A stretch of DNA of 64,000 bases from Chloroflexota bacterium (GTDB taxonomy: Bacteria > Chloroflexota > Dormibacteria > Dormibacterales > Dormibacteraceae): NCBI GenBank assembly GCA_005880695.1, contig VBGR01000036.1, forward strand, positions 1-64,000, written 5' to 3'. Positions 1-64,000 of the stretch are shown one piece after another; within the stretch, counting starts at the first letter, position 1, and every line of letters starts with the position of its first letter. The notes beneath the pieces were generated by a model that saw only the letters and a program-made list of their open reading frames with translations, made no database searches and had not been told where the DNA came from. A program made the translations under genes and the position numbers.

Positions 1-3000
1 GGCATTGACCGCGCCCGCTTCGTCCCCCGCCGTGGGCAGCACGACAGCGAACTCGTCGCCGCCCAGCCGGGCGACCGTGTCCGATTCGCGGAGCTGCGCG
101 TGGAGCCGGGGACCAACCTGCTGGAGGAGCTCATCGCCGACGTTGTGGCCGAAGGTGTCGTTGACGTCCTTGAATCGATTCAGGTCCATGATCAGGAGCG
201 CCAGCTGCCGGCCGTCTCGCTGGGACGTGAGCAGCGCCTGCTGGAGGCGGTCGTTGAGCAGCGTACGGTTCGGCAGGTCGGTGAGCGAATCGTGCATCGC
301 CTGGTACTCGAGCAGCGCCGTTTGCGCTTTACGGTCGGTGATGTCCTCGCACATCCCGATCAGGTAGAGCGGCTCGCCCTCCTGGCCGCGCACCATCGAG
401 GTGCTGATGGAGACCCAGATCTGGCTGCCGTCCCGGGTGAAGACCAGGCGCTCGGCCTGGTAGTGCTCGCGGCGGCCGGCTGTGAACTCTTCGAGCGACG
501 CGTCGGCGCCCTCCGGGTCGCCCTCCATCCCGAGCAAGGCAGCGAAGCTGAGCCCGGCAAGCTGGTCTGAGGAATAGCCGAGCATCGTCTGCAGCGGCCG
601 GTTGCCCTCCAGGATGTGCCCGTCGAGACCGATCCGGCAAAGCCCGATCGGCGCCTGCTCGAAGATGGTACGGAGCTGGCCCTCGCTGGCCTGGAGGCGG
701 TCCTGGGCGGCCTTCTTCTCGCTGACGTCAGTCGCCATCACGAGGCGTGCCGGCCGGCCTTCGAACTCGATCGGGTGGGAAGCGATGTCGACCCAGATCA
801 GCGTGCCGTCCCGCTTGCGCTGCTGCCAGGTGCCGGAGAGGTAGGTGCCGGGCGCCTTGATCCGGGGGAGCAGAGCCCGAAGCCGGCTCATCTCGTCCGC
901 CACCAGGAGGTCTTCGATCGTCAAGGAGAGGAACTTCTTGCGCGGGTAGCCGTAGCGGGCGATCGCCGTGTCGTTAACCGCCAGGAAGCGCAGCGTGTCG
1001 CGGTCGTAGACGTACATCGCCTCCGGGTTGGCGTCGAACAGGAGCCGGTATTTGGCGGTCTCCTGGGCCAGCTGCTCCTCGACCCGCTTGCGTTCGCTGA
1101 TGTCGATGAAGCTGGAGACGACCTCCACCGCGCGGCCGCCGGCGTCGAGAACCGGGATCGTGTCGATTTGCACCCAGCGCACATCGCGACGCCCCTTTTT
1201 GCGGATGCCGACGACGAAGTTCCGAATCGGCTTGCCCGAATGGAGCGCCCGCAGCGAAGGCCGCCTGGCGGGTGGCAGCGGCTCACCCTTTTCGTCGACG
1301 TCATCCCAAAGGCGCCCGATCCCCTTCCCGCGCATCTCGTCGAGCGCGCTGCCGAGGATGGCCTGGGCTGGGCCGTTGGCGTCGAGAACCCGGCCCTCAG
1401 AATCGAGCACCAGCACGCCGCAGGCGACCATCCGGTAGAGAGAGCGGATCCGCTCCTCGGATGCCATCAGCTCGCGCAAGAGCCGGCGCTCGCGCGTCAC
1501 GTCCGAGTACACGGAGAGGGCTCCGGTGATCCGGCCCTGGGAGTCCTTCAAAGGCACGGCCGAAGACTTGACCGAGCGCTCGCCGGGTACGCCCTTGCGC
1601 CGGATGATGTGCTCCACGTCCAGGACGGGCTCGCCGCGCAGCGCCCGGTTGAGTGGCAGCTCTGCCGCCGGCACCGTCTGGCCGGTGTGTGCATCTCGTA
1701 CCTGGGCGTTGCTGAGCGAGGCCAGCGCCTGCTTGCCGGGCTGGGCATCGGCGCCCTTGCCGGCCTGGTTGACGAGGACGATCCTCCCTTCCGGGTCGAC
1801 CACCACCACGCCGCTCGGGATGTGGTCGATCACAGCAGCCAGCTGCGCGCTCTGCGCGGCCGCGCGCTCGGCCGAGCTGCGCTCGCGCTCGTGCGCCCGG
1901 GCGTTGTCGATGATCGTCGCGGCATACCCTGCCAGGGCTTCGGTCAGGCGGAGCTTGTCAGCGGACGGCCTGATCTGCGACCGCCAGCCGAGGAGCAAAG
2001 CGCCGACGGTCCGCTCTCCGCTGAAGATCGGGGTGCCTACCGCCGTCCGGCCGCCCTCGGCCACGTGGAAGGGATGGTCCTTTGCCAGCGTGCCCCCGCG
2101 CACCCCGATGTTCTCCAGCACGACGGTCTTGCGGCTGGTCATCACCCGCAGGGTGTGGCCGCGCGGATCGGGTGAAGGCGCTACACCAGCGGAGCTGGTG
2201 CCCCAGGAGCGGAACTGGGCCGCCCCTTCGCCCTCCTTCAGGACGATGGCCGAGTAGTCGGCGCCGGCCAGCTTCCCGGCCTGCTCGGTGACGAGCTCCA
2301 GCACCTTCTCGGAGTCTGCTTCGGCGGCTCCCCGGCTGACCAGCTCCGCGAGCGCCTGGGCCTCAGCCCGCCGCCGCTCGGACTCCGCGTAGAGCCGGGC
2401 CGCCTCGAGGGCCGGCCCAACCTGGGCAGCGAGGAGCGTCAGCAGCTGGACTTCGTTGGGCAGGAAGACCCGCTCGACCTGGCTCGTGACGCCCAGGGCA
2501 CCGACCGCCCGCTCCTGCGACATGACCGGAACCGCGAGCGCGCTCTTGACGCTCAGCCGGAGCTGATATGGCAGCGCATGGGGAGAGTGCTGGTAGTCCT
2601 CGAGCAGGGCCGGGGCCCGGCGCTTAAATGCCTGCCCGAGCGCACCCTGGCCGGGGCCGACCTCGGTGGCGATCTCGCGTGGTTCGCGCCCGCTCACCGC
2701 CAGGAGGCGCAGCATGCCGTGCTCCTCGTCCCACCAGCGCAGGGTCGCGTCATCGGTGTGGAGCAGGTCCCGGGCACGATCAGCGACCAGGCCTGCCAGC
2801 TCGGCCGGCTCCTGCACGCCACCAGTGGCCATGGCCAGCTCGTGAAGGGCTCGAAAGATGCTGGCCTGCGCTGTCGCCTCTTGCGTGAGGCGGGCAGCCT
2901 CGAGGGCGGGCGCCACCTGGGCCGCCAGGAGAAGGAGGAGATTCTCGTCGTCGTCGGTCCAGTGCCGAGGCTGGCGTGTGAAGACGCAGAGCGCGCCAAC

Positions 3001-3372
3001 CGGTCGCTCGGCTACCAGGAGTGGGACCGCCCCAGCGCTGACCAACCCAGCGGCCCGCGAGGTTGCGATGGCGGCGGGCCAGACCTGGTAGTCGTCGACG
3101 AAGACCCGCCGGCCGGTCTTGAAAGCCGCGCCGGCCGCTCCCTCTCCAGGCTTAAAGGGCGGCTCGAAGGTCGGTTCGCGCGGGTCGTTGTGGGCGATCG
3201 CGCGGAGCTGATGGGCTTCGGGATACCACCAGTAGAGAGTGGCCGCGTCCGCGCTCAGGAGATCGCGCGCGCGATCGACGACCAGGCCGGCCAGTGAGCT
3301 GGGCTCGCGCAGTCCACCCGCGGCAACGGCGATCTGGTGGAGCGCCTCGAAAGCTCGGGTGGGCGTGCGCAT
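1..3372 (-). CDS. Multi-GAF, multi-PAS diguanylate cyclase (GGDEF), 3' end beyond the window
   Basis: Probable cytoplasmic sensor that makes cyclic di-GMP. Read on the minus strand from ATG 3372, the frame is open for 1124 codons to the window edge. About three GAF domains come first (residues 1-165, 170-340, 350-500), each beginning with a motif like ALHQIAVAAGG. About four PAS domains follow (near residues 507, 634, 770 and 894), then a GGDEF domain from about residue 1015, with LGGDEFAVV near residue 1104. The catalytic GGDEF signature is intact, so cyclase activity is expected. The C-terminus, and any EAL domain, lies outside. No transmembrane segment is visible. A TATACT hexamer on this strand at 3454-3449 may be its -10. 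The large plus-strand frames over this stretch are shadows. Confidence 0.88.
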   Translation of the reverse strand, partial: MRTPTRAFEALHQIAVAAGGLREPSSLAGLVVDRARDLLSADAATLYWWYPEAHQLRAIAHNDPREPTFEPPFKPGEGAAGAAFKTGRRVFVDDYQVWPAAIATSRAAGLVSAGAVPLLVAERPVGALCVFTRQPRHWTDDDENLLLLLAAQVAPALEAARLTQEATAQASIFRALHELAMATGGVQEPAELAGLVADRARDLLHTDDATLRWWDEEHGMLRLLAVSGREPREIATEVGPGQGALGQAFKRRAPALLEDYQHSPHALPYQLRLSVKSALAVPVMSQERAVGALGVTSQVERVFLPNEVQLLTLLAAQVGPALEAARLYAESERRRAEAQALAELVSRGAAEADSEKVLELVTEQAGKLAGADYSAIVLKEGEGAAQFRSWGTSSAGVAPSPDPRGHTLRVMTSRKTVVLENIGVRGGTLAKDHPFHVAEGGRTAVGTPIFSGERTVGALLLGWRSQIRPSADKLRLTEALAGYAATIIDNARAHERERSSAERAAAQSAQLAAVIDHIPSGVVVVDPEGRIVLVNQAGKGADAQPGKQALASLSNAQVRDAHTGQTVPAAELPLNRALRGEPVLDVEHIIRRKGVPGERSVKSSAVPLKDSQGRITGALSVYSDVTRERRLLRELMASEERIRSLYRMVACGVLVLDSEGRVLDANGPAQAILGSALDEMRGKGIGRLWDDVDEKGEPLPPARRPSLRALHSGKPIRNFVVGIRKKGRRDVRWVQIDTIPVLDAGGRAVEVVSSFIDISERKRVEEQLAQETAKYRLLFDANPEAMYVYDRDTLRFLAVNDTAIARYGYPRKKFLSLTIEDLLVADEMSRLRALLPRIKAPGTYLSGTWQQRKRDGTLIWVDIASHPIEFEGRPARLVMATDVSEKKAAQDRLQASEGQLRTIFEQAPIGLCRIGLDGHILEGNRPLQTMLGYSSDQLAGLSFAALLGMEGDPEGADASLEEFTAGRREHYQAERLVFTRDGSQIWVSISTSMVRGQEGEPLYLIGMCEDITDRKAQTALLEYQAMHDSLTDLPNRTLLNDRLQQALLTSQRDGRQLALLIMDLNRFKDVNDTFGHNVGDELLQQVGPRLHAQLRESDTVARLGGDEFAVVLPTAGDEAGAVNA

Positions 3373-3448
3373 TTCTGAACTCGGCCGGATTCCAGGGGGC
3401 CGCCGCGAAACAGCTGCCGTTTCGCAGGGCTGTGAATTTGGCCAAGGC

Positions 3449-3454
3449 AGTATA
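3449..3454 (-). promoter_or_regulatory. Candidate -10 box for the GGDEF gene
   Basis: The minus strand reads TATACT here. Seventeen bases further upstream on that strand lies GTGTCC, which is part of the repeated element at 3465-3483. This spacing is normal for a sigma-70-type promoter, although GTGTCC is a poor -35. It would leave a leader of about 70 nt before ATG 3372. Confidence 0.35.
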
Positions 3455-3464
3455 CGTTGCTTCA

Positions 3465-3483
3465 CAAATTTGGACACCGCGTC
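3465..3483. promoter_or_regulatory. Repeated 14-bp element (copy 1) in the pucR/GGDEF divergent region
   Basis: TTGGACACCGCGTC at 3470-3483 recurs exactly at 8539-8552 upstream of fabF. Both copies are preceded by CAAATT, with one extra T here. It lies between the divergent GGDEF and pucR-type genes. It could be an operator or part of a promoter. Its role is not known. Confidence 0.4.
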
Positions 3484-3516
3484 CTTAACCGGTGGCCGTG
3501 CTTAAATGAAGCAGCG

Positions 3517-4764
3517 ATGGCCAGGTCGGCCACGACGTCGAAAGCACTCTCGGGCTTGCCCGAATCCTTGCTGGCCGAGATCGGGCGCCGGCGGGAGGGC
3601 ATGGCACGTCACATGGCGCGGGCCGTCATCACCGACGTGCGCTGGGACTCTTCGACGGGCGCGCCCCCCTCGGCTGCCGCGATCGCCCGCGCCTGCGCAG
3701 CCGGCCTCGACCTTTTCCTGGCCGCGGCCCGCGAAGCCCGGGCGCCGACCCCCGAGGAGCTCCACCGGGTCGCCCAGCTCGGCATTCATCAGGCGCGCGG
3801 CAGCCAGGCGGTCGAGCCGGTCCTGACCGCCTACCGGATCGCTGCGCGCGTGGCCTGGAACGCGATAGTCGCCGCCTGGAAGGAACATCCCAACGCCGAT
3901 CCACAAGGCATGGTGGTGACCGCCGATTACGTTTTCACCGCCCTCGACCAGGTCGCCGCGGAGGTGACGCGCACCTATCTGGCAGCCCGCGAACAGCACC
4001 TGCAGCGCGGCACCCGCGTCCAGACGCGCTTCTTCCACGCGTTGGTAAGCGACACCTTCGACTCGGAGCTCGCTCTACAAAAACAGGCGCTGGCCCTGCA
4101 CCTCCAGCTGGCGCCCGGCTACCGGGCGGTCCTGGTCAAGCTGCTGGCGGGCAAAGGAGAGGCGGACCACGGCGGCGAGACTCTCGTCGAAGCCCTCGGC
4201 GCGCTGCAGCTGCCGCCGCGCACCCTCAGCCATGCGGTCGACCCGGCCACCTTGCTCATCCTCTGGCCCGACCCCGAGGTTTCGCCGGCCGACCTCATCC
4301 GCCGGCTCCAGAACGAGATCGAAGACCGCGGCCGTAGCCGCCGGCTGCGAGCCGGACTGGGCAGCTTCCACCCCGGCCTGCACGGCGTCTCGCGCTCTTA
4401 TCTGGAAGCGCAGCAAGCGCTTGACAGCGGCCGCCGTCTCAAGCCTGAGGGGGGCCTGCACGTCTACGAGGAGGTCCTTCCCTACCTGGTCATGACGCAG
4501 AACCCGCTCCTCGCCGAGCGTTACGTGCGTCATCACCTGGGTCCGCTCCTGGACGGCGTCCGCGGTGGCGGCGACCTTCTTGCCACGCTCGAGGCCTATC
4601 TCGAGGAGGGCTCGCTCAAGGCCGCGGCGGAAGCACTCCATCTCCACCGACACACGATCATCTACCGGCTGGGCAAGGTCCGTGACCTGCTCGGGTTGGA
4701 CCTTGACGACCCGCAGGTGCGGCACCGGCTGCAGATGGCCACGGACCTGCACCGCCTGACCTGA
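3517..4764 (+). CDS. PucR-type helix-turn-helix transcriptional regulator
   Basis: Cytoplasmic DNA-binding regulator of the PucR/CdaR type, 415 aa from ATG 3517. The N-terminal ~150 residues resemble the helical RsbR/RsbU-like sensor domain found in this family. The middle is a GGDEF-like dimerisation region. The last ~55 residues carry the PucR C-terminal helix-turn-helix (SLKAAAEALHLHRHTIIYRL). A longer frame opens at 3457, but it adds a non-conserved stretch and would place the start inside the repeated promoter element. TTAAAT at 3502-3507 sits 9 nt before the ATG, which fits a leaderless transcript. The target genes are unknown; the downstream flavoprotein and membrane genes are candidates. 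Confidence 0.85.
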   Translation: MARSATTSKALSGLPESLLAEIGRRREGMARHMARAVITDVRWDSSTGAPPSAAAIARACAAGLDLFLAAAREARAPTPEELHRVAQLGIHQARGSQAVEPVLTAYRIAARVAWNAIVAAWKEHPNADPQGMVVTADYVFTALDQVAAEVTRTYLAAREQHLQRGTRVQTRFFHALVSDTFDSELALQKQALALHLQLAPGYRAVLVKLLAGKGEADHGGETLVEALGALQLPPRTLSHAVDPATLLILWPDPEVSPADLIRRLQNEIEDRGRSRRLRAGLGSFHPGLHGVSRSYLEAQQALDSGRRLKPEGGLHVYEEVLPYLVMTQNPLLAERYVRHHLGPLLDGVRGGGDLLATLEAYLEEGSLKAAAEALHLHRHTIIYRLGKVRDLLGLDLDDPQVRHRLQMATDLHRLT

Positions 4765-4798
4765 ACCAACCCGCCGGGCCGTACCCTTCTCGACCGCG

Positions 4799-6127
4799 AT
4801 GAAGGAAGACACCCCGGGCGCGGATCCTGGAACCCGCTCCGCCGTCCTCGGAGCGGGCGTCCTCGGCCTGACCGTGGGGCTCAGGCTCCTCGAACGCGGC
4901 GAAGGGGTGACCGTCTACGAGCAGCACCCACTCCCGGGTGGACTGGCCGCGGGCTTTGAGATCGAGCCGGGTCTCTGGCTCGAGAAGTTCTATCACCACC
5001 TCTTCAGATCCGATCGCCACGTCATCCGCCTCATCCAGCAGCTTGGCCTCGGGGGGCGGCTGGAGTGGAAGCGGCCACTGACCGTCACCCTGAGCGGCGG
5101 CATCGCTCACCAGCTCGACTCTGCGGGGTCGCTGCTGAGGTTCCGACCCTTGCCGGTTGTCGACCGCCTCCGCCTCGCGCTGGGGCTCGCGGCCCTGAAG
5201 GCGCTGCCCAGCGGCCGGCTCCTGGAGGGCCGTGGTGCCGCCGACTGGATCCGCGGCGTGATGGGCCGGCGAGCCTACGAAGTCGTCTGGGGTCCCCTCC
5301 TCAAGGGCAAGTTCGGAGATCTGGCCGAGCAGATCAGCCTCCCCTGGTTTTGGGGGCGGGTCCACGATCGGAGCGCCCAGCTCGGATACGTGCGCGGCGG
5401 TTTCCAGCTCTTCTACAACGCCCTCGCCGGCCGTGTTCGGGAGCTCGGCGGGGATCTCTGCTTCAGCACCTCCGTGACGGGCGTCAAGGCAGCGGCGGGA
5501 AAACTTTCGGTCACCTCCCAGCCGGCCGCAGGAGGAGGGTCCGCCAGTGCAACTTTCGACCGCGTCATCTCGACGCTGCCCACCCGTCTAACCTGCCGCC
5601 TGGCTCCCGAACTTCCGGCCGCCTACCGCGAGCGCCACGACTGGGGTCTGGCCTTCGGCGCCCATTGCGTCATCCTCGAGCTGGACCGTCCCCTGACCGG
5701 CGCCTACTGGACCAACGTCAACGATTCTGCCGTCCCTTTCATGGTCCTCGTCGAGCACACCAACTACATGCCGGCGGCGGCCTACGGGGGCCGCCACCTC
5801 GTCTACCTGGGCAACTACAGGCCGATGGACGATCCACTCTTCATCGCCTCGCAGGAAGAGGTCCTGAAAGCCTTCCTACCGGCGCTGGCTCACGTCGCTC
5901 CCGGGTTCGAGGCGAGCTGGGTGCGGCGAGCGTGGATGTTCAAGGCCCCCTTCGCGCAGCCCATCGTGACGCGCGACTATGCGGCGCACATCCCCGGTTT
6001 CGACACCCCGCTGCCTGGCCTCTTCGTCGCCAACATGTTCCAGGTCTATCCCCATGACCGGGGCCAGAATTACTCGGTCGAGCTCGCCGAGAGGCTGATC
6101 GAACACCTGGCAAGGACGGCCCGCTGA
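4799..6127 (+). CDS. FAD-dependent amine-oxidase/desaturase-like oxidoreductase
   Basis: A 442-aa flavoprotein. Residues ~12-50 form the Rossmann FAD-binding fold (VLGAGVLGLTVGLRLLERG, then an acidic residue and PGGLAAGF). The C-terminal FAD-contact region ends in the NMFQVYPHDRGQNYSVELAE segment. The family includes protoporphyrinogen-oxidase-like, phytoene-desaturase-like and UDP-galactopyranose-mutase-like enzymes, so the substrate cannot be fixed from sequence. It overlaps the next gene at CTGA, which with two mannosyltransferase-like membrane proteins suggests a lipid or cell-surface polyprenol pathway. TACCCT sits 11 nt before ATG 4799 as a possible leaderless -10. Confidence 0.8.
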   Translation: MKEDTPGADPGTRSAVLGAGVLGLTVGLRLLERGEGVTVYEQHPLPGGLAAGFEIEPGLWLEKFYHHLFRSDRHVIRLIQQLGLGGRLEWKRPLTVTLSGGIAHQLDSAGSLLRFRPLPVVDRLRLALGLAALKALPSGRLLEGRGAADWIRGVMGRRAYEVVWGPLLKGKFGDLAEQISLPWFWGRVHDRSAQLGYVRGGFQLFYNALAGRVRELGGDLCFSTSVTGVKAAAGKLSVTSQPAAGGGSASATFDRVISTLPTRLTCRLAPELPAAYRERHDWGLAFGAHCVILELDRPLTGAYWTNVNDSAVPFMVLVEHTNYMPAAAYGGRHLVYLGNYRPMDDPLFIASQEEVLKAFLPALAHVAPGFEASWVRRAWMFKAPFAQPIVTRDYAAHIPGFDTPLPGLFVANMFQVYPHDRGQNYSVELAERLIEHLARTAR

Positions 6128-7410
6128 GGAGGCTCGAGCTCGCGCTGGCCCGGCCGCGCCAGCCGCTGGCCCTGGTAACCATCGTCTTCGCATTCGTCCT
6201 CGTCTCCTGGCTGATCCACCGAGACGTGCTCGACAACTCGGGAACGTTCACAACCTTCGACCTGGATTCGTACCGGCTCCAGGCGCTGGCGTTCCAGCAC
6301 GGCGACAACATCTACCTCCTGGCCGGTCGCTACCCCTATCCGCCGGTCTGGATCTGGATCATCGGAGCGATCGGGTTGCTCGCCGATCCGCACGGTGCCC
6401 GCTTCACGACTCTCGCCCGGATGCCCGCGACGCTGGCGGATCTGGCGACGCTCTATCTCCTCTTCGTGTACGCGCGCCAGCGGCTCGGGCCCTGCCTCTG
6501 GACTCTCCTACCGGTCGCTCTCTTCGCGCTCAATCCGCTGGCCGCCCTCATCAGCTCCGGCCATGGCCAGTTCGACTCGCTGGTGATGCTCTTCGTCCTC
6601 CTCGCCATCGTCGTGCGCGGGCCCGAGCAGGAAGGGGCCCAGGTTGCCTCCGCTCTGCTCCTGGGCGTCGCAATCGCGCTCAAGGGCTTTCCGGTCCTCT
6701 TCTTGCCCTATTTCATCTTCTCGGCCCCGGGCGGCCGGAGGGTCTTGGTGGCCCTCCTGAGCGGCGTCCCGCTCCTGGCCTCGATGGCGGTCTTCATCGC
6801 CGTCTTCGGGTTCCGGATCGAGATGCTCCAGCACATGCTCAACTACGCCAGCACGCCCGATTTCGGGTGGGGCTACCTGACCTCGAACGGCATCCTCAGA
6901 GTCAGTGGTCAGGCCCTCGGCCTCCTTTCGACCGCCTCCCGGGTTGCGATCGTCGCGTTTGCCGTCGCGGCCCCTCTCTTGCTCCATCGCCGGCGGCCCC
7001 TGCTCGTCCTGAGCGCGATCTTCGGCTTCTTCACTTTCGCCGCCGTCAACTTCAGCGTTCAGTACCTGCTCTGGGGTCTGGCCGTGCTCTGCGTCGCATC
7101 GCCGCCAGGGGCGCTGATGCTGACCGCGGCCGGCACGGTCGCGGCGCTGGGCTTCTACGCCGCCGACTACGCGACGGTCATACCGAGCGATCCCCCCTGG
7201 CGGGCGCTGGCCGCGCTCGTCACTGGCGGCTGGACGGCCGGCGTCGAGGCCCTGATCGGTCTCGGCCTGCTGCTGGTTGTCTGGTCCGTGGCGGCCGGTT
7301 GGGACCCCAGGCCGTGGCTTCGCCTCGGCCCCGGTCTTCCACTCCCACCGCCCTCCTTCGTCAGCCTTGACGTCCCCAGCGCTGCCGTCGGTCGGCCGGC
7401 ACGAGCGTGA
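6124..7410 (+). CDS. Multi-spanning mannosyltransferase-like membrane protein (CTG start proposed)
   Basis: A polytopic membrane protein of about 428 aa resembling polyprenol-phosphate-dependent mannosyltransferases (GT87/DUF2029, PIG-M-like). It has an NPLAALISSGHGQFDSLVML segment and roughly ten hydrophobic helices. The first conventional start is GTG 6226, which would delete a clear first transmembrane helix (LALVTIVFAFVLVSWLI). No ATG, GTG or TTG exists in frame upstream of it. CTG 6124 overlaps the TGA of the previous gene (CTGA) and has AAGGA about 8 nt upstream. I therefore propose a CTG start. It is coupled to the next gene by GTGA. The function is an assignment to a broad family only. 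Confidence 0.72.
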   Translation: MRRLELALARPRQPLALVTIVFAFVLVSWLIHRDVLDNSGTFTTFDLDSYRLQALAFQHGDNIYLLAGRYPYPPVWIWIIGAIGLLADPHGARFTTLARMPATLADLATLYLLFVYARQRLGPCLWTLLPVALFALNPLAALISSGHGQFDSLVMLFVLLAIVVRGPEQEGAQVASALLLGVAIALKGFPVLFLPYFIFSAPGGRRVLVALLSGVPLLASMAVFIAVFGFRIEMLQHMLNYASTPDFGWGYLTSNGILRVSGQALGLLSTASRVAIVAFAVAAPLLLHRRRPLLVLSAIFGFFTFAAVNFSVQYLLWGLAVLCVASPPGALMLTAAGTVAALGFYAADYATVIPSDPPWRALAALVTGGWTAGVEALIGLGLLLVVWSVAAGWDPRPWLRLGPGLPLPPPSFVSLDVPSAAVGRPARA

Positions 7411-8504
7411 CCAACTGGAAGCAGGGGTCGGTCCTTGGGGCCGCGGTGTTGCTCGGCCTCCTGGGACTCGGGGAAGCGGTTCGAATCGCCATCGTTCGCT
7501 TCGCGCTGGACGACTTCCGGCTCTACTACGCGGCCGCCCAGGTGGGCTTGAGCCACGGGTTTTGGCGTATCTACGACGCGGGCCTGGAGCGAGCCGCCGT
7601 CGCCGCGCTGACCCCTGGTGGTGACTGGTTTCCCTATCTGAACCCGCCGCCGCTGGCCTGGCTGGCGGCGCCGTTCACGCTTCTGCCCTTCACCGCCGCC
7701 TTCGCAGGCTGGTTCCTCCTGATGCTGATCGCAGTGGTTGCAGCCGCCTTGCTGGCGGCACCTCCCGAGGGCCGGGCAAGGCTTCTCTTCATCGGCCTTG
7801 GCCTGGGACTCTTTCCGACCGCCTGGGCTCTCGGCGCCGGACAGGTTGTGCCGCTCCTGATGCTGTCCCTGGTGGCGTCGTGGCGGCTCCTCAAGGCCGA
7901 GCGCCAGGTGCTGGCGGGCGTGGTCCTGGCGGCAACGGTTTTGAAGCCACAGCTGGCCTTGCTCGTTCCCTTCTGCCTTCTCGCCGCGGGACGGCCGAAA
8001 GTGTTTTTGGCCTGGGCCGGCACCGCCGCGGTGCTGGCCGCGTTGAGCCTCGCGTCGCTTGGCCAGGACGGGGTGCGTCAATACCTCGAAGCGCTTGGCG
8101 GAGCCTCGATCTTCTTTTCGGAGAGGCGCTGGGCGCTGACGACGTTCCTCGGCCCGGCAGGCATTTATGCCCAGGCCGGCGCTGTCACCATCGCTCTGGC
8201 GGCAGCCTTCCGCCACCGGAGTCGCGGCATCGAGATTCCGATTCTCGCGGGCGTGGTCGGCTCGGTCCTGGCCAGTCCTTACTTCAACGCCCCAGACTTC
8301 GCGATCCTTGGCGCCGCGGGCTGGATCTGGGCACGCGGCGACGCCTTTGTCGGCCGAGCCTGGCTCCTGGGCCTCGCGTTTCTGACCGTCGAGTTCGCCC
8401 AGGCCATCGAGATCCCGGTCGTCACCGTCGAGGTTGCGATCCTGCTGGCGCTGGTCTTGGTGCGTCCGGCCGCCGGACCGGCACAGGCGCCTGCCACGGC
8501 CTGA
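7407..8504 (+). CDS. GT87-family (DUF2029) mannosyltransferase-like membrane protein
   Basis: A 365-aa polytopic membrane protein. The N-terminal pattern DDFRLYYAAAQVGLS, then IYDAG, then PYLNPPPLAWLAAPF, is typical of GT87 enzymes that transfer mannose from polyprenyl-phosphate mannose to lipid acceptors on the outer membrane face. About nine to ten hydrophobic helices follow. GTG 7407 overlaps the previous stop (GTGA), so the two membrane proteins are translationally coupled and may act in the same glycolipid pathway. The acceptor is unknown. Confidence 0.75.
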   Translation: MTNWKQGSVLGAAVLLGLLGLGEAVRIAIVRFALDDFRLYYAAAQVGLSHGFWRIYDAGLERAAVAALTPGGDWFPYLNPPPLAWLAAPFTLLPFTAAFAGWFLLMLIAVVAAALLAAPPEGRARLLFIGLGLGLFPTAWALGAGQVVPLLMLSLVASWRLLKAERQVLAGVVLAATVLKPQLALLVPFCLLAAGRPKVFLAWAGTAAVLAALSLASLGQDGVRQYLEALGGASIFFSERRWALTTFLGPAGIYAQAGAVTIALAAAFRHRSRGIEIPILAGVVGSVLASPYFNAPDFAILGAAGWIWARGDAFVGRAWLLGLAFLTVEFAQAIEIPVVTVEVAILLALVLVRPAAGPAQAPATA

Positions 8505-8533
8505 CAACCCTGGTGGCAGCCGGCCCAAGAATC

Positions 8534-8552
8534 CCAAATTGGACACCGCGTC
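8534..8552. promoter_or_regulatory. Repeated 14-bp element (copy 2) upstream of fabF
   Basis: CAAATTGGACACCGCGTC ends at 8552, and its TTGGACACCGCGTC core is identical to 3470-3483. It lies in the 120-bp gap between the membrane-protein operon and the fatty-acid operon, about 75 bp before the fabF start. It is a candidate operator or promoter element. The rest of the gap (8505-8624) shows no gene. Confidence 0.4.
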
Positions 8553-8624
8553 TAAAGGGTGGGTGTCTTTTTCATTCATGCGGACGATGCCATGACGCGC
8601 GGTCGGGGAATACCGTATTGGACG

Positions 8625-9881
8625 ATGAGTACAACTAACGGTCGACGAGTGGCCGTGACCGGGCTGGGCTTCGTGACACCGATCGGGCAGGACATCGAGA
8701 CTGTCTGGTCGAGCCTGGTGGAGGGTGTCTCCGGTGTGGGTCCGATCACGCGGTTCGACGCCTCTGATTACGCCTGCCGGATCGCCGCCGAGGTCAAGGA
8801 CTATGACGCCGAGCGGTTCATGGACCGCAAAACGGCGCGTCACATCGGGCGCTACTGTCAGTTCGCGGTTGGCGCCGCGAAGATGGCGCTCGAAGATGCC
8901 GGTCTCGACCCCCACGAGATGGATCCGGACGACGTCGGCGTCATCATCAGCTCCGGCATCGGTGGGATGGAGGAGATCGAGCGCAACCACAGCGCGCTTT
9001 TGGAGCGCGGCGTGCGCCGGATCAGCCCCTTCACCGTCCCGATGATGATCGCGGACATGGCGGCCGGCATCGTCGCGATGCAAACGGGCGCCGGCGGCCT
9101 CAACTACGCAATCGTTAGCGCCTGCGCCTCGAGCGGCCACGCCATCGGTGAGGCGGCCGAGATCATCAAGCGCGGCGACAGCGTCGCCATGATCGCCGGC
9201 GGCGCCGAGGCCACCATCACGCCGCTGACCATGGGCGCCTTCATCCAGATCAAGGCGGTCAGCGAGCGGAATGACGAGCCGGAGCGAGCCTGCCGGCCCT
9301 GGGACGTCGAGCGCGACGGCTTCGTGATGGGCGAGGGCTCTGCCGTCCTCATCCTCGAAGACTGGGAGCACGCCCGCAAGCGGGGCGCCCACGTCTATGC
9401 GGAGATCGCCGGGTACGGCGGCAGTGCCGACATGTACCACGTCACGGCTCCGCACCCGGAGGGTCAGGGCGCCATCCGCGCAATGCGCAAGGCACTCACC
9501 AAGGCAGAGGTCGAGCCCGAGGAGATCGGCTACGTGAATGCCCACGGGACGTCCACCAAGCTCGGCGACGTCGCCGAGACCAAGGCGATCAAGGCGGTGT
9601 TCGGCGACCATGCCTACAAGTTGGCGGTCAGCTCCACCAAGTCGATGCATGCGCATCTGCTCGGCGGCGCCGGCGCCCTGGAGGCGGGCGCAACCATCCT
9701 CGCTCTCGAGAGGGGGGTGCTGCCGCCCACGATAAACCTCGACAAGCAGGACCCCGAGTGCGACCTCGACTACGTGCCCAACCACTCCCGCAAGGCCGAC
9801 GTGAAAGTCGCCATCTCGAACTCCTTCGGCTTCGGGGGCCACAACGCGACGCTCGTAATCAAAAAGACAGAGCCCAATTAG
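8625..9881 (+). CDS. fabF: Beta-ketoacyl-ACP synthase II
   Basis: Condensing enzyme that elongates fatty acids by adding malonyl-ACP units. It has 418 aa from ATG 8625, the usual FabF length. The frame is open further upstream (8559, 8592), but homology begins at RRVAVTGLGFVTPIG. The thiolase-fold triad is visible: Cys at about residue 167 in VSACASSGHA, His at about 307 in NAHGTST, and the second His in HLLGGAGA. The C-terminus has NSFGFGGHNATLV. It is the first gene of a seven-gene operon and is followed after 13 bp by acpP with a strong ribosome-binding site. Confidence 0.95.
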   Translation: MSTTNGRRVAVTGLGFVTPIGQDIETVWSSLVEGVSGVGPITRFDASDYACRIAAEVKDYDAERFMDRKTARHIGRYCQFAVGAAKMALEDAGLDPHEMDPDDVGVIISSGIGGMEEIERNHSALLERGVRRISPFTVPMMIADMAAGIVAMQTGAGGLNYAIVSACASSGHAIGEAAEIIKRGDSVAMIAGGAEATITPLTMGAFIQIKAVSERNDEPERACRPWDVERDGFVMGEGSAVLILEDWEHARKRGAHVYAEIAGYGGSADMYHVTAPHPEGQGAIRAMRKALTKAEVEPEEIGYVNAHGTSTKLGDVAETKAIKAVFGDHAYKLAVSSTKSMHAHLLGGAGALEAGATILALERGVLPPTINLDKQDPECDLDYVPNHSRKADVKVAISNSFGFGGHNATLVIKKTEPN

Positions 9882-9894
9882 GAGGAATCAGAAC

Positions 9895-10152
9895 GTGACG
9901 CAAGAGCTCGACTTCAAGGAGCTGCAAAACCTGGCCGCCGAGATCCTCGGCATCGATCCGAACGAGGTCCAACTGGACAAGAGCTTCCAGCGCGACCTCG
10001 CGGCCGATTCGCTCGACCTGGTCGAGCTGATCGCCGCGGTCGAAGACAAGTACGACGTTGAGCTCAGCGAGGAGACGCTCGAAGGCATGAAGAGCATCCG
10101 CGACCTCTGGGTCTTTCTCGAGGAGAAGCAGAAGTCAAAGGCGGAGGCCTAG
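9895..10152 (+). CDS. acpP: Acyl carrier protein
   Basis: Carries growing acyl chains on a 4'-phosphopantetheine arm for the surrounding Fab enzymes. It has 85 aa from GTG 9895, preceded by TAGGAGGAAT. The DSLDLVELIAAVEDKY motif contains the phosphopantetheine Ser at residue 39. The small acidic helical fold and length match AcpP. Confidence 0.95.
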   Translation: MTQELDFKELQNLAAEILGIDPNEVQLDKSFQRDLAADSLDLVELIAAVEDKYDVELSEETLEGMKSIRDLWVFLEEKQKSKAEA

Positions 10153-10160
10153 CAGAGAGG

Positions 10161-11204
10161 ATGGCGTTGACCACCGCACCTCGTGTCCGCTCTGACGCGC
10201 TGCCGCTGCGCACCTTCAAGGCGAAGGGCCGCCCGAGCGCCATCTTCGGCCTGGGTGTCCATGCGCCCGCAAGGGTCCTGAGCAACGTCGACCTGGAGTC
10301 GCTGATGGAGACCTCCGACCAGTGGATCACCGAGCGGACCGGGATCAAGCGGCGGCACATCGCGGAGCCGGGGACGACGACTTTCTCGCTGGCCACCGAG
10401 GCCGCGCGGAAAGCCCTCGCCGCCGCCCGCGTCAAAGCCGAGGAAGTCGACGCGATAATCGTCGCCACGTCCTCGCCAGACGGACCCTTTCCGAGCATCG
10501 CTTGCCGGATGCAGGACGAGCTCGGGGCGCCTGGCTCTTACGCCTACGACATCCTGGCCGCCTGCACGGGCTTCGTGTACGCGCTCGAGCAGGCCGACTC
10601 GATGATCGCCTCCGAACGTGCTGACACCGTGCTGGTGGTCGGCGCCGAGGTGCTCTCCCGCATGCTCGAGTACAGCAACGAGTACCGGCACACTGCTGTG
10701 ATCTTCGGCGACGGCGCCGGCGCGGCGGTCGTCCGGCCCGCGCCGGCAGGGGCGGGATTCAAAGCCTGGTGCCTCGGCGGCGACGGCCGCGGCTACGCCC
10801 AGGTCACCGCCGGCAACGTGCCGCTCGGCGCCTACGCAGCCAAGGATGAGCGCCCGATCATCGACATGAAGGGCCCGGACGTCTTCAAGTTCGCCGTCGA
10901 CATCTTCATCAGGCAGGCCTATGCCATCGCCCAGGAGGCCGGCATCTCGATCGAGGACATCGATCTCTTCGTGCCGCACCAGGCCAACTACCGCATCATC
11001 GAAGCGGCCGCGCGCCGCATCGGACTGCCCATGGAACGCGTCGCGGTCAACATCGAGGAGTACGGCAACACCTCGACCGCGACCATCCCCCTGGCGCTCC
11101 ATGACGCGGTCGCCGCGGGTCGCGTCAAGAGCGGCGACCGGGTGCTCCTGGCCGGGTTCGGGTCCGGGCTGACCTGGGGGGCGGGACTGCTGGAATGGGC
11201 GTAA
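10161..11204 (+). CDS. fabH: Beta-ketoacyl-ACP synthase III
   Basis: Starts fatty-acid synthesis by condensing acyl-CoA with malonyl-ACP. It has 347 aa from ATG 10161. The catalytic Cys is at about residue 135 (AACTGFVYAL), with His in PHQANYRI and Asn in EEYGNTSTATIPLAL, the standard FabH Cys-His-Asn triad. The N-terminus has about 20 residues more than the E. coli enzyme before GLGVHAPARVLSN. Its end overlaps the fabD start by 10 nt. Confidence 0.94.
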   Translation: MALTTAPRVRSDALPLRTFKAKGRPSAIFGLGVHAPARVLSNVDLESLMETSDQWITERTGIKRRHIAEPGTTTFSLATEAARKALAAARVKAEEVDAIIVATSSPDGPFPSIACRMQDELGAPGSYAYDILAACTGFVYALEQADSMIASERADTVLVVGAEVLSRMLEYSNEYRHTAVIFGDGAGAAVVRPAPAGAGFKAWCLGGDGRGYAQVTAGNVPLGAYAAKDERPIIDMKGPDVFKFAVDIFIRQAYAIAQEAGISIEDIDLFVPHQANYRIIEAAARRIGLPMERVAVNIEEYGNTSTATIPLALHDAVAAGRVKSGDRVLLAGFGSGLTWGAGLLEWA

Positions 11205-12160
11205 CCCTGACCGCGCCCGTCGCCCTGCTGTTCCCAGGGCAAGGGGTCCAGCGCCCAGGCATGGGCCGCCGGCTTTACGACCGCTACCCGGCCGCGCGGC
11301 GCGTCTTCGAACGGGCTGAGGAGATCCTCGACCTGCCGGTGCGCCGGCTCTGTTTCCAGGGTCCCGAGGAGGAGCTGAATCGGACCGAAGTCCTCCAGCC
11401 CTGCGTCATGACCGTTTGCTGGGCGGCCTACGAGGTCTGGCGAGAGAGCTACGGACTGGAATCGGTGAAGGTCATGGCCGGCCACTCGCTCGGCGAGTTC
11501 ACGGCGCTGGCCGCCGCGGGCGCGATCTCCTGGGAGACGGCGCTGTTGCTGGTGCGCGAGCGAGGTTTGATCATGAGCCAAGCCGCGGAGGACCGACCGG
11601 GCGGGATGATCGCCATCGTCGGGCTCGACCTGGTGCAGGTTGAGGACATCCGCACCCAGGCGGGCAAGCTCGGGAAGCTCTACATGGCCAACCGGAACGC
11701 GGACGTGCAGTTCGTGTTGAGCGGGGAGCTGCCGGCGGTGCAGGAGGCCGAGCGCCTGGCGCTGGGCATGGGCGCCCGCCGGGCGCTGATCCTGACGATC
11801 CCGCTGCCTGCCCACTCGCCCCTGATGGTGAAGGCGGGTCGCGCTTTCAAGAAGCTGGTCGACCGCCTGCCCATCTCCTTGCCTTCGTTCCCCATCCTCG
11901 GCAACGGAACTGGCGAGGTGCTGCCGACTGTGGACGCCCTGCGGGCTGAGCTCGCCAACCACCTGCTGCGTCCGGTGGACTGGGCTCGGACCATGGCCTC
12001 CATGCACACGATGAACGTCAGGACGGTGGTCGAGCTGGGGCCGGGACGTGTGCTCGCCTCGCTCGCCGCCAAGCACATCCCGGGCGTCGACACCTGGAAC
12101 GCGGAGGAGCTCTTCATCGACTTCGCCGACAACCCGCCGCAGCATCCGGTGCCCGCTTGA
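11195..12160 (+). CDS. fabD: Malonyl-CoA:ACP malonyltransferase
   Basis: Loads malonyl groups from CoA onto ACP. It has 321 aa. The N-terminal LLFPGQGVQRPGMG and the nucleophile elbow GHSLGEF (Ser at about residue 98) are diagnostic, and the later HSPLMV histidine completes the dyad. It starts inside the 3' end of fabH and ends in a TTGA overlap with fabG. Confidence 0.94.
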   Translation: MGVTLTAPVALLFPGQGVQRPGMGRRLYDRYPAARRVFERAEEILDLPVRRLCFQGPEEELNRTEVLQPCVMTVCWAAYEVWRESYGLESVKVMAGHSLGEFTALAAAGAISWETALLLVRERGLIMSQAAEDRPGGMIAIVGLDLVQVEDIRTQAGKLGKLYMANRNADVQFVLSGELPAVQEAERLALGMGARRALILTIPLPAHSPLMVKAGRAFKKLVDRLPISLPSFPILGNGTGEVLPTVDALRAELANHLLRPVDWARTMASMHTMNVRTVVELGPGRVLASLAAKHIPGVDTWNAEELFIDFADNPPQHPVPA

Positions 12161-12885
12161 GCCACGACCTCTCCGACAAGACCGCCCTGGTGACGGGCGG
12201 TGGCAAAGGCATCGGCGCGGCGATCTCGCGGGCGCTGGCCGGCATGGGCGCCAACGTAGTTGTGGCCTATCGCTCCGACAGTGCGGCGGCCGAGCAGGTC
12301 GCCCACGAGATCGAGGGCAAGGCAGTGCGCTGCGACGTGACCGAGCAGGCGGAGGTCGAGAAGACGGTCAAGGCGACCGGCCGCATCGACGTGCTCGTGA
12401 ACAACGCCGGCGCCGTGCGCGACAGGCTGCTGCTCCGGATGACCGCGGCCGACTGGGACGACATCATCAAGACCGACCTCACCGCCGCCTTCCACACGAC
12501 GAAAGCGGTCCTCGCCGAAGGAATGCTGCGCGCACGCTGGGGCCGGATCGTGAACATGAGCAGCGTCGTCGGCATCACCGGCAACCCGGGCCAGTCGAAC
12601 TACGCTGCCGCCAAAGCCGGCCTGATCGGTTTTACCAAAGCGATCGCCAAGGAGGTGGGGTCGCGCAGCATCACCTGTAACGCTGTCGCGCCTGGCTACG
12701 TGCGTACCGAGCTGACCACCGGCTCGCTTACGGATGACATGGTTGCCGAACTGGTGAAGTTCACGCCGCTCGGGCGGGAGGGCACGGCCGAAGACGTGGC
12801 CGCCGCCGTGGCCTTCCTCTGCTCGCCGGCGGCCGGGTTCATCACCGGCCACGTCCTCGTTGTCGATGGAGGCCTCTCGCTCTGA
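12157..12885 (+). CDS. fabG: 3-oxoacyl-ACP reductase
   Basis: NADPH-dependent reduction of beta-ketoacyl-ACP. It is a 242-aa short-chain dehydrogenase. The cofactor loop is TGGGKGIGAA, NNAG follows, and the catalytic Ser and Y-x3-K are in the SNYAAAKAG region. The start is TTG 12157, overlapping the fabD stop as TTGA. The position between fabD and accD fixes the role within this large family. Confidence 0.93.
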   Translation: MSHDLSDKTALVTGGGKGIGAAISRALAGMGANVVVAYRSDSAAAEQVAHEIEGKAVRCDVTEQAEVEKTVKATGRIDVLVNNAGAVRDRLLLRMTAADWDDIIKTDLTAAFHTTKAVLAEGMLRARWGRIVNMSSVVGITGNPGQSNYAAAKAGLIGFTKAIAKEVGSRSITCNAVAPGYVRTELTTGSLTDDMVAELVKFTPLGREGTAEDVAAAVAFLCSPAAGFITGHVLVVDGGLSL

Positions 12886-12887
12886 GC

Positions 12888-13721
12888 GTGATCACCCTCA
12901 CCCCCGCTTACAAGGACGTGCCCCTGGTGGGCAGTCCACTGCCTGAGATCCCGTTGCCCACCAACTGCCCCGGCTGCGGGGTCGGGCTCGACCGCGAGGA
13001 GCTCGCCGACCGGGCTTACGTTTGCGACTGCGGGCATCACTTCGAGATGCGCGGCGAAGCCTGGATCGCCTTTTTGGCCGACCTCGACAGCTGGGCCGAG
13101 CGCTGGGCCGACATCCGCCCCCACGACCTCCTCAACTGGAGGCTGCCGAAGCCCTACAGCCTGGTCATCGACCAGCTCCGCTCCGAAGGGCTCAACGAAG
13201 CCGTCCGGACCGGCACCTGCCGGCTCGGCGGGCGGCCAGTTTGGGCGGGAGTCTTCGACTTCCGTTTCGTCGGCGGCACGCTCAGCATCGTCGCAGGCGA
13301 GCGGCTCGCGCGCGGGTTGGAGGCGGCTGCCTCGGAGCGCGTCCCTTACATACTGGTCGCGGCCTCCGGCGGCGCCCGCATGCAAGAAGGCGTGCTGGCC
13401 CTGCTGCAGATGGCCAAGGTGAACGCCGCCGTAGGCCGCCTGCACGCAGCCGGCGTGCCCTACTTCTCGGTCCTCACCGACCCCACCTTCGGCGGGACGG
13501 CCGCCAGCCTCGCCCTCCTCGGCGACGTCAACGTCGCCGAGCCGGGGGCCAAGATCGGATTCACCGGTCCGAGAGTGATCAAGCAGGCGACCTACGCCGA
13601 CCTGCCGGCCGACTTCCAGACTGCAGACTTCCAGCTCGCCCGCGGCCAGGTCGACATGGTCGTCCCCCGGACCGAGCTGCGGCCCTTGCTCGCGCACCTG
13701 GTGGACCTTTACTCGACGTGA
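12888..13721 (+). CDS. accD: Acetyl-CoA carboxylase carboxyltransferase beta subunit
   Basis: With AccA, transfers CO2 from carboxybiotin to acetyl-CoA to make malonyl-CoA for the operon. It has 277 aa from GTG 12888. An N-terminal zinc ribbon precedes the crotonase-like carboxyltransferase domain (ASGGARMQEG, TDPTFGGTAAS, GFTGPRVIKQ). The zinc ribbon is unusual: CPGC, 15 residues, then C-D-C, so the second pair is C-x-C rather than the usual C-x2-C. The biotin carboxylase and biotin carrier subunits are not in the window. Confidence 0.93.
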   Translation: MITLTPAYKDVPLVGSPLPEIPLPTNCPGCGVGLDREELADRAYVCDCGHHFEMRGEAWIAFLADLDSWAERWADIRPHDLLNWRLPKPYSLVIDQLRSEGLNEAVRTGTCRLGGRPVWAGVFDFRFVGGTLSIVAGERLARGLEAAASERVPYILVAASGGARMQEGVLALLQMAKVNAAVGRLHAAGVPYFSVLTDPTFGGTAASLALLGDVNVAEPGAKIGFTGPRVIKQATYADLPADFQTADFQLARGQVDMVVPRTELRPLLAHLVDLYST

Positions 13722-13725
13722 GCGC

Positions 13726-14580
13726 GTGACAAAAGACGACACGCTTACCGTCTGGCAGGTAGTCGAGCTCGCCCGCCACCCCGAGCGGCCGTACGCGCTC
13801 GACTACATCCGCCGCTGGGCTCCTGACTTCGTCGAGCTGCACGGCGACCGCCTGGGCGCCGACGACAGCGCGCTGGTTGGCGGCGTCGGTTCCTGGGCGG
13901 GGAGGACCGTGATGTTCCTGGGGCAGCAGAAGGGCCGGAACTTTCCCGAGCGGGTGCGCCGCAACTTCGGGATGATGCACCCCGAGGGCTACCGCAAAGC
14001 GATGCGGCTGGCCCGGCAGGCCGCCAAGTTTCGCTTCCCGGTGGTCTGCCTGATCGACACGCCGGGCGCCTACCCCGGAGCCGCGGCGGAGGAGCGCGGC
14101 ATCGCGGCGGCGATCGCCCATTCGATCATGGAGTGGTTCTGGCTGCCGATCCCGGTGGTGGCCGCGGTGATCGGAGAGGGCGGCAGCGGCGGCGCCCTCG
14201 GCATGGCTGTCGGCGACCGGGTGGTCATGCTCGAGAACTCCATCTACTCGGTCGCCATGCCCGAGGCGGCCGCCTCCATCGTCTGGCGTGACAACTCGCG
14301 CAAGGTGGAGGTTGCCGAGCAGCTCCAGATCACCTCCCGCGACTTGCTCGCAATGGGGGTTGTCGAGGAGGTCGTGGAGGAGCCCGCAGGTGGGGCCCAC
14401 ACCGACTTCGATGCGACGGCAAAGGCGCTCGAGCGAACGATTCTCCGATACCTGGAGGCGCTTACCCGGACGCCAACCGAAGAGCTTCTCCAGCACCGCT
14501 ACGAACGCTTCCGCTACATCGACTCTTTGATCCATGCGGATGCCGACTTCGGCCCCAAGGTCGGCTCCGGGCCGGCCTGA
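13726..14580 (+). CDS. accA: Acetyl-CoA carboxylase carboxyltransferase alpha subunit
   Basis: Partner of AccD in the carboxyltransferase half-reaction. It has 284 aa from GTG 13726, just after the accD stop. Visible signatures are the N-terminal LARHPERPYALDYI region, CLIDTPGAYPG, and the oxyanion-hole glycines in IGEGGSGGALG. The N-terminal coiled region common in E. coli AccA is short here, as is usual outside proteobacteria. It is the last gene of the fatty-acid operon. Confidence 0.94.
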   Translation: MTKDDTLTVWQVVELARHPERPYALDYIRRWAPDFVELHGDRLGADDSALVGGVGSWAGRTVMFLGQQKGRNFPERVRRNFGMMHPEGYRKAMRLARQAAKFRFPVVCLIDTPGAYPGAAAEERGIAAAIAHSIMEWFWLPIPVVAAVIGEGGSGGALGMAVGDRVVMLENSIYSVAMPEAAASIVWRDNSRKVEVAEQLQITSRDLLAMGVVEEVVEEPAGGAHTDFDATAKALERTILRYLEALTRTPTEELLQHRYERFRYIDSLIHADADFGPKVGSGPA

Positions 14581-14583
14581 CCC

Positions 14584-14599
14584 TCCGCCCCTCGGCGGA
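14584..14599. terminator. Hairpin after accA
   Basis: TCCGCC, a 4-nt loop, then GGCGGA form a perfect 6-bp stem 4 nt after the accA stop. It is not followed by a T-run, so it may be a weak or factor-dependent terminator, or a 3'-end stabiliser. Confidence 0.4.
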
Positions 14600-14631
14600 C
14601 GGCCAGTCTTGACTTAGACTCCGGCCACCAG

Positions 14632-15780
14632 ATGGGCCTTCAGCGCGGCATCCTGCTCGGAACCATCGTGCTGCTGGTGCTCTCGCTGGCCCTTGTCGAG
14701 AGCGGCGCCCAGAACGTGTCCCCGGCCCGCTTCGTGGTGAAGGCCGTCTCCGGACTCCGGCCGAGGCCCTATCAGCCGCGACCCGAAGCGACGCCGGCGG
14801 TCAATGTCTACGCCGCCACGATGTCAGGCGTTGTCGACCCCCGCCTGGCGGGCTTCCCGGAACGCGTCTACGTTCCGAACAGCAACGCCAATACCGTTGA
14901 CGTGATCGATCCAACCACGTTCAGGGTGATCGACCACTACCGGGTCGGCGCCATCCCCCACCACATCGCCCCGGCCTGGGACATGTCCCGGCTCTACATC
15001 GACAACGAGGGCTCCAGCGCCCTCTCGGTCATCGACCCGACCTCCGGCAGAATCTCCGGCAGCATCCCGGTCACCTTCCCGTACAACCTCTACTTCACGC
15101 CGGACGGCAAGAAAGCCGTCGTGGTCGTCGAGCGGCTCTCGCGCATCGACTTCCGAGATCCCCAGTCGTGGAGCCTGCTGAAGTCGGTGAGTATCCCCTT
15201 CCGCGGAGTCGATCACCTCGACTTCAGCGCCGACGGGTCCTTTTTTATGGCCAGCACCGAGTACACAGGCATGGTTGTGAAGGTGGACACCGACCGGATG
15301 GAGATCACGGGATCGGTCCATGTCGGCGGCCTCCCGATCGATGTCCGCCTGTCGCCGGACGGGACCGTCTTCTATGTCAGCAACCAGGGGCGCGCAGGCG
15401 TGTCGATCGTCGACCCGGTAGCGCTGAAAGAGATCGCCTTCCTGCCCACCGGGCTCGGTGCCCACGGACTCCTGGTGTCGCGGGACGCCCGCCAGCTCTA
15501 CGTGTCCAACCGCAACGAGGGCAGCGTGTCGGTCATCGACCTCAATACCCGGACCGTCGCGGCCAAATGGCACACAGGAGGCAGTCCCGACATGCTCCAG
15601 GTCTCGCCGGATGGCAGCCAGCTCTGGTACTCGAGCCGCTACACATCGTCGGTCTATGTCGTGGACACTCGAGATGGCCACGTCCTGGCCACGATTCGAA
15701 CGGGTGCCGGCACCCATGGCCTGACCTATTTCCCGAATGTCGGCAGGTACTCGCTGGGCCACAACGGCGTCTATCGCTAG
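14632..15780 (+). CDS. Secreted YVTN-type beta-propeller repeat protein
   Basis: A 382-aa exported protein. An N-terminal signal segment (ILLGTIVLLVLSLALVESG) is followed by seven-bladed propeller repeats of the YVTN type: VYVPNSNANTVDVID, LYIDNEGSSALSVID, FYVSNQGRAGVSIVD, LYVSNRNEGSVSVID and others. These domains bind ligands or partners outside the cell, and the ligand is unknown. TAGACT at 14615-14620 lies 11 nt before the ATG and there is no Shine-Dalgarno, so a leaderless transcript is likely. The 3' end overlaps the convergent GNAT gene by 4 nt. Confidence 0.8.
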   Translation: MGLQRGILLGTIVLLVLSLALVESGAQNVSPARFVVKAVSGLRPRPYQPRPEATPAVNVYAATMSGVVDPRLAGFPERVYVPNSNANTVDVIDPTTFRVIDHYRVGAIPHHIAPAWDMSRLYIDNEGSSALSVIDPTSGRISGSIPVTFPYNLYFTPDGKKAVVVVERLSRIDFRDPQSWSLLKSVSIPFRGVDHLDFSADGSFFMASTEYTGMVVKVDTDRMEITGSVHVGGLPIDVRLSPDGTVFYVSNQGRAGVSIVDPVALKEIAFLPTGLGAHGLLVSRDARQLYVSNRNEGSVSVIDLNTRTVAAKWHTGGSPDMLQVSPDGSQLWYSSRYTSSVYVVDTRDGHVLATIRTGAGTHGLTYFPNVGRYSLGHNGVYR

Positions 15781-16727
15781 CGCTTCATGAGCCAGAGCCG
15801 GTCGAAGACGTTTCGATAGCCCATCTCCGCGTTGATGTGGAGGATCGGCGCGTTGGCCGAGTCGTTGTCGGTGCGCACGCGGTCGACTCCCAGGTCGATG
15901 GCTTGCAACAGCGTCTCCAGCTTGAGTGCGCGAGCCACTCCCCGGCCCCGGTGGCTGCGGGCGACAGCCGTCCAATCCGTGTTGACGATGCCGCGGGTCG
16001 GCGGGTAGGAGAGCGTCGAGAGCCCGACCACGCGGTCGCCGTCGCGGGCGATCCAGATGCGGTCCTCGTGGATGCCGGGAGAGCCCAGCCAGTCGAGGAA
16101 CTTTTCCAGCGAGTCGGGCACGTGATCGCCGGTCCGGGGCACATCGAGCTCGCCCTCGGTTGACGTCGTGTACGTCTTCGCGTGGCGGCCTGGATCCGGA
16201 TCCTCGGCGAAGGTCAGGAGCTCCAGCCCCTGCTCTCGCATCCGGGCGCGCGACTGGCCCGCCAGGTCTCCGAGCCGAGAAGCGTTGGCTTTCAGATCGA
16301 GCTCCCAGTAGCGCTCCCGACGATCCGGGCTGAACCCGAGCTCGGTGGTGACGGCCTGTGCGACCTGGTCCGATTCGAAGATGTACGTGCGCGTGACCTC
16401 CGCCCCGGACGCGCGCGCCCTTCCATCCGCGAATTCGTAAACAGGCTTTAGCAGCTCGGCGTTCTTTCGCTCGGGCAAGAGGTCGGCGAACACGGTGGCA
16501 TGCCGGGCGGCGACCCGGTTCCAGGGGAAATGCGCCGTGAATGCGTACCCGATCGGCCGTCCTTCCAGCTCGACCCGGAACCGTTCCCACTCCCGCATCG
16601 GGTCGCTCAGCCAGCGGCTGACCAGCAGAGGATCCAGCGGCTCCTGCGGAAAGTTGGCCGTATGCAAGTCGGCGATGAAGGCCGCGACCTCGACGCCGGC
16701 CGGCCGAAAGGTCAGGTCGCCCGGCAA
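15777..16727 (-). CDS. Tandem GNAT-family N-acetyltransferase
   Basis: A 316-aa protein with two GNAT folds. The first covers about residues 5-150. The second, about residues 165-316, keeps the acetyl-CoA loop pattern (VARSHRGRGVARALKLETL). The architecture resembles double-GNAT enzymes such as the mycothiol acetyltransferase MshD, but the substrate cannot be assigned. It starts at TTG 16727 inside the 3' end of the upstream Clp-N gene (16-nt overlap), so the two form one operon. Confidence 0.75.
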   Translation of the reverse strand: MPGDLTFRPAGVEVAAFIADLHTANFPQEPLDPLLVSRWLSDPMREWERFRVELEGRPIGYAFTAHFPWNRVAARHATVFADLLPERKNAELLKPVYEFADGRARASGAEVTRTYIFESDQVAQAVTTELGFSPDRRERYWELDLKANASRLGDLAGQSRARMREQGLELLTFAEDPDPGRHAKTYTTSTEGELDVPRTGDHVPDSLEKFLDWLGSPGIHEDRIWIARDGDRVVGLSTLSYPPTRGIVNTDWTAVARSHRGRGVARALKLETLLQAIDLGVDRVRTDNDSANAPILHINAEMGYRNVFDRLWLMKR

Positions 16728-17404
16728 AGAGGACAGAGGTAGGTGTTGCCGGGGATCGTGTGCATCCGCTCAGCGCGCGTCTCCAGCTCGTCGCCGCCTG
16801 GGTGGCTTTCCAGGCCGACCTTGAAGCGGCCCTGGCCGAGGTCTTCGGTCACCTTCGCCTCCCAGAGTCGGTAGGGCGGATCGGGATCGTGGACCAGGAC
16901 GCGTCCGCCGACTCGGAAACCCAGCGGCGCCGGCTCCGCGCCACCAGCAGCGCTTCCCTGGCTGCCCGCGGCTCGCAGTCGCTTCACCTCCGCCCGCACC
17001 TTCTCGAGATCGGCCCCCAAGTCGGTGAGCACGTGGGCCGCGATGCCGTCACCCTCGATCATCAGCGCCACCAGGATGTGCTCGGTTCCGACGTGATGGT
17101 CGCCCATGCCGCGGGCCTCGTCGAAAGCGATCTCGATCACCCTCTTCACCCTGGAGGTGGGGACGATCCGCTGGATGATGACGCGCTCTTCGCGGGCGAG
17201 CAGCGCTCCAATCGTCGCGCGCGCGGCCTCGATTCCGATGCCCAGATTGGTCAGTACGAGGTGGGCGATTCCGCGATCTTCGCGGAGCAGGCCGAGCAAG
17301 AGGTGCTCGGTCCCTATGTACGAGTGGTGGGCGCGCTCGGCCTCTTCCTGCGCCAGCGTCAGGACGTGCTTGGCGCGTTCGCTGAAGCGTTCGAACGGGT
17401 ACAC
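16712..17404 (-). CDS. Clp N-terminal repeat protein with a C-terminal Cys pair
   Basis: A 230-aa protein holding a double Clp-N repeat (residues ~1-145, starting FERFSERAKHVLTLAQEEA, with YIGTEHLLLGLL and HVGTEHILVALM). No AAA+ ATPase module is present, so it is not ClpC itself. It could be a stand-alone adaptor or substrate-recognition protein of the ClpS/ClpC system. The C-terminal ~60 residues are unlike Clp and end in CPLC, a possible half zinc knuckle. Its divergent neighbour is the GlsB-like gene, 43 bp away. Confidence 0.78.
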   Translation of the reverse strand: MYPFERFSERAKHVLTLAQEEAERAHHSYIGTEHLLLGLLREDRGIAHLVLTNLGIGIEAARATIGALLAREERVIIQRIVPTSRVKRVIEIAFDEARGMGDHHVGTEHILVALMIEGDGIAAHVLTDLGADLEKVRAEVKRLRAAGSQGSAAGGAEPAPLGFRVGGRVLVHDPDPPYRLWEAKVTEDLGQGRFKVGLESHPGGDELETRAERMHTIPGNTYLCPLCRAT

Positions 17405-17447
17405 CCCTTGAGCCAGACCCCCGCCATAAGGTAGTACGGTTGCGGCG

Positions 17448-17729
17448 ATGTCTCACGGGCTCTTTCTGAATATCGTCTTCGAGCCTCGCGGCATCCTCGC
17501 CTGGCTCCTGATCGGCCTGCTGGCGGGGGCGCTGGCCGGCCGAGTGGTTCGCGGCCGCGGCTACGGCTGTCTGCTCGACATCGTGATCGGGATCGCCGGT
17601 TCGGTCATCGGAGGCGCCCTCCTCGGCTACTTCGTGCAGGGGGACGCGGGCTTTTTCGAGACCCTGGTTGTCTCCTTCCTCGGGGCCGTCGTGCTGCTCG
17701 CCTTCCTGCGCTTGGTGACGCGCGCCTAG
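17448..17729 (+). CDS. GlsB/YeaQ/YmgE-family stress membrane protein
   Basis: A 93-aa protein with three hydrophobic helices and the family's glycine-rich pattern (LLIGLLAGALAGRVVRG, GIAGSVIGGALLGYF). Members are small inner-membrane proteins linked to general stress, with no defined biochemical role. TAGTAC sits 10 nt before ATG 17448, fitting a leaderless promoter. Confidence 0.78.
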   Translation: MSHGLFLNIVFEPRGILAWLLIGLLAGALAGRVVRGRGYGCLLDIVIGIAGSVIGGALLGYFVQGDAGFFETLVVSFLGAVVLLAFLRLVTRA

Positions 17730-17774
17730 CCGAGCGCCGGACTCAGACGCACCCGAAGCGATCATCCGCAACGG

Positions 17775-17780
17775 GATAAT
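17775..17780 (+). promoter_or_regulatory. Candidate -10 box of folB
   Basis: GATAAT, 9 nt before the GTG start of folB, is the right distance for transcription to begin at or next to the start codon. There is no clear -35 at 17 bp. Confidence 0.45.
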
Positions 17781-17789
17781 TTCGCGGGA

Positions 17790-18155
17790 GTGGACCGGAT
17801 CTTGATGGAGGGCATGGCGTTCTTCGGCCGGCACGGCGTTTTCCCGGCGGAACGGGAGTTGGGCGCGCGCTTCACGGTGGATGTCGAGCTGGAGGGTGAC
17901 CTCCGGGAAGCCAGCTCCAGCGACCGCCTGGAGCAGACAGTCGACTACGCCCACGCCTATTCGCTGGTGAAGGAGGTGGTCGAAGGCGAGCCCTGTCACC
18001 TGCTGGAGGCGGTCGCCGCCCGGATCGCGGACCGCCTGCTCACACTGCCGCGGGTCCAACGAGCGCGGGTCACCGTTCGCAAGAAGCCGCCCCTCGAAGG
18101 GGAGTTCCGGAGTTTTGGGGTCGAGGTCGTGCGCGAAAGCCGCGGCGGCGGGTGA
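17790..18155 (+). CDS. folB: Dihydroneopterin aldolase
   Basis: Converts 7,8-dihydroneopterin to 6-hydroxymethyl-dihydropterin in folate synthesis. It has 121 aa, with GMAFFGRHGVFPAERELG, the TVDYAHAY block, and the C-terminal VTVRKKPP of the FolB fold. The start is GTG 17790. GATAAT at 17775-17780 ends 9 nt before it, so the mRNA is probably leaderless. It overlaps larC by GTGA. The other folate genes folD and folC are downstream, and folP-folK are at 37.5 kb. Confidence 0.9.
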   Translation: MDRILMEGMAFFGRHGVFPAERELGARFTVDVELEGDLREASSSDRLEQTVDYAHAYSLVKEVVEGEPCHLLEAVAARIADRLLTLPRVQRARVTVRKKPPLEGEFRSFGVEVVRESRGGG

Positions 18156-19291
18156 TCGCCTACTTCGACTGCTTCAGCGGAATCTCGGGCGACATGGCTC
18201 TCGGGGCTCTGCTGGACGCTGGTGCTGATCGCTCCGTCCTGGACCGGGTTCTGGAAGCGCTGGACCTGGTCGAGGAGGTCAGCATCGAAACCCGCCGTGA
18301 GCAGCGCGGCCACCTGGGAGGAACGCGGGTCGTCGTGCGCGCTGGGCACGGCTCGGTGCGGGCGCTGCCGGAGTTGGAGCGGCTGGTCGCCGAAGCCGAC
18401 CTGCCACCGGCCGTGAAGCAGCGAACGGGTCTCGCCCTGGACCTGCTAGGCAAGGCGGAGTCGGCGCTCCACGGTGTCCCGCCGGAATCGCTCCACTTGC
18501 ACGAGCTGGGCGGCGCCGATACGGTCGTCGACCTGGCGGGCGCCTTCTGGCTGCTCGAGGATCTCGGAGTCGAGGCGGTGCACGCCTCGCCGCTGCCGGC
18601 CGAGCGCGGCAAGTCCGGCGAGCTGCCCCTGCCGGCTCCCGCCGCGCTCGCGGTCCTGGCCGGAACCGGGGCGATCCTGGAGCCTGTCGACTCCGCGGTC
18701 GAGCTCGTAACTCCGACTGGCGCCGCCATTCTGGCTGCCTCGGCGCGCTTTACGCGCCCAGCCATGCGAGTGGCCCGCGTGGGCTACGGGGTCGGAGGAC
18801 GTGAGCAGCCGGGAAACCTGCTCCGCGTCTGGCTCGGATCGCAGGCGGCCGCCACTGCTGACGACGTGGCGGTGCTGGAGACGAACCTCGATGACATGGC
18901 GCCCAATCTGCTGGCGGCGCTGGTCGAGGACCTGCTGGCGGCCGGCGCCCTCGACGTCACCGTGGCGCCGGTCCTGATGAAGAAGGGACGCCCGGGCCAG
19001 ATCGTGTCGGTCCTGGCGGGTCCGGACAAGGCCGACGAGCTGGCCCGGCACCTGCTGCGCTCCACGAGCACACTCGGAGTCCGGGTCAGCTCGGCCCGGC
19101 GAATCCTGGCCGAACGGCGGGTCGAAGAGGTGGAGACCGAGCTTGGCCGCGCCAGGGTGAAGGTGAAGCTGATCGATGGCGAAGCCGTCGAGTGGGCTCC
19201 CGAGTACGAGGACTGCCGGCGCCTGGCCCGGGAAACCGGGATCGAGCTGCGCGAGGTGATGAGGATCGTCGCCGCGGCGGCTCGCCGGTGA
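18152..19291 (+). CDS. larC: Nickel pincer cofactor synthesis protein
   Basis: LarC inserts nickel into the pyridinium bis-thiocarboxylate precursor of the lactate-racemase-type pincer cofactor. It has 379 aa, beginning YFDCFSGISGDMALGALLDAG, the family signature, with HLHELGGADTVVDLAG and the C-terminal ETNLDDMAPNL region. The start GTG 18152 overlaps folB and its end overlaps folD, both as GTGA. larB is at 28.2 kb on the other strand. larE and larA are not seen. Confidence 0.9.
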   Translation: MIAYFDCFSGISGDMALGALLDAGADRSVLDRVLEALDLVEEVSIETRREQRGHLGGTRVVVRAGHGSVRALPELERLVAEADLPPAVKQRTGLALDLLGKAESALHGVPPESLHLHELGGADTVVDLAGAFWLLEDLGVEAVHASPLPAERGKSGELPLPAPAALAVLAGTGAILEPVDSAVELVTPTGAAILAASARFTRPAMRVARVGYGVGGREQPGNLLRVWLGSQAAATADDVAVLETNLDDMAPNLLAALVEDLLAAGALDVTVAPVLMKKGRPGQIVSVLAGPDKADELARHLLRSTSTLGVRVSSARRILAERRVEEVETELGRARVKVKLIDGEAVEWAPEYEDCRRLARETGIELREVMRIVAAAARR

Positions 19292-20133
19292 CTGCCCAGC
19301 TCCTCGACGGCAAAGCCGCGGCCGCCGCCATCCTGGCCGAGGTGGCTGCGGGAGTCGCCGCTCTGCTGGCGGCGGGGGGTCGCCGGCCGCACCTGGCGGC
19401 GGTCCTGGTCGGCGACGACCCCGCGTCGCAGACCTACGTCCGGATGAAGCGCCGCAACGCCGAGGAGGTCGGGATCGAATCGTCCGACCACCGGCTGCCG
19501 GCCAGCGCGACGACGGACGAGGTCAAGGAGTTGGTCAGGGGGCTGAACGCCGAGTCGCGCGTCAGCGCCATTCTCGTCCAGATGCCCCTCCCACCGCAGG
19601 TCGATGCCGGGGCGGTCATCGAGTGCGTCGATCCACCGAAAGACGTCGACGGCTTCCATCCGTACAACGCCGGCCGGCTGGCGCTCGGAGACCCAGCGGT
19701 CCTCCCCTGCACGCCGGCGGGGATCCTCGAGCTGCTCGACCGCAACCAGATACCTGTCGACGGCCGGCGGGCGGTCGTGGTCGGTCGCAGCAATATCGTC
19801 GGCAAGCCGCTGGCGCTGCTGCTGCTGAACCGGCATGCAACGGTGACCGTCTGCCACAGCCACACTCGCGACCTGCCGGCCCTCTGCCGGGAGGCGGAGA
19901 TCCTGGTCGCGGCGGTCGGTAAAACGTTTTACATCGGGCCTGACTGGGTCCGTCCCGGGGCGACGGTAATCGACGTGGGCGTGAACCGCCTCGACGGCCG
20001 CCTAGTCGGCGACGTCGATCCCGCGGTCGCCCAGGTCGCCGGCTGGCTGACGCCCAACCCGGGCGGCGTCGGCCCGATGACGCGGGCGATGCTGGTGCGG
20101 AACACACTCCTCGCGGCGGAGCGTCGCAGCTGA
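19288..20133 (+). CDS. folD: Methylenetetrahydrofolate dehydrogenase/cyclohydrolase
   Basis: Bifunctional NADP-dependent enzyme interconverting methylene-, methenyl- and formyl-tetrahydrofolate. It has 281 aa from GTG 19288, which overlaps the larC stop as GTGA. Signatures are DDPASQTYVRMKRRNAEEVG, VQMPLPPQ, PPKDVDGFHPYN and GRSNIVGKPLA, ending PGGVGPMTRAML. A parS-like palindrome (19918-19933) encodes KTFY within AVGKTFYIGPDWV, where the family is usually more variable. Confidence 0.93.
   Translation: MTAQLLDGKAAAAAILAEVAAGVAALLAAGGRRPHLAAVLVGDDPASQTYVRMKRRNAEEVGIESSDHRLPASATTDEVKELVRGLNAESRVSAILVQMPLPPQVDAGAVIECVDPPKDVDGFHPYNAGRLALGDPAVLPCTPAGILELLDRNQIPVDGRRAVVVGRSNIVGKPLALLLLNRHATVTVCHSHTRDLPALCREAEILVAAVGKTFYIGPDWVRPGATVIDVGVNRLDGRLVGDVDPAVAQVAGWLTPNPGGVGPMTRAMLVRNTLLAAERRS
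19918..19933. repeat. parS-like site 1 (one-base variant palindrome), inside folD
   Basis: GGTAAAACGTTTTACA contains the perfect inner palindrome GTAAAACGTTTTAC and differs by one outer base from the three perfect copies. It is the farthest site from parB in the window (about 41 kb). See the findings for the cluster. Confidence 0.7.
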
Positions 20134-21404
20134 CCTACCAGGAGGCGCTGGAGTACATCACGAGCCTGGGACGGTTCGGGATGAAGCTCGGCCTGGAGCG
20201 CAGCCGGGCCATCCTGGAGCGAGCGGGCAACCCTCAACGCGGGCTCACCGGCGCGCTCGTTGCCGGCACCAACGGCAAGGGCTCCACCTGCGCCATGCTC
20301 GCAGCGATCCTGCACGCCGCCGGCCATCGGGTCGGGACGATGCCGAGCCCTCATCTGAGCTCATACACAGAGCGGATCCAGGTCGACGGGACGCCCATCT
20401 CCGAAGCCGAATTTGGGGCCGCTCTGGAATGGCTCCGGCCCAGGCTGGAGGGGATCAAGGCCGAGCTCGGCCCGCCGACGGAGTTCGAGATTCTGACCAG
20501 CGTCGCGATCACCTATCTGGCCCGCCATTGCGACCGGCTGGCGATCGAGGTCGGCCTCGGTGGCCGGCTCGACGCCACCAACGTCCTCGACCTGGGAGTG
20601 GCGGTCATCACCAACGTCGCCCTCGACCACATGCAGTACCTGGGGGACACCCTCGAGAAGATCGCCCACGAAAAGGCCGGCATCATCAAGGCGGGCAACA
20701 CGGTTGTGACGGGCGCGACCGGGCCGGCGCTAAACGTGATCAGGGCCGCGGCGGCAAGCAGTTCGGCCAAACTCTGGACGCTCGGCGGGGAGGTCTCGAC
20801 AAAGGCGCGCTGGGCGGGCTGGCAAGGTTCGCAACTGGACATTTCCGGCCCCGGCTTCGCACACCGGGACCTGGTCATCCCGCTTCTCGGCTCGTTCCAA
20901 TCCGGCAATGCCGCCCTCGCGGTGGCAGCTGCGGCGGCTCTCGGAGTCGACGGCGACGAGCCCGTGAGGCAGGGGCTCAGCCAGGCCCGGTCACCCGGGC
21001 GCCTGGAGCTGGTGGCGGAGAAGCCGGCGCTGCTCCTCGACGGCGCCCACAACCCCGCCGCCCTGTCTCAAATTGCAGCTGACGTGCGCCGGTTGGCGGA
21101 TGACCGCCGCGTCAGCCTGGTCTTCGGCATGATGTCCGACAAAGACATCCCCGGCGCGCTGGCCGAGCTGCGGCGTCTGGAGCCGGTGCGCGTGCTCTTC
21201 ACAGCTGCCGACTCGCCGCGCGCGGAAGCGGCTGAAAACCTGGCGGCGGTCTGGGCCGGAGGCGCCGAGGTCGTGCTCCCGGCGGGGCGGGCAGTCGAGG
21301 CGGCGCTGGCAGCGGCAGGCCCGGACGACCTGGTCCTGGTCTGCGGCAGCCTCTACGTTGTCGGCGAGGTCAGACCCCGTTTTGTGACCGCGGCACGTCG
21401 ATGA
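20130..21404 (+). CDS. folC: Folylpolyglutamate/dihydrofolate synthase (CTG start proposed)
   Basis: ATP-dependent ligase adding glutamate to (dihydro)folate. It is a Mur-ligase-fold protein with P-loop AGTNGKGST, NVALDHMQYLG and LDGAHNPAA. The family N-terminus (T-Y-x-E-A-L-x-Y, then G-x-F-G-x-K-L-G-L-E) is encoded right after the folD stop: TYQEALEYITSLGRFGMKLG. No ATG, GTG or TTG precedes it, and the first ATG (20181) cuts off 17 conserved residues. CTG 20130 overlaps folD's TGA as CTGA and has GGAG 8 nt upstream. From CTG the protein is 424 aa, a normal length. The C-terminus overlaps the convergent NIF3 gene by 35 nt. Confidence 0.88.
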   Translation: MTYQEALEYITSLGRFGMKLGLERSRAILERAGNPQRGLTGALVAGTNGKGSTCAMLAAILHAAGHRVGTMPSPHLSSYTERIQVDGTPISEAEFGAALEWLRPRLEGIKAELGPPTEFEILTSVAITYLARHCDRLAIEVGLGGRLDATNVLDLGVAVITNVALDHMQYLGDTLEKIAHEKAGIIKAGNTVVTGATGPALNVIRAAAASSSAKLWTLGGEVSTKARWAGWQGSQLDISGPGFAHRDLVIPLLGSFQSGNAALAVAAAAALGVDGDEPVRQGLSQARSPGRLELVAEKPALLLDGAHNPAALSQIAADVRRLADDRRVSLVFGMMSDKDIPGALAELRRLEPVRVLFTAADSPRAEAAENLAAVWAGGAEVVLPAGRAVEAALAAAGPDDLVLVCGSLYVVGEVRPRFVTAARR

Positions 21405-22233
21405 TGCCGCTGGTGCGCTGGCAGGCCAGGCCCTCGTCCTCCAGCCGCCAGATCAAACGGTTGATACCTATCGAGTCGCTGGGCATGTGCCCGGTCACGA
21501 CGAGGTTGCAGCCCGCCGGAGCCTCCGTCCGCAGCCGCTGGTAGTCGCCCTCGTCGATGTGCATGGAGAGAATCGTCCCGACGCCGGCCTCAAAGTAGGT
21601 GCTGTACACGGGATAACCGCCGTTGGTGCCGCCCGCCATGGCGACGGCCACCCGCCCGACCGGGTTATCGGGGTCGCCGATCCACTGTTCGGGCTTGACC
21701 AGTGACCTCGCCATCTCTGGGATCGCGTTGAGCACCTCGAGGAGGCCCCCCACCGTTGTCTCTTCCGAGATGTTTTCGGCGACCAGGCGCTTCACGTAGC
21801 GGCGACTGACGATGTCGGGCGGCAGGTGGATATTGAGGAGCGGCAGACCGATCAGCCGGGCGGTGTCGGTGACGCGGTTATAGTTCGCCATGTGCCGCAG
21901 GCGGTGCCTCGAGCCCACCCGCTGCGCCACCGCCGCCCGGGCCACCGGCTCGGCCACGCCTTCCTCCACCATCTGGTCCACCTGACGCCACATCACGTCG
22001 GTGAACTGAGGCGAGGACCCGCTTCCAAGGGGATGGTGGGCGACCACCACGTCGTAGCCGGAGTCGCGCGCATAGAGCAGCTCGCCGACGTCGATGTCGA
22101 CGCCGAAGAGCGCCTTCTTCAAGCCCGCGCCGGGCACATGGATGCCCGAATCTGCGGGCACCGCCTCGAGGCCCGCCTGCTCCAGGGCCACCCCCATGAC
22201 GCGATCGGTGTCCATCACCCCACCGAATTCCAT
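21370..22233 (-). CDS. NIF3-family dinuclear-metal protein
   Basis: A 287-aa protein of the NIF3 (NGG1p-interacting factor 3) family, widely conserved toroid-forming metal proteins of unclear activity. Metal-ligand signatures are visible: AHHPLGSG in the first third and VVTGHMPSDSIGINRL near the C-terminus. ATG 22233 is chosen; an in-frame ATG at 22257 would overlap the divergent gene. No Shine-Dalgarno is seen. The large frame continuing upstream to 22989 is open by chance over the opposite-strand gene. Confidence 0.72.
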   Translation of the reverse strand: MEFGGVMDTDRVMGVALEQAGLEAVPADSGIHVPGAGLKKALFGVDIDVGELLYARDSGYDVVVAHHPLGSGSSPQFTDVMWRQVDQMVEEGVAEPVARAAVAQRVGSRHRLRHMANYNRVTDTARLIGLPLLNIHLPPDIVSRRYVKRLVAENISEETTVGGLLEVLNAIPEMARSLVKPEQWIGDPDNPVGRVAVAMAGGTNGGYPVYSTYFEAGVGTILSMHIDEGDYQRLRTEAPAGCNLVVTGHMPSDSIGINRLIWRLEDEGLACQRTSGIIDVPRSQNGV

Positions 22234-22248
22234 GTTAGGTCGCGCTAG

Positions 22249-22881
22249 TTGAACCATGTAGCCGGAGCGTTCGGCTACCCCTTTCGTAAAGGGGCGGCCG
22301 GCGCGTGGGCCGTCGGCCTCCCGCTCGTGCTCCTTTTGCCTGTCACGTTCCTTCTGGTGTTGGGCTACTGGGTGGCCGCCGTCCGCGCTTCCGCGACCGA
22401 TCCCGAGGCTGGGCCGCCTCCCTGGCGCCAGCTGGGGCAGATCCTCCGGGACGGATTCTGGATCTCCTTGGTTCTGGCTCTGCTCACCCTTCCCTTCGCT
22501 CTTGCCTTGCCGGCGCTGGTAACGGCTTACACCGGCCTCACGGCGCGGCTCGAATCGGACGCCTTCCTCTACCGGTCCTACGCGCTGGTCCTGGCCGTGG
22601 CTACGCTGGCGCTGCCCTGGGGGATACTCCTGCTCGTGCTGCTGCCCGCTGCCACGATCCGGTACGCGCGCAGCAACGCCGCCCGGGACCTCTTCGACTT
22701 CCCAGCGGCGATCGGTCTCGTCCGCCGCCGCTTTGCGATCTGGAACCTGGTAGGGGTCGCCGTCGTGACGGCCTGGGCGGTCGGCCTGGCCGGCCTCGGC
22801 CTGCTCTGCGTCGGGATCGTGCCGGGCGTGTTCTTTGCAATGCTGGTCTCCGCGCACGCCACCGCCGCGCTCGATGGCTAA
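22249..22881 (+). CDS. DUF4013-family membrane protein
   Basis: A 210-aa protein with about five hydrophobic helices. The AFGYPFRKGAAGAW start and the glycine/proline-rich helices fit DUF4013, a family of uncharacterised membrane proteins common in archaea and Chloroflexota-like bacteria. It starts with TTG 22249, only 15 bp from the divergent NIF3 start. Its end overlaps pxpB by 8 nt, so it is the first gene of the pxpB-pxpC operon. Confidence 0.65.
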   Translation: MNHVAGAFGYPFRKGAAGAWAVGLPLVLLLPVTFLLVLGYWVAAVRASATDPEAGPPPWRQLGQILRDGFWISLVLALLTLPFALALPALVTAYTGLTARLESDAFLYRSYALVLAVATLALPWGILLLVLLPAATIRYARSNAARDLFDFPAAIGLVRRRFAIWNLVGVAVVTAWAVGLAGLGLLCVGIVPGVFFAMLVSAHATAALDG

Positions 22882-23506
22882 ACCCCGGATCCAGCCCCTG
22901 GGCGACGCCGCACTGCTGGTCCAGCTCGGCTCTCGGATCGACACCGCCCTCAATTCCCGTGCGCACGCCGTGGCCGCCGCACTGCGCAAGCGTTCCGGGA
23001 TCCGCGACGCGGCCGCCGGCTACGCCTCGGTCACCGTCTACTACGATCCCGAACGGACCAGCTACCGCAGTCTCGCGGCCGCCATCCCCAAGCTCGTCGC
23101 TCACCCCGGCCGGGTGGGACCGAGCGGCCGCCTGCACCGCATCCCGGTCACCTACGACGGTCCCGACCTGGCTGAGGCGGCGGACCAGCTGGATCTCACA
23201 CCTGAGCAGGTGATCCGACTGCACGGTCAGCCCATCTACCGAGTCTTCATGGTCGGTTTCGTTCCTGGCTTTGCCTACCTCGGTCCGCTGCCGCCGGCGC
23301 TCCACCTGCCGCGCCGCCGGGTCCCGCGGACGCTGGTGCCGGCCGGCTCGGTCGCCATCGCAGGCGCGCAGACCGGGATCTACCCCCTGCCAAGTCCTGG
23401 CGGCTGGCATCTCCTCGGCCGCACCCCGATGCGGATGTTCCTGCCGGACTCCGACCCACCGAGCCTCCTGCGCCCCGGCGACCGCGTGCGGTTCTTCCCG
23501 GCCTGA
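22874..23506 (+). CDS. pxpB: 5-oxoprolinase subunit B
   Basis: PxpB (formerly KipI-like) works with PxpA and PxpC in ATP-dependent cleavage of 5-oxoproline to glutamate. It has 210 aa from ATG 22874 (PRIQPLGDAALLVQLGSRID). The cyclophilin-like C-terminal domain has VGFVPGFAYLGPLP and PRRRVPRTLVPAGSVAIAG, the family hallmarks. It is followed by pxpC after 3 bp, while pxpA lies on the opposite strand at 25.7 kb. Confidence 0.9.
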   Translation: MAKPRIQPLGDAALLVQLGSRIDTALNSRAHAVAAALRKRSGIRDAAAGYASVTVYYDPERTSYRSLAAAIPKLVAHPGRVGPSGRLHRIPVTYDGPDLAEAADQLDLTPEQVIRLHGQPIYRVFMVGFVPGFAYLGPLPPALHLPRRRVPRTLVPAGSVAIAGAQTGIYPLPSPGGWHLLGRTPMRMFLPDSDPPSLLRPGDRVRFFPA

Positions 23507-23509
23507 GGC

Positions 23510-24442
23510 TTGGAGCCGGTCCTCCGGGTCGACAAGCCCGGCCTCCAGACGACCATCCAGGACCTTGGCCGCGGCGGCCACCGCGCGTACGGCGTCCCTC
23601 CGGGTGGCGCCATGGACCGCTTCGCTCTGGCAGCCGCCAACCGGCTCGTCGGCAACCCGGATGGCGCCGCCTGTCTGGAATGTGCTGTCAGCGGCCCGTC
23701 TCTGGTGGCGCTGCAGAGCTGCCTGATCGCGGTCACGGGGGCAGATTTCGGAGCCACCGTCAACGGCGAGGAGATGCCCCTGTGGACGGGCGTCTTCCTG
23801 CCGGCAGGCGAGCGCCTCGCCTTCGCGGGTCGTCGGGCCGGAGCCCGCTGCTACATCGCGGTCGCGGGTGGGTTCGGCGGCGACCGCTGGCTCGGCTCGC
23901 TCTCGACCTATCAGCTGGTCGGCCGCGGCGGCCTCGGCGGCCGGCCGCTGAAGGCCGGCGACCTGCTGCAACCGGCGGCGGCGCCGCCCCATCCTCAAGT
24001 GGCAGGCCGGCACCTGGCCGAGCCCCTGCGACCGGCTTACGCCAGCGCGCCCCGCCTGGCTGCCGTCCGGGGACCCCACTTCGACCGCCTGTCGCGGCCG
24101 GCCCGGACCGTCCTCTGGAAGACCGAGTTCGAGGTCGGCAAGGACTCCGACCGGATGGGCTACCGCCTGGAAGGTCAGACGCTAGAGGCAGGCGGCCGCG
24201 ACATCCTCTCCATCGGCCTTGCCATGGGGGCGGTGCAGCTGCCGCCCGGCGGGAACCCGATCCTCTTGATGGCCGACCATCAGTCGGCCGGCGGCTATCC
24301 CGTCATTCTGGGACTGGGTCGCGCGGATATCGTGCTCGCAGCCCAGCTGCTGCCAGGCGAGCACGTGAGCTTCACCGAGACGTCGGTCCTGCGAGCCCAG
24401 GACGCCTGGCGGGGCCTGCGGGCGGGGCTGGAGACGCTCTGA
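23510..24442 (+). CDS. pxpC: 5-oxoprolinase subunit C
   Basis: Biotin-dependent-carboxyltransferase-like subunit of 5-oxoprolinase, 310 aa from TTG 23510. Signatures are VDKPGLQTTIQDLGRGGHRAYGV with PPGGAMDRFALAAAN near the start, SDRMGYRLEG, and LMADHQSAGGYPVIL toward the end. It pairs with the adjacent pxpB. It ends 10 bp before the convergent unknown gene. Confidence 0.9.
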   Translation: MEPVLRVDKPGLQTTIQDLGRGGHRAYGVPPGGAMDRFALAAANRLVGNPDGAACLECAVSGPSLVALQSCLIAVTGADFGATVNGEEMPLWTGVFLPAGERLAFAGRRAGARCYIAVAGGFGGDRWLGSLSTYQLVGRGGLGGRPLKAGDLLQPAAAPPHPQVAGRHLAEPLRPAYASAPRLAAVRGPHFDRLSRPARTVLWKTEFEVGKDSDRMGYRLEGQTLEAGGRDILSIGLAMGAVQLPPGGNPILLMADHQSAGGYPVILGLGRADIVLAAQLLPGEHVSFTETSVLRAQDAWRGLRAGLETL

Positions 24443-24451
24443 AACGACCGG

Positions 24452-25213
24452 CTACTGGCCACTGGTCAGGATCGCGCTGGTGACGCGGAGCACGATGCCG
24501 AGGCCCCAAAGCGTGACCGCAGCTCCCAGGGCGATCGCACGGGGTGTCGACGACCAGCGGGCGCCGCGCAGGACGAAGAGGATGCAGGCGATTGGACAGA
24601 AGAGGAGCAGCACGAAGTAGATGACAGCGCTGATCGGTCCCGTCTGCCAGGACGCGGCCGGAGCCTCCGCGGTCGGCGAGTAGCGATAGTTCGAACGCAT
24701 CGCCGTCCAGTCGATCTCGGGTGCTGAACCCCGCGGCGGCGCCGCGGCGGCGGCGGCAACGGCCGCGGCGCTGGCCCTCCGCTCGATGCGAATCCGCTCC
24801 GCCTCGCGCGGATCGAGCCAGCTGGGTAGGTCGTCTTGAGCAGGGTCCGGCGCGGATGAGGGTGGCGAGAGAGGCGCGAGCGGCGCGGCAGGCGGCAGCA
24901 CCGCTTCCAGCGGGTTGGGCGGCGGAGAGATCGACGGCGCGCCGGGACCGATGGGGCCTGGCGGCGGAGCTGGCGCCGCGGCAGCGATCTCGGGCGCGGG
25001 CGGAACCCAGCCGGCGCTGACCGGCAGAGGAGGGGCCGGCGGCTGTCCGAAGGCGCCGGCCGGCATGGGAGAGCGGAGCCCGCCGAACGGCTGCCAGCCC
25101 CGGCCGTCATAGCGGAAGTGCCCGTCTGGGGAGATGGCGTCGTTCCAGCTGAGACCGTCCCAAAACCAGAGGCCATCAGCCGACCACCCTACGATCGGCG
25201 GATTGGAGCCCAC
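24452..25213 (-). CDS. Proline-rich protein with N-terminal Trp-Asp-Gly motifs and C-terminal membrane helices
   Basis: A 253-aa protein of unknown function. The first ~45 residues hold two W-x-W/W-D-G-x-W motifs (WFWDGLSWND, YDGRGWQPFG), reminiscent of the short DUF2510-like modules at the start of actinobacterial membrane proteins. Residues ~50-150 are a Pro/Ala-rich linker. Two hydrophobic helices follow near residues 185-210 and 220-245. The layout suggests a membrane protein with a cytoplasmic ligand- or protein-binding tip. It lies 35 bp downstream of the peroxiredoxin gene, on the same strand. Confidence 0.55.
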   Translation of the reverse strand: MGSNPPIVGWSADGLWFWDGLSWNDAISPDGHFRYDGRGWQPFGGLRSPMPAGAFGQPPAPPLPVSAGWVPPAPEIAAAAPAPPPGPIGPGAPSISPPPNPLEAVLPPAAPLAPLSPPSSAPDPAQDDLPSWLDPREAERIRIERRASAAAVAAAAAAPPRGSAPEIDWTAMRSNYRYSPTAEAPAASWQTGPISAVIYFVLLLFCPIACILFVLRGARWSSTPRAIALGAAVTLWGLGIVLRVTSAILTSGQ

Positions 25214-25248
25214 GGTCGCGGGAAGTTACATCTTCGCGGGCGGTCTGT

Positions 25249-25737
25249 CTAGGAAGTCGTTGCCAGGGCGACCTTGCTGGCCTCCGCCAGCACCTCCGAG
25301 ATGTCCGGCAGCCGCTTCTCCGGAGAGGTCACCCAGCGCCAGCGGACGACCCGGTCGGAGTCGAGGATGAAGATGGTGCGGCGAGCCACGCCGTCGTAGC
25401 CCTGGAGGTCGGTGCGCCGGACGCCCCAGTCGGTCACCGTCTTGCGCTCGAAGTCGGCGATCAGCTCGAAGGGCAGCTCGCCGAGCTCACGGGCGAACGC
25501 CTGGTGCGAGTAAACGGAGTCGACACTGATGCCGAAGACGCCGATTCCGGCCTTTTCGAACTCCGCGTACCTTTCCCGAAACTCGGTAAGTTCGTTCCTT
25601 CAACCGGGCGTGAAATCGAGCACGTAAAAGGCGACCACCGTCGCCCGGTGCAGCTTTACCGCGTCCGAGAGCTTGACTGGAGCTCCGCCCGTGCCCGGCA
25701 GCTCGAAATCCGGCGCCAGGTCCCCAACTTCGACCAC
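25249..25737 (-). CDS. Peroxiredoxin (AhpC/TSA, Bcp/AhpE-like) with an in-frame UGA as probable selenocysteine
   Basis: Reduces hydroperoxides. Read through one TGA, the frame from GTG 25737 gives 162 aa matching a full peroxiredoxin: GDLAPDFELPGTGG, VVAFYVLDFTPG, then TGA, then RNELTEFRERYAEF, GVFGISVDS, LPFELIADF and RTIFILDSDRVVRW. The TGA (25602-25600, residue 46) sits exactly where the peroxidatic cysteine of the FTPGC motif belongs, and the frame after it is fully conserved. The rest of the protein has no cysteine, so it would be a 1-Sec type. A possible SECIS hairpin follows. It could instead be a recent nonsense mutation, but loss of exactly this codon with everything else intact favours selenocysteine. 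It lies 5 bp downstream of pxpA. Confidence 0.82.
25558..25599 (-). promoter_or_regulatory. Possible bacterial SECIS element after the peroxiredoxin UGA
   Basis: Counting from the base after UGA, the RNA can form CCGA(14-17)-GUU-UCGG(21-24). Alternatively it forms a longer hairpin, GAACU-UACC (7-15) with GGUA (29-32) and AGUUC (38-42). The loop G at +18 followed by U is within the distance seen for bacterial SECIS elements. This was folded by eye only. Confidence 0.45.
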
Positions 25738-25742
25738 GTCGT

Positions 25743-26429
25743 TCAGGGTAGCTTCAAGGGGCCCCGGGCGACGCCGGCGGCCGCCAGGGCGGCGCCGATC
25801 GACTCTGCAAGCAGCGCCGAGCCAGGCGAGTCGCCGTGCAGGCAGATGGTGTCGAAGTCACCCGAGCGCGCGAGCCGTAACGCCTGCGCAGCCGCAGCCT
25901 CCGGAGCCAGCAGGGCCCCGGGCTCCGAGCGAGCTTTGAGCTTGCCGCCCGGCAGGTAGGCGCGGTCGGCGAAGCCTTCCCGATAGCCGGGCACGCCCTG
26001 CGCGTTGGCAGCCTCGAGGATGGCAAACCCAGGCTGGCCGACGACGCCGACTCCGTGCGCGGCCGCCGCACGGACCAGGGCTGCGGCGGCGGACGGATCG
26101 GACTGGCAGCGGTGGTAGAGCGCCCCGTGCGCTTTCACGTAGGCAATCGGGACGACGGCGGCCAGGGCCGCCACCTGGAAACGGACCAGATCCTCGATGT
26201 CCTGCACTGAGGCGCCGGTCTCTTCCCGGCCGTACCGGGGCCGGTCGTCGTAGCCGGGGTGCGCGCCAACCTCCACACCCAGCCTGAGGCAGAGCCGGGC
26301 GACCCGCACTGTCTCGGTCAGCGAACCGGCGTGCACACCACAGGAAACGTTCGCGCTATCGATATGGGGCAGGATTTGCTCGTCCTGGCCGGCGCTTTCG
26401 GCCAGATCGGAGCAGAGATTGATCCTCAG
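25743..26429 (-). CDS. pxpA: 5-oxoprolinase subunit A (LamB/YcsF family, CTG start proposed)
   Basis: Catalytic partner of PxpB/PxpC, 228 aa. The family N-terminus (M-K/R-I-D/N-L, then D-L-x-E) is encoded as RINLCSDLAESAGQDE directly after a CTG at 26429-26427. That CTG overlaps the TGA of the upstream mogA/moaB as CTGA, with GGAGA about 9 nt upstream. The first ordinary start (26336) would delete the conserved metal- and substrate-site region SANVSCGVHAG. GVEVGAHPGYDDRPRYGR and VKAHGALYH are also typical. It is slightly shorter than the usual ~245 aa. Confidence 0.88.
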   Translation of the reverse strand: MRINLCSDLAESAGQDEQILPHIDSANVSCGVHAGSLTETVRVARLCLRLGVEVGAHPGYDDRPRYGREETGASVQDIEDLVRFQVAALAAVVPIAYVKAHGALYHRCQSDPSAAAALVRAAAAHGVGVVGQPGFAILEAANAQGVPGYREGFADRAYLPGGKLKARSEPGALLAPEAAAAQALRLARSGDFDTICLHGDSPGSALLAESIGAALAAAGVARGPLKLP

Positions 26430-26902
26430 TGGCCCGTCTCTCCGGCCAGCTGATCGAGGGCGTGGCCGACGGCGGGCAGAACCGCGCGCAGGGACTCGGT
26501 CGCCCCGTTCACGCTGCCGGGCAGGTTGATCACCAGCGCACCGCTCCGCACACCGGCGACGCCCCGCGAAAGGATCGCCAGGGGCGTCGACGCCCGGCCG
26601 GCCCGCCGCATCTCCTCGGCCAGTCCGGGGACCTCATAGTCGAGCACCGGAAGGGTCGCCTGTGGCGTTCGGTCCCGGGCGGCCAGCCCGGTGCCGCCCG
26701 TGGTCACTATCAAGTCGGCTGCCGCGTCCTTCAGGATGGCCGTGATCTCGTCCGGCTCGTCCGGAACCAGGTGCTCGGCGATGACGTCGAGCCCGGCGTC
26801 CTGGAGCAACCGGACGAGGGCCGGCCCGCTGCGGTCTTCAGCCGTGCCGGCAGCGACCCGGTCGCTGACGGTGATCACGCAGGCGGTTCTTGGCGTCGCC
26901 AG
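26426..26902 (-). CDS. Molybdopterin adenylyltransferase, MogA/MoaB family (CTG start proposed)
   Basis: Binds or adenylylates molybdopterin in molybdenum cofactor synthesis. It has about 158 aa. VITVSDRVAAGTAEDRSGPAL, VTTGGTGLAARDRTP and INLPGSVNGATESL are the family blocks. GTG 26878 has no ribosome-binding site and would cut the first beta-strand (RTACVITVSDR). CTG 26902 has AGGAG 6 nt upstream and yields a complete N-terminus. The 3' part of moaC overlaps its start. Confidence 0.85.
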   Translation of the reverse strand: MATPRTACVITVSDRVAAGTAEDRSGPALVRLLQDAGLDVIAEHLVPDEPDEITAILKDAAADLIVTTGGTGLAARDRTPQATLPVLDYEVPGLAEEMRRAGRASTPLAILSRGVAGVRSGALVINLPGSVNGATESLRAVLPAVGHALDQLAGETGH

Positions 26903-27360
26903 CTTCCACTCCTGCCGCCCGACTTCTCGAGCAGCCGGACGGACTCCAGGTAGGCGAACCGATCGACTCCCTTCACCATATCGATCACTGTCAGCCCGGC
27001 CACCGCGGCGGCGGTCAAAGCCTCCATCTCAACTCCGGTCCGGCCGCTGACCCGCGCCCGGGCCAGGATCCTGACCCGGTCGGCTTTCGTCTCGAAGTCG
27101 AGGTCCACCGAAGTGAGCGGCAGCGGGTGGCAGAGCGGGATCAGCTCCGAAGTCCGCTTCGCAGCCATGATGCCCGCTACGCGAGCTACGGCCAGCGCGT
27201 CCCCTTTCGCGAGGGTGGAGTCGCGCAGCGCCTGGACTGACTCCGGGCCGAGCCGGACCACACACTCGGCGAGCGCTTCGCGGCGGGTCTCTGGTTTGTC
27301 GCCCACGTCGACCATGCGGGCTGCGCCCCGTTCGTCCAGGTGGGTCAGGCGGGAGGGCAT
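26875..27360 (-). CDS. moaC: Cyclic pyranopterin monophosphate synthase
   Basis: Second step of molybdenum cofactor synthesis. It has 161 aa. Diagnostic blocks are the start through MVDVGDKPETRREA, IMAAKRTSELIPLCHPLPL, GVEMEALTAAAVAGLTVIDMVK and RLLEKSGGRSG. It is the first gene of a run moaC-mogA/moaB-pxpA-peroxiredoxin. TAGATA on this strand sits 6 nt before the ATG and is shared with the divergent HAD gene. Confidence 0.92.
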   Translation of the reverse strand: MPSRLTHLDERGAARMVDVGDKPETRREALAECVVRLGPESVQALRDSTLAKGDALAVARVAGIMAAKRTSELIPLCHPLPLTSVDLDFETKADRVRILARARVSGRTGVEMEALTAAAVAGLTVIDMVKGVDRFAYLESVRLLEKSGGRSGSWRRQEPPA

Positions 27361-27366
27361 ATCAGG

Positions 27367-27372
27367 TATCTA
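27367..27372. promoter_or_regulatory. Shared symmetric -10 box between moaC and the HAD gene
   Basis: TATCTA on the plus strand lies 7 nt before the HAD GTG. The same six bases read TAGATA on the minus strand, 6 nt before the moaC ATG. The 19-bp gap leaves no room for leaders, so both mRNAs are expected to be leaderless. Confidence 0.45.
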
Positions 27373-27379
27373 TCACAGA

Positions 27380-28072
27380 GTGGCAACCGAGGCCGTGCTC
27401 TTCGACTATGGCCTCACTCTTGTTACCTTCGAGTTTCCGCGCGATTGCCTGCTGCGCGTCCTCCAGCAGGCGCGGGCCTGGCTGGGCGACGCCTCGCCCT
27501 CAGCTGACTGGCTTTTGTTCCACGTTTTACATCCGCTCGAAGACGAGCTCGAGGGCCTCGGGGAAGACGAGGTCGACTACCTCGAGGTCTATGAGCGCGC
27601 CTGGCGCCGAGTCGGCCTCGAGCCTGGCCGCGACGTGCTATACCGGATCCTCGACGGCGAGCAGCTCTGCTGGGATCGAGCCGTCCAGGTCGTCGCCGAA
27701 GCGCTTTCGGTCCTCGACGCACTCCGCGGCCGCGGCGTCAAGACCGCCCTGGCCTCCAACGCGCCCTTCCCGCCCGAGATGATGACGCGGCAGGTTACGG
27801 GCAACGGAATCGGGGAGCGAATGGACGCGGTCGTCTTCTCTTCGATGATCGGCCGGCGGAAGCCGGCGCCGGAGCTCTACAGGACCGCGCTCGACGCGCT
27901 CGCGGTGCGGCCCGAGAGCGCGCTCTACGTCGGCGACCGTCAGCGCGAGGACTATGACGGCCCGCGCGCAATCGGCATGCGGGCCCTGCTTTGCACGGCA
28001 AACGCCCGCACGGTCCCGGCCCCCGGCACGCCATCGATCGACAGCCTGCACCAGCTCCTGGATCTCTTGTGA
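27380..28072 (+). CDS. HAD-superfamily hydrolase
   Basis: A 230-aa phosphatase-like protein. HAD motifs: FDYGLTLVTF (D-x3-T, weakly canonical), ASNAPF (motif II Ser), RRKPAPELY (motif III Lys) and YVGDRQREDYDGPRAIG (motif IV Asp). In motif I the second Asp is missing (DYGLT instead of DxDxT), so catalysis may differ. The substrate is unknown. A parS-like hybrid (27516-27531) encodes FHVLH in the cap region. Confidence 0.75.
   Translation: MATEAVLFDYGLTLVTFEFPRDCLLRVLQQARAWLGDASPSADWLLFHVLHPLEDELEGLGEDEVDYLEVYERAWRRVGLEPGRDVLYRILDGEQLCWDRAVQVVAEALSVLDALRGRGVKTALASNAPFPPEMMTRQVTGNGIGERMDAVVFSSMIGRRKPAPELYRTALDALAVRPESALYVGDRQREDYDGPRAIGMRALLCTANARTVPAPGTPSIDSLHQLLDLL
27516..27531. repeat. parS-like site 2 (hybrid), inside the HAD gene
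   Basis: TGTTCCACGTTTTACA joins a canonical-type left half (TGTTCCAC) to the local right half (GTTTTACA). It is identical to the sites at 35967 and 58826. Confidence 0.72.
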
Positions 28073-28320
28073 GCAGCCCGAAACGCCGGCCGGGCCGGCT
28101 CTGGCTCCTCTTCTATGGCAAGCAACGGCGGGGCTTTCCGCGCCTGCTGCTGGGGGTTCTGCTGGGCGCCGTCCTCTTAGGGTTGACCTTTGCGTCCCGA
28201 GAGGGCATCGCGATCAGCAACGGCTTCGGACTCTTCTTCCTGCTCCTTATCGCGGTGCTCGCGTTCGGCGCGCTGGCGGTCGCGATCGTCGCCGCGCTGC
28301 GGCCGCCGCGAGGGCGATGA
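28069..28320 (+). CDS. Small two-helix membrane protein
   Basis: An 83-aa protein of unknown function. A basic N-terminus (KRRPGRLW) precedes two hydrophobic helices (LLLGVLLGAVLLGLTF and FGLFFLLLIAVLAFGALAVAIVAAL). GTG 28069 overlaps the HAD stop as GTGA, supporting a real gene. Its 3' end overlaps the convergent larB by 74 nt. Confidence 0.55.
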   Translation: MSSPKRRPGRLWLLFYGKQRRGFPRLLLGVLLGAVLLGLTFASREGIAISNGFGLFFLLLIAVLAFGALAVAIVAALRPPRGR

Positions 28321-29050
28321 GAGCAGCGGCGGTGCCGGCCCCGATCCCGTTGTCGATGTTCACCACCGTGAGGCCGCTGGAACAGGACTGGAGCATGCTG
28401 AGCAGCGCCGCCTCGCCCTTGCCGCCCGCGCCATAGCCGGTGGAGACAGGTAGACCCACAACCGGCCGGTCGACCAGTCCGGCAATCACGCCCGGGAGGA
28501 CTCCGTCCATGCCGGCGGCAACCACGACGGCGTCAGGCTCCCACTCCAGGAGATCCGCGAGGGGCTCCACCAGCCGATGCAGCCCGGCGACGCCGACGTC
28601 GCAGACGAGCCGCACCTCGATGCCGAGCGCCTCGAGAACCAGCCGTGCCTCATCGGCCACCGGGACGTCGGCGGTGCCTGCCGTAAGGATGGCCACCCGA
28701 GCTCCGGCGGGCTCGGGAGCGTAGCCCGGGAGCCTCACGAGCGCTGAGTTCGAGTAGCGAAGCACCTCCAGGTCTGAGGCCGCCGCGGCGAGAGCGTCCC
28801 AGTGCTCGACGCCCAGGCGGGAAACCAGACCCTGTCCGTGCTCCCGGGCCAATGCCGTGACGAGCTGGGCCGCCGCCGCGGGTTCCTTGCCGGCCGCCAG
28901 CACGACTTCCGGAACTCCTCGGCGCCAGCGCCGGCCGAGGTCGAGCCGGGCGTGCCCGCCGAGCTCCAGGAGCTGCGTGCGTCGCAGCTCGACGAGCGCC
29001 TCGTCGACAGTGAGCTCACCTTCACGGAGGCGCACGAGGACGTCTCTCAC
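28247..29050 (-). CDS. larB: Nickel pincer cofactor synthesis protein
   Basis: LarB carboxylates and hydrolyses nicotinic acid adenine dinucleotide, the first step to the nickel pincer cofactor. It has 267 aa. The C-terminal two thirds resemble AIR carboxylase/PurE: AILTAGTADVPVADEA, VVAAGMDGVLPGVIAGL and GLPVSTGYG, ending NIDNGIGAG. The start is GTG 29050, overlapping yjbQ. The Arg-rich tail overlaps the opposite-strand small membrane gene. Confidence 0.9.
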   Translation of the reverse strand: MRDVLVRLREGELTVDEALVELRRTQLLELGGHARLDLGRRWRRGVPEVVLAAGKEPAAAAQLVTALAREHGQGLVSRLGVEHWDALAAAASDLEVLRYSNSALVRLPGYAPEPAGARVAILTAGTADVPVADEARLVLEALGIEVRLVCDVGVAGLHRLVEPLADLLEWEPDAVVVAAGMDGVLPGVIAGLVDRPVVGLPVSTGYGAGGKGEAALLSMLQSCSSGLTVVNIDNGIGAGTAAALIALAAAAARRRSRPPARRTRAPR

Positions 29051-29439
29051 CGGCTTACCGTCACCGTCACCAGGCGCTCTCGCGGCCCATCGAATTCGCA
29101 GAGAAAGACCGCCTGCCAGCGCCCGAGCCGAGGCGCCCCATCCACCACCGGCAGGGAAGCGTCGCAGCCGACCAGGATGGCCTTGATGTGGGAATCGGAG
29201 TTGCCCTCCGTGTGCTGGAAGCGCCGCTCCTGGGGGACGAGCTCGTGGAGGTGTTCGATGACGTCGCGTGCCACTGCCGGGTCGTAGCCTTCATTGACGG
29301 CGATACCGCAGGTGGTGTGGGGCGTGTAGACGAGGGCAATGCCGTCGTTCACGCCCTCCGCCTGGACCGCTTCGCGGACCTGCTTGGTCACGTCCACCAT
29401 CTCCTCCCGGCGGCTGGTCTGGACCTGGAACTCACGCAA
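29047..29439 (-). CDS. yjbQ: YjbQ/UPF0047 family protein
   Basis: A 130-aa protein of the YjbQ family, some members of which show thiamine-phosphate synthase activity. TSRREEMVDVTKQV, YTPHTTCGIAVNEG and HIKAILVGCDASLPVVDG contain the conserved His and Glu positions. It starts at TTG 29439, overlapping the Mut7-C gene by 8 nt, and overlaps larB by GTGA. Larger upstream frames are artefacts. Confidence 0.85.
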   Translation of the reverse strand: MREFQVQTSRREEMVDVTKQVREAVQAEGVNDGIALVYTPHTTCGIAVNEGYDPAVARDVIEHLHELVPQERRFQHTEGNSDSHIKAILVGCDASLPVVDGAPRLGRWQAVFLCEFDGPRERLVTVTVSR

Positions 29440-29890
29440 GGCCGGCCATGACCTCGTGCATGTGCTGCCAGTGCGTCCCCGCCCAATAGATCCGCCCGCA
29501 GCCCGGACATTCCGAGTAAGAGGATTGCGTGGCGCGCACGTAGGGAGGCACCCGGTCGGCGACCTCCGCCGCGTCCCGGAGCTCCAGCTCCAGGTTGCAC
29601 TCGAGGCAGCGCGAGAGCGCCCGCTCGGGCCGCAGCTGGAGCTCGCGAACCACCTGCCGAAGCTGGAGCCGGACCTGGTCATCTTCGAGCAGGACCGCCC
29701 GCAGGAGGCCGGAGACGACGACGCGCCGGCGCGTCAGGTCGCGATCGCGAGTCAAGACCACCCGGCCCTCGGCGAGCGCCAGCCGGACCAGCTCGCCATC
29801 GGCGATTCGGGGGTGGTAGACAGCGTCGTACCCGAGTGCGCGCAGCCAGCGCGCCAGCTTCCCGACGTTGCAATCTGCCGCGAACCTCAC
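29432..29890 (-). CDS. Mut7-C RNase-domain protein with zinc ribbon
   Basis: A 152-aa protein. The N-terminal PIN-like Mut7-C domain has the acidic residues of MRFAADCNVGKLARWLRALG and LTRDRDL. A zinc ribbon follows (CLEC, 28 residues, then CPGCGRIYW with WQHM). The family is predicted to be RNases, and the target is unknown. The start is GTG 29890. TAGTAT on this strand lies 7 nt upstream. Confidence 0.82.
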   Translation of the reverse strand: MRFAADCNVGKLARWLRALGYDAVYHPRIADGELVRLALAEGRVVLTRDRDLTRRRVVVSGLLRAVLLEDDQVRLQLRQVVRELQLRPERALSRCLECNLELELRDAAEVADRVPPYVRATQSSYSECPGCGRIYWAGTHWQHMHEVMAGLA

Positions 29891-29896
29891 CTCTCG

Positions 29897-29903
29897 GATA
29901 CTA
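29897..29903. promoter_or_regulatory. Shared symmetric -10 box between the Mut7-C and cupin genes
   Basis: GATACTA on the plus strand contains GATACT, 8 nt before cupin ATG 29911. The minus strand reads TAGTAT, 7 nt before Mut7-C GTG 29890. The whole intergenic gap is 20 bp. Confidence 0.5.
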
Positions 29904-29910
29904 AATAGTG

Positions 29911-30186
29911 ATGGCCGGCCGGGAAGACCTGCTGCGGCGCCTGGAGGCGGAAGCGCACTCCTGCTACTCGTGGTCGAATGGACCCGATTACGAGTACGCC
30001 GCCCACAGTCACGGGTACCGCAAGATCCTCTACTGCGTCAGCGGTTCCATCCGCTTCGACCTGCCCGCGCAAGGGCGGGCCATCGAGCTGGCGGCAGGCC
30101 AACGCCTCGACCTCCCACCCGGCACCGTCCACTCGGCGCAGGTCGGGCCGGACGGCGTCACCTGCATCGAGGGTCAGGGCACATAA
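29911..30186 (+). CDS. Small cupin-domain protein
   Basis: A 91-aa single cupin fold. HSHGYRKILYCVSGSIRF carries the first metal-binding motif, and LAAGQRLDLPPGTVHSAQV the second (PPGTVH). It may be a metal-binding sensor or small enzyme with unknown ligand. A GTG at 29908 immediately precedes the ATG. Divergent from the Mut7-C RNase with a shared promoter. Confidence 0.75.
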   Translation: MAGREDLLRRLEAEAHSCYSWSNGPDYEYAAHSHGYRKILYCVSGSIRFDLPAQGRAIELAAGQRLDLPPGTVHSAQVGPDGVTCIEGQGT

Positions 30187-30209
30187 TGGTCCCGAGGAAC
30201 TCTTTTCCG

Positions 30210-30575
30210 GTGAGCATGATCGACTACATCCGCGACCGCGCCCGCTACTACAACTGCCCGGTCTGCGGGCGCAATCTGCGGGGCTGTGAGGTTCGGATGC
30301 TGAACCACCAGGAGGACCGGTTCACGGTCCAGGTCACCTGCGCCGCCTGCCGGGTGACGTTCATCGTCGTGCTCGCGATCCAGGGTTCGGGCGTCGAGGC
30401 GATGATCGAGGACGACGACGAGCTCGTCATCGAGGACGTCATGACGGCCGCGCCGGGCCCCCCGGGTGCCGGACCCATCGAGGCCGACGAAATCCTCGAT
30501 CTGCACCTTCTTCTGAAGGACTTCCAGGGGTCGCTCGACGACCTCCTCAAGGCTCCCAACCGCAGCCGCGGCTAG
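30210..30575 (+). CDS. Zinc-ribbon protein of unknown function
   Basis: A protein of about 121 aa. CPVC (near residue 15) and CAAC (near residue 50) form a four-cysteine zinc ribbon. The rest is acidic and helical (EDDDELVIEDVM, DEILDLHLLLKDFQGSLDDLL). GTG 30210 has GAGGAA 11 nt upstream; ATG 30216 is an alternative. Homologues cannot be named from memory. It directly precedes the NifS-like gene. Confidence 0.6.
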   Translation: MSMIDYIRDRARYYNCPVCGRNLRGCEVRMLNHQEDRFTVQVTCAACRVTFIVVLAIQGSGVEAMIEDDDELVIEDVMTAAPGPPGAGPIEADEILDLHLLLKDFQGSLDDLLKAPNRSRG

Positions 30576-30651
30576 CTCCAACCGGCGCCTCTACCTCGAT
30601 AGCGCCGGGTCCGCGAAGGTCCTCCCTGAAGTCGTCGACGCTCTGACCGGG

Positions 30652-31659
30652 GTGCCGGACGGCAACCCCGCCAGCCCGCACCTGGAAGGACGCATCGCCC
30701 GAGCTGCGCTGGACCGGGCTCGAGACCGAGCGGCAGCGGCGCTTGGGGTCGCCGCTTCAGAGATCGTCTTCACCGCTTCTGGAACCGAAGCGGTGAACCT
30801 GGCGCTGCTTGGTGCGGGCCGCCGAAACGCCGGGGGAGTGGCCACCTGGGCCGCCGAACACCAGGCCGTGCTGGGTGCCTGCCGGCGGCTCCAGCTCGAC
30901 GGGCGAGACCTGCATGTGCTACCGGTGGACGCGCGCGCGCAGAACTCCGTGGGGCTCCCCGAGAGTGTAAACCTCGTCTCGACATCGGTCGCAAACAACG
31001 AGGTCGGAACGCTGCAACCGCGGCCTACGGTGCCCGGAAGCCTGCTTCATCTCGATGCCTGCCAGGGCCCGCAATGGCTCGAAATCGATCTCACGGACGT
31101 CCACTTTGCCGCCTTCTCTGGCCACAAACTCGGAGCCGGCAGCGGTGGTCTGCTCTTTGTCCGGGACGGTGTGCTGCTGGAGCCACTTCAGTACGGTGGT
31201 CCGCAGGAGCGCGGACGCCGCGCCGGGCTCGAAGACGTGCGCTCGGCAACCGCCATCGCGGTGGCCCTGGAAATCTGCGTACGGGAACGCCGCGAGCGCG
31301 CGGCGGCGGTCACCCCGTTGGCCGCTATGCTTTCCGAAGCGCTGGTCGCTGCCGGGGGTCAGCTCACCGGTGGCGGGACTCGACTGCCCAACCACGCAAG
31401 CGCGATCTTCGAGGGGATCCGGGGAGAAGATCTGCTCCTCGCACTCGACCTGGCAGGTGTGGCCGCCTCCAGCGGGTCCGCCTGCGCGAGCGGATCGCTC
31501 GACCCTTCCCACGTGCTCCTCGCGATGGGCTTCTCGCTGGAGCAGGCGCTTTGCAGCCTGCGCTTGACCTGCGGGTACGAAACCACCCTCGAAGAGGTCG
31601 AGCGGGCGGCGGAGATCGTAGTGTCCGTCGTCGGCCGGCTGGCGCGGACCCCGGCGTGA
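30652..31659 (+). CDS. NifS/IscS-like cysteine desulfurase (true N-terminus lies about 23 codons upstream)
   Basis: PLP-dependent class V aminotransferase fold. ASGTEAVNLALLG, AEHQAVLGACRRL, HLDACQGPQWLEID, AAFSGHKLGAGSGG (PLP Lys) and SSGSACASGSLDPSHVLLAMG (active-site Cys loop) are all present. From GTG 30652 it has 335 aa. The family's first strand, RRLYLDSAGSAKVLPEVVDA, is encoded upstream (about 30583-30642) in the same frame, but no ATG, GTG, TTG, CTG or ATC precedes it before the stop at 30514. The start is therefore unresolved. Coupled by GTGA to xdhC, it may supply sulfur for a molybdenum cofactor. Confidence 0.82.
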   Translation: MPDGNPASPHLEGRIARAALDRARDRAAAALGVAASEIVFTASGTEAVNLALLGAGRRNAGGVATWAAEHQAVLGACRRLQLDGRDLHVLPVDARAQNSVGLPESVNLVSTSVANNEVGTLQPRPTVPGSLLHLDACQGPQWLEIDLTDVHFAAFSGHKLGAGSGGLLFVRDGVLLEPLQYGGPQERGRRAGLEDVRSATAIAVALEICVRERRERAAAVTPLAAMLSEALVAAGGQLTGGGTRLPNHASAIFEGIRGEDLLLALDLAGVAASSGSACASGSLDPSHVLLAMGFSLEQALCSLRLTCGYETTLEEVERAAEIVVSVVGRLARTPA

Positions 31660-32327
31660 GCGACGTCGAGTCCGAGCTGGTTCGGCGCCGCGAGGCGGGC
31701 GAGGAGCTGGTCCTGGCCACGGTGGTGCGGCTCGACGGCGAACCTCCTTCGCGGACCGGCGAGAAGATCCTGCTGGACCGGACCGCTGCGCTGGCGGGGA
31801 CCCTCGGCTGCTCCGAGTTCGATGCCGCGGCGCGGGCTGATGCGGCTTCGATCCTGGAGAGCGGCCGGCCAGAGCTGCGCACCTACGACCACGACCTGGG
31901 CAGCATCGAGGTCTATCTCGAGCCCTACGCGGCCGCGCCACTGCTGTTGGTCTTTGGGCGCACGCCTGTCGCCGAAGCCCTGGTCAGGTGGGCCCGCGAG
32001 CTCGGATTCCGGCCAGCGACCGAGCTGCCCGAGGAGGTCCCGACCGGCGCCTATGCGGTCCACACCGACCACGACGACCCCGACCTCGCCGACCAGCTGG
32101 AGCGCGTCCTCCGCCGGCAGCCGCGCTTTGTCGGGGTCATGGGCAGCCGGCGGCACACCTCGCACCATCTGGCCGAGCTGCGCCGTCGAGGGGTGGCGGT
32201 CGACTCCATCCGGAGCCCGGTCGGGCTCGAGATCGGAGCCCGCTCCGCCGCCGAGATCGCGCTTTCCATCCTGGCCGGCCTCGTCGCCGCGCGCAGCGGC
32301 GCCAAAGTCGGCTGGAAGGACGCTTAG
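31656..32327 (+). CDS. XdhC/CoxF-family molybdoenzyme maturation factor
   Basis: A 223-aa protein. The N-terminal XdhC domain (LVLATVVRLDGEPPSRTGEKILL) and the C-terminal Rossmann half (LLLVFGRTPVAEALVRWARELGF, FVGVMGSRRH, SPVGLEIGARSAAEIALSI) are complete. XdhC proteins bind molybdenum cofactor and help insert it, after sulfuration, into xanthine-dehydrogenase-type enzymes. In Rhodobacter XdhC works with a NifS-type desulfurase, matching the NifS-like gene coupled upstream. No hydroxylase subunits are in the window. Confidence 0.85.
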   Translation: MSDVESELVRRREAGEELVLATVVRLDGEPPSRTGEKILLDRTAALAGTLGCSEFDAAARADAASILESGRPELRTYDHDLGSIEVYLEPYAAAPLLLVFGRTPVAEALVRWARELGFRPATELPEEVPTGAYAVHTDHDDPDLADQLERVLRRQPRFVGVMGSRRHTSHHLAELRRRGVAVDSIRSPVGLEIGARSAAEIALSILAGLVAARSGAKVGWKDA

Positions 32328-32343
32328 CGGCCCGGGGCGGAGC

Positions 32344-33627
32344 CTAGAGGACCTCGGCGGCGAGCAGGTCGTCCAGAGTTTCGCGCCGGCGGATCACGCG
32401 AGCCTGCCCGGCGGCCACCATGACCACCTCCGGGCGTGGCATGCCGTTGTAGTTGCTCGCCATCGCCAGGCAGTAGGCGCCTGTCGCTGGTACGCAGAGC
32501 AGGTCCCCGGGTTGGAGGGGAGGCAGCCGGATTTCGCTGATCAGGATGTCGGTCGACTCACAGTACTTGCCGGCGATGGTCACGAGCTCGCCACCGGCCG
32601 CCTCCGGCTCGGCCACTTTGACGGCCTCGTAGCGGGCACCGTAGAGCTTGGGCCGGATGTTGTCGCCCATCCCGCCGTCGACTGCGACGAAGCGCCGGAC
32701 TCCTGGGATGTCCTTGATCGAGCCGACCGTATACACGGTGACCCCGGCGGGCCCGGCAACGGCCCGACCCGGCTCGATCACCAGCTGCGGCCGCTTCAGC
32801 CCGCGGCGGTCGGAACCGGCGGCCAGGGCCGACCGGATCACCTCCACGAACTGGCGCGGAGTGGGCGGGTCGTCCTCCTTCGTGTAGGCGATCCCGAGGC
32901 CGCCGCCGGCGCCGAGGTTGGCGGGCTCGTAGCCAAGGTCTCGCTTCAGCTCGACGAGCAGATCCAGCATCACGTCCATCGCGGCTTGGTGGGCGCGCAG
33001 GTCGAAGATCTGCGACCCGATGTGCGAGTGGAGGCCGACCAGCTCGAGGCGCGGGTGCCGAAGCGCGGTTTCAACAGCCGCGCGGGCCTGGCCGTTCTCG
33101 ATCGAGAAGCCGAACTTAGAGTCGAGCTGGCCGGTCGAGATGAAGTCGTGCGTGTCCGGTTTGATCCCGGGCGAGATTCGGACCAGAGCCCGGGCTCGTT
33201 CGCCTTCCGGTATCACCCTTTGGAGCAGCTCGAACTCATAAGCTCCGTCGATGACGAGGGTGGCTCCCGCCTGGTAGGCGAGAGCGATCTCCTGAGCACT
33301 CTTGTTATTGCCCAGGAAGAAGATCTGGTCGCCTTTCAGTCCCGCCCGCAGCGCCAGTTCCAGCTCGCCGGCGGAGACTACGTCGGCGCCCAAACCTTCT
33401 TCGGCGACGACGCGCAGGAAACCGGGGCTGGCGAACGCCTTGGCGGAGTAGAGGACGCGGCCCGCCTCTCCCATCGCGCTGACGAACTCCGCCGCCCGCT
33501 GCCGGATTGTGGCTTCGTCATAGACGAAAAGCGGTGTGCCGTGGGCGGCGGCAAGGTCGGCGAGGTCGCAGCCACCGATCTCCAGATGGCCGCGGGCGTT
33601 GACCCGATACGTGATCGGGAAGAGCAA
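32344..33627 (-). CDS. lysA: Diaminopimelate decarboxylase
   Basis: PLP enzyme making L-lysine from meso-diaminopimelate. It has about 427 aa from TTG 33627. VLYSAKAFASPG holds the PLP lysine, and HSHIGSQIFDL, GAGGGLGIAY, EPGRAV and KYCESTDIL complete the alanine-racemase-fold signatures. The N-terminus YRVNARGHLEIGG is family-typical. The frame stays open upstream through the fmdB gene, so the start is uncertain. It is downstream of fmdB on the same strand. Confidence 0.9.
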   Translation of the reverse strand: MLFPITYRVNARGHLEIGGCDLADLAAAHGTPLFVYDEATIRQRAAEFVSAMGEAGRVLYSAKAFASPGFLRVVAEEGLGADVVSAGELELALRAGLKGDQIFFLGNNKSAQEIALAYQAGATLVIDGAYEFELLQRVIPEGERARALVRISPGIKPDTHDFISTGQLDSKFGFSIENGQARAAVETALRHPRLELVGLHSHIGSQIFDLRAHQAAMDVMLDLLVELKRDLGYEPANLGAGGGLGIAYTKEDDPPTPRQFVEVIRSALAAGSDRRGLKRPQLVIEPGRAVAGPAGVTVYTVGSIKDIPGVRRFVAVDGGMGDNIRPKLYGARYEAVKVAEPEAAGGELVTIAGKYCESTDILISEIRLPPLQPGDLLCVPATGAYCLAMASNYNGMPRPEVVMVAAGQARVIRRRETLDDLLAAEVL

Positions 33628-33650
33628 ATCTGGGGCGGGCTGCTCGGGCG

Positions 33651-33884
33651 CTAGTTGACGGCGCAGCTGCCGCCGCAGCAGCCGGGCCCGCAGCCGCCTC
33701 CGCCCAGGCTGGCTGGGCCCTCGCCGGTTTCCGTGCCCCCGAAGGCCGCGAAGCTGGACACGAGCACCTTGGTCCGGGTCGACTCGCAACTCGGACAGGC
33801 CTGCGCACCTTCGCGGTTGCCAAAGGAAGTGAGCACCTCGAAGCTCCCCGAGCAGCCTTCGCATCGATACTCGTAGATCGGCAT
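33651..33884 (-). CDS. FmdB-type zinc-ribbon protein
   Basis: A 77-aa protein beginning MPIYEYRCEGCSGSFEV, the FmdB/CxxC_CxxC_SSSS signature, with CPSC completing the zinc ribbon. The Gly/Cys-rich tail (GGGGCGPGCCGGSCAVN) may bind metal. Members are putative regulatory proteins. TAGAAT on this strand ends 7 nt before the ATG, but this promoter lies inside the divergent rsmG coding region. The ATG overlaps the rsmG ATG in the sequence CATG. Confidence 0.85.
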   Translation of the reverse strand: MPIYEYRCEGCSGSFEVLTSFGNREGAQACPSCESTRTKVLVSSFAAFGGTETGEGPASLGGGGCGPGCCGGSCAVN

Positions 33885-34500
33885 GGACCAGATTCTATTT
33901 GAGTTGCTCGCCGCCTGGCCGGGCCTTCTCGGGCGCCCTGACCCGGAGCTGGTCGAAGACTCGCTGGTCCTCCTCGATTTCCTGCCTGAATCCGGGCGAG
34001 TCATCGACGTCGGCAGCGGCGGCGGCCTGCCCGGTCTGCCCCTCAAGCTGGCCCGGCCGGCGCTCGACCTGACCTTGCTGGAGGCGAACGGACGCAAGGC
34101 TGCCTTCCTGCAGCAGGTCGTGGCCAGCCTGGCGTTGAGCGGTGTCCTGGTCGTGCGCGCTCGAGCGGAGGCAGCCGGGCGATTGCCGGCGCACCGGGAG
34201 GCCTACGACATCGCGGTGGTCAGAGCACTGGCGCCAATGCCGGTGCTGGCCGAGCTCTGCCTGCCCTTCGTCCGGGTCGGCGGCCGCTTGCTCGCGATGA
34301 AGGCCCACGCGGAAGCCGAGGTCAGGCTTGCGCTGCCGGCGATCGAGAAGCTCGGCGGCCGGCTGCGCGAAGTGGCGCCGGCGCCCTCAGCCGCCAGGTC
34401 GTCGGGGGTCGTGGTGGTCGTCTCGAAGGAGCGATCGACTCCGGCGGAATACCCGCGACGCGCGGGCCTGCCGGCTCGGCGCCCGCTGGCCGGTGGGTAA
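33883..34500 (+). CDS. rsmG: 16S rRNA (guanine-527-N7)-methyltransferase
   Basis: SAM-dependent RsmG (GidB). It has 205 aa, with SAM site VIDVGSGGGLPGLPLKLARP, LLEANGRKAAFLQQV and DIAVVRALAPM. The N-terminal helical segment is shorter than in most RsmG proteins. ATG 33883 shares two bases with the fmdB ATG on the other strand. GATACT at 33866-33871, inside fmdB, is 11 nt upstream, so a leaderless mRNA is likely. It is not next to parA, where rsmG often sits. Confidence 0.85.
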   Translation: MDQILFELLAAWPGLLGRPDPELVEDSLVLLDFLPESGRVIDVGSGGGLPGLPLKLARPALDLTLLEANGRKAAFLQQVVASLALSGVLVVRARAEAAGRLPAHREAYDIAVVRALAPMPVLAELCLPFVRVGGRLLAMKAHAEAEVRLALPAIEKLGGRLREVAPAPSAARSSGVVVVVSKERSTPAEYPRRAGLPARRPLAGG

Positions 34501-34509
34501 GCTTTGACC

Positions 34510-35301
34510 GTGCAGACCCTGACCGAGGATCGCCTCGTGATCGCCGGCCAGCCGCTTCGTTCGCGGCTCTTCCTCGGCACCGGCAAATACCGCAGCGACG
34601 AGGACATGCTGGCGGCGCTTGACGCCTCCGGGGCCGAGCTCGTCACCGTCGCGCTGCGCCGGCTCGACCTGGACGATGCGAGCAAGCGGACGATCCTCGA
34701 CGTCATCGATTGGCGCCGCTATCGCATCCTGCCCAACACGGCCGGCTGTCAGACCGCGGTGGAAGCCATCCGGATCGCTCGCCTGGCCCGCTCCATGGGG
34801 CTCTCCGACTGGGTCAAGCTGGAGGTAATCCCCGACCCGCGCTACTTGCTCCCGGACCCGGAGGAGACGCTGCAGGCCGCACGGGTCCTGGTCAAGGAAG
34901 GCTTTGCGGTCTTGCCGTACATCAACGCCGACCCGGTGCTGGCCCGCAAGCTGGAGGAGATCGGGACCGTGACCGTGATGCCGCTCGGCTCGCCGATCGG
35001 CTCCGGTCAGGGCATCGAGACCGCGTCTCAGATCCGCTTGATCGTGGAGAGCGCCCGGATCCCGGTCGTTGTCGATGCCGGCATCGGCACCGCCTCCGAC
35101 GCCGCCCAAGCCATGGAGATGGGCGCCGATGCGGTCCTGGTCAACAGCGCGGTCGCGGCGGCCGGCCAGCCGGCGCTGATGGCCGAGGCCATTAGCCTTG
35201 GGGTTGAGGCCGGTCGCAAGGCTTTTCTCGCCGGCCGGATGGAGCGCCGTCTGGAGGCAGCGCCGAGCTCACCCAGCGAAGGGATCTCCCGGCGCTCTTA
35301 G
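34510..35301 (+). CDS. thiG: Thiazole synthase
   Basis: Makes the thiazole phosphate of thiamine from DXP, a glycine-derived imine and ThiS thiocarboxylate. It has 263 aa. LFLGTGKYRSDEDM, PNTAGCQTAVEA, KLEVIPDPRYLLPDP (Schiff-base Lys), and PLGSPIGSGQG with VVDAGIGTASDAA are diagnostic. GTG 34510 is preferred; TTG 34504 is two codons upstream. TAAGCT just upstream may be the -10. It heads a thiG-thiE-thiS cluster. Confidence 0.93.
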   Translation: MQTLTEDRLVIAGQPLRSRLFLGTGKYRSDEDMLAALDASGAELVTVALRRLDLDDASKRTILDVIDWRRYRILPNTAGCQTAVEAIRIARLARSMGLSDWVKLEVIPDPRYLLPDPEETLQAARVLVKEGFAVLPYINADPVLARKLEEIGTVTVMPLGSPIGSGQGIETASQIRLIVESARIPVVVDAGIGTASDAAQAMEMGADAVLVNSAVAAAGQPALMAEAISLGVEAGRKAFLAGRMERRLEAAPSSPSEGISRRS

Positions 35302-35315
35302 CCCGGCCGATCATC

Positions 35316-35828
35316 ATGGCGGTGACCGCCGACCTCGCGACGGCCCTGGCAGCCCCGGCCCGAGGCGCTACTCTGGTGCAGCTGCGAGGGCCGAAGCTGC
35401 CCGCGCGCTCTCTGGAGGAGCTCGCGTCGCGACTCGTCGCGGAGTCGCCTGTGCCAGTCGTGATCAGCTCCCGTGTGGACGTCGCGCTGGCGTCGGGGGC
35501 CGCCGGCGTCAACCTGCCAGAGGCAGACTTACCCGTCGCCGAAGCCAGGCGCCTGCTGGGACCGGAGCGCCTCGTCGGCCGCTCCGTCCATTCAGCGGCC
35601 GCAGCGGCCAGCGCGGAAGTGGATGGCGCCGACTACGTGGTGTTCGGGCCGATCTTCGAGACACCCAGCCACCCGTCTCAAGCCGGACTTGGCCTCGACG
35701 AACTCGCGGCCGTGGCAGCCGCCATTTCCGTACCGGTCCTGGCGATCGGCGGCGTCGACCGGGAGCGCGGCCGAGAGTGCCTGGCCGCTGGGGCCGCCGG
35801 GTTCGCCGCCGTCAGGCTCTTCCAGTGA
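35316..35828 (+). CDS. thiE: Thiamine-phosphate synthase (ThiE/TenI fold)
   Basis: A 170-aa TIM-barrel protein. GRSVHSAAAA, DYVVFGPIFETPSHP and VLAIGGVDRERGRECLAAGAAGFAAVRLF are ThiE/TenI signatures. It is short: the first strand lies right at ATG 35316 (MAVTAD), with PII encoded immediately before it, so the true start could be a few codons upstream at ATC 35310. A TenI-like aromatase is possible, but the thiG-thiS neighbours support the thiamine role. Confidence 0.82.
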   Translation: MAVTADLATALAAPARGATLVQLRGPKLPARSLEELASRLVAESPVPVVISSRVDVALASGAAGVNLPEADLPVAEARRLLGPERLVGRSVHSAAAAASAEVDGADYVVFGPIFETPSHPSQAGLGLDELAAVAAAISVPVLAIGGVDRERGRECLAAGAAGFAAVRLFQ

Positions 35829-36043
35829 TCTCAGTCCACGTCAACGGTCGCGACGTCGAGCTGCAGGCACCCACGCCGTTGCTCGACTACCTGCGCGAGC
35901 TGGGCACCGATCCGCGGGCAGTCGCCGTTGAGCTCAATGGCGAGATCCTGGCTCGCGATGACTTCGTGTTCCACGTTTTACAAGCCGGCGACCGGGTCGA
36001 GATCGTGCGCATGGTGGGGGGTGGGCGCCGCAGCCCGGCTTAG
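35825..36043 (+). CDS. thiS: Thiamine sulfur carrier protein with a C-terminal extension
   Basis: A 72-aa ubiquitin-fold sulfur carrier (VHVNGRDVELQAPTPLLDYL, AVAVELNGEILAR, DRVEIVRMVGGG). In ThiS the C-terminal Gly-Gly is normally terminal and is thiocarboxylated. Here GGG (65-67) is followed by RRSPA, so trimming would be needed. GTG 35825 overlaps thiE as GTGA. A parS-like hybrid at 35967-35982 encodes FHVLQ. Confidence 0.85.
   Translation: MISVHVNGRDVELQAPTPLLDYLRELGTDPRAVAVELNGEILARDDFVFHVLQAGDRVEIVRMVGGGRRSPA
35967..35982. repeat. parS-like site 3 (hybrid), inside thiS
   Basis: TGTTCCACGTTTTACA, identical to the copies at 27516 and 58826 and in the same orientation. It lies in the conserved C-terminal half of thiS. 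Confidence 0.72.
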
Positions 36044-37527
36044 GTGTTGAGCACCTCCCTGATGGCGGCCTCCGCCTCACCGACCTCGTCCCAGGGTTCC
36101 CGGCCCTTAGCCGTGACCATGGTCCGCTCATGCCCCTTGCCGGCCAGCAGGACCACGTCACCCGGGCGCGCCAGCTCGATCGCGTGGCGGATGGCAGTGC
36201 GCCGGTCCAGGATGATCTCGTAGTCCTTGCCCGGCGATCGGGCCTCGACGCCGGCCGCGACCTCCCGCGCGATCTCGGCGGGGTCCTCTTCCACCGGGTC
36301 GTCGGTGGTGATGACGAAGAAGTCACTGCCCAGCGCGGCCGCCCGGCCCATCCCCGGCCGGTCGTGGTCGCTCCGGGCGGTGGTGCCAAAGACAGCGATC
36401 AACCGGTTCTCGGTCAGAGGCCTGAGCTCGGCCAGGGCGCTCGCCAGCGATCCGGCCGAGTGCGCGAAGTCGACGTAGACGGCGAAGGGCTGGCCGAGAT
36501 CAACGCGCTGCAAGCGCCCGGGGACCCCGCGAAAGCTGCCGAAGCCTTCAGCTACCCCGGACAGGTCGGCGCCGAGCGCCAGGCAGATCCCGGCCGCGCA
36601 GAGCGCGTTGTAAACATTGAAACGGGCGAGGAGAGGAAGCTGGACCGGCGCTTCGCCGAACGGCGTCGCCAGCTGGAACCGCCAGCCACCAGAAGCCGGT
36701 AGTAGGTCCGCGGCCCGGATGTCCGCGGAGTCGCCGAGAGAGTAGGACCAGCGCCGTTCGATCGGATGCTGCGCCAACGCGTCGTAGCTGGCGTCATCAC
36801 GGTTCAAGACAACAGTCTTGGGAAGACCCTTTGACGCGCTGCTGGAAGTGAGGTCGATCAGCGTTCCTTTTGCAGCGACGTAGTCCTCCCAGGTGGGGTG
36901 ATAGTCGAGGTGGTCACGGCCGATGTAAGTGAAAGCGGCGACGTCGAAATCGCAGGCACCCACACGCTCCTGGACGAGAGCGTGGGAGGTGACTTCGACC
37001 ACGGCATGGGCAAGCCCCTGGTCGACCAGCCGGCGCAGCCAGGCCTGCAGCTCAGGCGCTTCGATCGTCGTCTGGCCGGTGTCGTTGGAGCTGGTCTGGC
37101 CCGCCGCCATGAAAGAGACCGTGCTCATCGCGCCGCAGGGCAGGCCGCAGGCGTCGAGGAGGTGGGCGGCCAGGTGGGTGGTCGTCGTCTTGCCGTCTGT
37201 GCCGGTGACACCGGCCAGCCTCAGGTGCCGCGAAGGCCGGCCGTAGAAGGCCGCCGCCAGCTCGGCAAGGCCCCGGCGGGTCGAGGGCAACCGCAGGGTC
37301 GGTGTGCCCGCTGGGATGCCGCTCAGCCGCTCCACCGCGACGGCCGCGGCGCGGCCTGCCGCCTCGGCCACGAAGGAATGGCCGTCCACGCTGAGGCCGC
37401 GCACAGCCACAAATAGATCTCCGGGTCCGAGATGGCGGGAGTCGTAGGCGAGCCCCGAGATCTCGACGTCCCCGCCCTCCTCGATCACCGCGCCCGGCAC
37501 GGCAGCGGCCAGGTCGGCAAGCTTCAT
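36040..37527 (-). CDS. murE: UDP-MurNAc-tripeptide synthetase (MurE), non-standard substrate motif
   Basis: Adds the third amino acid to the peptidoglycan stem peptide. It has 495 aa from ATG 37527. The P-loop is GVTGTDGKTTTTHLA, with YIGRDHLDYHPTWEDY (carbamylated Lys region nearby) and FAHSAGSL. The substrate-selecting motif, DNPR in meso-diaminopimelate enzymes, reads DDPV here. The Arg that holds the diaminopimelate carboxylate is missing, so lysine, ornithine or another diamino acid is more likely; this is an inference. The 3' end overlaps thiS by 4 nt. Confidence 0.9.
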   Translation of the reverse strand: MKLADLAAAVPGAVIEEGGDVEISGLAYDSRHLGPGDLFVAVRGLSVDGHSFVAEAAGRAAAVAVERLSGIPAGTPTLRLPSTRRGLAELAAAFYGRPSRHLRLAGVTGTDGKTTTTHLAAHLLDACGLPCGAMSTVSFMAAGQTSSNDTGQTTIEAPELQAWLRRLVDQGLAHAVVEVTSHALVQERVGACDFDVAAFTYIGRDHLDYHPTWEDYVAAKGTLIDLTSSSASKGLPKTVVLNRDDASYDALAQHPIERRWSYSLGDSADIRAADLLPASGGWRFQLATPFGEAPVQLPLLARFNVYNALCAAGICLALGADLSGVAEGFGSFRGVPGRLQRVDLGQPFAVYVDFAHSAGSLASALAELRPLTENRLIAVFGTTARSDHDRPGMGRAAALGSDFFVITTDDPVEEDPAEIAREVAAGVEARSPGKDYEIILDRRTAIRHAIELARPGDVVLLAGKGHERTMVTAKGREPWDEVGEAEAAIREVLNT

Positions 37528-37539
37528 CGAAGGCTTCAG

Positions 37540-37545
37540 GATAAT
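37540..37545 (+). promoter_or_regulatory. Candidate -10 box of folP (divergent from murE)
   Basis: GATAAT ends 7 nt before folP GTG 37553, implying a leaderless transcript. On the minus strand the overlapping sequence reads TTATCC, 11 nt before murE ATG, so a shared promoter region is possible. The full gap between the starts is 25 bp. Confidence 0.5.
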
Positions 37546-37552
37546 TCGACGG

Positions 37553-38359
37553 GTGCGGGCGATCCTGGGCAACCGGGAGTTCGAGTGGGGGAGCCGCGTC
37601 TTCCTGATGGGCATCGTCAACACCACTCCCGACTCCTTCAGCGGCGACGGCCTACTCGATCCGAAAGAGGCGATCGAGCGCGGGCTGCGGCTCACCCGCG
37701 AGGGAGCCGACCTGCTCGACGTGGGCGGCGAGTCGACCCGGCCAGGACATCAGCCGATCGCCGCGGCTCAGGAGCTCCGGCGCGTCCTCCCCGTGATCGA
37801 GGCACTTGCCGCCCGGGCTGGTGTCCCGGTCTCGATCGACACCAGCAAGCTCGAGGTCGCCCAAGCGGCGGCGGACGCCGGTGCGCGCGTCATCAACGAC
37901 GTCTGGGGGCTGCGTCAGGAGCCGCGGCTGGCGGAGCTCGCGGCTGAGCGCGAGCTGGGCCTCGTCGTGATGCACAACCAGGCAGGCACTCACTACAACG
38001 ATCTGGTCGGCGAGGTGATCGAGAGCCTGGCCGAAAGTGTCGCTCTGGCAACCCGCGCCGGCGTTGCCCAAGAGCGCGTCATCGTCGACCCGGGAATCGG
38101 TTTCGGTAAGACCTGGGAGCAGAACCTGGTTCTGCTCCGCCGGCTCGGTGAGCTGCAGCGCCTTGGGCAGCCGATCCTGGTCGGCACATCGCGCAAGTCA
38201 TTCATCGGCAAGCTGCTGGATGGCGCGCCGCCTGCCGACCGCCTGGAGGGTACCGCCGCGACGGTCGCAGCTGCGGTGCTGCGGGGTGCTGACGTGGTCC
38301 GGGTCCACGACGTGAAGGAGATGCTCAGTGTCGTCCGCGTCGCCATGGCACTGCGGTGA
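37553..38359 (+). CDS. folP: Dihydropteroate synthase
   Basis: Condenses p-aminobenzoate with dihydropterin pyrophosphate. It has 268 aa from GTG 37553. MGIVNTTPDSFSGDG, LLDVGGESTRPGHQPI, SIDTSKLEVAQAA, INDVWG, DPGIGFGKTWEQNL and GTSRKSFIGKLL are the textbook FolP blocks. It overlaps folK by GTGA. Folate genes in this genome are split between here and 17.8-21.4 kb. Confidence 0.95.
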   Translation: MRAILGNREFEWGSRVFLMGIVNTTPDSFSGDGLLDPKEAIERGLRLTREGADLLDVGGESTRPGHQPIAAAQELRRVLPVIEALAARAGVPVSIDTSKLEVAQAAADAGARVINDVWGLRQEPRLAELAAERELGLVVMHNQAGTHYNDLVGEVIESLAESVALATRAGVAQERVIVDPGIGFGKTWEQNLVLLRRLGELQRLGQPILVGTSRKSFIGKLLDGAPPADRLEGTAATVAAAVLRGADVVRVHDVKEMLSVVRVAMALR

Positions 38360-38766
38360 CGATCGCCTACCTGGGCCTTGGCTCCAACCTGGGGGACCGC
38401 GCTCTCAACCTAAAGCTGGCCAGGACGCAGCTGGAGGCACTCGGGGTCCTTGTAAAACGTTTTACATCGATCGACGAAACGGAACCTTTCGGCGTCACCG
38501 ACCAGCCGGCTTTCCTGAATCAGGTACTGGAGGTCGAGTTTGGCGGGGCCCCTTACGAGCTGCTCGAAATCGCCAGGCAGGTCGAGGCTGCGGTGGGCCG
38601 CACTCCGACCTATCGCTGGGGTCCCCGCGTGATCGACGTCGACATCCTCCTTTTCGGCGACCTGACGCTGACCGAGCCCGACCTCCAGATTCCCCACCCC
38701 GCCCTGCGCGACCGCGCCTTCCTTCGCAAACAGTTAAGCCAGCTGCGGCCCGACATACTGGGGTGA
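38356..38766 (+). CDS. folK: HPPK, 2-amino-4-hydroxy-6-hydroxymethyldihydropteridine diphosphokinase
   Basis: Pyrophosphorylates hydroxymethyl-dihydropterin just before FolP acts. It has 136 aa, with IAYLGLGSNLGDR, TEPFGVTDQPAFLNQV and the metal/ATP motif RWGPRVIDVDILLFGD. It is a little short at the C-terminus. A perfect parS-like palindrome (38451-38466) encodes VKRFT in the strand before the TEPFG motif. It overlaps the next gene by one base (TGATG). Confidence 0.93.
   Translation: MTIAYLGLGSNLGDRALNLKLARTQLEALGVLVKRFTSIDETEPFGVTDQPAFLNQVLEVEFGGAPYELLEIARQVEAAVGRTPTYRWGPRVIDVDILLFGDLTLTEPDLQIPHPALRDRAFLRKQLSQLRPDILG
38451..38466. repeat. parS-like site 4 (perfect palindrome), inside folK
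   Basis: TGTAAAACGTTTTACA, a perfect 16-bp palindrome, identical to 45539-45554 and 50347-50362. Confidence 0.75.
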
Positions 38767-39932
38767 TGAGCGGCAGCCGGCTGCGTGTCGCCTGGCTGGG
38801 TCACAAGTCGGCCACGCTCGGGGGAGGAATGGCCACCTACTCGCGCGAGATCACGGCTGGCCTCCGGCGGAAGGGCCTGCAGGTCACCTTCTTTCATCAC
38901 GGCGACTGGACCGGGCAGCCGCGAGATGGTGCCTCTGCCGATGAGGAGTCGGTCCCGCTCGACTCGATCAGCCTCGTCAAGACCGTCATCCTGTCGACGC
39001 CCCGCGCCAAGCGCAAGCTCGCCGACCGCCTTCGGCGCCACGAATTCGACGTGGTGCACGCGAGCTTCTGGTTCTCGAGCCTGGACTTCGACCTTCCAAA
39101 GCTTTGCCGCGAACTGGGCATCCCCTTCGTGGCCACCTTTCACGTCGCCTTCGACCGCCGGCGCAACGTGGTGGCGCAGGTCTTCAGCGCCGCCTACCGG
39201 CTCTACGCGCCCGCTCTGAAGCAGTGCGACCGCGTGATCGTTTTCGGGGCCGGCCAGCGCGACGTCCTCCTCAAGCTCGGCGTGCCAGCCCAGACGCTGC
39301 TCACGATCCCGAACGGCGTGGACGTCGAGAAGTACTCGCCCGGCCCCTCCGACCGCAAGCGCCGCCTCGGCGCCGAGCGGCTCTTTCTCTTCATGGGCCG
39401 GATCGACGCCGAAAAGAACGTGGACGTCCTGCTGGAAGCGTTCCTGCACGCGGATCCGCCCGCCTCGACGAAGCTCCTGATCATGGGCTCAGGAACAGAA
39501 CGGCGACGCCTGGAGCGTATTTACCGGGACAAGCGCGTCCTCTTCACGGGACACATCGCCGAGGAGTCGGAGCGCATCGCGATCCTGCGGGCGGCCGACG
39601 CCTTCTTCCTGCCCTCGTCGGTCGAAGGCCTCTCCCTCTCGATGCTGGAAGCGATGTCGTGCGGCGTGGCCACCGTTGCCACCGACGTCGGCAGCGACGG
39701 CGAGGCTCTGAGCGGAGCCGGCATCGTGATCGACCCGTCCAAGCTCGCAGTTGAGCTCGAGATGGCCATCCGCCAGCTGCTCGACCTGCCCTTCCTGATC
39801 CCGGAACTGGGCCGCCTGGCGAGGCAGCGCGTGCTGGAACGCTTCTCCCTCGATCGCAACCTGGACGCCTTGATCGCGGTTTACGAAGAGCTGGTTACGA
39901 GCCGGCGGACGGCTACGCCCGTGCGCTCGTGA
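38766..39932 (+). CDS. GT4-family glycosyltransferase
   Basis: A 388-aa retaining glycosyltransferase, GT-B fold. GGGMATYSREITAGLRRKG is the N-terminal acceptor/sugar-nucleotide loop, FVATFHVAF and TIPNGVDVEKYSPG link the domains, and LFMGRIDAEKNVDVLLEAF with PSSVEGLSLSMLEAMSCGVA gives the E-x7-E donor site. The product is probably a cell-surface or membrane lipid glycan. Translationally linked to folK (TGATG). The 3' end overlaps the convergent response regulator by 20 nt. Confidence 0.85.
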   Translation: MSGSRLRVAWLGHKSATLGGGMATYSREITAGLRRKGLQVTFFHHGDWTGQPRDGASADEESVPLDSISLVKTVILSTPRAKRKLADRLRRHEFDVVHASFWFSSLDFDLPKLCRELGIPFVATFHVAFDRRRNVVAQVFSAAYRLYAPALKQCDRVIVFGAGQRDVLLKLGVPAQTLLTIPNGVDVEKYSPGPSDRKRRLGAERLFLFMGRIDAEKNVDVLLEAFLHADPPASTKLLIMGSGTERRRLERIYRDKRVLFTGHIAEESERIAILRAADAFFLPSSVEGLSLSMLEAMSCGVATVATDVGSDGEALSGAGIVIDPSKLAVELEMAIRQLLDLPFLIPELGRLARQRVLERFSLDRNLDALIAVYEELVTSRRTATPVRS

Positions 39933-40683
39933 ACCGGTAGCCGATTCCCGGCACAGCCAGGATGTAGTAGGGCCGCGAAGAGTTCGTTTCGATCTTGCGG
40001 CGCAGGTTCCGGATGTGCACGTCGATGAGACGCGTCTCGATCGGGTACTCGTAACCCCAGACGTGGTTCAAGATCTTCTCGCGGCTCATCACCTTGCCGG
40101 CGTGGCTCGCCAGGTAGGCCAGGAGGTCGAACTCGGTGTGCGTCAGATCGACTTCCTGCCCATCCTTGAAGACACGGCGTTCGTTGATGTCGATGGCAAG
40201 ATCTTTGAACTCGAGCCGGCCCGGACTGCTCTCCTGGGTATCGAGGCGGGCCTTGCGCAGGTGCGCGGCGATCCGCGCCAGCAGCTCCCGGGTCCGCGCC
40301 GGCTTGATCACGTAGTCATCGGCCCCGATCTCGAGACCCACCACGACATCGATCTCCTCGCCGCGGCTGCTCACGATCATCACCGGGACGCGGGCATCCT
40401 GGCGGCGGATGGTGCGGCAGAGGTCGAAGCCAGAACCGTCCGGGAGGACCACATCCAGCACCACCAGGCTCGGCTGCTTCTCGTCGAACTCGCGCAGTCC
40501 GTCCGCGGCGGTCTCCGCTTCGACCACCTGATAGCCGTACTGCTCGCAGCTCTGGCGCAGCTCCTTGCGAAATGAGGTATCGGCGTCGATGAGCAGGATC
40601 CGGCGAGTGACGACCGCCTCGGGTTGCCCTGGCGCCTCCGCTTCCACGAACTGATTGTCCGAGTCGGAGAGCCCGCTCATCAA
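39913..40683 (-). CDS. OmpR/PhoB-family response regulator
   Basis: A 256-aa two-domain regulator. The receiver domain (residues ~27-145) has acidic DAD, phospho-acceptor Asp in LVVLDVVLPDGSG, switch region MIVSSRGE and Lys in VIKPARTRELLARI. The C-terminal winged helix is complete (LTHTEFDLLAYLASHAGKVMS, ETRLIDVHIRNLRRKIE). A non-conserved 25-residue N-terminal tail precedes the receiver. No sensor kinase is adjacent. It follows the FemAB gene with an overlap (ATGA), so it may be expressed with envelope genes. Confidence 0.9.
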   Translation of the reverse strand: MMSGLSDSDNQFVEAEAPGQPEAVVTRRILLIDADTSFRKELRQSCEQYGYQVVEAETAADGLREFDEKQPSLVVLDVVLPDGSGFDLCRTIRRQDARVPVMIVSSRGEEIDVVVGLEIGADDYVIKPARTRELLARIAAHLRKARLDTQESSPGRLEFKDLAIDINERRVFKDGQEVDLTHTEFDLLAYLASHAGKVMSREKILNHVWGYEYPIETRLIDVHIRNLRRKIETNSSRPYYILAVPGIGYRFTSARA

Positions 40684-41636
40684 TCACCCTTGCGAAGTAG
40701 CTTGCCGACGCGGCGGCGAGCGCGCTCGCCAACCTCGGCCACGGCCTGGCGCACCTCGCCAAGGACCAGGTCCCAGCAACCGACGTACTCCACCAGCTCC
40801 CCGCCGAAACCGGATTTGAACTCCCAGAGTCCGTACCAGGGATGGGAGCGGTCGGGACCAGGCGAGACTCCCCAGAGATCGTAGTCACGGCACCCCGCCC
40901 GGAAGGCGCCGGTCAGAGCGGCCCACTTCGTGGCATAAGCCGGCTTCAGTCGGGCATGGCGGCCGTTCGACCCGCTGTAGAGGTCGTAGGCCCGCCCGTC
41001 GTGGTGAGCGACCAGCAGCGCGGAGACCGCCTCACCCTCAAATTGCGCGACGTAGGTGCGCGCGTCCGGCAGGCGGTCGAGGAGGAGTTCGAAATAGGCG
41101 CGGCCGGGTAGGTTGATCCTCTGGCGGGAGGCGCTGGCGGCGGCTTGGCGCTCCATTTCGGCGGCATCACGGCCCTCCACCACGGTGATCCCGCCCCGCT
41201 CCGCCAACCGGATGTTGTAGCGGGTGCCGCGCTTGAAAGTCCCGAGCATCTGGTCCGGTTCAGCCAGCGGCACGATCAGGGTGTGCTGCGGCTGAACGAA
41301 AGGGGCCGGTTGAAAACCAAGCGCGCGCAGCTCGGGACCGCGCTCGACACCCGCTTCCGGCTCCACCCGCAATCGGGCCAGCCGGCGCTCCCGGGCCCAG
41401 CTGACGAGCGCCTTGAGGGCGGCGCCCCCGGCAGCCACCGGCCCCCGCGGCACATAGCCGCGCTCGAGGGGCGGCCGACCCCGGAGCTGCACCGAAGCCA
41501 GGCCCGACTCGCCGAGCCGGACCCGCTCCAGCCGCCAGCCGGCGCGACTCTGTACCTCGCCCCAGGCCCAACTCTGCAAGAGGGGTGCCGGGCTTTGGAG
41601 TTGGGACAACTCGGCGTCCCAGGCGGTTTCACTCAG
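40680..41636 (-). CDS. FemAB-family peptidoglycan interpeptide-bridge transferase (CTG start proposed)
   Basis: FemX/FemAB-type tRNA-dependent aminoacyl transferase acting on lipid II, with two GNAT-like folds, about 318 aa. LLQSWAWGEVQSRAGW and TFKRGTRYNIRLAERGGI are typical, as is the C-terminal YDLWGVSPG with WEFKSGFGGELVEYVG. The first ordinary start (TTG 41609) loses the conserved AWDAEL that normally precedes LQSW. CTG 41636 overlaps the upstream TGA as CTGA and restores it. An interpeptide bridge is consistent with the non-DAP motif in MurE. Confidence 0.82.
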   Translation of the reverse strand: MSETAWDAELSQLQSPAPLLQSWAWGEVQSRAGWRLERVRLGESGLASVQLRGRPPLERGYVPRGPVAAGGAALKALVSWARERRLARLRVEPEAGVERGPELRALGFQPAPFVQPQHTLIVPLAEPDQMLGTFKRGTRYNIRLAERGGITVVEGRDAAEMERQAAASASRQRINLPGRAYFELLLDRLPDARTYVAQFEGEAVSALLVAHHDGRAYDLYSGSNGRHARLKPAYATKWAALTGAFRAGCRDYDLWGVSPGPDRSHPWYGLWEFKSGFGGELVEYVGCWDLVLGEVRQAVAEVGERARRRVGKLLRKGD

Positions 41637-42298
41637 TTCAGATGGCAGGTGTCGTTCACCCTCGAGACAACCATCCGAGGCGGACGTCCCTCGATGACCG
41701 TGAGAGAGGTGTTCTCGATGGTGAAGGGAAAGAGGCCGTTCGAAGATCGTCCCACTACGCGCAGGAGAGCGACCTGGATGACCCCACCATGCGTGACGAC
41801 CAGGACCCTACCCGTCGGGTGGCGCTCCATCAACTGGTCCAGGCCCCGACCAACCCGCTCCTCAAAGTGCCGCGTCCCCTCACCACCCGGCACGATGTCC
41901 CAGTCGGGCTGCTTGAGCCACGCCTGCCATTGCTTTGGATAGCGCTCGGTGATCTCAGCCCTCGTCAAACCTTCCCACTCGCCCAGCGCGATTTCTCGCA
42001 ATTCGGGAACGCTTTGCGGAGCGCGGCCGAGCCGCTCAGCGACCGCTCCCGCTGTGTCGGCCGCACGCCGCAGATCGCTGGTGTAGAACCCGTCGAATTG
42101 CATGTCCGCCAAGCGCTCGCCAAGGAGCCGAGCTTGCTCCTCGCCTAGCTCGGACAGCGGTGGATCGAGCTGACCCTGGATGCGCTGCTCCGTGTTCCAG
42201 GTGGAACAACCATGCCGAACCAAGATCAGGCTCAGTCGGTGGGGCCGGGTCGTTTCGGGCGGATCGGGCGGTGTCGCCCTGGCGCCCGAATCTGACAT
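41633..42298 (-). CDS. Histidine phosphatase superfamily protein (phosphoglycerate-mutase-like)
   Basis: A 221-aa protein. LILVRHGCSTWNTEQRIQGQLDPPLSELG contains the RHG catalytic motif, with TSDLRRAADTA, LREIALGEWEGL and VVTHGGVIQ following. Candidate roles include cobalamin phosphatase, GpmB-like or glucosyl-3-phosphoglycerate phosphatase; none can be chosen. TAGTAT lies 8 nt before the ATG on this strand. A near-parS sequence lies in the CSTWNT codons (42193-42208). Confidence 0.85.
   Translation of the reverse strand: MSDSGARATPPDPPETTRPHRLSLILVRHGCSTWNTEQRIQGQLDPPLSELGEEQARLLGERLADMQFDGFYTSDLRRAADTAGAVAERLGRAPQSVPELREIALGEWEGLTRAEITERYPKQWQAWLKQPDWDIVPGGEGTRHFEERVGRGLDQLMERHPTGRVLVVTHGGVIQVALLRVVGRSSNGLFPFTIENTSLTVIEGRPPRMVVSRVNDTCHLN
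42193..42208. repeat. Near-canonical parS-like sequence (degenerate)
   Basis: TGTTCCAGGTGGAACA differs by one base from TGTTCCACGTGGAACA, the symmetric form of the canonical-type half found in the hybrid sites. It falls on the codons of the conserved CSTWNT motif, so it may be coincidental. Confidence 0.35.
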
Positions 42299-42305
42299 CG
42301 GGTTT

Positions 42306-42312
42306 TATACTA
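42306..42312. promoter_or_regulatory. Symmetric -10 box between the phosphatase and DUF4388 genes
   Basis: TATACTA reads TATACT on the plus strand and TAGTAT on the minus strand. On the minus strand it is 8 nt before the phosphatase ATG. On the plus strand it could drive the DUF4388 gene, leaving a leader of about 65 nt with GGGGAAG before TTG 42381. A 13-codon frame (42350-42391) lies in that leader. Confidence 0.5.
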
Positions 42313-42380
42313 GCCGTGATTCGGCGGCGGTCCGAGATCAGCGCTTGCCATGAAAACGCAGCAGAATTCGGGGAAGTTAC

Positions 42381-43898
42381 TTGCAGGCTAAAGGTTCGCT
42401 CAAGGAAACGGCACTGCGTTCCCTCCTGGAGGGAGCGCAGACCGAGCGCGCCACCGGCACGTTGACCGTGAAGAACAACGGCGCCGCATACACGCTCTAC
42501 TTCCTCTTCGGGCACCTCTTTCACGCGAGTGGCGAAGGCCACACCGGCGATGATGCGGTGCTCGGCGCGCTCCGTTTTGGAGAGGGTGACTTCGCGTTCG
42601 ACGCCAAGGCGAAGCTGCCCGCTGATGAAACCGTCAAGATGACCATCCCTGAGCTCGTTAGCGCGGCGGGAGAAAACGGCCTGACGCCTGGCGGCGAAGC
42701 GGAAGGTGCCGAGCACCCCGTCGCAGAGCAGCCAGCCGCCGAGCCCGCGAACCGCGAAGAAGCGAAGGCGGAGGTGCAGGTGGAAGAGGAAGCGCCAGTG
42801 CGCAAAGGAGTCAAGCATCGGCCCAGCCCGAAGCACGGTCGGGAGCCATTTCCCGTACCGGCGGGCGAGGTGGTCTACGACTCTTTGAAGACGTCGTTTG
42901 TCGATTTTCCGCGGCTCATCACAACACTGGAAAGCGAGGGCTACACGGGCTATGTGCGCCTTCTCACGGAGGGCGCTACCGGCCTCATTTTGTTTAAAGA
43001 CGGCAAGGCTCAGGAATGCGTATTCGACGCCGGCGAGCATGTCGATCGTGGCCGCCAGGCGCTGCATCTATTCAACGACGAGGTCACGCACGGGCACGGC
43101 GTGCTTGATGTTGTGGGGCTCCCCGGCGAGATTGTGGATGGCCTCTACGACCTGGTCGTTGCGCAACCGATGTACACCGAGCTCTATGCCTCCTGGGTGG
43201 ACATGCCGGCCCTTCTGAAGTTCCTCCACGACCGCAAGCTGACCGGAAGCGTCATGGTGCGCGCCGACCGCGGGACGGGCATCGTGATCCTCACGGACGG
43301 AAAGGCGACCGGCGCCTACACGAGCGAATCCAGGTCCATTGACGAGGACCCGAAGATCGTGCTCGAGCTCTGCGCTGACGAGAAGGCGATGATCGAGGTC
43401 AAGCGGGCGGACCATGCCTCAGGACGGCCTCCGCTGGACGTGGATGAAGTCGTGGGCCAGCGGCCGCGCGCCGCGCGCTCGGCTCCTCCGGAACCAACCG
43501 AAAGAGGTACTGAACAGCTGCCGCGGATGGTCGAAACCGCAACCATGCCGGCCTTCACCGATTCGACGGCCCCTCCGAGGCCGGAACCGGCAGCGCCAGC
43601 TGAGTTCGAGTCGCCGGCACCCGCTCCCGAGCCGGCCCGCCTCTCCGACGCGCCGCCGGGCGCCAAACCGCCGCCGGATTGGGAGGCGGTGGTAGTTGAT
43701 CTGCAGGGCATGGCGGATCAGGCGCTGGGCGCCCGCTCTCGGAAGGTGAAGGACCTGCTGGGCTCGGCTGAGCGGTCTCAGGGCGGCATCGACCAAGCGG
43801 TCTCCCAGGTCAGCCAGATCTCGCTGCTGTTCGTCGACTCGGCGCTGCTCGTCAAACTCGAGCAGGACATGCGAGCGCGCCTGCAGACCTACCTCTGA
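42381..43898 (+). CDS. DUF4388-containing protein with three effector-like segments
   Basis: A 505-aa cytoplasmic protein. The N-terminal ~85 residues (KGSLKETALRSLLEGAQ, RATGTLTVKNNG, LYFLFGHLFHASGEG, GDDAVLGALRFGEGDFAF) match DUF4388/PatA-like modules. An acidic linker follows. Residues ~155-350 hold two further related segments (FVDFPRLITTLESEGYTGYV and MPALLKFLHDRKLTGSVMV). A Pro-rich linker and a helical C-terminus with heptad-like spacing end the protein. DUF4388 proteins work with two-component or small-GTPase systems; the role here is unknown. The start is TTG 42381 with GGGGAAG upstream. Confidence 0.68.
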   Translation: MQAKGSLKETALRSLLEGAQTERATGTLTVKNNGAAYTLYFLFGHLFHASGEGHTGDDAVLGALRFGEGDFAFDAKAKLPADETVKMTIPELVSAAGENGLTPGGEAEGAEHPVAEQPAAEPANREEAKAEVQVEEEAPVRKGVKHRPSPKHGREPFPVPAGEVVYDSLKTSFVDFPRLITTLESEGYTGYVRLLTEGATGLILFKDGKAQECVFDAGEHVDRGRQALHLFNDEVTHGHGVLDVVGLPGEIVDGLYDLVVAQPMYTELYASWVDMPALLKFLHDRKLTGSVMVRADRGTGIVILTDGKATGAYTSESRSIDEDPKIVLELCADEKAMIEVKRADHASGRPPLDVDEVVGQRPRAARSAPPEPTERGTEQLPRMVETATMPAFTDSTAPPRPEPAAPAEFESPAPAPEPARLSDAPPGAKPPPDWEAVVVDLQGMADQALGARSRKVKDLLGSAERSQGGIDQAVSQVSQISLLFVDSALLVKLEQDMRARLQTYL

Positions 43899-45517
43899 GG
43901 TCAGCGCGGCTGGTGGCCGCCCGCCTTGCGGTAAGCCTGGCCTTCCTCGTCCTGGCAAGCCTCGGCGCGGCCTGCGACAGCCCGCCCCAGATCGTGGAGA
44001 TCAGCCCCGGGCGCGGCGCGCAGGAAGTGCGCACAAATGCACCCGTTCGGATCAGGTTCGACCGGCCCGTCAATAAGGCATCCGTAGGCGCCAGCTTCAA
44101 CTTGCTTCCGGCGGCGTCGGGCGAGCTGGCCTGGCCCGACGCCAGCACTCTCGTCTTCAACCACACGACGTTGCGACCTGATGCGGAATACGAGGTCATC
44201 CTGGCGCCTGGTTACCGCGACGCCTCGGGTAAGTCCAATCCCCTCCGGCACAGCTGGAAGTTCCACACCGAGCCGCCACCGGCGCTCCGCTCGACGACGC
44301 CCGCGGCAGGTGACCAGGGAGTGGATCCAGCCGCTTTCCTGACCCTCGTCTTCAGCCGGGAGATGGATCCGGCCAGCGTTGGCTCGGCTCTGAGCTTCGC
44401 GCCGGCCGCGGACTTCTCGGTGCGATCGGATCCTGGGGATGCCAAGCGTCTTGTCGTGGCGCCACAGACCTTGCTCGACCCCAGCAGCCATTACGAGCTC
44501 GCGATCGCGCCCGGAGCTAAGGATGTGGATGGCAACTCGCTACCCGCGGCCCGGCTCTCTTTCACGACCGGCCCGGTGAGGTCTCTGCGTCGACTGATCA
44601 CCTTCATCGCCGGCCAGACCAGCAGCGCTCCCGGCGCCGGGGTCTGGATGGTCGATTCCGGTGGCTTTCCCCGCCAGCTCGTAGCCGGGCCCGTGGATGG
44701 TTTCTTGTGGACCGCCGATGGTCTTGGCCTCCTGGTCCGGCGACCCGGCGGCAGTTGGGAGCAGGTCACACTCGGCTCCAATCAGGTGCGGCTCCCCTTC
44801 AGCGCAAGCTGGGCGGCTTACCTCGGCGAAGCGGCTGGCTACGTCTATCTCGACGGCCGGCGCTTGAGGCGACTGCTTCCTGACGCCTCCACCGTTGACA
44901 TCGCGACCGGCGTCGACGAGGCGGCCGTGTCGCCCGACCTGGCGCGGGTCGCGTTCTCGGTCCATGACCTAGGGGGTGCCGAAATTCGCGGGTACGACGT
45001 CGCCCTGCGCGCCCAGTACCGCATCCAAAGGGAGGCGCTGCCCATCAGCGCGATCGCCTGGTCGCCGGACGGTCGCCGCCTGGCCTACCTCGAGGAGAGC
45101 GCTGGCGCCGGCACCCTGCAGCTTCGGGTGAAGACTCTGGGCGGTGCCGGGACTGCCGCGACCCTTGCGACAGGCAGCATCAGCCGGCCGGTCTGGTCGG
45201 CCGGCTCGAACGACCTCATCTTCAGCGCCGAGATTGAGGTGGCCGGCGGCGCTTCAACGCGCCTTTTCCGCCTGAACACAGCCCTCCCGCCTCCCCGCCT
45301 GACGAGTGCCGGTGCGCTGCCCGCCGCTGGACCTGGCGATAGCTGGAATCCGCGGCCATCTCCCGACGGGCATCAGATCGCCTTTCTCGCGGGCTCGCCG
45401 GCTAGCGCGCAGGTCTGGCTGATGAACGCGGATGGGACTGGTTTGGCTCGGCTCACGCGCTTCGACGCTGAGGCGTTCCCTTTTTCCTGCCGGGAAGTGC
45501 ATTGGGGAGAGCCCTGA
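43895..45517 (+). CDS. Lipoprotein-like protein with Ig-like (Big_5) and TolB/WD40-like propeller domains (CTG start possible)
   Basis: A predicted exported protein of about 540 aa. The signal segment (ARLAVSLAFLVLASLGAAC) ends in a lipobox-like Cys. Two Ig-like Big_5 domains follow (IVEISPGRGAQEVRTNAPVR; STTPAAGDQGVDPAAFLTLV), then a PD40/TolB-type propeller (AIAWSPDGRRLAYLEE, NPRPSPDGHQIAFLAG, QVWLMNADGTGLARLT). GTG 43913 is the first standard start. CTG 43895 overlaps the previous TGA as CTGA and adds MRSARL, giving a better signal n-region. The function is probably extracytoplasmic binding. Confidence 0.68.
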   Translation: MRSARLVAARLAVSLAFLVLASLGAACDSPPQIVEISPGRGAQEVRTNAPVRIRFDRPVNKASVGASFNLLPAASGELAWPDASTLVFNHTTLRPDAEYEVILAPGYRDASGKSNPLRHSWKFHTEPPPALRSTTPAAGDQGVDPAAFLTLVFSREMDPASVGSALSFAPAADFSVRSDPGDAKRLVVAPQTLLDPSSHYELAIAPGAKDVDGNSLPAARLSFTTGPVRSLRRLITFIAGQTSSAPGAGVWMVDSGGFPRQLVAGPVDGFLWTADGLGLLVRRPGGSWEQVTLGSNQVRLPFSASWAAYLGEAAGYVYLDGRRLRRLLPDASTVDIATGVDEAAVSPDLARVAFSVHDLGGAEIRGYDVALRAQYRIQREALPISAIAWSPDGRRLAYLEESAGAGTLQLRVKTLGGAGTAATLATGSISRPVWSAGSNDLIFSAEIEVAGGASTRLFRLNTALPPPRLTSAGALPAAGPGDSWNPRPSPDGHQIAFLAGSPASAQVWLMNADGTGLARLTRFDAEAFPFSCREVHWGEP

Positions 45518-45538
45518 TGGGTGCGCGCCGAGGGACTT

Positions 45539-45554
45539 TGTAAAACGTTTTACA
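45539..45554. repeat. parS-like site 5 (perfect palindrome), intergenic
   Basis: TGTAAAACGTTTTACA in the 80-bp gap between two convergent genes, where no coding constraint explains it. This is the cleanest evidence that the motif is selected as DNA. Confidence 0.78.
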
Positions 45555-45597
45555 CCGCTCGCGCCGGCGGCCAGCTTCAGCGCCCGATCTTCTTAGG

Positions 45598-46875
45598 TTA
45601 GAAAGGTCTCGCCACCCGGACCGCTGGAGCGGGTTCCAGGACCGAGCCCATGGCTGCCCAGATGCGATCTGTGGTGCGAGCCCACGGATAACGTTGGGCG
45701 ACTGCGACGCCCTGCTGACCAAGCTTGGCCGCCAGCTCCTCATCGTCGAGCAGACGCTTGATGCGATCGGCGTAAGCGGCTGGGTCATGCCCGTCGACCA
45801 GGAAGCCCGTACTCCCCTCGCGGACCACAGAGGCGAGGCCGGCGACGTTGGCGGCGACCACCGGGCAGCCGCAGGCCTGAGCCTCGAGCCCGACGAGTCC
45901 AAACGACTCGCTGTAGGAGGGCATGACGCAGGCTTCCGCCGCGGCATAGAAATAGGGCAGCTCGTGATGCGCGACCGGGCCCAAGAAGTCCACCCTGGTT
46001 GCGATCCCCAGCTCACGCGCCAGCGTCCGCAAGCGGTTCTTTTCGCCGTCCACGCCGTCCCGGCTGTCTTCGCCAACGACCAGCAAGCGCAGGTCGCGGT
46101 GGCCTGGCTCGGTCAGCTGGGCGAGCGCCCGGAGCACGACTTCAGCACCTTTCAACCGCTCTAGCCGGCCCACGAACAGGAGCAGACGCTGCGCCGGATA
46201 GCCGATCTTGCGTTGTGCCTCCGTCTTGTCCATCGGTCCGAAAACGGAGAGGTCAATACCAGGAGCGACGACAGTAATCCGTGCAGGGTCGACGCCGTAG
46301 AGGTGCTCGAGATCCTCCGCCTCCACGGCCGTGCTGGCGATCAGGAGGTCGGCCTTGCGGGCAACAGTCTGCTCAACCGCGATGCGGGCGTTTGGTTCCG
46401 GCTCGGCCCCCGGGGCCAGCCGCCGATTCTTGACCAGGCCGAGAGTGTGCGCCGTGTGTACCCAAGGCAGGTTGAGCGCGGGGCTCAAGCGAGAGGCGAC
46501 GGCCCCGGACAGCCAGTAGTGGGAGTAGATGAGGTCGTACTCCAGCTCGCGCTCGCGAACATCCTCCAGGACAGAGCGCGTGAAAGCCGGGACCCGGTCC
46601 AACAAGCCGTATTTGTCGGTCTCGAAGGGGCCCGCCGGCAGGTAGACGACGCGGCTCAAAGGCGCGAGCCGCTCGCTAACGGGATCGTCCTCGTTCAGAC
46701 GACGCGTGAATACATCGGTGGAGATCCCGCAGCGGCTGAAAGCGGTGCAGACCTGCCTGATATAGACGTTCATCCCGCCGTTGGCGCTCTGGCCGAGCGC
46801 CGCCGTAGGCGACGTGTGCATGGAAAGGACAGCCAGGCGGGTCTGGCCGGAGATCATCAGGGCGTCAAATGACAA
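45598..46875 (-). CDS. MshA-like GT4 glycosyltransferase
   Basis: A 425-aa GT-B enzyme. RLAVLSMHTSPTAALGQSANGGMNVYIRQV closely resembles the N-terminus of MshA and sucrose-synthase-like GT4 enzymes; VHTAHTLGLVKN, VVAPGIDLSVFGP, LLFVGRLERLKGAEVVLRAL and PSYSESFGLVGLEAQACGCP follow. It could make a GlcNAc-inositol-phosphate-type product, but mycothiol synthesis is not otherwise shown in the window, although a double-GNAT protein is present at 15.8 kb. Confidence 0.82.
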   Translation of the reverse strand: MSFDALMISGQTRLAVLSMHTSPTAALGQSANGGMNVYIRQVCTAFSRCGISTDVFTRRLNEDDPVSERLAPLSRVVYLPAGPFETDKYGLLDRVPAFTRSVLEDVRERELEYDLIYSHYWLSGAVASRLSPALNLPWVHTAHTLGLVKNRRLAPGAEPEPNARIAVEQTVARKADLLIASTAVEAEDLEHLYGVDPARITVVAPGIDLSVFGPMDKTEAQRKIGYPAQRLLLFVGRLERLKGAEVVLRALAQLTEPGHRDLRLLVVGEDSRDGVDGEKNRLRTLARELGIATRVDFLGPVAHHELPYFYAAAEACVMPSYSESFGLVGLEAQACGCPVVAANVAGLASVVREGSTGFLVDGHDPAAYADRIKRLLDDEELAAKLGQQGVAVAQRYPWARTTDRIWAAMGSVLEPAPAVRVARPF

Positions 46876-46931
46876 CCGAGGCCGTGGGCAGGCACACCTC
46901 TGAATACCGTACCCTTCTGCCCGCTATTCCC

Positions 46932-46947
46932 CGCGAGCGGCTTCGCG
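46932..46947. other. Short hairpin in the gap between divergent glycosyltransferases
   Basis: CGCGA, six nucleotides, then TCGCG form a 5-bp stem. The gap 46876-47044 also holds TATGAT at 46976-46981, which could be a -10 for the downstream gene. No gene was recognised in this gap. Confidence 0.3.
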
Positions 46948-47044
46948 AGGCGCGGCGGTCCCGACTTCCGTCCGTATGATTTAGGGCCCGCGTGATCCTG
47001 AACCGCCCAAGCCGGGTTCCAACCACAGCCGTTGAGCGCCGGGT

Positions 47045-48265
47045 TTGGCGCAGGGTGCCTGCCGGGAGGCGTTCATAGCCGACCCGGCCCCGGCCCGGAG
47101 TGGCTCAGGGCAGCGGATCCTGATCCTCTACTCGAATACAGGGGGCGGGCACCGCGCCGCCGCTCACGCGCTCGAGATGGCGATCCAGCAGCTGGATCCC
47201 GACGCTCGCGTCGAGCAGCTCGACCCGCTCATGGGCGAACAATCCTCGTCGCGCCTTGTCCGGCGTCTGGCCAGCCTCTACTCGCCTCTCATCCAGCGCT
47301 CGCCGCCGTTGTGGGGCGCCATCTACCACGGCTTCAACAACCGGCCCGCTTTTGCGGCCGTGCGCGGCGTCTTCGGCGGCTACGTACGCAAGATCCTGAC
47401 CCGCGAGCTGGCGAGGTTCGATCCGGACCTTGTCATCTCGGTGCATCCGCTGCTCAATCACGTCGCCTGGCAGACGATCAGACGAGGGCCTCGGCCGCGC
47501 GGGTTGGTGACCGTGATCACCGACCTGGTCGACTTCCATCTCGGCTGGATGTTCCCGCGCTCAGACCTGGTTGTGGTCCCGACCGAGATGGCCCGCCGCG
47601 AATGCCTGGCGGCCGGCGTGCCGGAGGCGCGGCTGCGGCTGCTGGGACTGCCGGTCGACCTCCGGTTCCGGCCCCCGGCCCCAGGCGAGCAGGCAGCTCT
47701 GCGGCGCCGTTTTGGTCTCGACGAGAGTCGCTTCACGATCCTGGTCGCGGGCGGAGGCGAGGGCTCGGGAAAGCTGCTCCAACAAGTGCGAGCGTTGGCC
47801 CGGCGCGAGGCCCACTGGCAGCTGATCGTGGTCTGCGGCCGGAACGAGAAGCTCCGCCGCCGTCTGAGCCGGATCAATTGGCAGTCGCGGGCCCTGATCC
47901 TGGGCTTTGTGGACTACATGCCCGACCTCATGCGGGCAGCCGATATCGTGGTTGGCAAGGCCGGGCCGGGAGCGATCGGTGAAGCGCTGGCGACCGGAAT
48001 GCCGATGCTGTTGACCAGCTACCTGCCCGGCCAGGAGACGCAAAACGTCACCTTCGTGGAGCAGTCCGGCATGGGCCGCTACGTTCCGAAGCCGGACCAG
48101 TTGCTGGCCGCGGTGCGCGAGCTGGCGGAGCCCGGCAGCCCCAGCTGGCGCGCGATGGCCGAGCGCGCCGCCAAGATCTCGCACCCATACGCGAGCCTCG
48201 ACATAGCGCGCGAATGCCTGCGGGTGGCCGCCGTTTACAGGGCGTCCGAGCAGGCCAGCCGGTAG
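47045..48265 (+). CDS. MGDG-synthase-like glycosyltransferase (GT28, diacylglycerol glycosyltransferase type)
   Basis: A 406-aa protein from TTG 47045, the first start after an in-frame TGA at 47033. ILYSNTGGGHRAAAHALEMA is the MGDG-synthase N-terminal motif. VISVHPLLNHVAW and VITDLVDFHLGWMFPRSD follow, and the C-terminal donor domain carries VAGGGEGSGKLLQQV and VVGKAGPGAIGEALATGMP. It probably glycosylates diacylglycerol at the membrane. Its last 31 nt overlap the convergent helicase gene. Confidence 0.82.
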   Translation: MAQGACREAFIADPAPARSGSGQRILILYSNTGGGHRAAAHALEMAIQQLDPDARVEQLDPLMGEQSSSRLVRRLASLYSPLIQRSPPLWGAIYHGFNNRPAFAAVRGVFGGYVRKILTRELARFDPDLVISVHPLLNHVAWQTIRRGPRPRGLVTVITDLVDFHLGWMFPRSDLVVVPTEMARRECLAAGVPEARLRLLGLPVDLRFRPPAPGEQAALRRRFGLDESRFTILVAGGGEGSGKLLQQVRALARREAHWQLIVVCGRNEKLRRRLSRINWQSRALILGFVDYMPDLMRAADIVVGKAGPGAIGEALATGMPMLLTSYLPGQETQNVTFVEQSGMGRYVPKPDQLLAAVRELAEPGSPSWRAMAERAAKISHPYASLDIARECLRVAAVYRASEQASR

Positions 48266-51009
48266 GGGCAGAGCGCGCAGCGGCGGCGCTCAGGACGAGC
48301 TTCGAAGCGACCCTGCCGGATCCCGTCCGCCACCTCGGAGCCGATACGTTCCGCCTCCCCGAGCAAGCCCTCGGTAACAGGAGCTGCCACCCGAGTCGCG
48401 TCTTTCAGGTAAACGATCTCCAGCTCCAAAGGGTCGAGCCCGAGGGCGCGCCGAGCGCCCAGCGCGTAGAGGGCGAGTTGCAGATCCCGGCGCAGCCGAC
48501 TGGCCGGTACGGGCGAACCGGTCTTGTAGTCGAGCAGCCGCCAGGGCCCTTGGGCGCCTGCGGGCGGGTCGACCCGGTCGATGATCCCGTGCAGCTGCCA
48601 GCCGTCGATCCGAGCCGTAAAGGCCTGTTCGAGCAGCGCCGGCGCCACGGCGAAACCACCGGCTTCGTGATACCGCTCCAGCTGGCGCAGACCGAGCGAC
48701 TTCAGGGCCGGCCGGCGTCGCTCGTCGGACAAGGGGAGCGCATCCCAGGCCGCTTCGTGGACTCCGCGCAGCGCCGTCGCGTCCAATCCTCCGTCCGCTT
48801 GCCTGATCTCCCCTAACCGGCGCAGAGCGAGGTGCAGGATGGTGCCGAACTCGGCCTCCGGGTCCGCGGCTCGGGGCAAGCGGTAGACGTACCGGAATCG
48901 ATACTGGCGCGGGCATTCGCGATATGTGCTGATGCCGCTGAAGGAGAGCTGAAGCGGCTCTTCCGGTGAGGCGGCGGTGCGCGCACTGGGGGCGTTGCCG
49001 GCGGCCAGGCTAGGCAAGGGGGCTGAGGGGACCGCTGCCACCTGCCGGTGTTGGAACCGCTCCGCGCCGGCCGCCTCGATCTCCTCCAGAAACCGTGACC
49101 GCTGCCAGGTCTTGCCGCCTTCGTAGCGGCCGGCCCAGGTCAGGTAAAGCCGGTTGCGAGCGCGCGTCATCGCCACGTACGCGAGGCGCCGTTCTTCGGC
49201 GACCTGGTCCTCCCGGCCAGGGGCTTCGGGGACCAGCTGCGCGGGAAGAGTGAAACGGTCGGGCCGACGGGAGTGAGGCAGCCGGCCCTCCACCAATGCG
49301 GGAACGAAGACGGCGTCGAATTCCAGACCTTTGGCCTGGTGGATCGTCATGACCTGGACCGCCTCCTCGACGTCTTCAGAGCCGGCCACCTCCTCGTCCG
49401 TCTCCGAGAGAAGGACCAGGTCGAGGTAGGCCAGGAAGGCTCTGAGGGAGTGGTCGCGCCTGGCCTCGCAGTAGCTCGCCAAGAGCTCCGCGAAGCGGCC
49501 CAGGTTGGCCGCCGCCTGGCGGCGGTCAGCTTCTGTCTCGAAACTCGCGAGGTCCAGGTAGCGCGTCTGATTCATGAGCTCGAAAAAGAGCTCGTCCACC
49601 CCGAGCCGGGCACCGGCAGCGATCAGCTGCCGCACCACTGAGACCCAAGCTGCGCCGCCGGCCGAGGCCTCGACCGCTGCGAGAGGCGGTTCCCCCTTCC
49701 CACGGGCACGCCGGAGGCGGTCCAGGACCTCCTCCGGGTCGAGGCCGAGTCCCGGTCTGGCGGCCAGCCGGGCCAGAGCGACCTCAGCTCCGGGGTCGTC
49801 TAGCAGCCGCAGGTAGGCGATGGCGTCGAGCACCTCGGGACGCCGGTAGAAGCCGCGCACGCCCCAGAGCTGGTGGGGTATCCGCGCCGCCCGCAAGGCC
49901 GCCACCAGCGGCCGGGCCAGCGCATTGGTCCGGACCAGGAGGGCGATCCGCCGCAAGGGCATGCCGCCAGCAGCCAAACGCTTGACTTCGGTAGCGATGG
50001 CGAGCGCCTCGGCCAAGCTGTCCGCGCACTGCCAGAGGGCGATCCGGGGGCCCGGACTCCGGCCGGCGGACAGCGACTTCTCCAGCCGGCGCGGGTTGTT
50101 GGCGATCAGCGCCGAGGCCGCGGCGACGATGTTCGCGGAGCTGCGCCGGTTGCGTCCGATGGTGAGGGTGGCGGCGCCGGGAAAGGCGCGCGCGAAGCGT
50201 TCCAGGCTGGCCAGCGACGCGCCTCGGAACCGGTAGATGCTCTGGTCGTCGTCGCCCACGACGCAGACGTTGCCGCCACCCGCCAGCAGCTCGACCATCC
50301 GCTCCTGCGCAAAGTTGGAGTCCTGGTACTCGTCGACCAGGATCGATGTAAAACGTTTTACAAAGCGCTGCTGGACCTCGGGACGCCGGTGGAGCAATTC
50401 CACGACCTGCACCAGAAGGTCGTCAAAGTCGAGCAGCTTCTCTTCGCGAGTCTGCTTGCGATACGCGCGAAAAAGCTTCACCGCCGCCGCCAGCTGCTCC
50501 CCCAGCTCGCGATCGGGCGCGGCCTTTGCCCACTGCTCGACCCGCCCTAGCGGGACCAGCTCTTGCTTGAAGCGCTCCATCAACCTGAGCAGGGGCGCGA
50601 CCAGGTCATCGGGCCGCTCGACGCCGACCAGCGCCGGGTCGCCCGTCCGCCAGAGCAGCTCGCGTAAGAAGATCCAGCGGTCGGCGCCGGTCAGGACTCG
50701 AAAGTTGAACGGCACGCCGATACGCCAGCCCTCCTCGCGCAGAAACGCCTGGGCCATGGCATGGAAGGTCCCCACCCAGAGCTGACCCGACCAGCTGCCA
50801 AGACCGGATTCGATGCGTGAGCGCATTTCGCCAGCGGCGCGCTCGGTGAACGTCATGACCAGGATCGAGGTCGGCTCCGACCCCGCCCTGACCAGGCGGA
50901 GGAACCGCTCGGCGACGACCGCCGTCTTGCCGGTGCCCGCACCAGCCACCACTCGAACCGGACCGCTGAGGCCGGCGACCGCCGCCCTCTGCTCCGCCGA
51001 TAGTCTCAT
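48235..51009 (-). CDS. UvrD/PcrA-like helicase fused to a PD-(D/E)XK Fe-S nuclease
   Basis: A 924-aa SF1A helicase-nuclease for DNA repair/recombination. The helicase part has Walker A VVAGAGTGKTAV, ILVDEYQDSNF (Walker B), VVGDDDQSIYRFRGA and VMTIHQAKGLEFDAVFVP. The C-terminal ~230 residues are a RecB-like nuclease: FSGISTYRECPRQYRFRYVY, a conserved His in GTILHLAL, Asp-Lys in LLDYKTG, and CALCPYRLAC completing a likely 4Fe-4S cluster. It resembles single-chain halves of AdnAB/AddAB. ATG 51009 is chosen; GTG 51033 overlaps dciA more. A perfect parS-like palindrome encodes VKRFT just before ILVDEYQD. Confidence 0.88.
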   Translation of the reverse strand: MRLSAEQRAAVAGLSGPVRVVAGAGTGKTAVVAERFLRLVRAGSEPTSILVMTFTERAAGEMRSRIESGLGSWSGQLWVGTFHAMAQAFLREEGWRIGVPFNFRVLTGADRWIFLRELLWRTGDPALVGVERPDDLVAPLLRLMERFKQELVPLGRVEQWAKAAPDRELGEQLAAAVKLFRAYRKQTREEKLLDFDDLLVQVVELLHRRPEVQQRFVKRFTSILVDEYQDSNFAQERMVELLAGGGNVCVVGDDDQSIYRFRGASLASLERFARAFPGAATLTIGRNRRSSANIVAAASALIANNPRRLEKSLSAGRSPGPRIALWQCADSLAEALAIATEVKRLAAGGMPLRRIALLVRTNALARPLVAALRAARIPHQLWGVRGFYRRPEVLDAIAYLRLLDDPGAEVALARLAARPGLGLDPEEVLDRLRRARGKGEPPLAAVEASAGGAAWVSVVRQLIAAGARLGVDELFFELMNQTRYLDLASFETEADRRQAAANLGRFAELLASYCEARRDHSLRAFLAYLDLVLLSETDEEVAGSEDVEEAVQVMTIHQAKGLEFDAVFVPALVEGRLPHSRRPDRFTLPAQLVPEAPGREDQVAEERRLAYVAMTRARNRLYLTWAGRYEGGKTWQRSRFLEEIEAAGAERFQHRQVAAVPSAPLPSLAAGNAPSARTAASPEEPLQLSFSGISTYRECPRQYRFRYVYRLPRAADPEAEFGTILHLALRRLGEIRQADGGLDATALRGVHEAAWDALPLSDERRRPALKSLGLRQLERYHEAGGFAVAPALLEQAFTARIDGWQLHGIIDRVDPPAGAQGPWRLLDYKTGSPVPASRLRRDLQLALYALGARRALGLDPLELEIVYLKDATRVAAPVTEGLLGEAERIGSEVADGIRQGRFEARPERRRCALCPYRLACSDAL
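50347..50362. repeat. parS-like site 6 (perfect palindrome), inside the helicase gene
   Basis: TGTAAAACGTTTTACA. On the minus strand it encodes VKRFT immediately before the helicase Walker B motif, in a position of moderate conservation. Confidence 0.75.
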
Positions 51010-51016
51010 CGGGTCT

Positions 51017-51310
51017 TCAGCTGACGGGCCCACGCCCGAGCCGCACCCGCAGCTCCCGGATCCGGCGACCGAGCCCGGCGCCGTTCAACCGCTCCAGCAC
51101 CTGGCCCGTGTCGAGCCGGAGCTGATGGGCCAGCGCGGGGTTTTGGGTGACCACCGTGAGCACCGTTCCACGGAGCAGCAGCTGCTCGCACTGGCCGGCC
51201 AGAGCCGGCCCCACAATCTCCGCGAACAGGAGCCGTGCGCGAATCTCGAGCAGGGCGCTCCCTTTCTGCTTCGCCAGCACCCGGGGCAGGATCTTGCCGA
51301 GCCTATCCAC
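51017..51310 (-). CDS. DciA-type helicase-loader protein (DUF721)
   Basis: A 97-aa DUF721 protein; DciA proteins load or regulate the replicative helicase DnaB in bacteria lacking DnaC/DnaI. LGKILPRVLAKQKGSALLEIRARLLFAEIVGPALAGQ and LLLRGTVLTVVTQNPALAHQLRL fit the family. The GTG start lies inside the recF stop region, overlapping it by 8 nt. The overlap sequence TGTGGATAG resembles a DnaA box. It follows dnaN-recF, the usual place for this family. Confidence 0.85.
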   Translation of the reverse strand: MDRLGKILPRVLAKQKGSALLEIRARLLFAEIVGPALAGQCEQLLLRGTVLTVVTQNPALAHQLRLDTGQVLERLNGAGLGRRIRELRVRLGRGPVS

Positions 51311-52388
51311 AGGGCGACACCTGTCCGGCCTCGATGCAGAGCACCCGCGCCAGTTCGATCAAGGAGGCGGGGAAGGGCTCTGCCTCCACCGACGTGACGA
51401 TCACCTGGCCGCCCGAGCCGACCTGCGCCAGCAACGCCGCGCGGCGGGCCGCGTCCAGCTCGGAGAGGACATCGTCGAGAAGGAGTACCGGCCGCTCGCC
51501 TGAGCGCCGCTCGATCAAGTCCGACTCGGCCAGCTTCAGGCTGACGACCGCCGTACGTTGCTGGCCCTGCGAGGCGAAGCTACGCGCCTCCTGCTCCCCG
51601 ATCCGAATCACCAGGTCGTCGCGATGCGGTCCCAGTCCAGTCGATCCGCGCCGCAGGTCTTCGCTCCGGGCGGTCGCTAGAGCCTGCGCAAAATCAGGTG
51701 GCGGACCGGCGTAGGCGACATCCAGCCGCTCCCCGGGCGAGATCGCCGCCTGATTGGCTGCCGCCAGCGGCCCCAGCTCCCTCACCGCCTCCTCACGCGA
51801 GCTGCCGATGACCGCAGTCAGCCGGATCAGCTCCTCATCCCAAACCTCGAGCTGGGCCGCTTCAGCCTGCCCGGCGGAGATCCTCTTCAGCAGGTGGTTG
51901 CGCTGCTCGAGCACTCGCCGGTAGGCCGCCAGCGCCCGCCCGTAGCCCGGTTCGACCTGGACCAGGAGCTCGTTGAGAAATCGGCGGCGGTGCTCCGGGC
52001 CGCCTTTCACCAGGCTCAGGTCTTCGGGCCAGAAGAGGGTCGCTTGGAGCTCGCCGGGGAGGTCTACAGCGCGGCGCGGGGCGCCATTGACGCGGATCAT
52101 TTTCGAGGTTCGATCTCCCTCCGAGGAGATCCGCATGGCCATCTCGAGTGGACGTCCGTGACGCTCGACTGACGCTTCCACCGTTGCCTCAGCGGCGAGC
52201 GGCCCGATCAGCTCGGATTCGCGGCGGGCTCGCGGCGAGGAGGAGAGCGCCAGGATCGCGACCGACTCCAGGAGGTTGGTCTTGCCCTGGGCGTTGCGAC
52301 CCAGGAAAACGTTCAGCTGGGGGGCAAGCTCGAGCTCAAGTCGCGGGTAGTTGCGGAAGTTGCGTAGCGTGAGCGAGACGAGCCTCAA
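51303..52388 (-). CDS. recF: DNA replication/repair protein RecF
   Basis: SMC-like ATPase that helps load RecA at gaps. It has 361 aa from TTG 52388. FLGRNAQGKTNLLESVA (Walker A), SQGQQRTAVVSLKLAE (signature) and PVLLLDDVLSELDAARRAAL (Walker B) are complete. It lies 10 bp after dnaN and overlaps dciA. Confidence 0.94.
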   Translation of the reverse strand: MRLVSLTLRNFRNYPRLELELAPQLNVFLGRNAQGKTNLLESVAILALSSSPRARRESELIGPLAAEATVEASVERHGRPLEMAMRISSEGDRTSKMIRVNGAPRRAVDLPGELQATLFWPEDLSLVKGGPEHRRRFLNELLVQVEPGYGRALAAYRRVLEQRNHLLKRISAGQAEAAQLEVWDEELIRLTAVIGSSREEAVRELGPLAAANQAAISPGERLDVAYAGPPPDFAQALATARSEDLRRGSTGLGPHRDDLVIRIGEQEARSFASQGQQRTAVVSLKLAESDLIERRSGERPVLLLDDVLSELDAARRAALLAQVGSGGQVIVTSVEAEPFPASLIELARVLCIEAGQVSPCG

Positions 52389-52398
52389 CCGGCGGCCG

Positions 52399-53514
52399 CT
52401 ACATCGCCACCCGGACCGGCATGATCACGTACACGTAATCCTCTTCGCCGGGCGGCCGGATCAGGCCCGGGCTGAGGGGGCCATTGAAGAGGAGCTCGAC
52501 CTTGTCGGCTTCGAGCACGTTCAGCGCGTCGAGCACGTACCTGGCGTTGAACGCGATCTGGATGTCGGTGCCCTCGAGGCCGGCGTCGAGCTCGGCCTGG
52601 CTGTCCCCGACTTCGTTGGTGGTGGCCGAGAGGACCAGCCCGCCGTTGCCCGTCTTGATCCTGATCACATTGGCGCTGTCCTTGGCGAAAAGGGAGACGG
52701 CCCGCACGGTCTGGATCATGTCTGTGGTCGAAGCCGAAACCACCGTCGAGCTTTTGGTGGGGACAACCTGTGAGTAGTTGGGGTAATTGCCGTCGATCAG
52801 GCGAGAGTTGACCTCCGCGCTGCCGGCCCTGAAAAAGACCTGGTTGCGGGCTTTGGAGATGATGATCTCGAGCTGGCTGCCCTCGCCCTTCAAGGCCCGC
52901 CCCAGCTCGCCCAGGGCCCGCGCCGGCACGATCAAGCTGGCCTCGATATCGTCGGCCCGGCTGGCGGTCAGCTTCCGCACGGCCAGGCGGTGGCCATCGG
53001 TGGCAGCCAGCGTCAAATTGGCTCCTTGGATCTGGAAGAGCACACCTGTCAAAACCGGCCGCGCCTCGTCGGTCGAGGCCGCCATCTGCGTCTGTTCGAC
53101 CGCTCGCAGCATCTCCTCCAGAGGGACCTCGAGCCGATCTCCCTCGTCGGGTCGGGGGCTGGGTGGGAATTCCTCGGCCTCGATGCATTTGATGTGGGTA
53201 TCAAAGCGGGCGCAGCGCAGGCCAAGCGTTTGGGTTGAGGCATCGAGGTCGAGCGAGAGCTCCTGGTCGGGAAGCGTGCTCACGAAGTCGGTGAGCAGGC
53301 GAGCGGGAACGGTGGTGCTGCCTTCCTCGGAAATCTCCGCCGGAACCAGCTTGCGGATACCGATCTCGAGGTTGGTCGCGGTCAGGACCAGTCCCTGGTC
53401 GGTGGCGCTGACCAGGATGTTGTTGAGGATGGGCAGCGTGGTCCGCGCCGAGATGGCACGGGATACAGCCTGGAGCGCCTGCCCCAAGGGCCCAGGCATA
53501 CAGGTCAGTTTCAA
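52399..53514 (-). CDS. dnaN: DNA polymerase III sliding clamp, beta subunit
   Basis: A 371-aa ring-clamp subunit of the replisome. LKLTCMPGPLGQALQAVSRA and the C-terminal YVYVIMPVRVAM are family ends, with three repeated clamp folds between. TTG 53514 has AAGGAG six nt upstream. It is the second gene of the dnaA-dnaN-recF-dciA run, separated from dnaA by 260 bp. Confidence 0.95.
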   Translation of the reverse strand: MKLTCMPGPLGQALQAVSRAISARTTLPILNNILVSATDQGLVLTATNLEIGIRKLVPAEISEEGSTTVPARLLTDFVSTLPDQELSLDLDASTQTLGLRCARFDTHIKCIEAEEFPPSPRPDEGDRLEVPLEEMLRAVEQTQMAASTDEARPVLTGVLFQIQGANLTLAATDGHRLAVRKLTASRADDIEASLIVPARALGELGRALKGEGSQLEIIISKARNQVFFRAGSAEVNSRLIDGNYPNYSQVVPTKSSTVVSASTTDMIQTVRAVSLFAKDSANVIRIKTGNGGLVLSATTNEVGDSQAELDAGLEGTDIQIAFNARYVLDALNVLEADKVELLFNGPLSPGLIRPPGEEDYVYVIMPVRVAM

Positions 53515-53774
53515 GACTTGCTCCTTGTCCCCACGACTTCACTACTGAGTCGGTATTGGTCTTCAGCCGGCGTAACAGTAGGCCCTGTGGAGGTTGTGAA
53601 GGGCGAGTTGGGAGCGAACTCGACGCCGGGTCGCAAAGTGTATAGGAAAACCCGCCGCCTTCCAGCCAGGCGGTAAAGGAAACCTGTGGACGGAATCAGT
53701 GACAGCCTGGTTTTCCCGAGAAGTCCCATCCGATTCCACCGCGCGCTGTGCACCAGTCCTCTCCTTGCTCTAAC
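53515..53774. other. dnaA-dnaN intergenic region
   Basis: A 260-bp gap with no gene recognised. It holds a few weak DnaA-box-like sequences (TGTGGAGGT near 53586, TGTGGACGG near 53685) but no perfect TTATCCACA. It probably contains the dnaN promoter. It is a secondary origin candidate compared with 55.8-56.3 kb. Confidence 0.4.
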
Positions 53775-55145
53775 TCAGCGGTCCGCGTAGAGCCGCTCGC
53801 GGAGGGTCTGGATCTCGTAGCGGAGCTGCTCGTCTTCCTTCAGCTCGTTGGCTATCTTCTCGATCGAGTGCAGCGCGGTCGTGTGGTCGCGCCCGCCGAA
53901 AGCCTGCCCGATGACAGGCAGGCTGGAGGGAGTCTCCTCGCGCACGATGTACATCGCCACCTGACGCGGAAACACGATGTGCTTGTCGCGCCGCTTGCCC
54001 TTCATGTCCTCGGGCGAGATGTTGTAGTGGTCGGACACCACCTTCTGGATCGCCTCGATGCTGATGGGGCGGCGGGAGGCAGCCGGGATGATGTCCGAAA
54101 GGAGGACGGCCGCAGCCTCAGCATCGACCTCTTTTTGGTGGATGGAGGCGAAGGCGATGATCCTGGTCAGAGCTCCTTCCAGCTCGCGGATGTTCTTCTG
54201 GACCTTGTGCGCGATGAAGGTGAGCACGTCCTCCGAGACGAAACCGCCGCCCGAGCCGAGCTTGGATTTGAGGATGGCCAGCCTGGTCTCGAAATCGGGC
54301 GGCTGGATGTCGGCGATGAGGCCCCACTCGAAACGCGACCGCAGGCGATCCTCCAGGGTGGGAATTTCCTTGGGCGGTCGGTCGGAGGAGATCACGATCT
54401 GCTTATTGATCTCGTGCAGCGCGTTGAAAGTGTGGAAGAACTCCTCCTTGGTGCGGTCCTTGCCGGCCAGAAACTGAACGTCGTCGATGAGGAGCACGTC
54501 GACGGTTCGGTACTTGTTGCGGAAGTCGCTCATCTGGGCGGTCTGGATCGAGGCGATGACCTCGTTCATGAACTGTTCGGAGGTGAGGTAGCTGACGCGC
54601 TTTTTGGGAAAGCGGCGGCGCACCTCGTGGCCGATGGCGTGCATGAGATGCGTCTTGCCAAGGCCCACTCCGCCGTACAGGAAGAGAGGGTTGTAAGCCT
54701 GGCCGGGCGCGTCGGCGACTGCGTTGGCCGCTGCGTGCGCGAAACGGGAGTTGTTGCCGACCACAAAGGAGCTGAATTTGAACTTCTCGTTGAGCTCGCT
54801 CTGGGGGATCGCCGCTACCTCCGTCGCCAGCTCCTCGGCGGTAAAGCTGCGGTCGTCGTCCTCCTCCTCCTCAGCCAGGCGCCGGGCGTTGGAGGCAGCC
54901 ACCACGAACTCCACTTCGGCTTCGCTGCCGGTAACCGCGACGAGAGTCTCCTGGATCAAACCCGCGAACCTATCCTCGAGCCAGTCCTTGGCGAGCTTGC
55001 TGGGCACGCCGATTCGAAAGGTGGTCCCCTCGAAGGACTGCAGGGAGGTGTTCTTCACCCAGGTCTCGTAGCTGGGCTTGGCCAGCTGGTAGCGGAGCTC
55101 CTCCTGGACTGCGGACCAGATCTGCTCCTGGCTCAGTTGGCTCAC
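53775..55145 (-). CDS. dnaA: Chromosomal replication initiator protein
   Basis: A 456-aa AAA+ initiator. The N-terminal DnaB-interaction domain (IWSAVQEELRYQLAKPSYETW) is followed by NPLFLYGGVGLGKTHLMHAIG (Walker A), DVLLIDDVQFLAGKDRTKEEFFHTFN (Walker B) and RLRSRFEWGLIADIQPPD. Domain IV ends with VAMYIVREETPSSLPVIGQAFGGRDHTTALH, the DnaA-box-binding signature. GTG 55145 overlaps the upstream ATPase gene by GTGA, so dnaA is not the first gene of its transcript. Confidence 0.96.
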   Translation of the reverse strand: MSQLSQEQIWSAVQEELRYQLAKPSYETWVKNTSLQSFEGTTFRIGVPSKLAKDWLEDRFAGLIQETLVAVTGSEAEVEFVVAASNARRLAEEEEDDDRSFTAEELATEVAAIPQSELNEKFKFSSFVVGNNSRFAHAAANAVADAPGQAYNPLFLYGGVGLGKTHLMHAIGHEVRRRFPKKRVSYLTSEQFMNEVIASIQTAQMSDFRNKYRTVDVLLIDDVQFLAGKDRTKEEFFHTFNALHEINKQIVISSDRPPKEIPTLEDRLRSRFEWGLIADIQPPDFETRLAILKSKLGSGGGFVSEDVLTFIAHKVQKNIRELEGALTRIIAFASIHQKEVDAEAAAVLLSDIIPAASRRPISIEAIQKVVSDHYNISPEDMKGKRRDKHIVFPRQVAMYIVREETPSSLPVIGQAFGGRDHTTALHSIEKIANELKEDEQLRYEIQTLRERLYADR

Positions 55146-56035
55146 TCGACGAAGATCCCGTCGAGGTAGCGCAGGCCCGCCGGCGTCAGGATCATCTGAT
55201 TGCTGCGGGCGGGGTCGAGAAGGCCCCGGCTGCGCAGTGCGTCGAGCCCCGATTCAACCTCGTCCGGTGGGATCCGGAGCTCGTCACAGATGGTGCCCAC
55301 AGCGGCCCCACCGAGCTCGGCCAGCAGGAGCAGGATGCGCTTGCCGCCGTCAGTCAGCTGGGAGCTGGGGGATCGTGGTCGAGTCAGGGTCGCCGAGGGT
55401 CCGGCGCTGGAGAACGATTGCGAGCCGGTCAGCGGCCCGGGCGCAAGCGCCAGCAGCCGAACCGGATCCGGGACAGAGAGCGTCGCGACCGTGCCGCCGC
55501 CGAGGTTGTCGATGACATCGAGCTGCCCGCCAGCGCTCTGAGCCAGTCCCGCCGCCACAAAGAGGCCGGCGCCGACACCCGGGATGACGCGGCGCATGGC
55601 GTCAGTCGCTGTGGAGAAGCCGGGCTCGCGCGCACGATCCTTATCGGCGATACCAGGTCCGCGATCGGCCACTCTGAGGCTGCGACCGGAGTCCAGAACG
55701 GAAACCGTTGCACACGCGAATTCAGCGTGCAGCAAATTCTGGATCAGCGCGACGACGGCGGCCTGTGGAAGGGTACCCCTAAGGTCGGTGATAACTCCGC
55801 CCACGGCGGTGCAAAGCCTGTGGATAAGTTCGTCCGGACCGGTCCCCTGCACTTCTTCGACCTGCGGCTGCGGTTCACCATCGCGGTATATGGCCAACCG
55901 AACCGACAGGCAGGTTTCCGACCCGTCCTGCAAGCCCTGGCTCTCCTTGTGTTCCGAGTGCGGAAAGGCTACTGACTGGATGACGAGTTGCCCACCATGG
56001 ACGCTCGTCGTTTCTCCATCAGGAGCCGGTTCCAA
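55142..56035 (-). CDS. HATPase-domain protein with C-terminal winged helix, coupled to dnaA
   Basis: A 297-aa protein of unknown role. Residues ~85-200 form a GHKL/HATPase_c fold: N-box ALIQNLLHAEFA, G1 VADRGPGIADKDR, F-box GFSTATD, G2 GVGAGLFVAAGLAQSAGG and the final GGGTVATLSVP. No phospho-acceptor His domain is seen, so it is more like an anti-sigma/ATP-sensing switch than a kinase. After a Ser/Pro-rich linker, residues ~230-297 form a winged helix (ILLLLAELGGAAVGTICDELRI, ESGLDALRSRGLLD). Perfect DnaA boxes lie inside (55818-55826) and just upstream. The GTGA overlap with dnaA implies one transcript. TTG 56035 is the tentative start. Confidence 0.75.
   Translation of the reverse strand: MEPAPDGETTSVHGGQLVIQSVAFPHSEHKESQGLQDGSETCLSVRLAIYRDGEPQPQVEEVQGTGPDELIHRLCTAVGGVITDLRGTLPQAAVVALIQNLLHAEFACATVSVLDSGRSLRVADRGPGIADKDRAREPGFSTATDAMRRVIPGVGAGLFVAAGLAQSAGGQLDVIDNLGGGTVATLSVPDPVRLLALAPGPLTGSQSFSSAGPSATLTRPRSPSSQLTDGGKRILLLLAELGGAAVGTICDELRIPPDEVESGLDALRSRGLLDPARSNQMILTPAGLRYLDGIFVE
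55818..55826 (-). promoter_or_regulatory. DnaA box inside the ATPase/winged-helix gene
   Basis: TGTGGATAA, the reverse complement of consensus TTATCCACA, within coding sequence. A near match TGTGGAAGG lies about 55 bp away. Confidence 0.6.
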
Positions 56036-56050
56036 AACGCGAAAGCGAAG

Positions 56051-56059
56051 TTATCCACA
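56051..56059 (+). promoter_or_regulatory. DnaA box upstream of the dnaA operon
   Basis: TTATCCACA, perfect consensus, 16 bp upstream of the proposed start of the ATPase gene that precedes dnaA. It is well placed for autoregulation or origin function. Confidence 0.65.
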
Positions 56060-56221
56060 AATTTGTCACAGGCCGTGGATAGAATGATCTAGAGCGTGAG
56101 CTGCGACGTCAGGTGCTGAGCGCTGGCTGCGATACCCCGGTTCCCGCTTTCGGGGCCGAGTCTAGCAAAGCGGCAAAACCCTCGCAAGGCATCGCGAGTC
56201 CCCGAAAATCGAACAGCCGGT

Positions 56222-56251
56222 TTGACAGTGTCTGAATTGGTTTTCTATACT
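56222..56251 (+). promoter_or_regulatory. rpmH promoter
   Basis: TTGACA (56222-56227), 18 bp, TATACT (56246-56251) is the best sigma-70-type promoter in the window, about 50 bp before rpmH. The downstream gene has AAAGGAAG as ribosome-binding site, so this operon is leadered. Confidence 0.75.
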
Positions 56252-56302
56252 CCGCGAGTTCACCAAATCGCCGGAAATTGATTCGATAAAGGAAGCGAAA
56301 AG

Positions 56303-56440
56303 ATCAAGCGCACATTCCAACCTAAGAAGCGCTACCGCAAGCGCGTGCACGGCTTTCTGCAGCGCATGAGTACGCGAGGCGGCGCCCGCGTCATCCGTAA
56401 TCGCCGGCGTAAAGGACGCGAGAAGCTCAGCACCAGCTGA
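56303..56440 (+). CDS. rpmH: 50S ribosomal protein L34 (apparent ATC start)
   Basis: A 45-aa basic protein matching L34: [20 protein letters not shown], then [22 protein letters not shown]. The codon in the start position, directly before Lys-Arg-Thr-Phe-Gln-Pro, is ATC (56303-56305). AAAGGAAG lies 7 nt upstream. No ATG, GTG, TTG or CTG exists in frame between the stop at 56279 and this point. Either L34 starts at AUC or the base is a sequencing error. Gene finders would miss it. Confidence 0.9.
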
Positions 56441-56458
56441 GCCGGCGGACGCCCGGGC

Positions 56459-56821
56459 TTGAAGAAGGGCCTCCGCCTCACCGGTCGCCGAGACTTCCAG
56501 CGACTGCTCTCCTCGCGGCGGCTCTATGCCGGCCAGGCGATCGTCGGCTTCGCGGCGCCGGGCCGGGCGGCCGCCGGGAACCGGGTCGGGGTCGGCGTCA
56601 GCCGCCAGATCAAAGGGGCAGTCGCGCGGAATCGGGCGCGGCGACGGCTGCGGGAGGCGCTCCGGTTGCGGCTAGAGAACCCTGATTCGAGATGGAGCGA
56701 GGCGGGAATAACCTTCGACATGGTCGTCATCGCTCGGCCGGCCACACTCGAAATGTCCTTTTCAGAATTGGAAGCTGAGGCGGGCCGCTTCCTGCGGCGC
56801 CTGCATGCCGGGTCCGCATGA
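56459..56821 (+). CDS. rnpA: Ribonuclease P protein component
   Basis: A 120-aa protein subunit that helps RNase P RNA mature tRNA 5' ends. [49 protein letters not shown] (the RNR motif) and MVVIARPAT are the family blocks. TTG 56459 is the start, 18 bp after rpmH. Confidence 0.93.
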
Positions 56822-57027
56822 CGCGCGCCGTCCTCGCCCTGATTCGGGGCTACCAGGGCAGCCTCGCCCACGTATTCGGTGGCCAGTGTCGCTACTACCC
56901 TTCTTGCTCCCACTACACTTACGAGGCGGTCGAACGGTACGGCTGGGCGCGTGGATCCTGGATGGGGATTTTGCGGATCCTTCGCTGCCATCCCTTTGCG
57001 AAGGGCGGTTACGATCCAGTCCCGTGA
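56818..57027 (+). CDS. yidD: Membrane protein insertion efficiency factor
   Basis: A 69-aa protein. [26 protein letters not shown] and [16 protein letters not shown] are the YidD signatures with three conserved cysteines. It overlaps rnpA (ATGA) and precedes yidC, as in most bacteria. Confidence 0.93.
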
Positions 57028-57087
57028 CGGCACCGTGTCAGAAATGAACGCAGCGACCTACTCCCATCTGTCCAGGAGCGACCCGCC

Positions 57088-57882
57088 ATCAATCTGAGCG
57101 AACTCTTCAAGCTGCTGGCTCCCATTCATGACGTCTGGTGGGCCATCTTCGGCGTGACTATCAAGACCGGCCTGAGCCTGCTCTACAACACGTTCGTGAC
57201 GGTGCCGGTGCTGCAGGCGATCGGGGCCTACGGTGTCTCCATCATCGTGCTCACGATTGTCATCAAGTTGATCCTGGCGCCGCTCTATCAGTGGCAGCTG
57301 TCGCTCAGCCGCAAGAGCATGCAGGAGCAGCGCAAACTGGCGCCCGAAGTGGCCAAGTTGAAGAAGAAATATAAAGGCGATCCGCAAAAACTCAACGCCG
57401 CCACCATGGAGCTTTATCGCGAGCATGGAGTCAATCCGCTGGGCGGTCTTGCAGGCTGCTTTCCGGCTGTAATTCAGATCCCGATCCTGACCGCTTTGTA
57501 CTGGGTCTTCTACACGTTCAAGGGAGCGGCCGACACGCATTTCCTGTTCATCCCGAGCCTCAATGACCTGCCCAATCATCACCTCCTGATTCCAGGGGTG
57601 CCGGTACCTACAGTCGTCTACCTCGTGATTCCGCTACTGGCGGCGGCGTCGACCTGGATTCAAGCCAGAATGATGCAGCAGCCGGCCAATCCGCTGGCGA
57701 CCGAACAGGAGCTGCAGACGCAGCAGATGACCAAGAGCATGCAGGTGATGATGCCGCTGATGATCGCCTACTTTGCGGTCATCACACCGGCCGGACTTGG
57801 CCTCTATTGGTTCATTTCTAACTGCGTGGCTATAATCCAGCAGTACCTGGTCAACGGGGGCTGGAGACCGCCGGGAAGTTGA
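57088..57882 (+). CDS. yidC: Membrane protein insertase YidC/Oxa1 (apparent ATC start)
   Basis: A polytopic insertase of about 264 aa. LTIVIKLILAPLYQWQLSLSRKSM, QKLNAATMELYREHGVNPLGG and CFPAVIQIPILTALYWVFY are diagnostic, with a C-terminal GLGLYWFISN. GTG 57154 is the first conventional start but cuts into the N-terminal region. The frame is open from the stop at 57027 with no ATG, GTG or TTG. ATC 57088 (INLSELFKLLAPIHDVWW) has AGGAG nine nt upstream. CTG 57094 is less well spaced. Confidence 0.85.
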   Translation: MNLSELFKLLAPIHDVWWAIFGVTIKTGLSLLYNTFVTVPVLQAIGAYGVSIIVLTIVIKLILAPLYQWQLSLSRKSMQEQRKLAPEVAKLKKKYKGDPQKLNAATMELYREHGVNPLGGLAGCFPAVIQIPILTALYWVFYTFKGAADTHFLFIPSLNDLPNHHLLIPGVPVPTVVYLVIPLLAAASTWIQARMMQQPANPLATEQELQTQQMTKSMQVMMPLMIAYFAVITPAGLGLYWFISNCVAIIQQYLVNGGWRPPGS

Positions 57883-58511
57883 AGTCTACTGAGGGTCGAG
57901 GGCGCACCCTCGATGAAGCCATTGACGCCGCGTTGATCGAGCTCGGCGAAAGCCGTCGCAACGTAGACGTGAGGGTTGTCAAGGAATCGCCGGAAGAGAC
58001 AGTCGTGCAGGTTTCGGTGATGGACGCCGAGGCGCCGGCGCCGCCGGCCGCGGACGAGACGGCCGAAGAAAGCCGGACCGCGGTTGCCAATCTGCTCGAC
58101 CTGATGGGTATCAAGAGCCAGGTCAGCGTCCGTCAGGGGGGCGATCCGATCGTCCTGGATGTGAGTGGTCGCGACCTGGGGCCCCTGATCGGTTGGCGAG
58201 GCGAAAATCTGCGCGCTCTGCAGACCGTTGTGAACATGGTCCTGAGCCGCCGGCTGCTCGAGAACCGGCGTGTCATCGTCGACGTCGAGCGCTACCGGCA
58301 AAGACGCGAACACACGGTTCGCGAGATCGCCTACCGCGCGGCTCGCCAGGTCAAGGTCACCGGCGACCCGATCACGCTCGACGCGATGCAGCCGTTCGAG
58401 CGGCGGGCGATCCACCTGGCGCTGGAAGACGACCCGGAGGTGACCACGGTCAGCGTCGGGGAGGAACCAGGCCGCCGAGTCGTCGTCGAGCCGCGCCGCT
58501 CGGAGCCCTGA
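57879..58511 (+). CDS. jag: Jag/KhpB RNA-binding protein
   Basis: A 210-aa SpoIIIJ-associated protein. It has an N-terminal Jag domain (GRTLDEAIDAALIELGESRRNVDVRVV), a KH domain (GPLIGWRGENLRALQTVVN) and an R3H domain (PFERRAIHLALEDDPEVTTVSVGEEPGRRVV). It overlaps yidC by 4 nt (TTGA). KhpB proteins bind RNA and influence cell division and envelope synthesis. Confidence 0.92.
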   Translation: MKSTEGRGRTLDEAIDAALIELGESRRNVDVRVVKESPEETVVQVSVMDAEAPAPPAADETAEESRTAVANLLDLMGIKSQVSVRQGGDPIVLDVSGRDLGPLIGWRGENLRALQTVVNMVLSRRLLENRRVIVDVERYRQRREHTVREIAYRAARQVKVTGDPITLDAMQPFERRAIHLALEDDPEVTTVSVGEEPGRRVVVEPRRSEP

Positions 58512-58521
58512 AGCCGGATCG

Positions 58522-58788
58522 GTGGCGCCGAGCTGGGAGCCCCTCGCCAGGCACATCCGGCGGGCCGTCAGCCTCGTCAACTCAGTGGCCGACGAGGCTG
58601 GTGATGAAGAGATAACTCCAAGCGAGATCGCGGAAGCGATTCGCGACGCGAGCGAGGCCGGCGCAGCTGCGCCGGAGAAGGTCCGCCGCTACCTGCTGGA
58701 AGCGCTTGACGCGGTCTCTGACGGGATGCCCGCCGACTACGTGGCGATGAGCTTGTACGCCGCGCTCGGCGCGCTCCGGGAGGCCTGA
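58522..58788 (+). CDS. Small helical protein of unknown function
   Basis: An 88-aa protein from GTG 58522, 10 bp after jag. It has two predicted amphipathic helical stretches (LARHIRRAVSLVNSVADEA; APEKVRRYLLEALDAVSDG) and no recognised motif. Spacing and codon use support a real last gene of the rpmH-jag operon. In many bacteria mnmE would follow here; it does not. Confidence 0.5.
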   Translation: MAPSWEPLARHIRRAVSLVNSVADEAGDEEITPSEIAEAIRDASEAGAAAPEKVRRYLLEALDAVSDGMPADYVAMSLYAALGALREA

Positions 58789-58825
58789 CCAGGCGCGCCG
58801 GCCGACCTGTCCCGCCGGCCGGAAA

Positions 58826-58841
58826 TGTTCCACGTTTTACA
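58826..58841. repeat. parS-like site 7 (hybrid), intergenic
   Basis: TGTTCCACGTTTTACA in the 127-bp gap before the M16 peptidase gene. It is identical to 27516 and 35967, but here with no coding constraint. Confidence 0.78.
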
Positions 58842-58901
58842 GCCGCCGCAGCGCCTCCCCGCGGCGGAGATGGCGCCAGCTTGGCCTTCTTCCAGCCTCG
58901 A

Positions 58902-58907
58902 TATACT
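58902..58907 (+). promoter_or_regulatory. Candidate -10 box of the M16 peptidase gene
   Basis: TATACT ends 8 nt before ATG 58916. There is no ribosome-binding site in the remaining bases, so a leaderless transcript is likely. Confidence 0.5.
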
Positions 58908-58915
58908 GGCCTCGA

Positions 58916-60190
58916 ATGAGCGCTGGCCAGTTCGGGGTCGTTGCTCTCGAGGGCGGCGCTCGTCTGGTCACAGCCCCGATGCTGGATCGCGCATCGGCCA
59001 GCCTGGTGCTGATGTTCTCGGTCGGCTCGCGGTACGAAGACGAGCGACTCGGAGGCATCTCCCACTTTGTCGAGCACCTCTTTTTCAAAGGCACCCAACG
59101 CCGCGCCACAGCCAAGGAGATCGCGGAGGCCATCGAGGGCGTCGGCGGTTCCATCAACGCCTCCACCGACAAGGAAGTGACCAGCTACTGGACGCGCGTC
59201 CCGAGGGACCATGTCGAGCTCGCGGTGGACGTGCTCTTCGACATCGTGACCAATTCCCAGCTGGCACCGGATGACATCGATCGGGAGCGCCTGGTGATCC
59301 TGGAAGAGCTGAAGATGTATCAGGATCTTCCGCAGGACTACGTGCACAGCCTCTTCGAAGAGGTGATGTGGCCCGCACACCCGCTTGGCCGGGACATCGG
59401 CGGCACCTTGAAGTCCGTCAAAGAGATCAGCCGCGACGACCTCACGGCATACATCAAGGGCCACTACCTGCTACCGAACCTGGTGGTGAGCGTCTCCGGC
59501 GGTGTCGGGGAGGCCCAGGCGAGAGGCCTCGTGGAGAGCCGCCTGGGACTGCCGGCCAGCCCAAACGGCGCACCTTACCAACCCGCCCCGCCGGGTCCGA
59601 GCAAGGCCAACCTTCGACTCCTCAAAAAGGAGACGGAGCAGGCCCACATTTGCATCGGCGTACCCGGGATCTCCTACCTGGACGACGATCGCTACGCGCT
59701 CGACATCGTCAACGCGATTCTGGGCGAGGGGATGAGTTCACGCCTGTTTCTCGAGATCAGGGAGCGGCGCGGCCTCGCCTACGACGTACACAGCTACACC
59801 AGCAAGCACCGCGACTCCGGTTACTTCGCCGTGTACGCGGGGGTCGACCCGAGCAAGGCTCTGGAAGCCTGCAAGGCGATCATCGCGGAGCTGCACCGGA
59901 TCGCCGACGAAGAAGTCCCCCTCACCGAGCTGGCCAAGGCCCGCGAGTTCACAAAGGGACGGCTTCGGTTGGGCCTGGAAAGCACCAATGCGATGGCCAG
60001 CTGGCTGGGCCAGCAAGCCCTGCTCACCGGTCGGATCAGAACCGAGGCTGAGGTCGTCGCCGAGGTCGACGCGATCGATGTCGCCACTGCGAGCCGGGTC
60101 GCCAAACGCGTCCTCAACCAGCCGCTCCAGCTGGCGGTGATCGGCCCCTTCGACTCCGACGGCGCCTTCCGGGCCCTGATCGAGGCGTAA
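58916..60190 (+). CDS. M16-family zinc metallopeptidase
   Basis: A 424-aa processing-peptidase-like enzyme. GGISHFVEHLFFKGT holds the inverted zinc motif HxxEH, with the distal Glu in the downstream EELKMYQD region. SSRLFLEIRERRGLAYDVHSYTS is the R/Y motif of the C-terminal half. No signal peptide is seen, so it is probably cytoplasmic. It lies between the jag operon and the convergent lepB gene. Confidence 0.9.
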   Translation: MSAGQFGVVALEGGARLVTAPMLDRASASLVLMFSVGSRYEDERLGGISHFVEHLFFKGTQRRATAKEIAEAIEGVGGSINASTDKEVTSYWTRVPRDHVELAVDVLFDIVTNSQLAPDDIDRERLVILEELKMYQDLPQDYVHSLFEEVMWPAHPLGRDIGGTLKSVKEISRDDLTAYIKGHYLLPNLVVSVSGGVGEAQARGLVESRLGLPASPNGAPYQPAPPGPSKANLRLLKKETEQAHICIGVPGISYLDDDRYALDIVNAILGEGMSSRLFLEIRERRGLAYDVHSYTSKHRDSGYFAVYAGVDPSKALEACKAIIAELHRIADEEVPLTELAKAREFTKGRLRLGLESTNAMASWLGQQALLTGRIRTEAEVVAEVDAIDVATASRVAKRVLNQPLQLAVIGPFDSDGAFRALIEA

Positions 60191-60217
60191 AAAGCCCGGG
60201 CCGCCTAGGGCCCGGCC
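60189..60217 (-). terminator. Rho-independent terminator of lepB
   Basis: On the minus strand, CCGGGCC and GGCCCGG pair (7 bp, 6-nt loop, plus-strand 196-202 with 209-215 of the 60 kb block) and are followed after two bases by five T residues. It sits directly downstream of lepB and overlaps the stop of the convergent M16 gene. Confidence 0.6.
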
Positions 60218-60221
60218 CCGG

Positions 60222-60812
60222 TCAAGCTGCCGCGGGCAGACTCGTCCCCGGCTCTAGAGTGGGTCGTTTCGGCAGCAGGCCGAAATGGTCAAGCGGCAGG
60301 ATGCGAACCCAGGCACGAGATTCGATGTCGTCGATGCTGATCGGGCCGAAGGTGCGGGAGTCGCTGGAATGGTTGCGGTTGTCGCCCATGACGAAGTAGC
60401 GATCAGCTGGGATGACGCCGCTTGGATCGCTGCTGCCGGCAGTCGGCCAGTTGTTCTGAGTCACCCAGGGGTCGTGCGGATCCAGATAAGGCTCGTCGAG
60501 CAAGTGGCCGTTGATGTAGATGTGGGCGCGGATGATGCGCACCTGCTCGCCGGGCAGTCCGATGACGCGCTTTACGTAATCCTGGGACTGGTCGAAAGGA
60601 CTCTTGAGAATGACGATATCCCCCCGGTTCGGGCGAGTGAAGCGCAGATCTGCCTTGGTGGCCAGCAGATAGTCGTTGTCATTCAGGGTCGGGACCATCG
60701 AGTAACCGATCACGTGGACGGTCTGGATGGCGAAGGTGATCACGAAGTAGAGACCCAGCGCGAGCAGCAGGATCTCCGCGAGCTCCACGACGAAAGACTT
60801 GGCCGGTTCCAA
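60222..60812 (-). CDS. lepB: Signal peptidase I
   Basis: Membrane-anchored serine protease that cleaves signal peptides. It has 196 aa from TTG 60812. One N-terminal helix (VVELAEILLLALGLYFVITF) is followed by catalytic Ser38 in IGYSMVPTL and Lys81 in DYVKRVIGLPGEQV, then GDNRNHSSDSRTFGPI. All Box B-E regions are present. parB is next upstream, across a gap holding a parS-like site. Confidence 0.94.
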   Translation of the reverse strand: MEPAKSFVVELAEILLLALGLYFVITFAIQTVHVIGYSMVPTLNDNDYLLATKADLRFTRPNRGDIVILKSPFDQSQDYVKRVIGLPGEQVRIIRAHIYINGHLLDEPYLDPHDPWVTQNNWPTAGSSDPSGVIPADRYFVMGDNRNHSSDSRTFGPISIDDIESRAWVRILPLDHFGLLPKRPTLEPGTSLPAAA

Positions 60813-60923
60813 TGAGCGCTGGGTTACTCCCGAAATCTGGTCTGGAATCAGTACCGCTCCCGCCGCAGGCTAGATTCTAGCCAGCGCCGTCCGGGACCCG
60901 CCCCGCGCTGGATCTGAAGCCGA

Positions 60924-60939
60924 TGTAAAACGTGGAACA
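60924..60939. repeat. parS-like site 8 (hybrid, opposite orientation), between lepB and parB
   Basis: TGTAAAACGTGGAACA is the reverse complement of the hybrid at 58826, 35967 and 27516. It lies 11 bp after the parB stop, in the gap to lepB. Confidence 0.78.
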
Positions 60940-60949
60940 ACCCGGCGGA

Positions 60950-61801
60950 TCAGTGCGTCAGCTTCTCGTAAAGACGTTGCAGCTCGTCTCGGCTCGCGTA
61001 GCTCAAACAGATGCGCCCGCGCCTGAGGCTGCCGGTGATCGCCACCGGGACTCCGAGCGCGTCCTGGACCTCGACCGTGAGCTGCTCGAGCACCCCCTGG
61101 GCGTCGCTCGAGCGGCGGCGGGGCTGGGCCGGCTGGTAGGTCTTCACCCAGGCCTCCGCCTGCCTGACCGAGAAGCGGCGTCCGAGTACGACCTTGAGGC
61201 CGCGTTCCTGGGCCGCCTCGTCGGGGAGTCCGGCCAGCGCGCGGGCATGGCCGGCGCTGAGCGCGCCTGTGGCCAGCGCCGACTGCACCGCGGGGCAGGT
61301 CTGCAGGAGTCGGAGAGCCTGGGCGACTGAGACCCGGTTCTTGCCGAGCCGGAGGGCCACCTCCTCCTGGGTCAGCCCGTACTGGTCGATCAAAGCCCGC
61401 ACTCCGTGTGCTTCTTCGAGTGGGTTGAGGTCGGCGCGCTGGAGGTTTTCGATGAGGCCGATCACGAGCCGGTCGAGGTCGTCCGGCTCATTTCGCACCA
61501 GCGCCGGAATCCGGGTCTGGCCGGCCAGCCTAGCAGCCCGCCAGCGACGCTCGCCGGCGAGCAGCTCGTAGCCCTCGGGCAGCGCCCGCACGATGACCGG
61601 CTGGAGTACGCCGTGGCGACGAATCGACTCCGCCAGCTCCCGCAGCGGCTCCGCTTCGAAAGAGCGCCGCAGCTGCTGCGACGACGGTCTGATCTGGTCG
61701 ACCGCGATCAGCTGCGGAACACCGCTCTCGCGACCGTCGCTGGGCAGCGGAATCAGGGCTTCGAGCCCCCGACCGAGCCCTCGTTTCTTGGCTTCCATCA
61801 T
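60950..61801 (-). CDS. parB: Chromosome-partitioning protein ParB
   Basis: A 283-aa CTP-dependent clamp that loads at parS. The N-terminal RGLGRGLEALIPLPS is the ParA-stimulating peptide region. The CTPase pocket motif AGERRWRAARLAG and ENLQRADLNPLEEA box are intact. The helix-turn-helix (LTQEEVALRLGKNRVSVAQALRLLQ) with GALSAGHARALAGL follows, then the C-terminal dimer domain. Its recognition helix should match the variant sites listed here. ATG 61801 overlaps parA. Confidence 0.95.
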   Translation of the reverse strand: MMEAKKRGLGRGLEALIPLPSDGRESGVPQLIAVDQIRPSSQQLRRSFEAEPLRELAESIRRHGVLQPVIVRALPEGYELLAGERRWRAARLAGQTRIPALVRNEPDDLDRLVIGLIENLQRADLNPLEEAHGVRALIDQYGLTQEEVALRLGKNRVSVAQALRLLQTCPAVQSALATGALSAGHARALAGLPDEAAQERGLKVVLGRRFSVRQAEAWVKTYQPAQPRRRSSDAQGVLEQLTVEVQDALGVPVAITGSLRRGRICLSYASRDELQRLYEKLTH

Positions 61802-62631
61802 CGCGAGAGAACCTCCTTCGCCAGCTGCCGGTAAGCCTGGGCCCCTCGGCAGTTAGGGTCGTATTCGGTCACCGGCTGGCCGTGGCTGGGCGCCTCGCTG
61901 AGCCGGACGTTGCGGGGGATCAAGGTCTCGTAGATCTTTTCGGGATAGGCGCGGCGGACTTCCTGCACCACGTCCCAGCCGAGCGTCGTCCGGGAGTCGA
62001 GCTGGGTCATCAGGATGCCGGCCAGTCGAAGCCCAGGGTTGAGGCGCTCGCGCACGAGTTCCATCGTGTAAAGGAGGTGGCCCAAGCCCTCCAGGGCGTA
62101 GTACTCGCACTGGACGGGGATGAGCACCTCGTGGGCGGCGGTGAGTGCATTCAGGGTCAGCAGGCCGAGCGAGGGCGGACAGTCGATGAGCACGTGACCA
62201 AAGCCGCCGCTGAGCTCCCGGAGCGCCAGCTGCAGCCGGCGCTCGCGGTCCTCGACCAGGGCCAGCTCGATCTCGCCACCCGCCAGGGAGACGTGCGAGG
62301 GCACCAGGTGCAGTCCGGGCACGGAGGTGGCGACGGCCACGTCATCGATCACCGCTTCACCAGCCAGCAGGTGATAGACGTTGAGGCGCTGGCGGCGCAC
62401 GTCGAAGCCGAGGCCACTGGTGGAGTTGGCCTGCGGGTCGAGGTCGATGAGAACCACCTGCCGGCCCAGCTCGGCCATCGAGGCGGCGAGGTTGATGGCG
62501 GTCGTGGTCTTGCCCACGCCGCCCTTCTGATTGACCACGGCCATGATCCGCGTTTCACTGGCGTACCCCAAGATCTTGGGGTCACGGCTGTCTAAGGGGG
62601 CCACAGTTGGTGTGATTTGCTCCAGTGCCAT
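61798..62631 (-). CDS. parA: Chromosome-partitioning ATPase ParA
   Basis: A 277-aa deviant Walker A ATPase. VVNQKGGVGKTTTAINLAAS (P-loop), LIDLDPQANSTSGLG, VLIDCPPSLGLLTLNAL and IPVQCEYYALEGLGHLL are diagnostic. The N-terminal ~29 residues (to AVVNQKGG) are longer than in Soj. TAGAAT lies about 15 nt before ATG 62631. It is followed by parB with an ATGA overlap. Confidence 0.95.
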   Translation of the reverse strand: MALEQITPTVAPLDSRDPKILGYASETRIMAVVNQKGGVGKTTTAINLAASMAELGRQVVLIDLDPQANSTSGLGFDVRRQRLNVYHLLAGEAVIDDVAVATSVPGLHLVPSHVSLAGGEIELALVEDRERRLQLALRELSGGFGHVLIDCPPSLGLLTLNALTAAHEVLIPVQCEYYALEGLGHLLYTMELVRERLNPGLRLAGILMTQLDSRTTLGWDVVQEVRRAYPEKIYETLIPRNVRLSEAPSHGQPVTEYDPNCRGAQAYRQLAKEVLSR

Positions 62632-62684
62632 CTTGATTCGGAGGCATTCTAACTCCGAGTTCCGGAAGGACGCTAGATACCTGG

Positions 62685-63680
62685 TTAAGGCTGGCTTGGG
62701 GCTGGCTGAGGCCGCGCCCGGGCGACCAGCCAGGCGCCGGCCAGGAGCACCAGCAGCCCAGCCTCGGCGACCGCCGTCCAGAGGAGGTAAACAGGCCCGG
62801 TGGGTAACCCGGCGAGGGCGTCGAAGGCGACATGGGCAACAATCGAGCTGCTGGTGTTCGTGAAGCGCCGGAGCAGCCCCAGACCGCAGCTGGTGATAAA
62901 GACGGTCAGGGTGTCCACGGAAAGTCCGTACTGGGTGTGGAGCGACGTAAAGACCAGGGACGTCCAGATGATGCCCAGGCGGGGCTGAAGGGCGCCTCGA
63001 AAGAGAATTTCCTCCGAGATGCCCGCCGCCAGTGCGATCAGGGCGATGCCGCCCGGGTCCAGGAGGTGCGCGTAGTAATGATCGGTGGCAGTTCGCAGGC
63101 GTTCGGCCAGGCCGGGGTCGAGGAATCCCTGCAGTTGCTCCCCGCCATAGCTCAAAAAGAAGCCCGCTCCGGCCAAAGCCAGGCCCGCCACCAGCTGCCA
63201 CCAGGCTGGTAAGACAAGACCCAGGCGACTCAGCGATTCGGCCAGGCGACGACGCGTGAAAAGGCCGACGCCCAGGAGCGCTGCTGCAATGAAGGGCAGC
63301 TCCTGGCCAACGATATCGATCCGTTCCAGGCTCGGGCCTGTCGCCACCTGGTGGAGGACGTCGGCCGAGGCCTGAAATCCAGCCTGGCCCCCGACGATGA
63401 GGATCGTGACGACCAACGCGAAGACCGTGACCGGACTGTCCGGGTCGATCGGTAGCAGGCGCGCGAGCACTTGACGGGGCCCGCGGCGCATGACAACCAC
63501 CGCCGAACCGGCGGTCGCGAGCTGGACTGCGGAAGCGAGCCGCAGACCCGCCGGCGAGGTGCCCGGTGAGACCAGGAAGGAAGCGGCCACGGTGTTGAGC
63601 ACGACGAAGGCGATCGCCGCTCCCAAGAAGACCAGGTTCAGGATCGCCGCCCAGCGCCGGCTGGCTGCGAGGTTGGCCAC
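62685..63680 (-). CDS. CPBP-family intramembrane protease
   Basis: A 331-aa polytopic membrane protein. ISEEILFRGAL (EExxxR), FTSLHTQYG and IVAHVAFDAL are the three CAAX/CPBP catalytic motifs. About eight to nine helices are seen. The frame stays open upstream, with a further hydrophobic stretch (SEAILLAPLPAVVVANLAAS), so the true start may lie beyond GTG 63680. CPBP members process prenylated or bacteriocin-type substrates; here the substrate is unknown. Confidence 0.85.
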   Translation of the reverse strand: MANLAASRRWAAILNLVFLGAAIAFVVLNTVAASFLVSPGTSPAGLRLASAVQLATAGSAVVVMRRGPRQVLARLLPIDPDSPVTVFALVVTILIVGGQAGFQASADVLHQVATGPSLERIDIVGQELPFIAAALLGVGLFTRRRLAESLSRLGLVLPAWWQLVAGLALAGAGFFLSYGGEQLQGFLDPGLAERLRTATDHYYAHLLDPGGIALIALAAGISEEILFRGALQPRLGIIWTSLVFTSLHTQYGLSVDTLTVFITSCGLGLLRRFTNTSSSIVAHVAFDALAGLPTGPVYLLWTAVAEAGLLVLLAGAWLVARARPQPAPSQP

Positions 63681-63908
63681 GACGACCGCCGGAAGCGGCG
63701 CCAGCAGGATGGCCTCGCTGACCCAGTCGAAGAGGAAGTGAGGGTGGCTCAGAACGGCGGAAAGGAGGAGGGCAGAGTGCCGGCAGCGGCGGCCGGCCCG
63801 CTCGCGAACGAGTACGGGCCAGGCATGGGGCGAGTATAGGCGCGGGCCTCCCGCCTGACCTTCGGCGGAGGGGGAGGCGATCGGCGCGGTCGATAGAATT
63901 AGGCACCG

Positions 63909-64000
63909 ATGGCACCCCTGCCTGAGGCTATGGGGCCGGGGGCGCGGCGCCGGCGCGGGGCTCCGGCGGAACCCAGCGAAAGCACCGACTTGCGAGCGAT
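63909..64000 (+). CDS. Possible start of a gene running off the window
   Basis: ATG 63909 opens a frame to the window end (MAPLPEAMGPGARRRRG, then APAEPSESTDLRA). TAGAAT ends 9 nt upstream, matching the leaderless pattern elsewhere. The visible residues are basic and proline-rich and give no family. 63681-63908 otherwise holds no gene I can support. Confidence 0.35.
   Translation, partial: MAPLPEAMGPGARRRRGAPAEPSESTDLRA

Follow-up and report, generated by a model that had tools for sequence, protein, structure and literature searches.

The question raised by this locus is whether one TGA codon, located where a peroxiredoxin should carry its peroxidatic cysteine, ends the gene or is decoded as selenocysteine (Sec). 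The locus lies in a stretch of 64,000 nucleotides (hereafter the window), which is located in contig 52 of the 2.82 Mb draft genome of a Ca. Dormibacteraeota soil MAG; the nearest named relative at the locus is Ca. Dormibacteraeota MAG L092 (95%), with soil 'Chloroflexi' and Dormiibacterota MAGs coming next. Once this TGA is counted as a residue, the minus strand contains a single open frame (Table 1), in which no other TGA occurs and whose GTG start matches the start in orthologues. The peroxiredoxin match spans the frame from end to end, on both sides of the TGA. Pfam AhpC-TSA (PF00578) covers residues 4-133 (4e-34, 117.6 bits versus a cut-off of 26), and the best sequence match in PDB, Aeropyrum PrxQ (2cx3/4gqc; 4e-30, aligned to residues 2-157), places its peroxidatic Cys on residue 46, in the context FYVLDFTPG-U-RNELTEF. 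The AlphaFold model computed here with nine family members as input has a mean pLDDT of 93, and its closest fold neighbours are Sulfolobus Bcp4, a Burkholderia AhpC/TSA protein and A. pernix PrxQ. The sequence-only reading, which had described a complete peroxiredoxin interrupted by one TGA exactly at the peroxidatic Cys and conserved beyond it, is thus borne out by the frame and by the Pfam and PDB matches. The segment T43-P-G-U46 corresponds to the TxxU motif with an in-frame UGA at the peroxidatic position, for which Cys homologues exist. The gene very probably encodes a PrxQ/Bcp-like peroxiredoxin with Sec as the peroxidatic residue, its UGA being decoded with the help of SelB and a downstream hairpin, and the comparative evidence given below supports the earlier interpretation as a selenoprotein.

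The class of Sec peroxiredoxins (COG1225, TxxU) has been on record since 2001-2005, so that the window's gene is an addition to an already known kind. This class was presented as established in the sequence-only reading, in agreement with the 43 COG1225 genes reported from the Sargasso Sea data set (PMC1088965) and with the Prx selenoprotein family (COG1225/PF00578, TxxU) listed in the family table of PMC13188914, where the biochemical prototype cited is the Sec peroxiredoxin of Eubacterium acidaminophilum. The term "unrecognised selenoprotein" therefore holds for the window's copy and not for the class. The predicted short product was found as well: in the open reading frame list made with translation table 11 the gene is represented only by 25249-25437 (62 aa), which makes it an example of a gene that standard calling would shorten to 62 residues. 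None of the NCBIfam 20.0 models reaches its own cut-off with the window's peroxiredoxin (PrxU, NF040737, scores 58.4 bits versus a cut-off of 270), so automatic annotation could well truncate the gene.

Table 1. Features of the putative Sec peroxiredoxin locus and other genes of the same genome with an internal TGA.
Feature	Position	Strand	Description
Sec peroxiredoxin gene (predicted)	25249..25737	minus	GTG start 25737, TAG stop 25251-25249, 162 aa, Sec46; from homology and model
UGA predicted to be read as Sec	25600..25602	minus	peroxidatic residue 46; internal TGA in 56/56 close orthologues
Bacterial SECIS-like hairpin	25573..25589	minus	stem +11 to +16 with +22 to +27; loop AGUUU +17 to +21 (25583-25579)
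selD (L018)	G000:C39:19684-20592		in-frame TGA at catalytic position, SHGAG-U-ACK
FdhA (L174)	C75:45224-47089		TGA in NRT-U-HAPS or ARV-U-HGPT (listed jointly with L175)
FdhA (L175)	C2:56764-57558		TGA in NRT-U-HAPS or ARV-U-HGPT (listed jointly with L174)

Decoding of UGA as Sec depends on a dedicated machinery, and the genes that the earlier reading had proposed to look for, i.e., selA, selB, selC and selD, are all present in the same genome above their family cut-offs: selA (499 bits, cut-off 268), the adjoining selB (348 bits, cut-off 242), selD (364 bits, cut-off 125) and a tRNA-Sec whose anticodon is UCA (67.5 bits, gathering threshold 47). The objection that the genome might have no selenocysteine machinery thus falls away. 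Two formate dehydrogenase alpha subunits (FdhA) of this genome contain a TGA in the U-H-x-P context, which we take to be the usual Sec context of FdhA, so that at least four genes of the host (peroxiredoxin, selD and the two fdhA genes) appear, from their sequences, to use UGA internally. Searching the host genome for a further Sec peroxiredoxin gave just two weak matches, both lacking a TGA, and a screen of the window for other TGA-recoded genes, based on codon bias to either side of a TGA, yielded no candidate recognised as a known protein.

In the mechanism considered here, SelB carrying Sec-tRNA-Sec(UCA) would bind a hairpin located just past the UGA, and the codon would then be decoded as Sec rather than as termination. 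The same-family hairpin, GACCGAGUUUCGGUC, starts about 12 nt past the UGA, and its AGUUU loop begins 16 nt after it. In the published bSECIS model a G occupies one of the first two loop positions, at 16 to 37 nt from the UGA, and the MFE is at or below -7.5 kcal/mol (PMC13188914). The window's hairpin agrees with this model in the distance to the UGA and in its G at +18 (25582), which is the second loop base and is invariant in the window's family; its energy, about -4.6 to -6.4 kcal/mol in local folds, falls short of the published value, which is reached by the family consensus and most relatives. The stem of the window's copy contains an A.G mismatch common to the window's genus, and its energy shows no excess over synonymous shuffles (z 0.04), hence an argument from energy alone was rejected for this copy. 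The sequence-only reading had suggested a hairpin with loop G at +18 and had proposed to fold the region after the UGA: the AGUUU loop and its G are real, while the stem of the window's own copy is mismatched and energetically weak. The case for a SECIS element is therefore one of comparison with relatives and not of the window's copy taken singly. In both Dormibacteria families that carry the gene, synonymous-codon identity is highest near the UGA and along the hairpin. The covariation analysis computed here took in 22 distinct sequences, an actinomycetote and a proteobacterial MAG among them: 93% of cells are paired and four of the six hairpin pairs show two-sided change, a result equalled in 0 to 1 of 500 shuffles, whereas slid versions of the hairpin pair in just 25-52% of cells. 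Different hairpins occupy roughly this position in the second Dormibacteria family, in Bacillota and in Acidobacteriota. Those of the second family (L062-L077; loop CUUGC) have, in their simplest fold, no G in the first two loop positions, unlike the published model, and those of Bacillota (L138-L167) have yet another sequence.

A lone TGA in an otherwise intact gene, if seen once, would look the same whether it was a selenocysteine codon or a nonsense mutation of a Cys codon, arising in a pseudogene or by sequencing error. Its distribution decides between the two. Among 100 relatives there are 56 close orthologues, the window's own included (40 from the same family and 16 from a second family of the class Dormibacteria), and a TGA lies inside all 56, at one and the same column in each whose sequence was read; no Cys form was seen among them. 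Since the TGA is conserved in 56 genomes, with the protein constrained on both sides and with extra synonymous constraint on the codons after it, a nonsense mutation or an error can be dismissed as practically negligible. Nor is the codon TGC or TGT, named earlier as the observation that would speak against Sec, when judged from these independent relatives, which show TGA; in the alignment of Cys and Sec homologues, which had been proposed as a check, the TGA column is Cys in the outer relatives. An open frame under recoding leaves by itself the identity of the residue undefined, and TGA might stand for some other amino acid (code 4 or 25) or be read through by a near-cognate tRNA. This explanation is very improbable, as TGA ends 19 of the 36 long open reading frames of the window and so is also a normal stop there, in many orthologues TGA is the gene's own stop as well as an internal codon, homologues have Cys at the position, and the genome encodes a complete Sec system with tRNA-Sec(UCA). 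The TGA form is also accompanied by selA above cut-off in 49 of the 56 genomes; of the seven others, five reach no more than 80% completeness, one has only a selA fragment at a contig end, and one, G019, is 95% complete and has the TGA form with no full selA match, which is probably an assembly gap. The fifteen Dormibacteria genomes outside both families that are devoid of any selA match gave no TGA-bearing hit among the matches listed.

If Sec is inserted at residue 46, it remains to be asked what the protein does with it. Val39 (within the region 25600-25629 of the window) stands in place of the Pro of the universal PxxxT/SxxC motif and a resolving Cys is absent, both of which might indicate that the Sec protein acts mainly as a general thiol oxidoreductase or redox sensor. 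We consider this role unlikely: Thr43, three residues before the Sec, is kept (Ser in the second family), Arg120 is invariant in A1, and the fold is matched best by proteins of the Bcp/PrxQ type. With Thr43 and Arg120 in place, the protein is most naturally read as reducing peroxide at Sec46; Sec insertion itself, like the peroxidase activity, the reductant and the physiological role, is inferred. Sec46, helped by Thr43 and the conserved Arg, would attack the peroxide and become a selenenic acid, with water or an alcohol released. Cysteine is entirely absent from the window's protein (relatives have few, at no common place), thus neither an internal selenosulfide nor a resolving residue is available and an outside thiol should act as reductant; the selenenic acid would be reduced by thioredoxin or a low-molecular-weight thiol, as in a 1-Sec peroxidase. 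By both sequence and fold the predicted peroxidase is closest to PrxQ/Bcp of Aeropyrum pernix (4gqc/4gqf, 2cx3) and Sulfolobus Bcp4 (3hjp), and it differs from the former in the active site: the Aeropyrum enzyme has Cys as its peroxidatic residue, and 2cx3 contains a further Cys five residues on, where the window's protein has Thr.

The Pro of the longer PxxxTxxU motif is described as highly conserved, yet the family table gives TxxU as the defining motif (PMC13188914). At this position Val was found in all 59 Sec rows from Dormibacterota, Acidobacteriota, Actinomycetota and Pseudomonadota, while Pro is kept in the 19 other Sec rows (Bacillota and one from Anaerolineae) and in all 12 Cys rows. 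At the DNA level 36 of 400 genomes of the phylum contain the pattern FYV(L/F)DF(T/S)xx with TGA after it, and one contains it with TGC or TGT (G435, a pattern match to a candidate peroxiredoxin); the reversed control pattern was found in none of the 400. These counts suggest that the changed pocket belongs with Sec. A further step would be a Sec-dependent subfamily, in which Sec goes together with the Pro-to-Val active site, all Cys were lost in the window's lineage, and a 1-Sec peroxidase unworkable with Cys is kept throughout two soil Dormibacteria families; we put this forward tentatively, as a possible and still rather doubtful extension.

A wider scan covered 84,980 species genomes. Among its 80 best relatives, Sec forms come from Bacillota (Fictibacillus, Evansella and others), Acidobacteriota, Actinomycetota, Pseudomonadota and Anaerolineae MAGs; Herpetosiphon, Planctomycetota and haloarchaea contribute Cys forms, which take outer positions. 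Nearly all Sec forms group together in the tree, with at least two Sec/Cys changes overall, and the deep order is unsure because several branches are long. The proteins of Fictibacillus, Evansella and their relatives (L138-L167) have Sec at the same position and belong to the same Sec part of the tree, but they keep the motif Pro, some have a C-terminal Cys, and their hairpin sequence is different. Within the window's family most loci have moaC, moaB and pxpA to one side of the gene and pxpC and pxpB, in convergent orientation, to the other; each neighbour was found in 32 to 34 loci, and this shared setting suggests vertical inheritance there. The window itself shows this neighbourhood at 22835-27360, with the 5-oxoprolinase genes pxpB and pxpC on the plus strand and pxpA, moaB and moaC on the minus strand.

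Compared with the known Sec peroxiredoxins (COG1225/PF00578), the window's protein is alike in its peroxiredoxin fold, T-x-x-U motif, predicted Sec in place of the peroxidatic Cys and SECIS-like element downstream of the UGA; it differs in its low PrxU score, Val for Pro, zero Cys and soil Dormibacterota host. A literature search for selenocysteine, selenoproteins or selenium in Dormibacteraeota, Dormibacterota or Dormibacter, with most subscription journals outside its coverage, found no report, and the deep-Sep paper (PMC12013277) mentions neither Chloroflexi nor Prx. Sec decoding in Dormibacterota, the Val-for-Pro active site and the Cys-free window protein may be new. By this reading Dormibacterota, uncultured and generally described as aerobic soil bacteria, would join the lineages that decode UGA as selenocysteine. 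Selenoproteins are rarely retained by aerobic bacteria (PMC13188914), and, if the tentative subfamily is real, a Sec-adapted 1-Sec peroxidase has been kept across two soil Dormibacteria families despite this rarity. The Val-for-Pro site, found almost only with Sec, offers a direct test of the co-evolution of chalcogen and pocket. A second Sec family, AhpC-TSA-like and with the motif FYRGDWUPYCNGQL, which the peroxiredoxin search did not find in the window's own genome, occurs in the same-family Dormibacteria relatives L086, L088, and L089.
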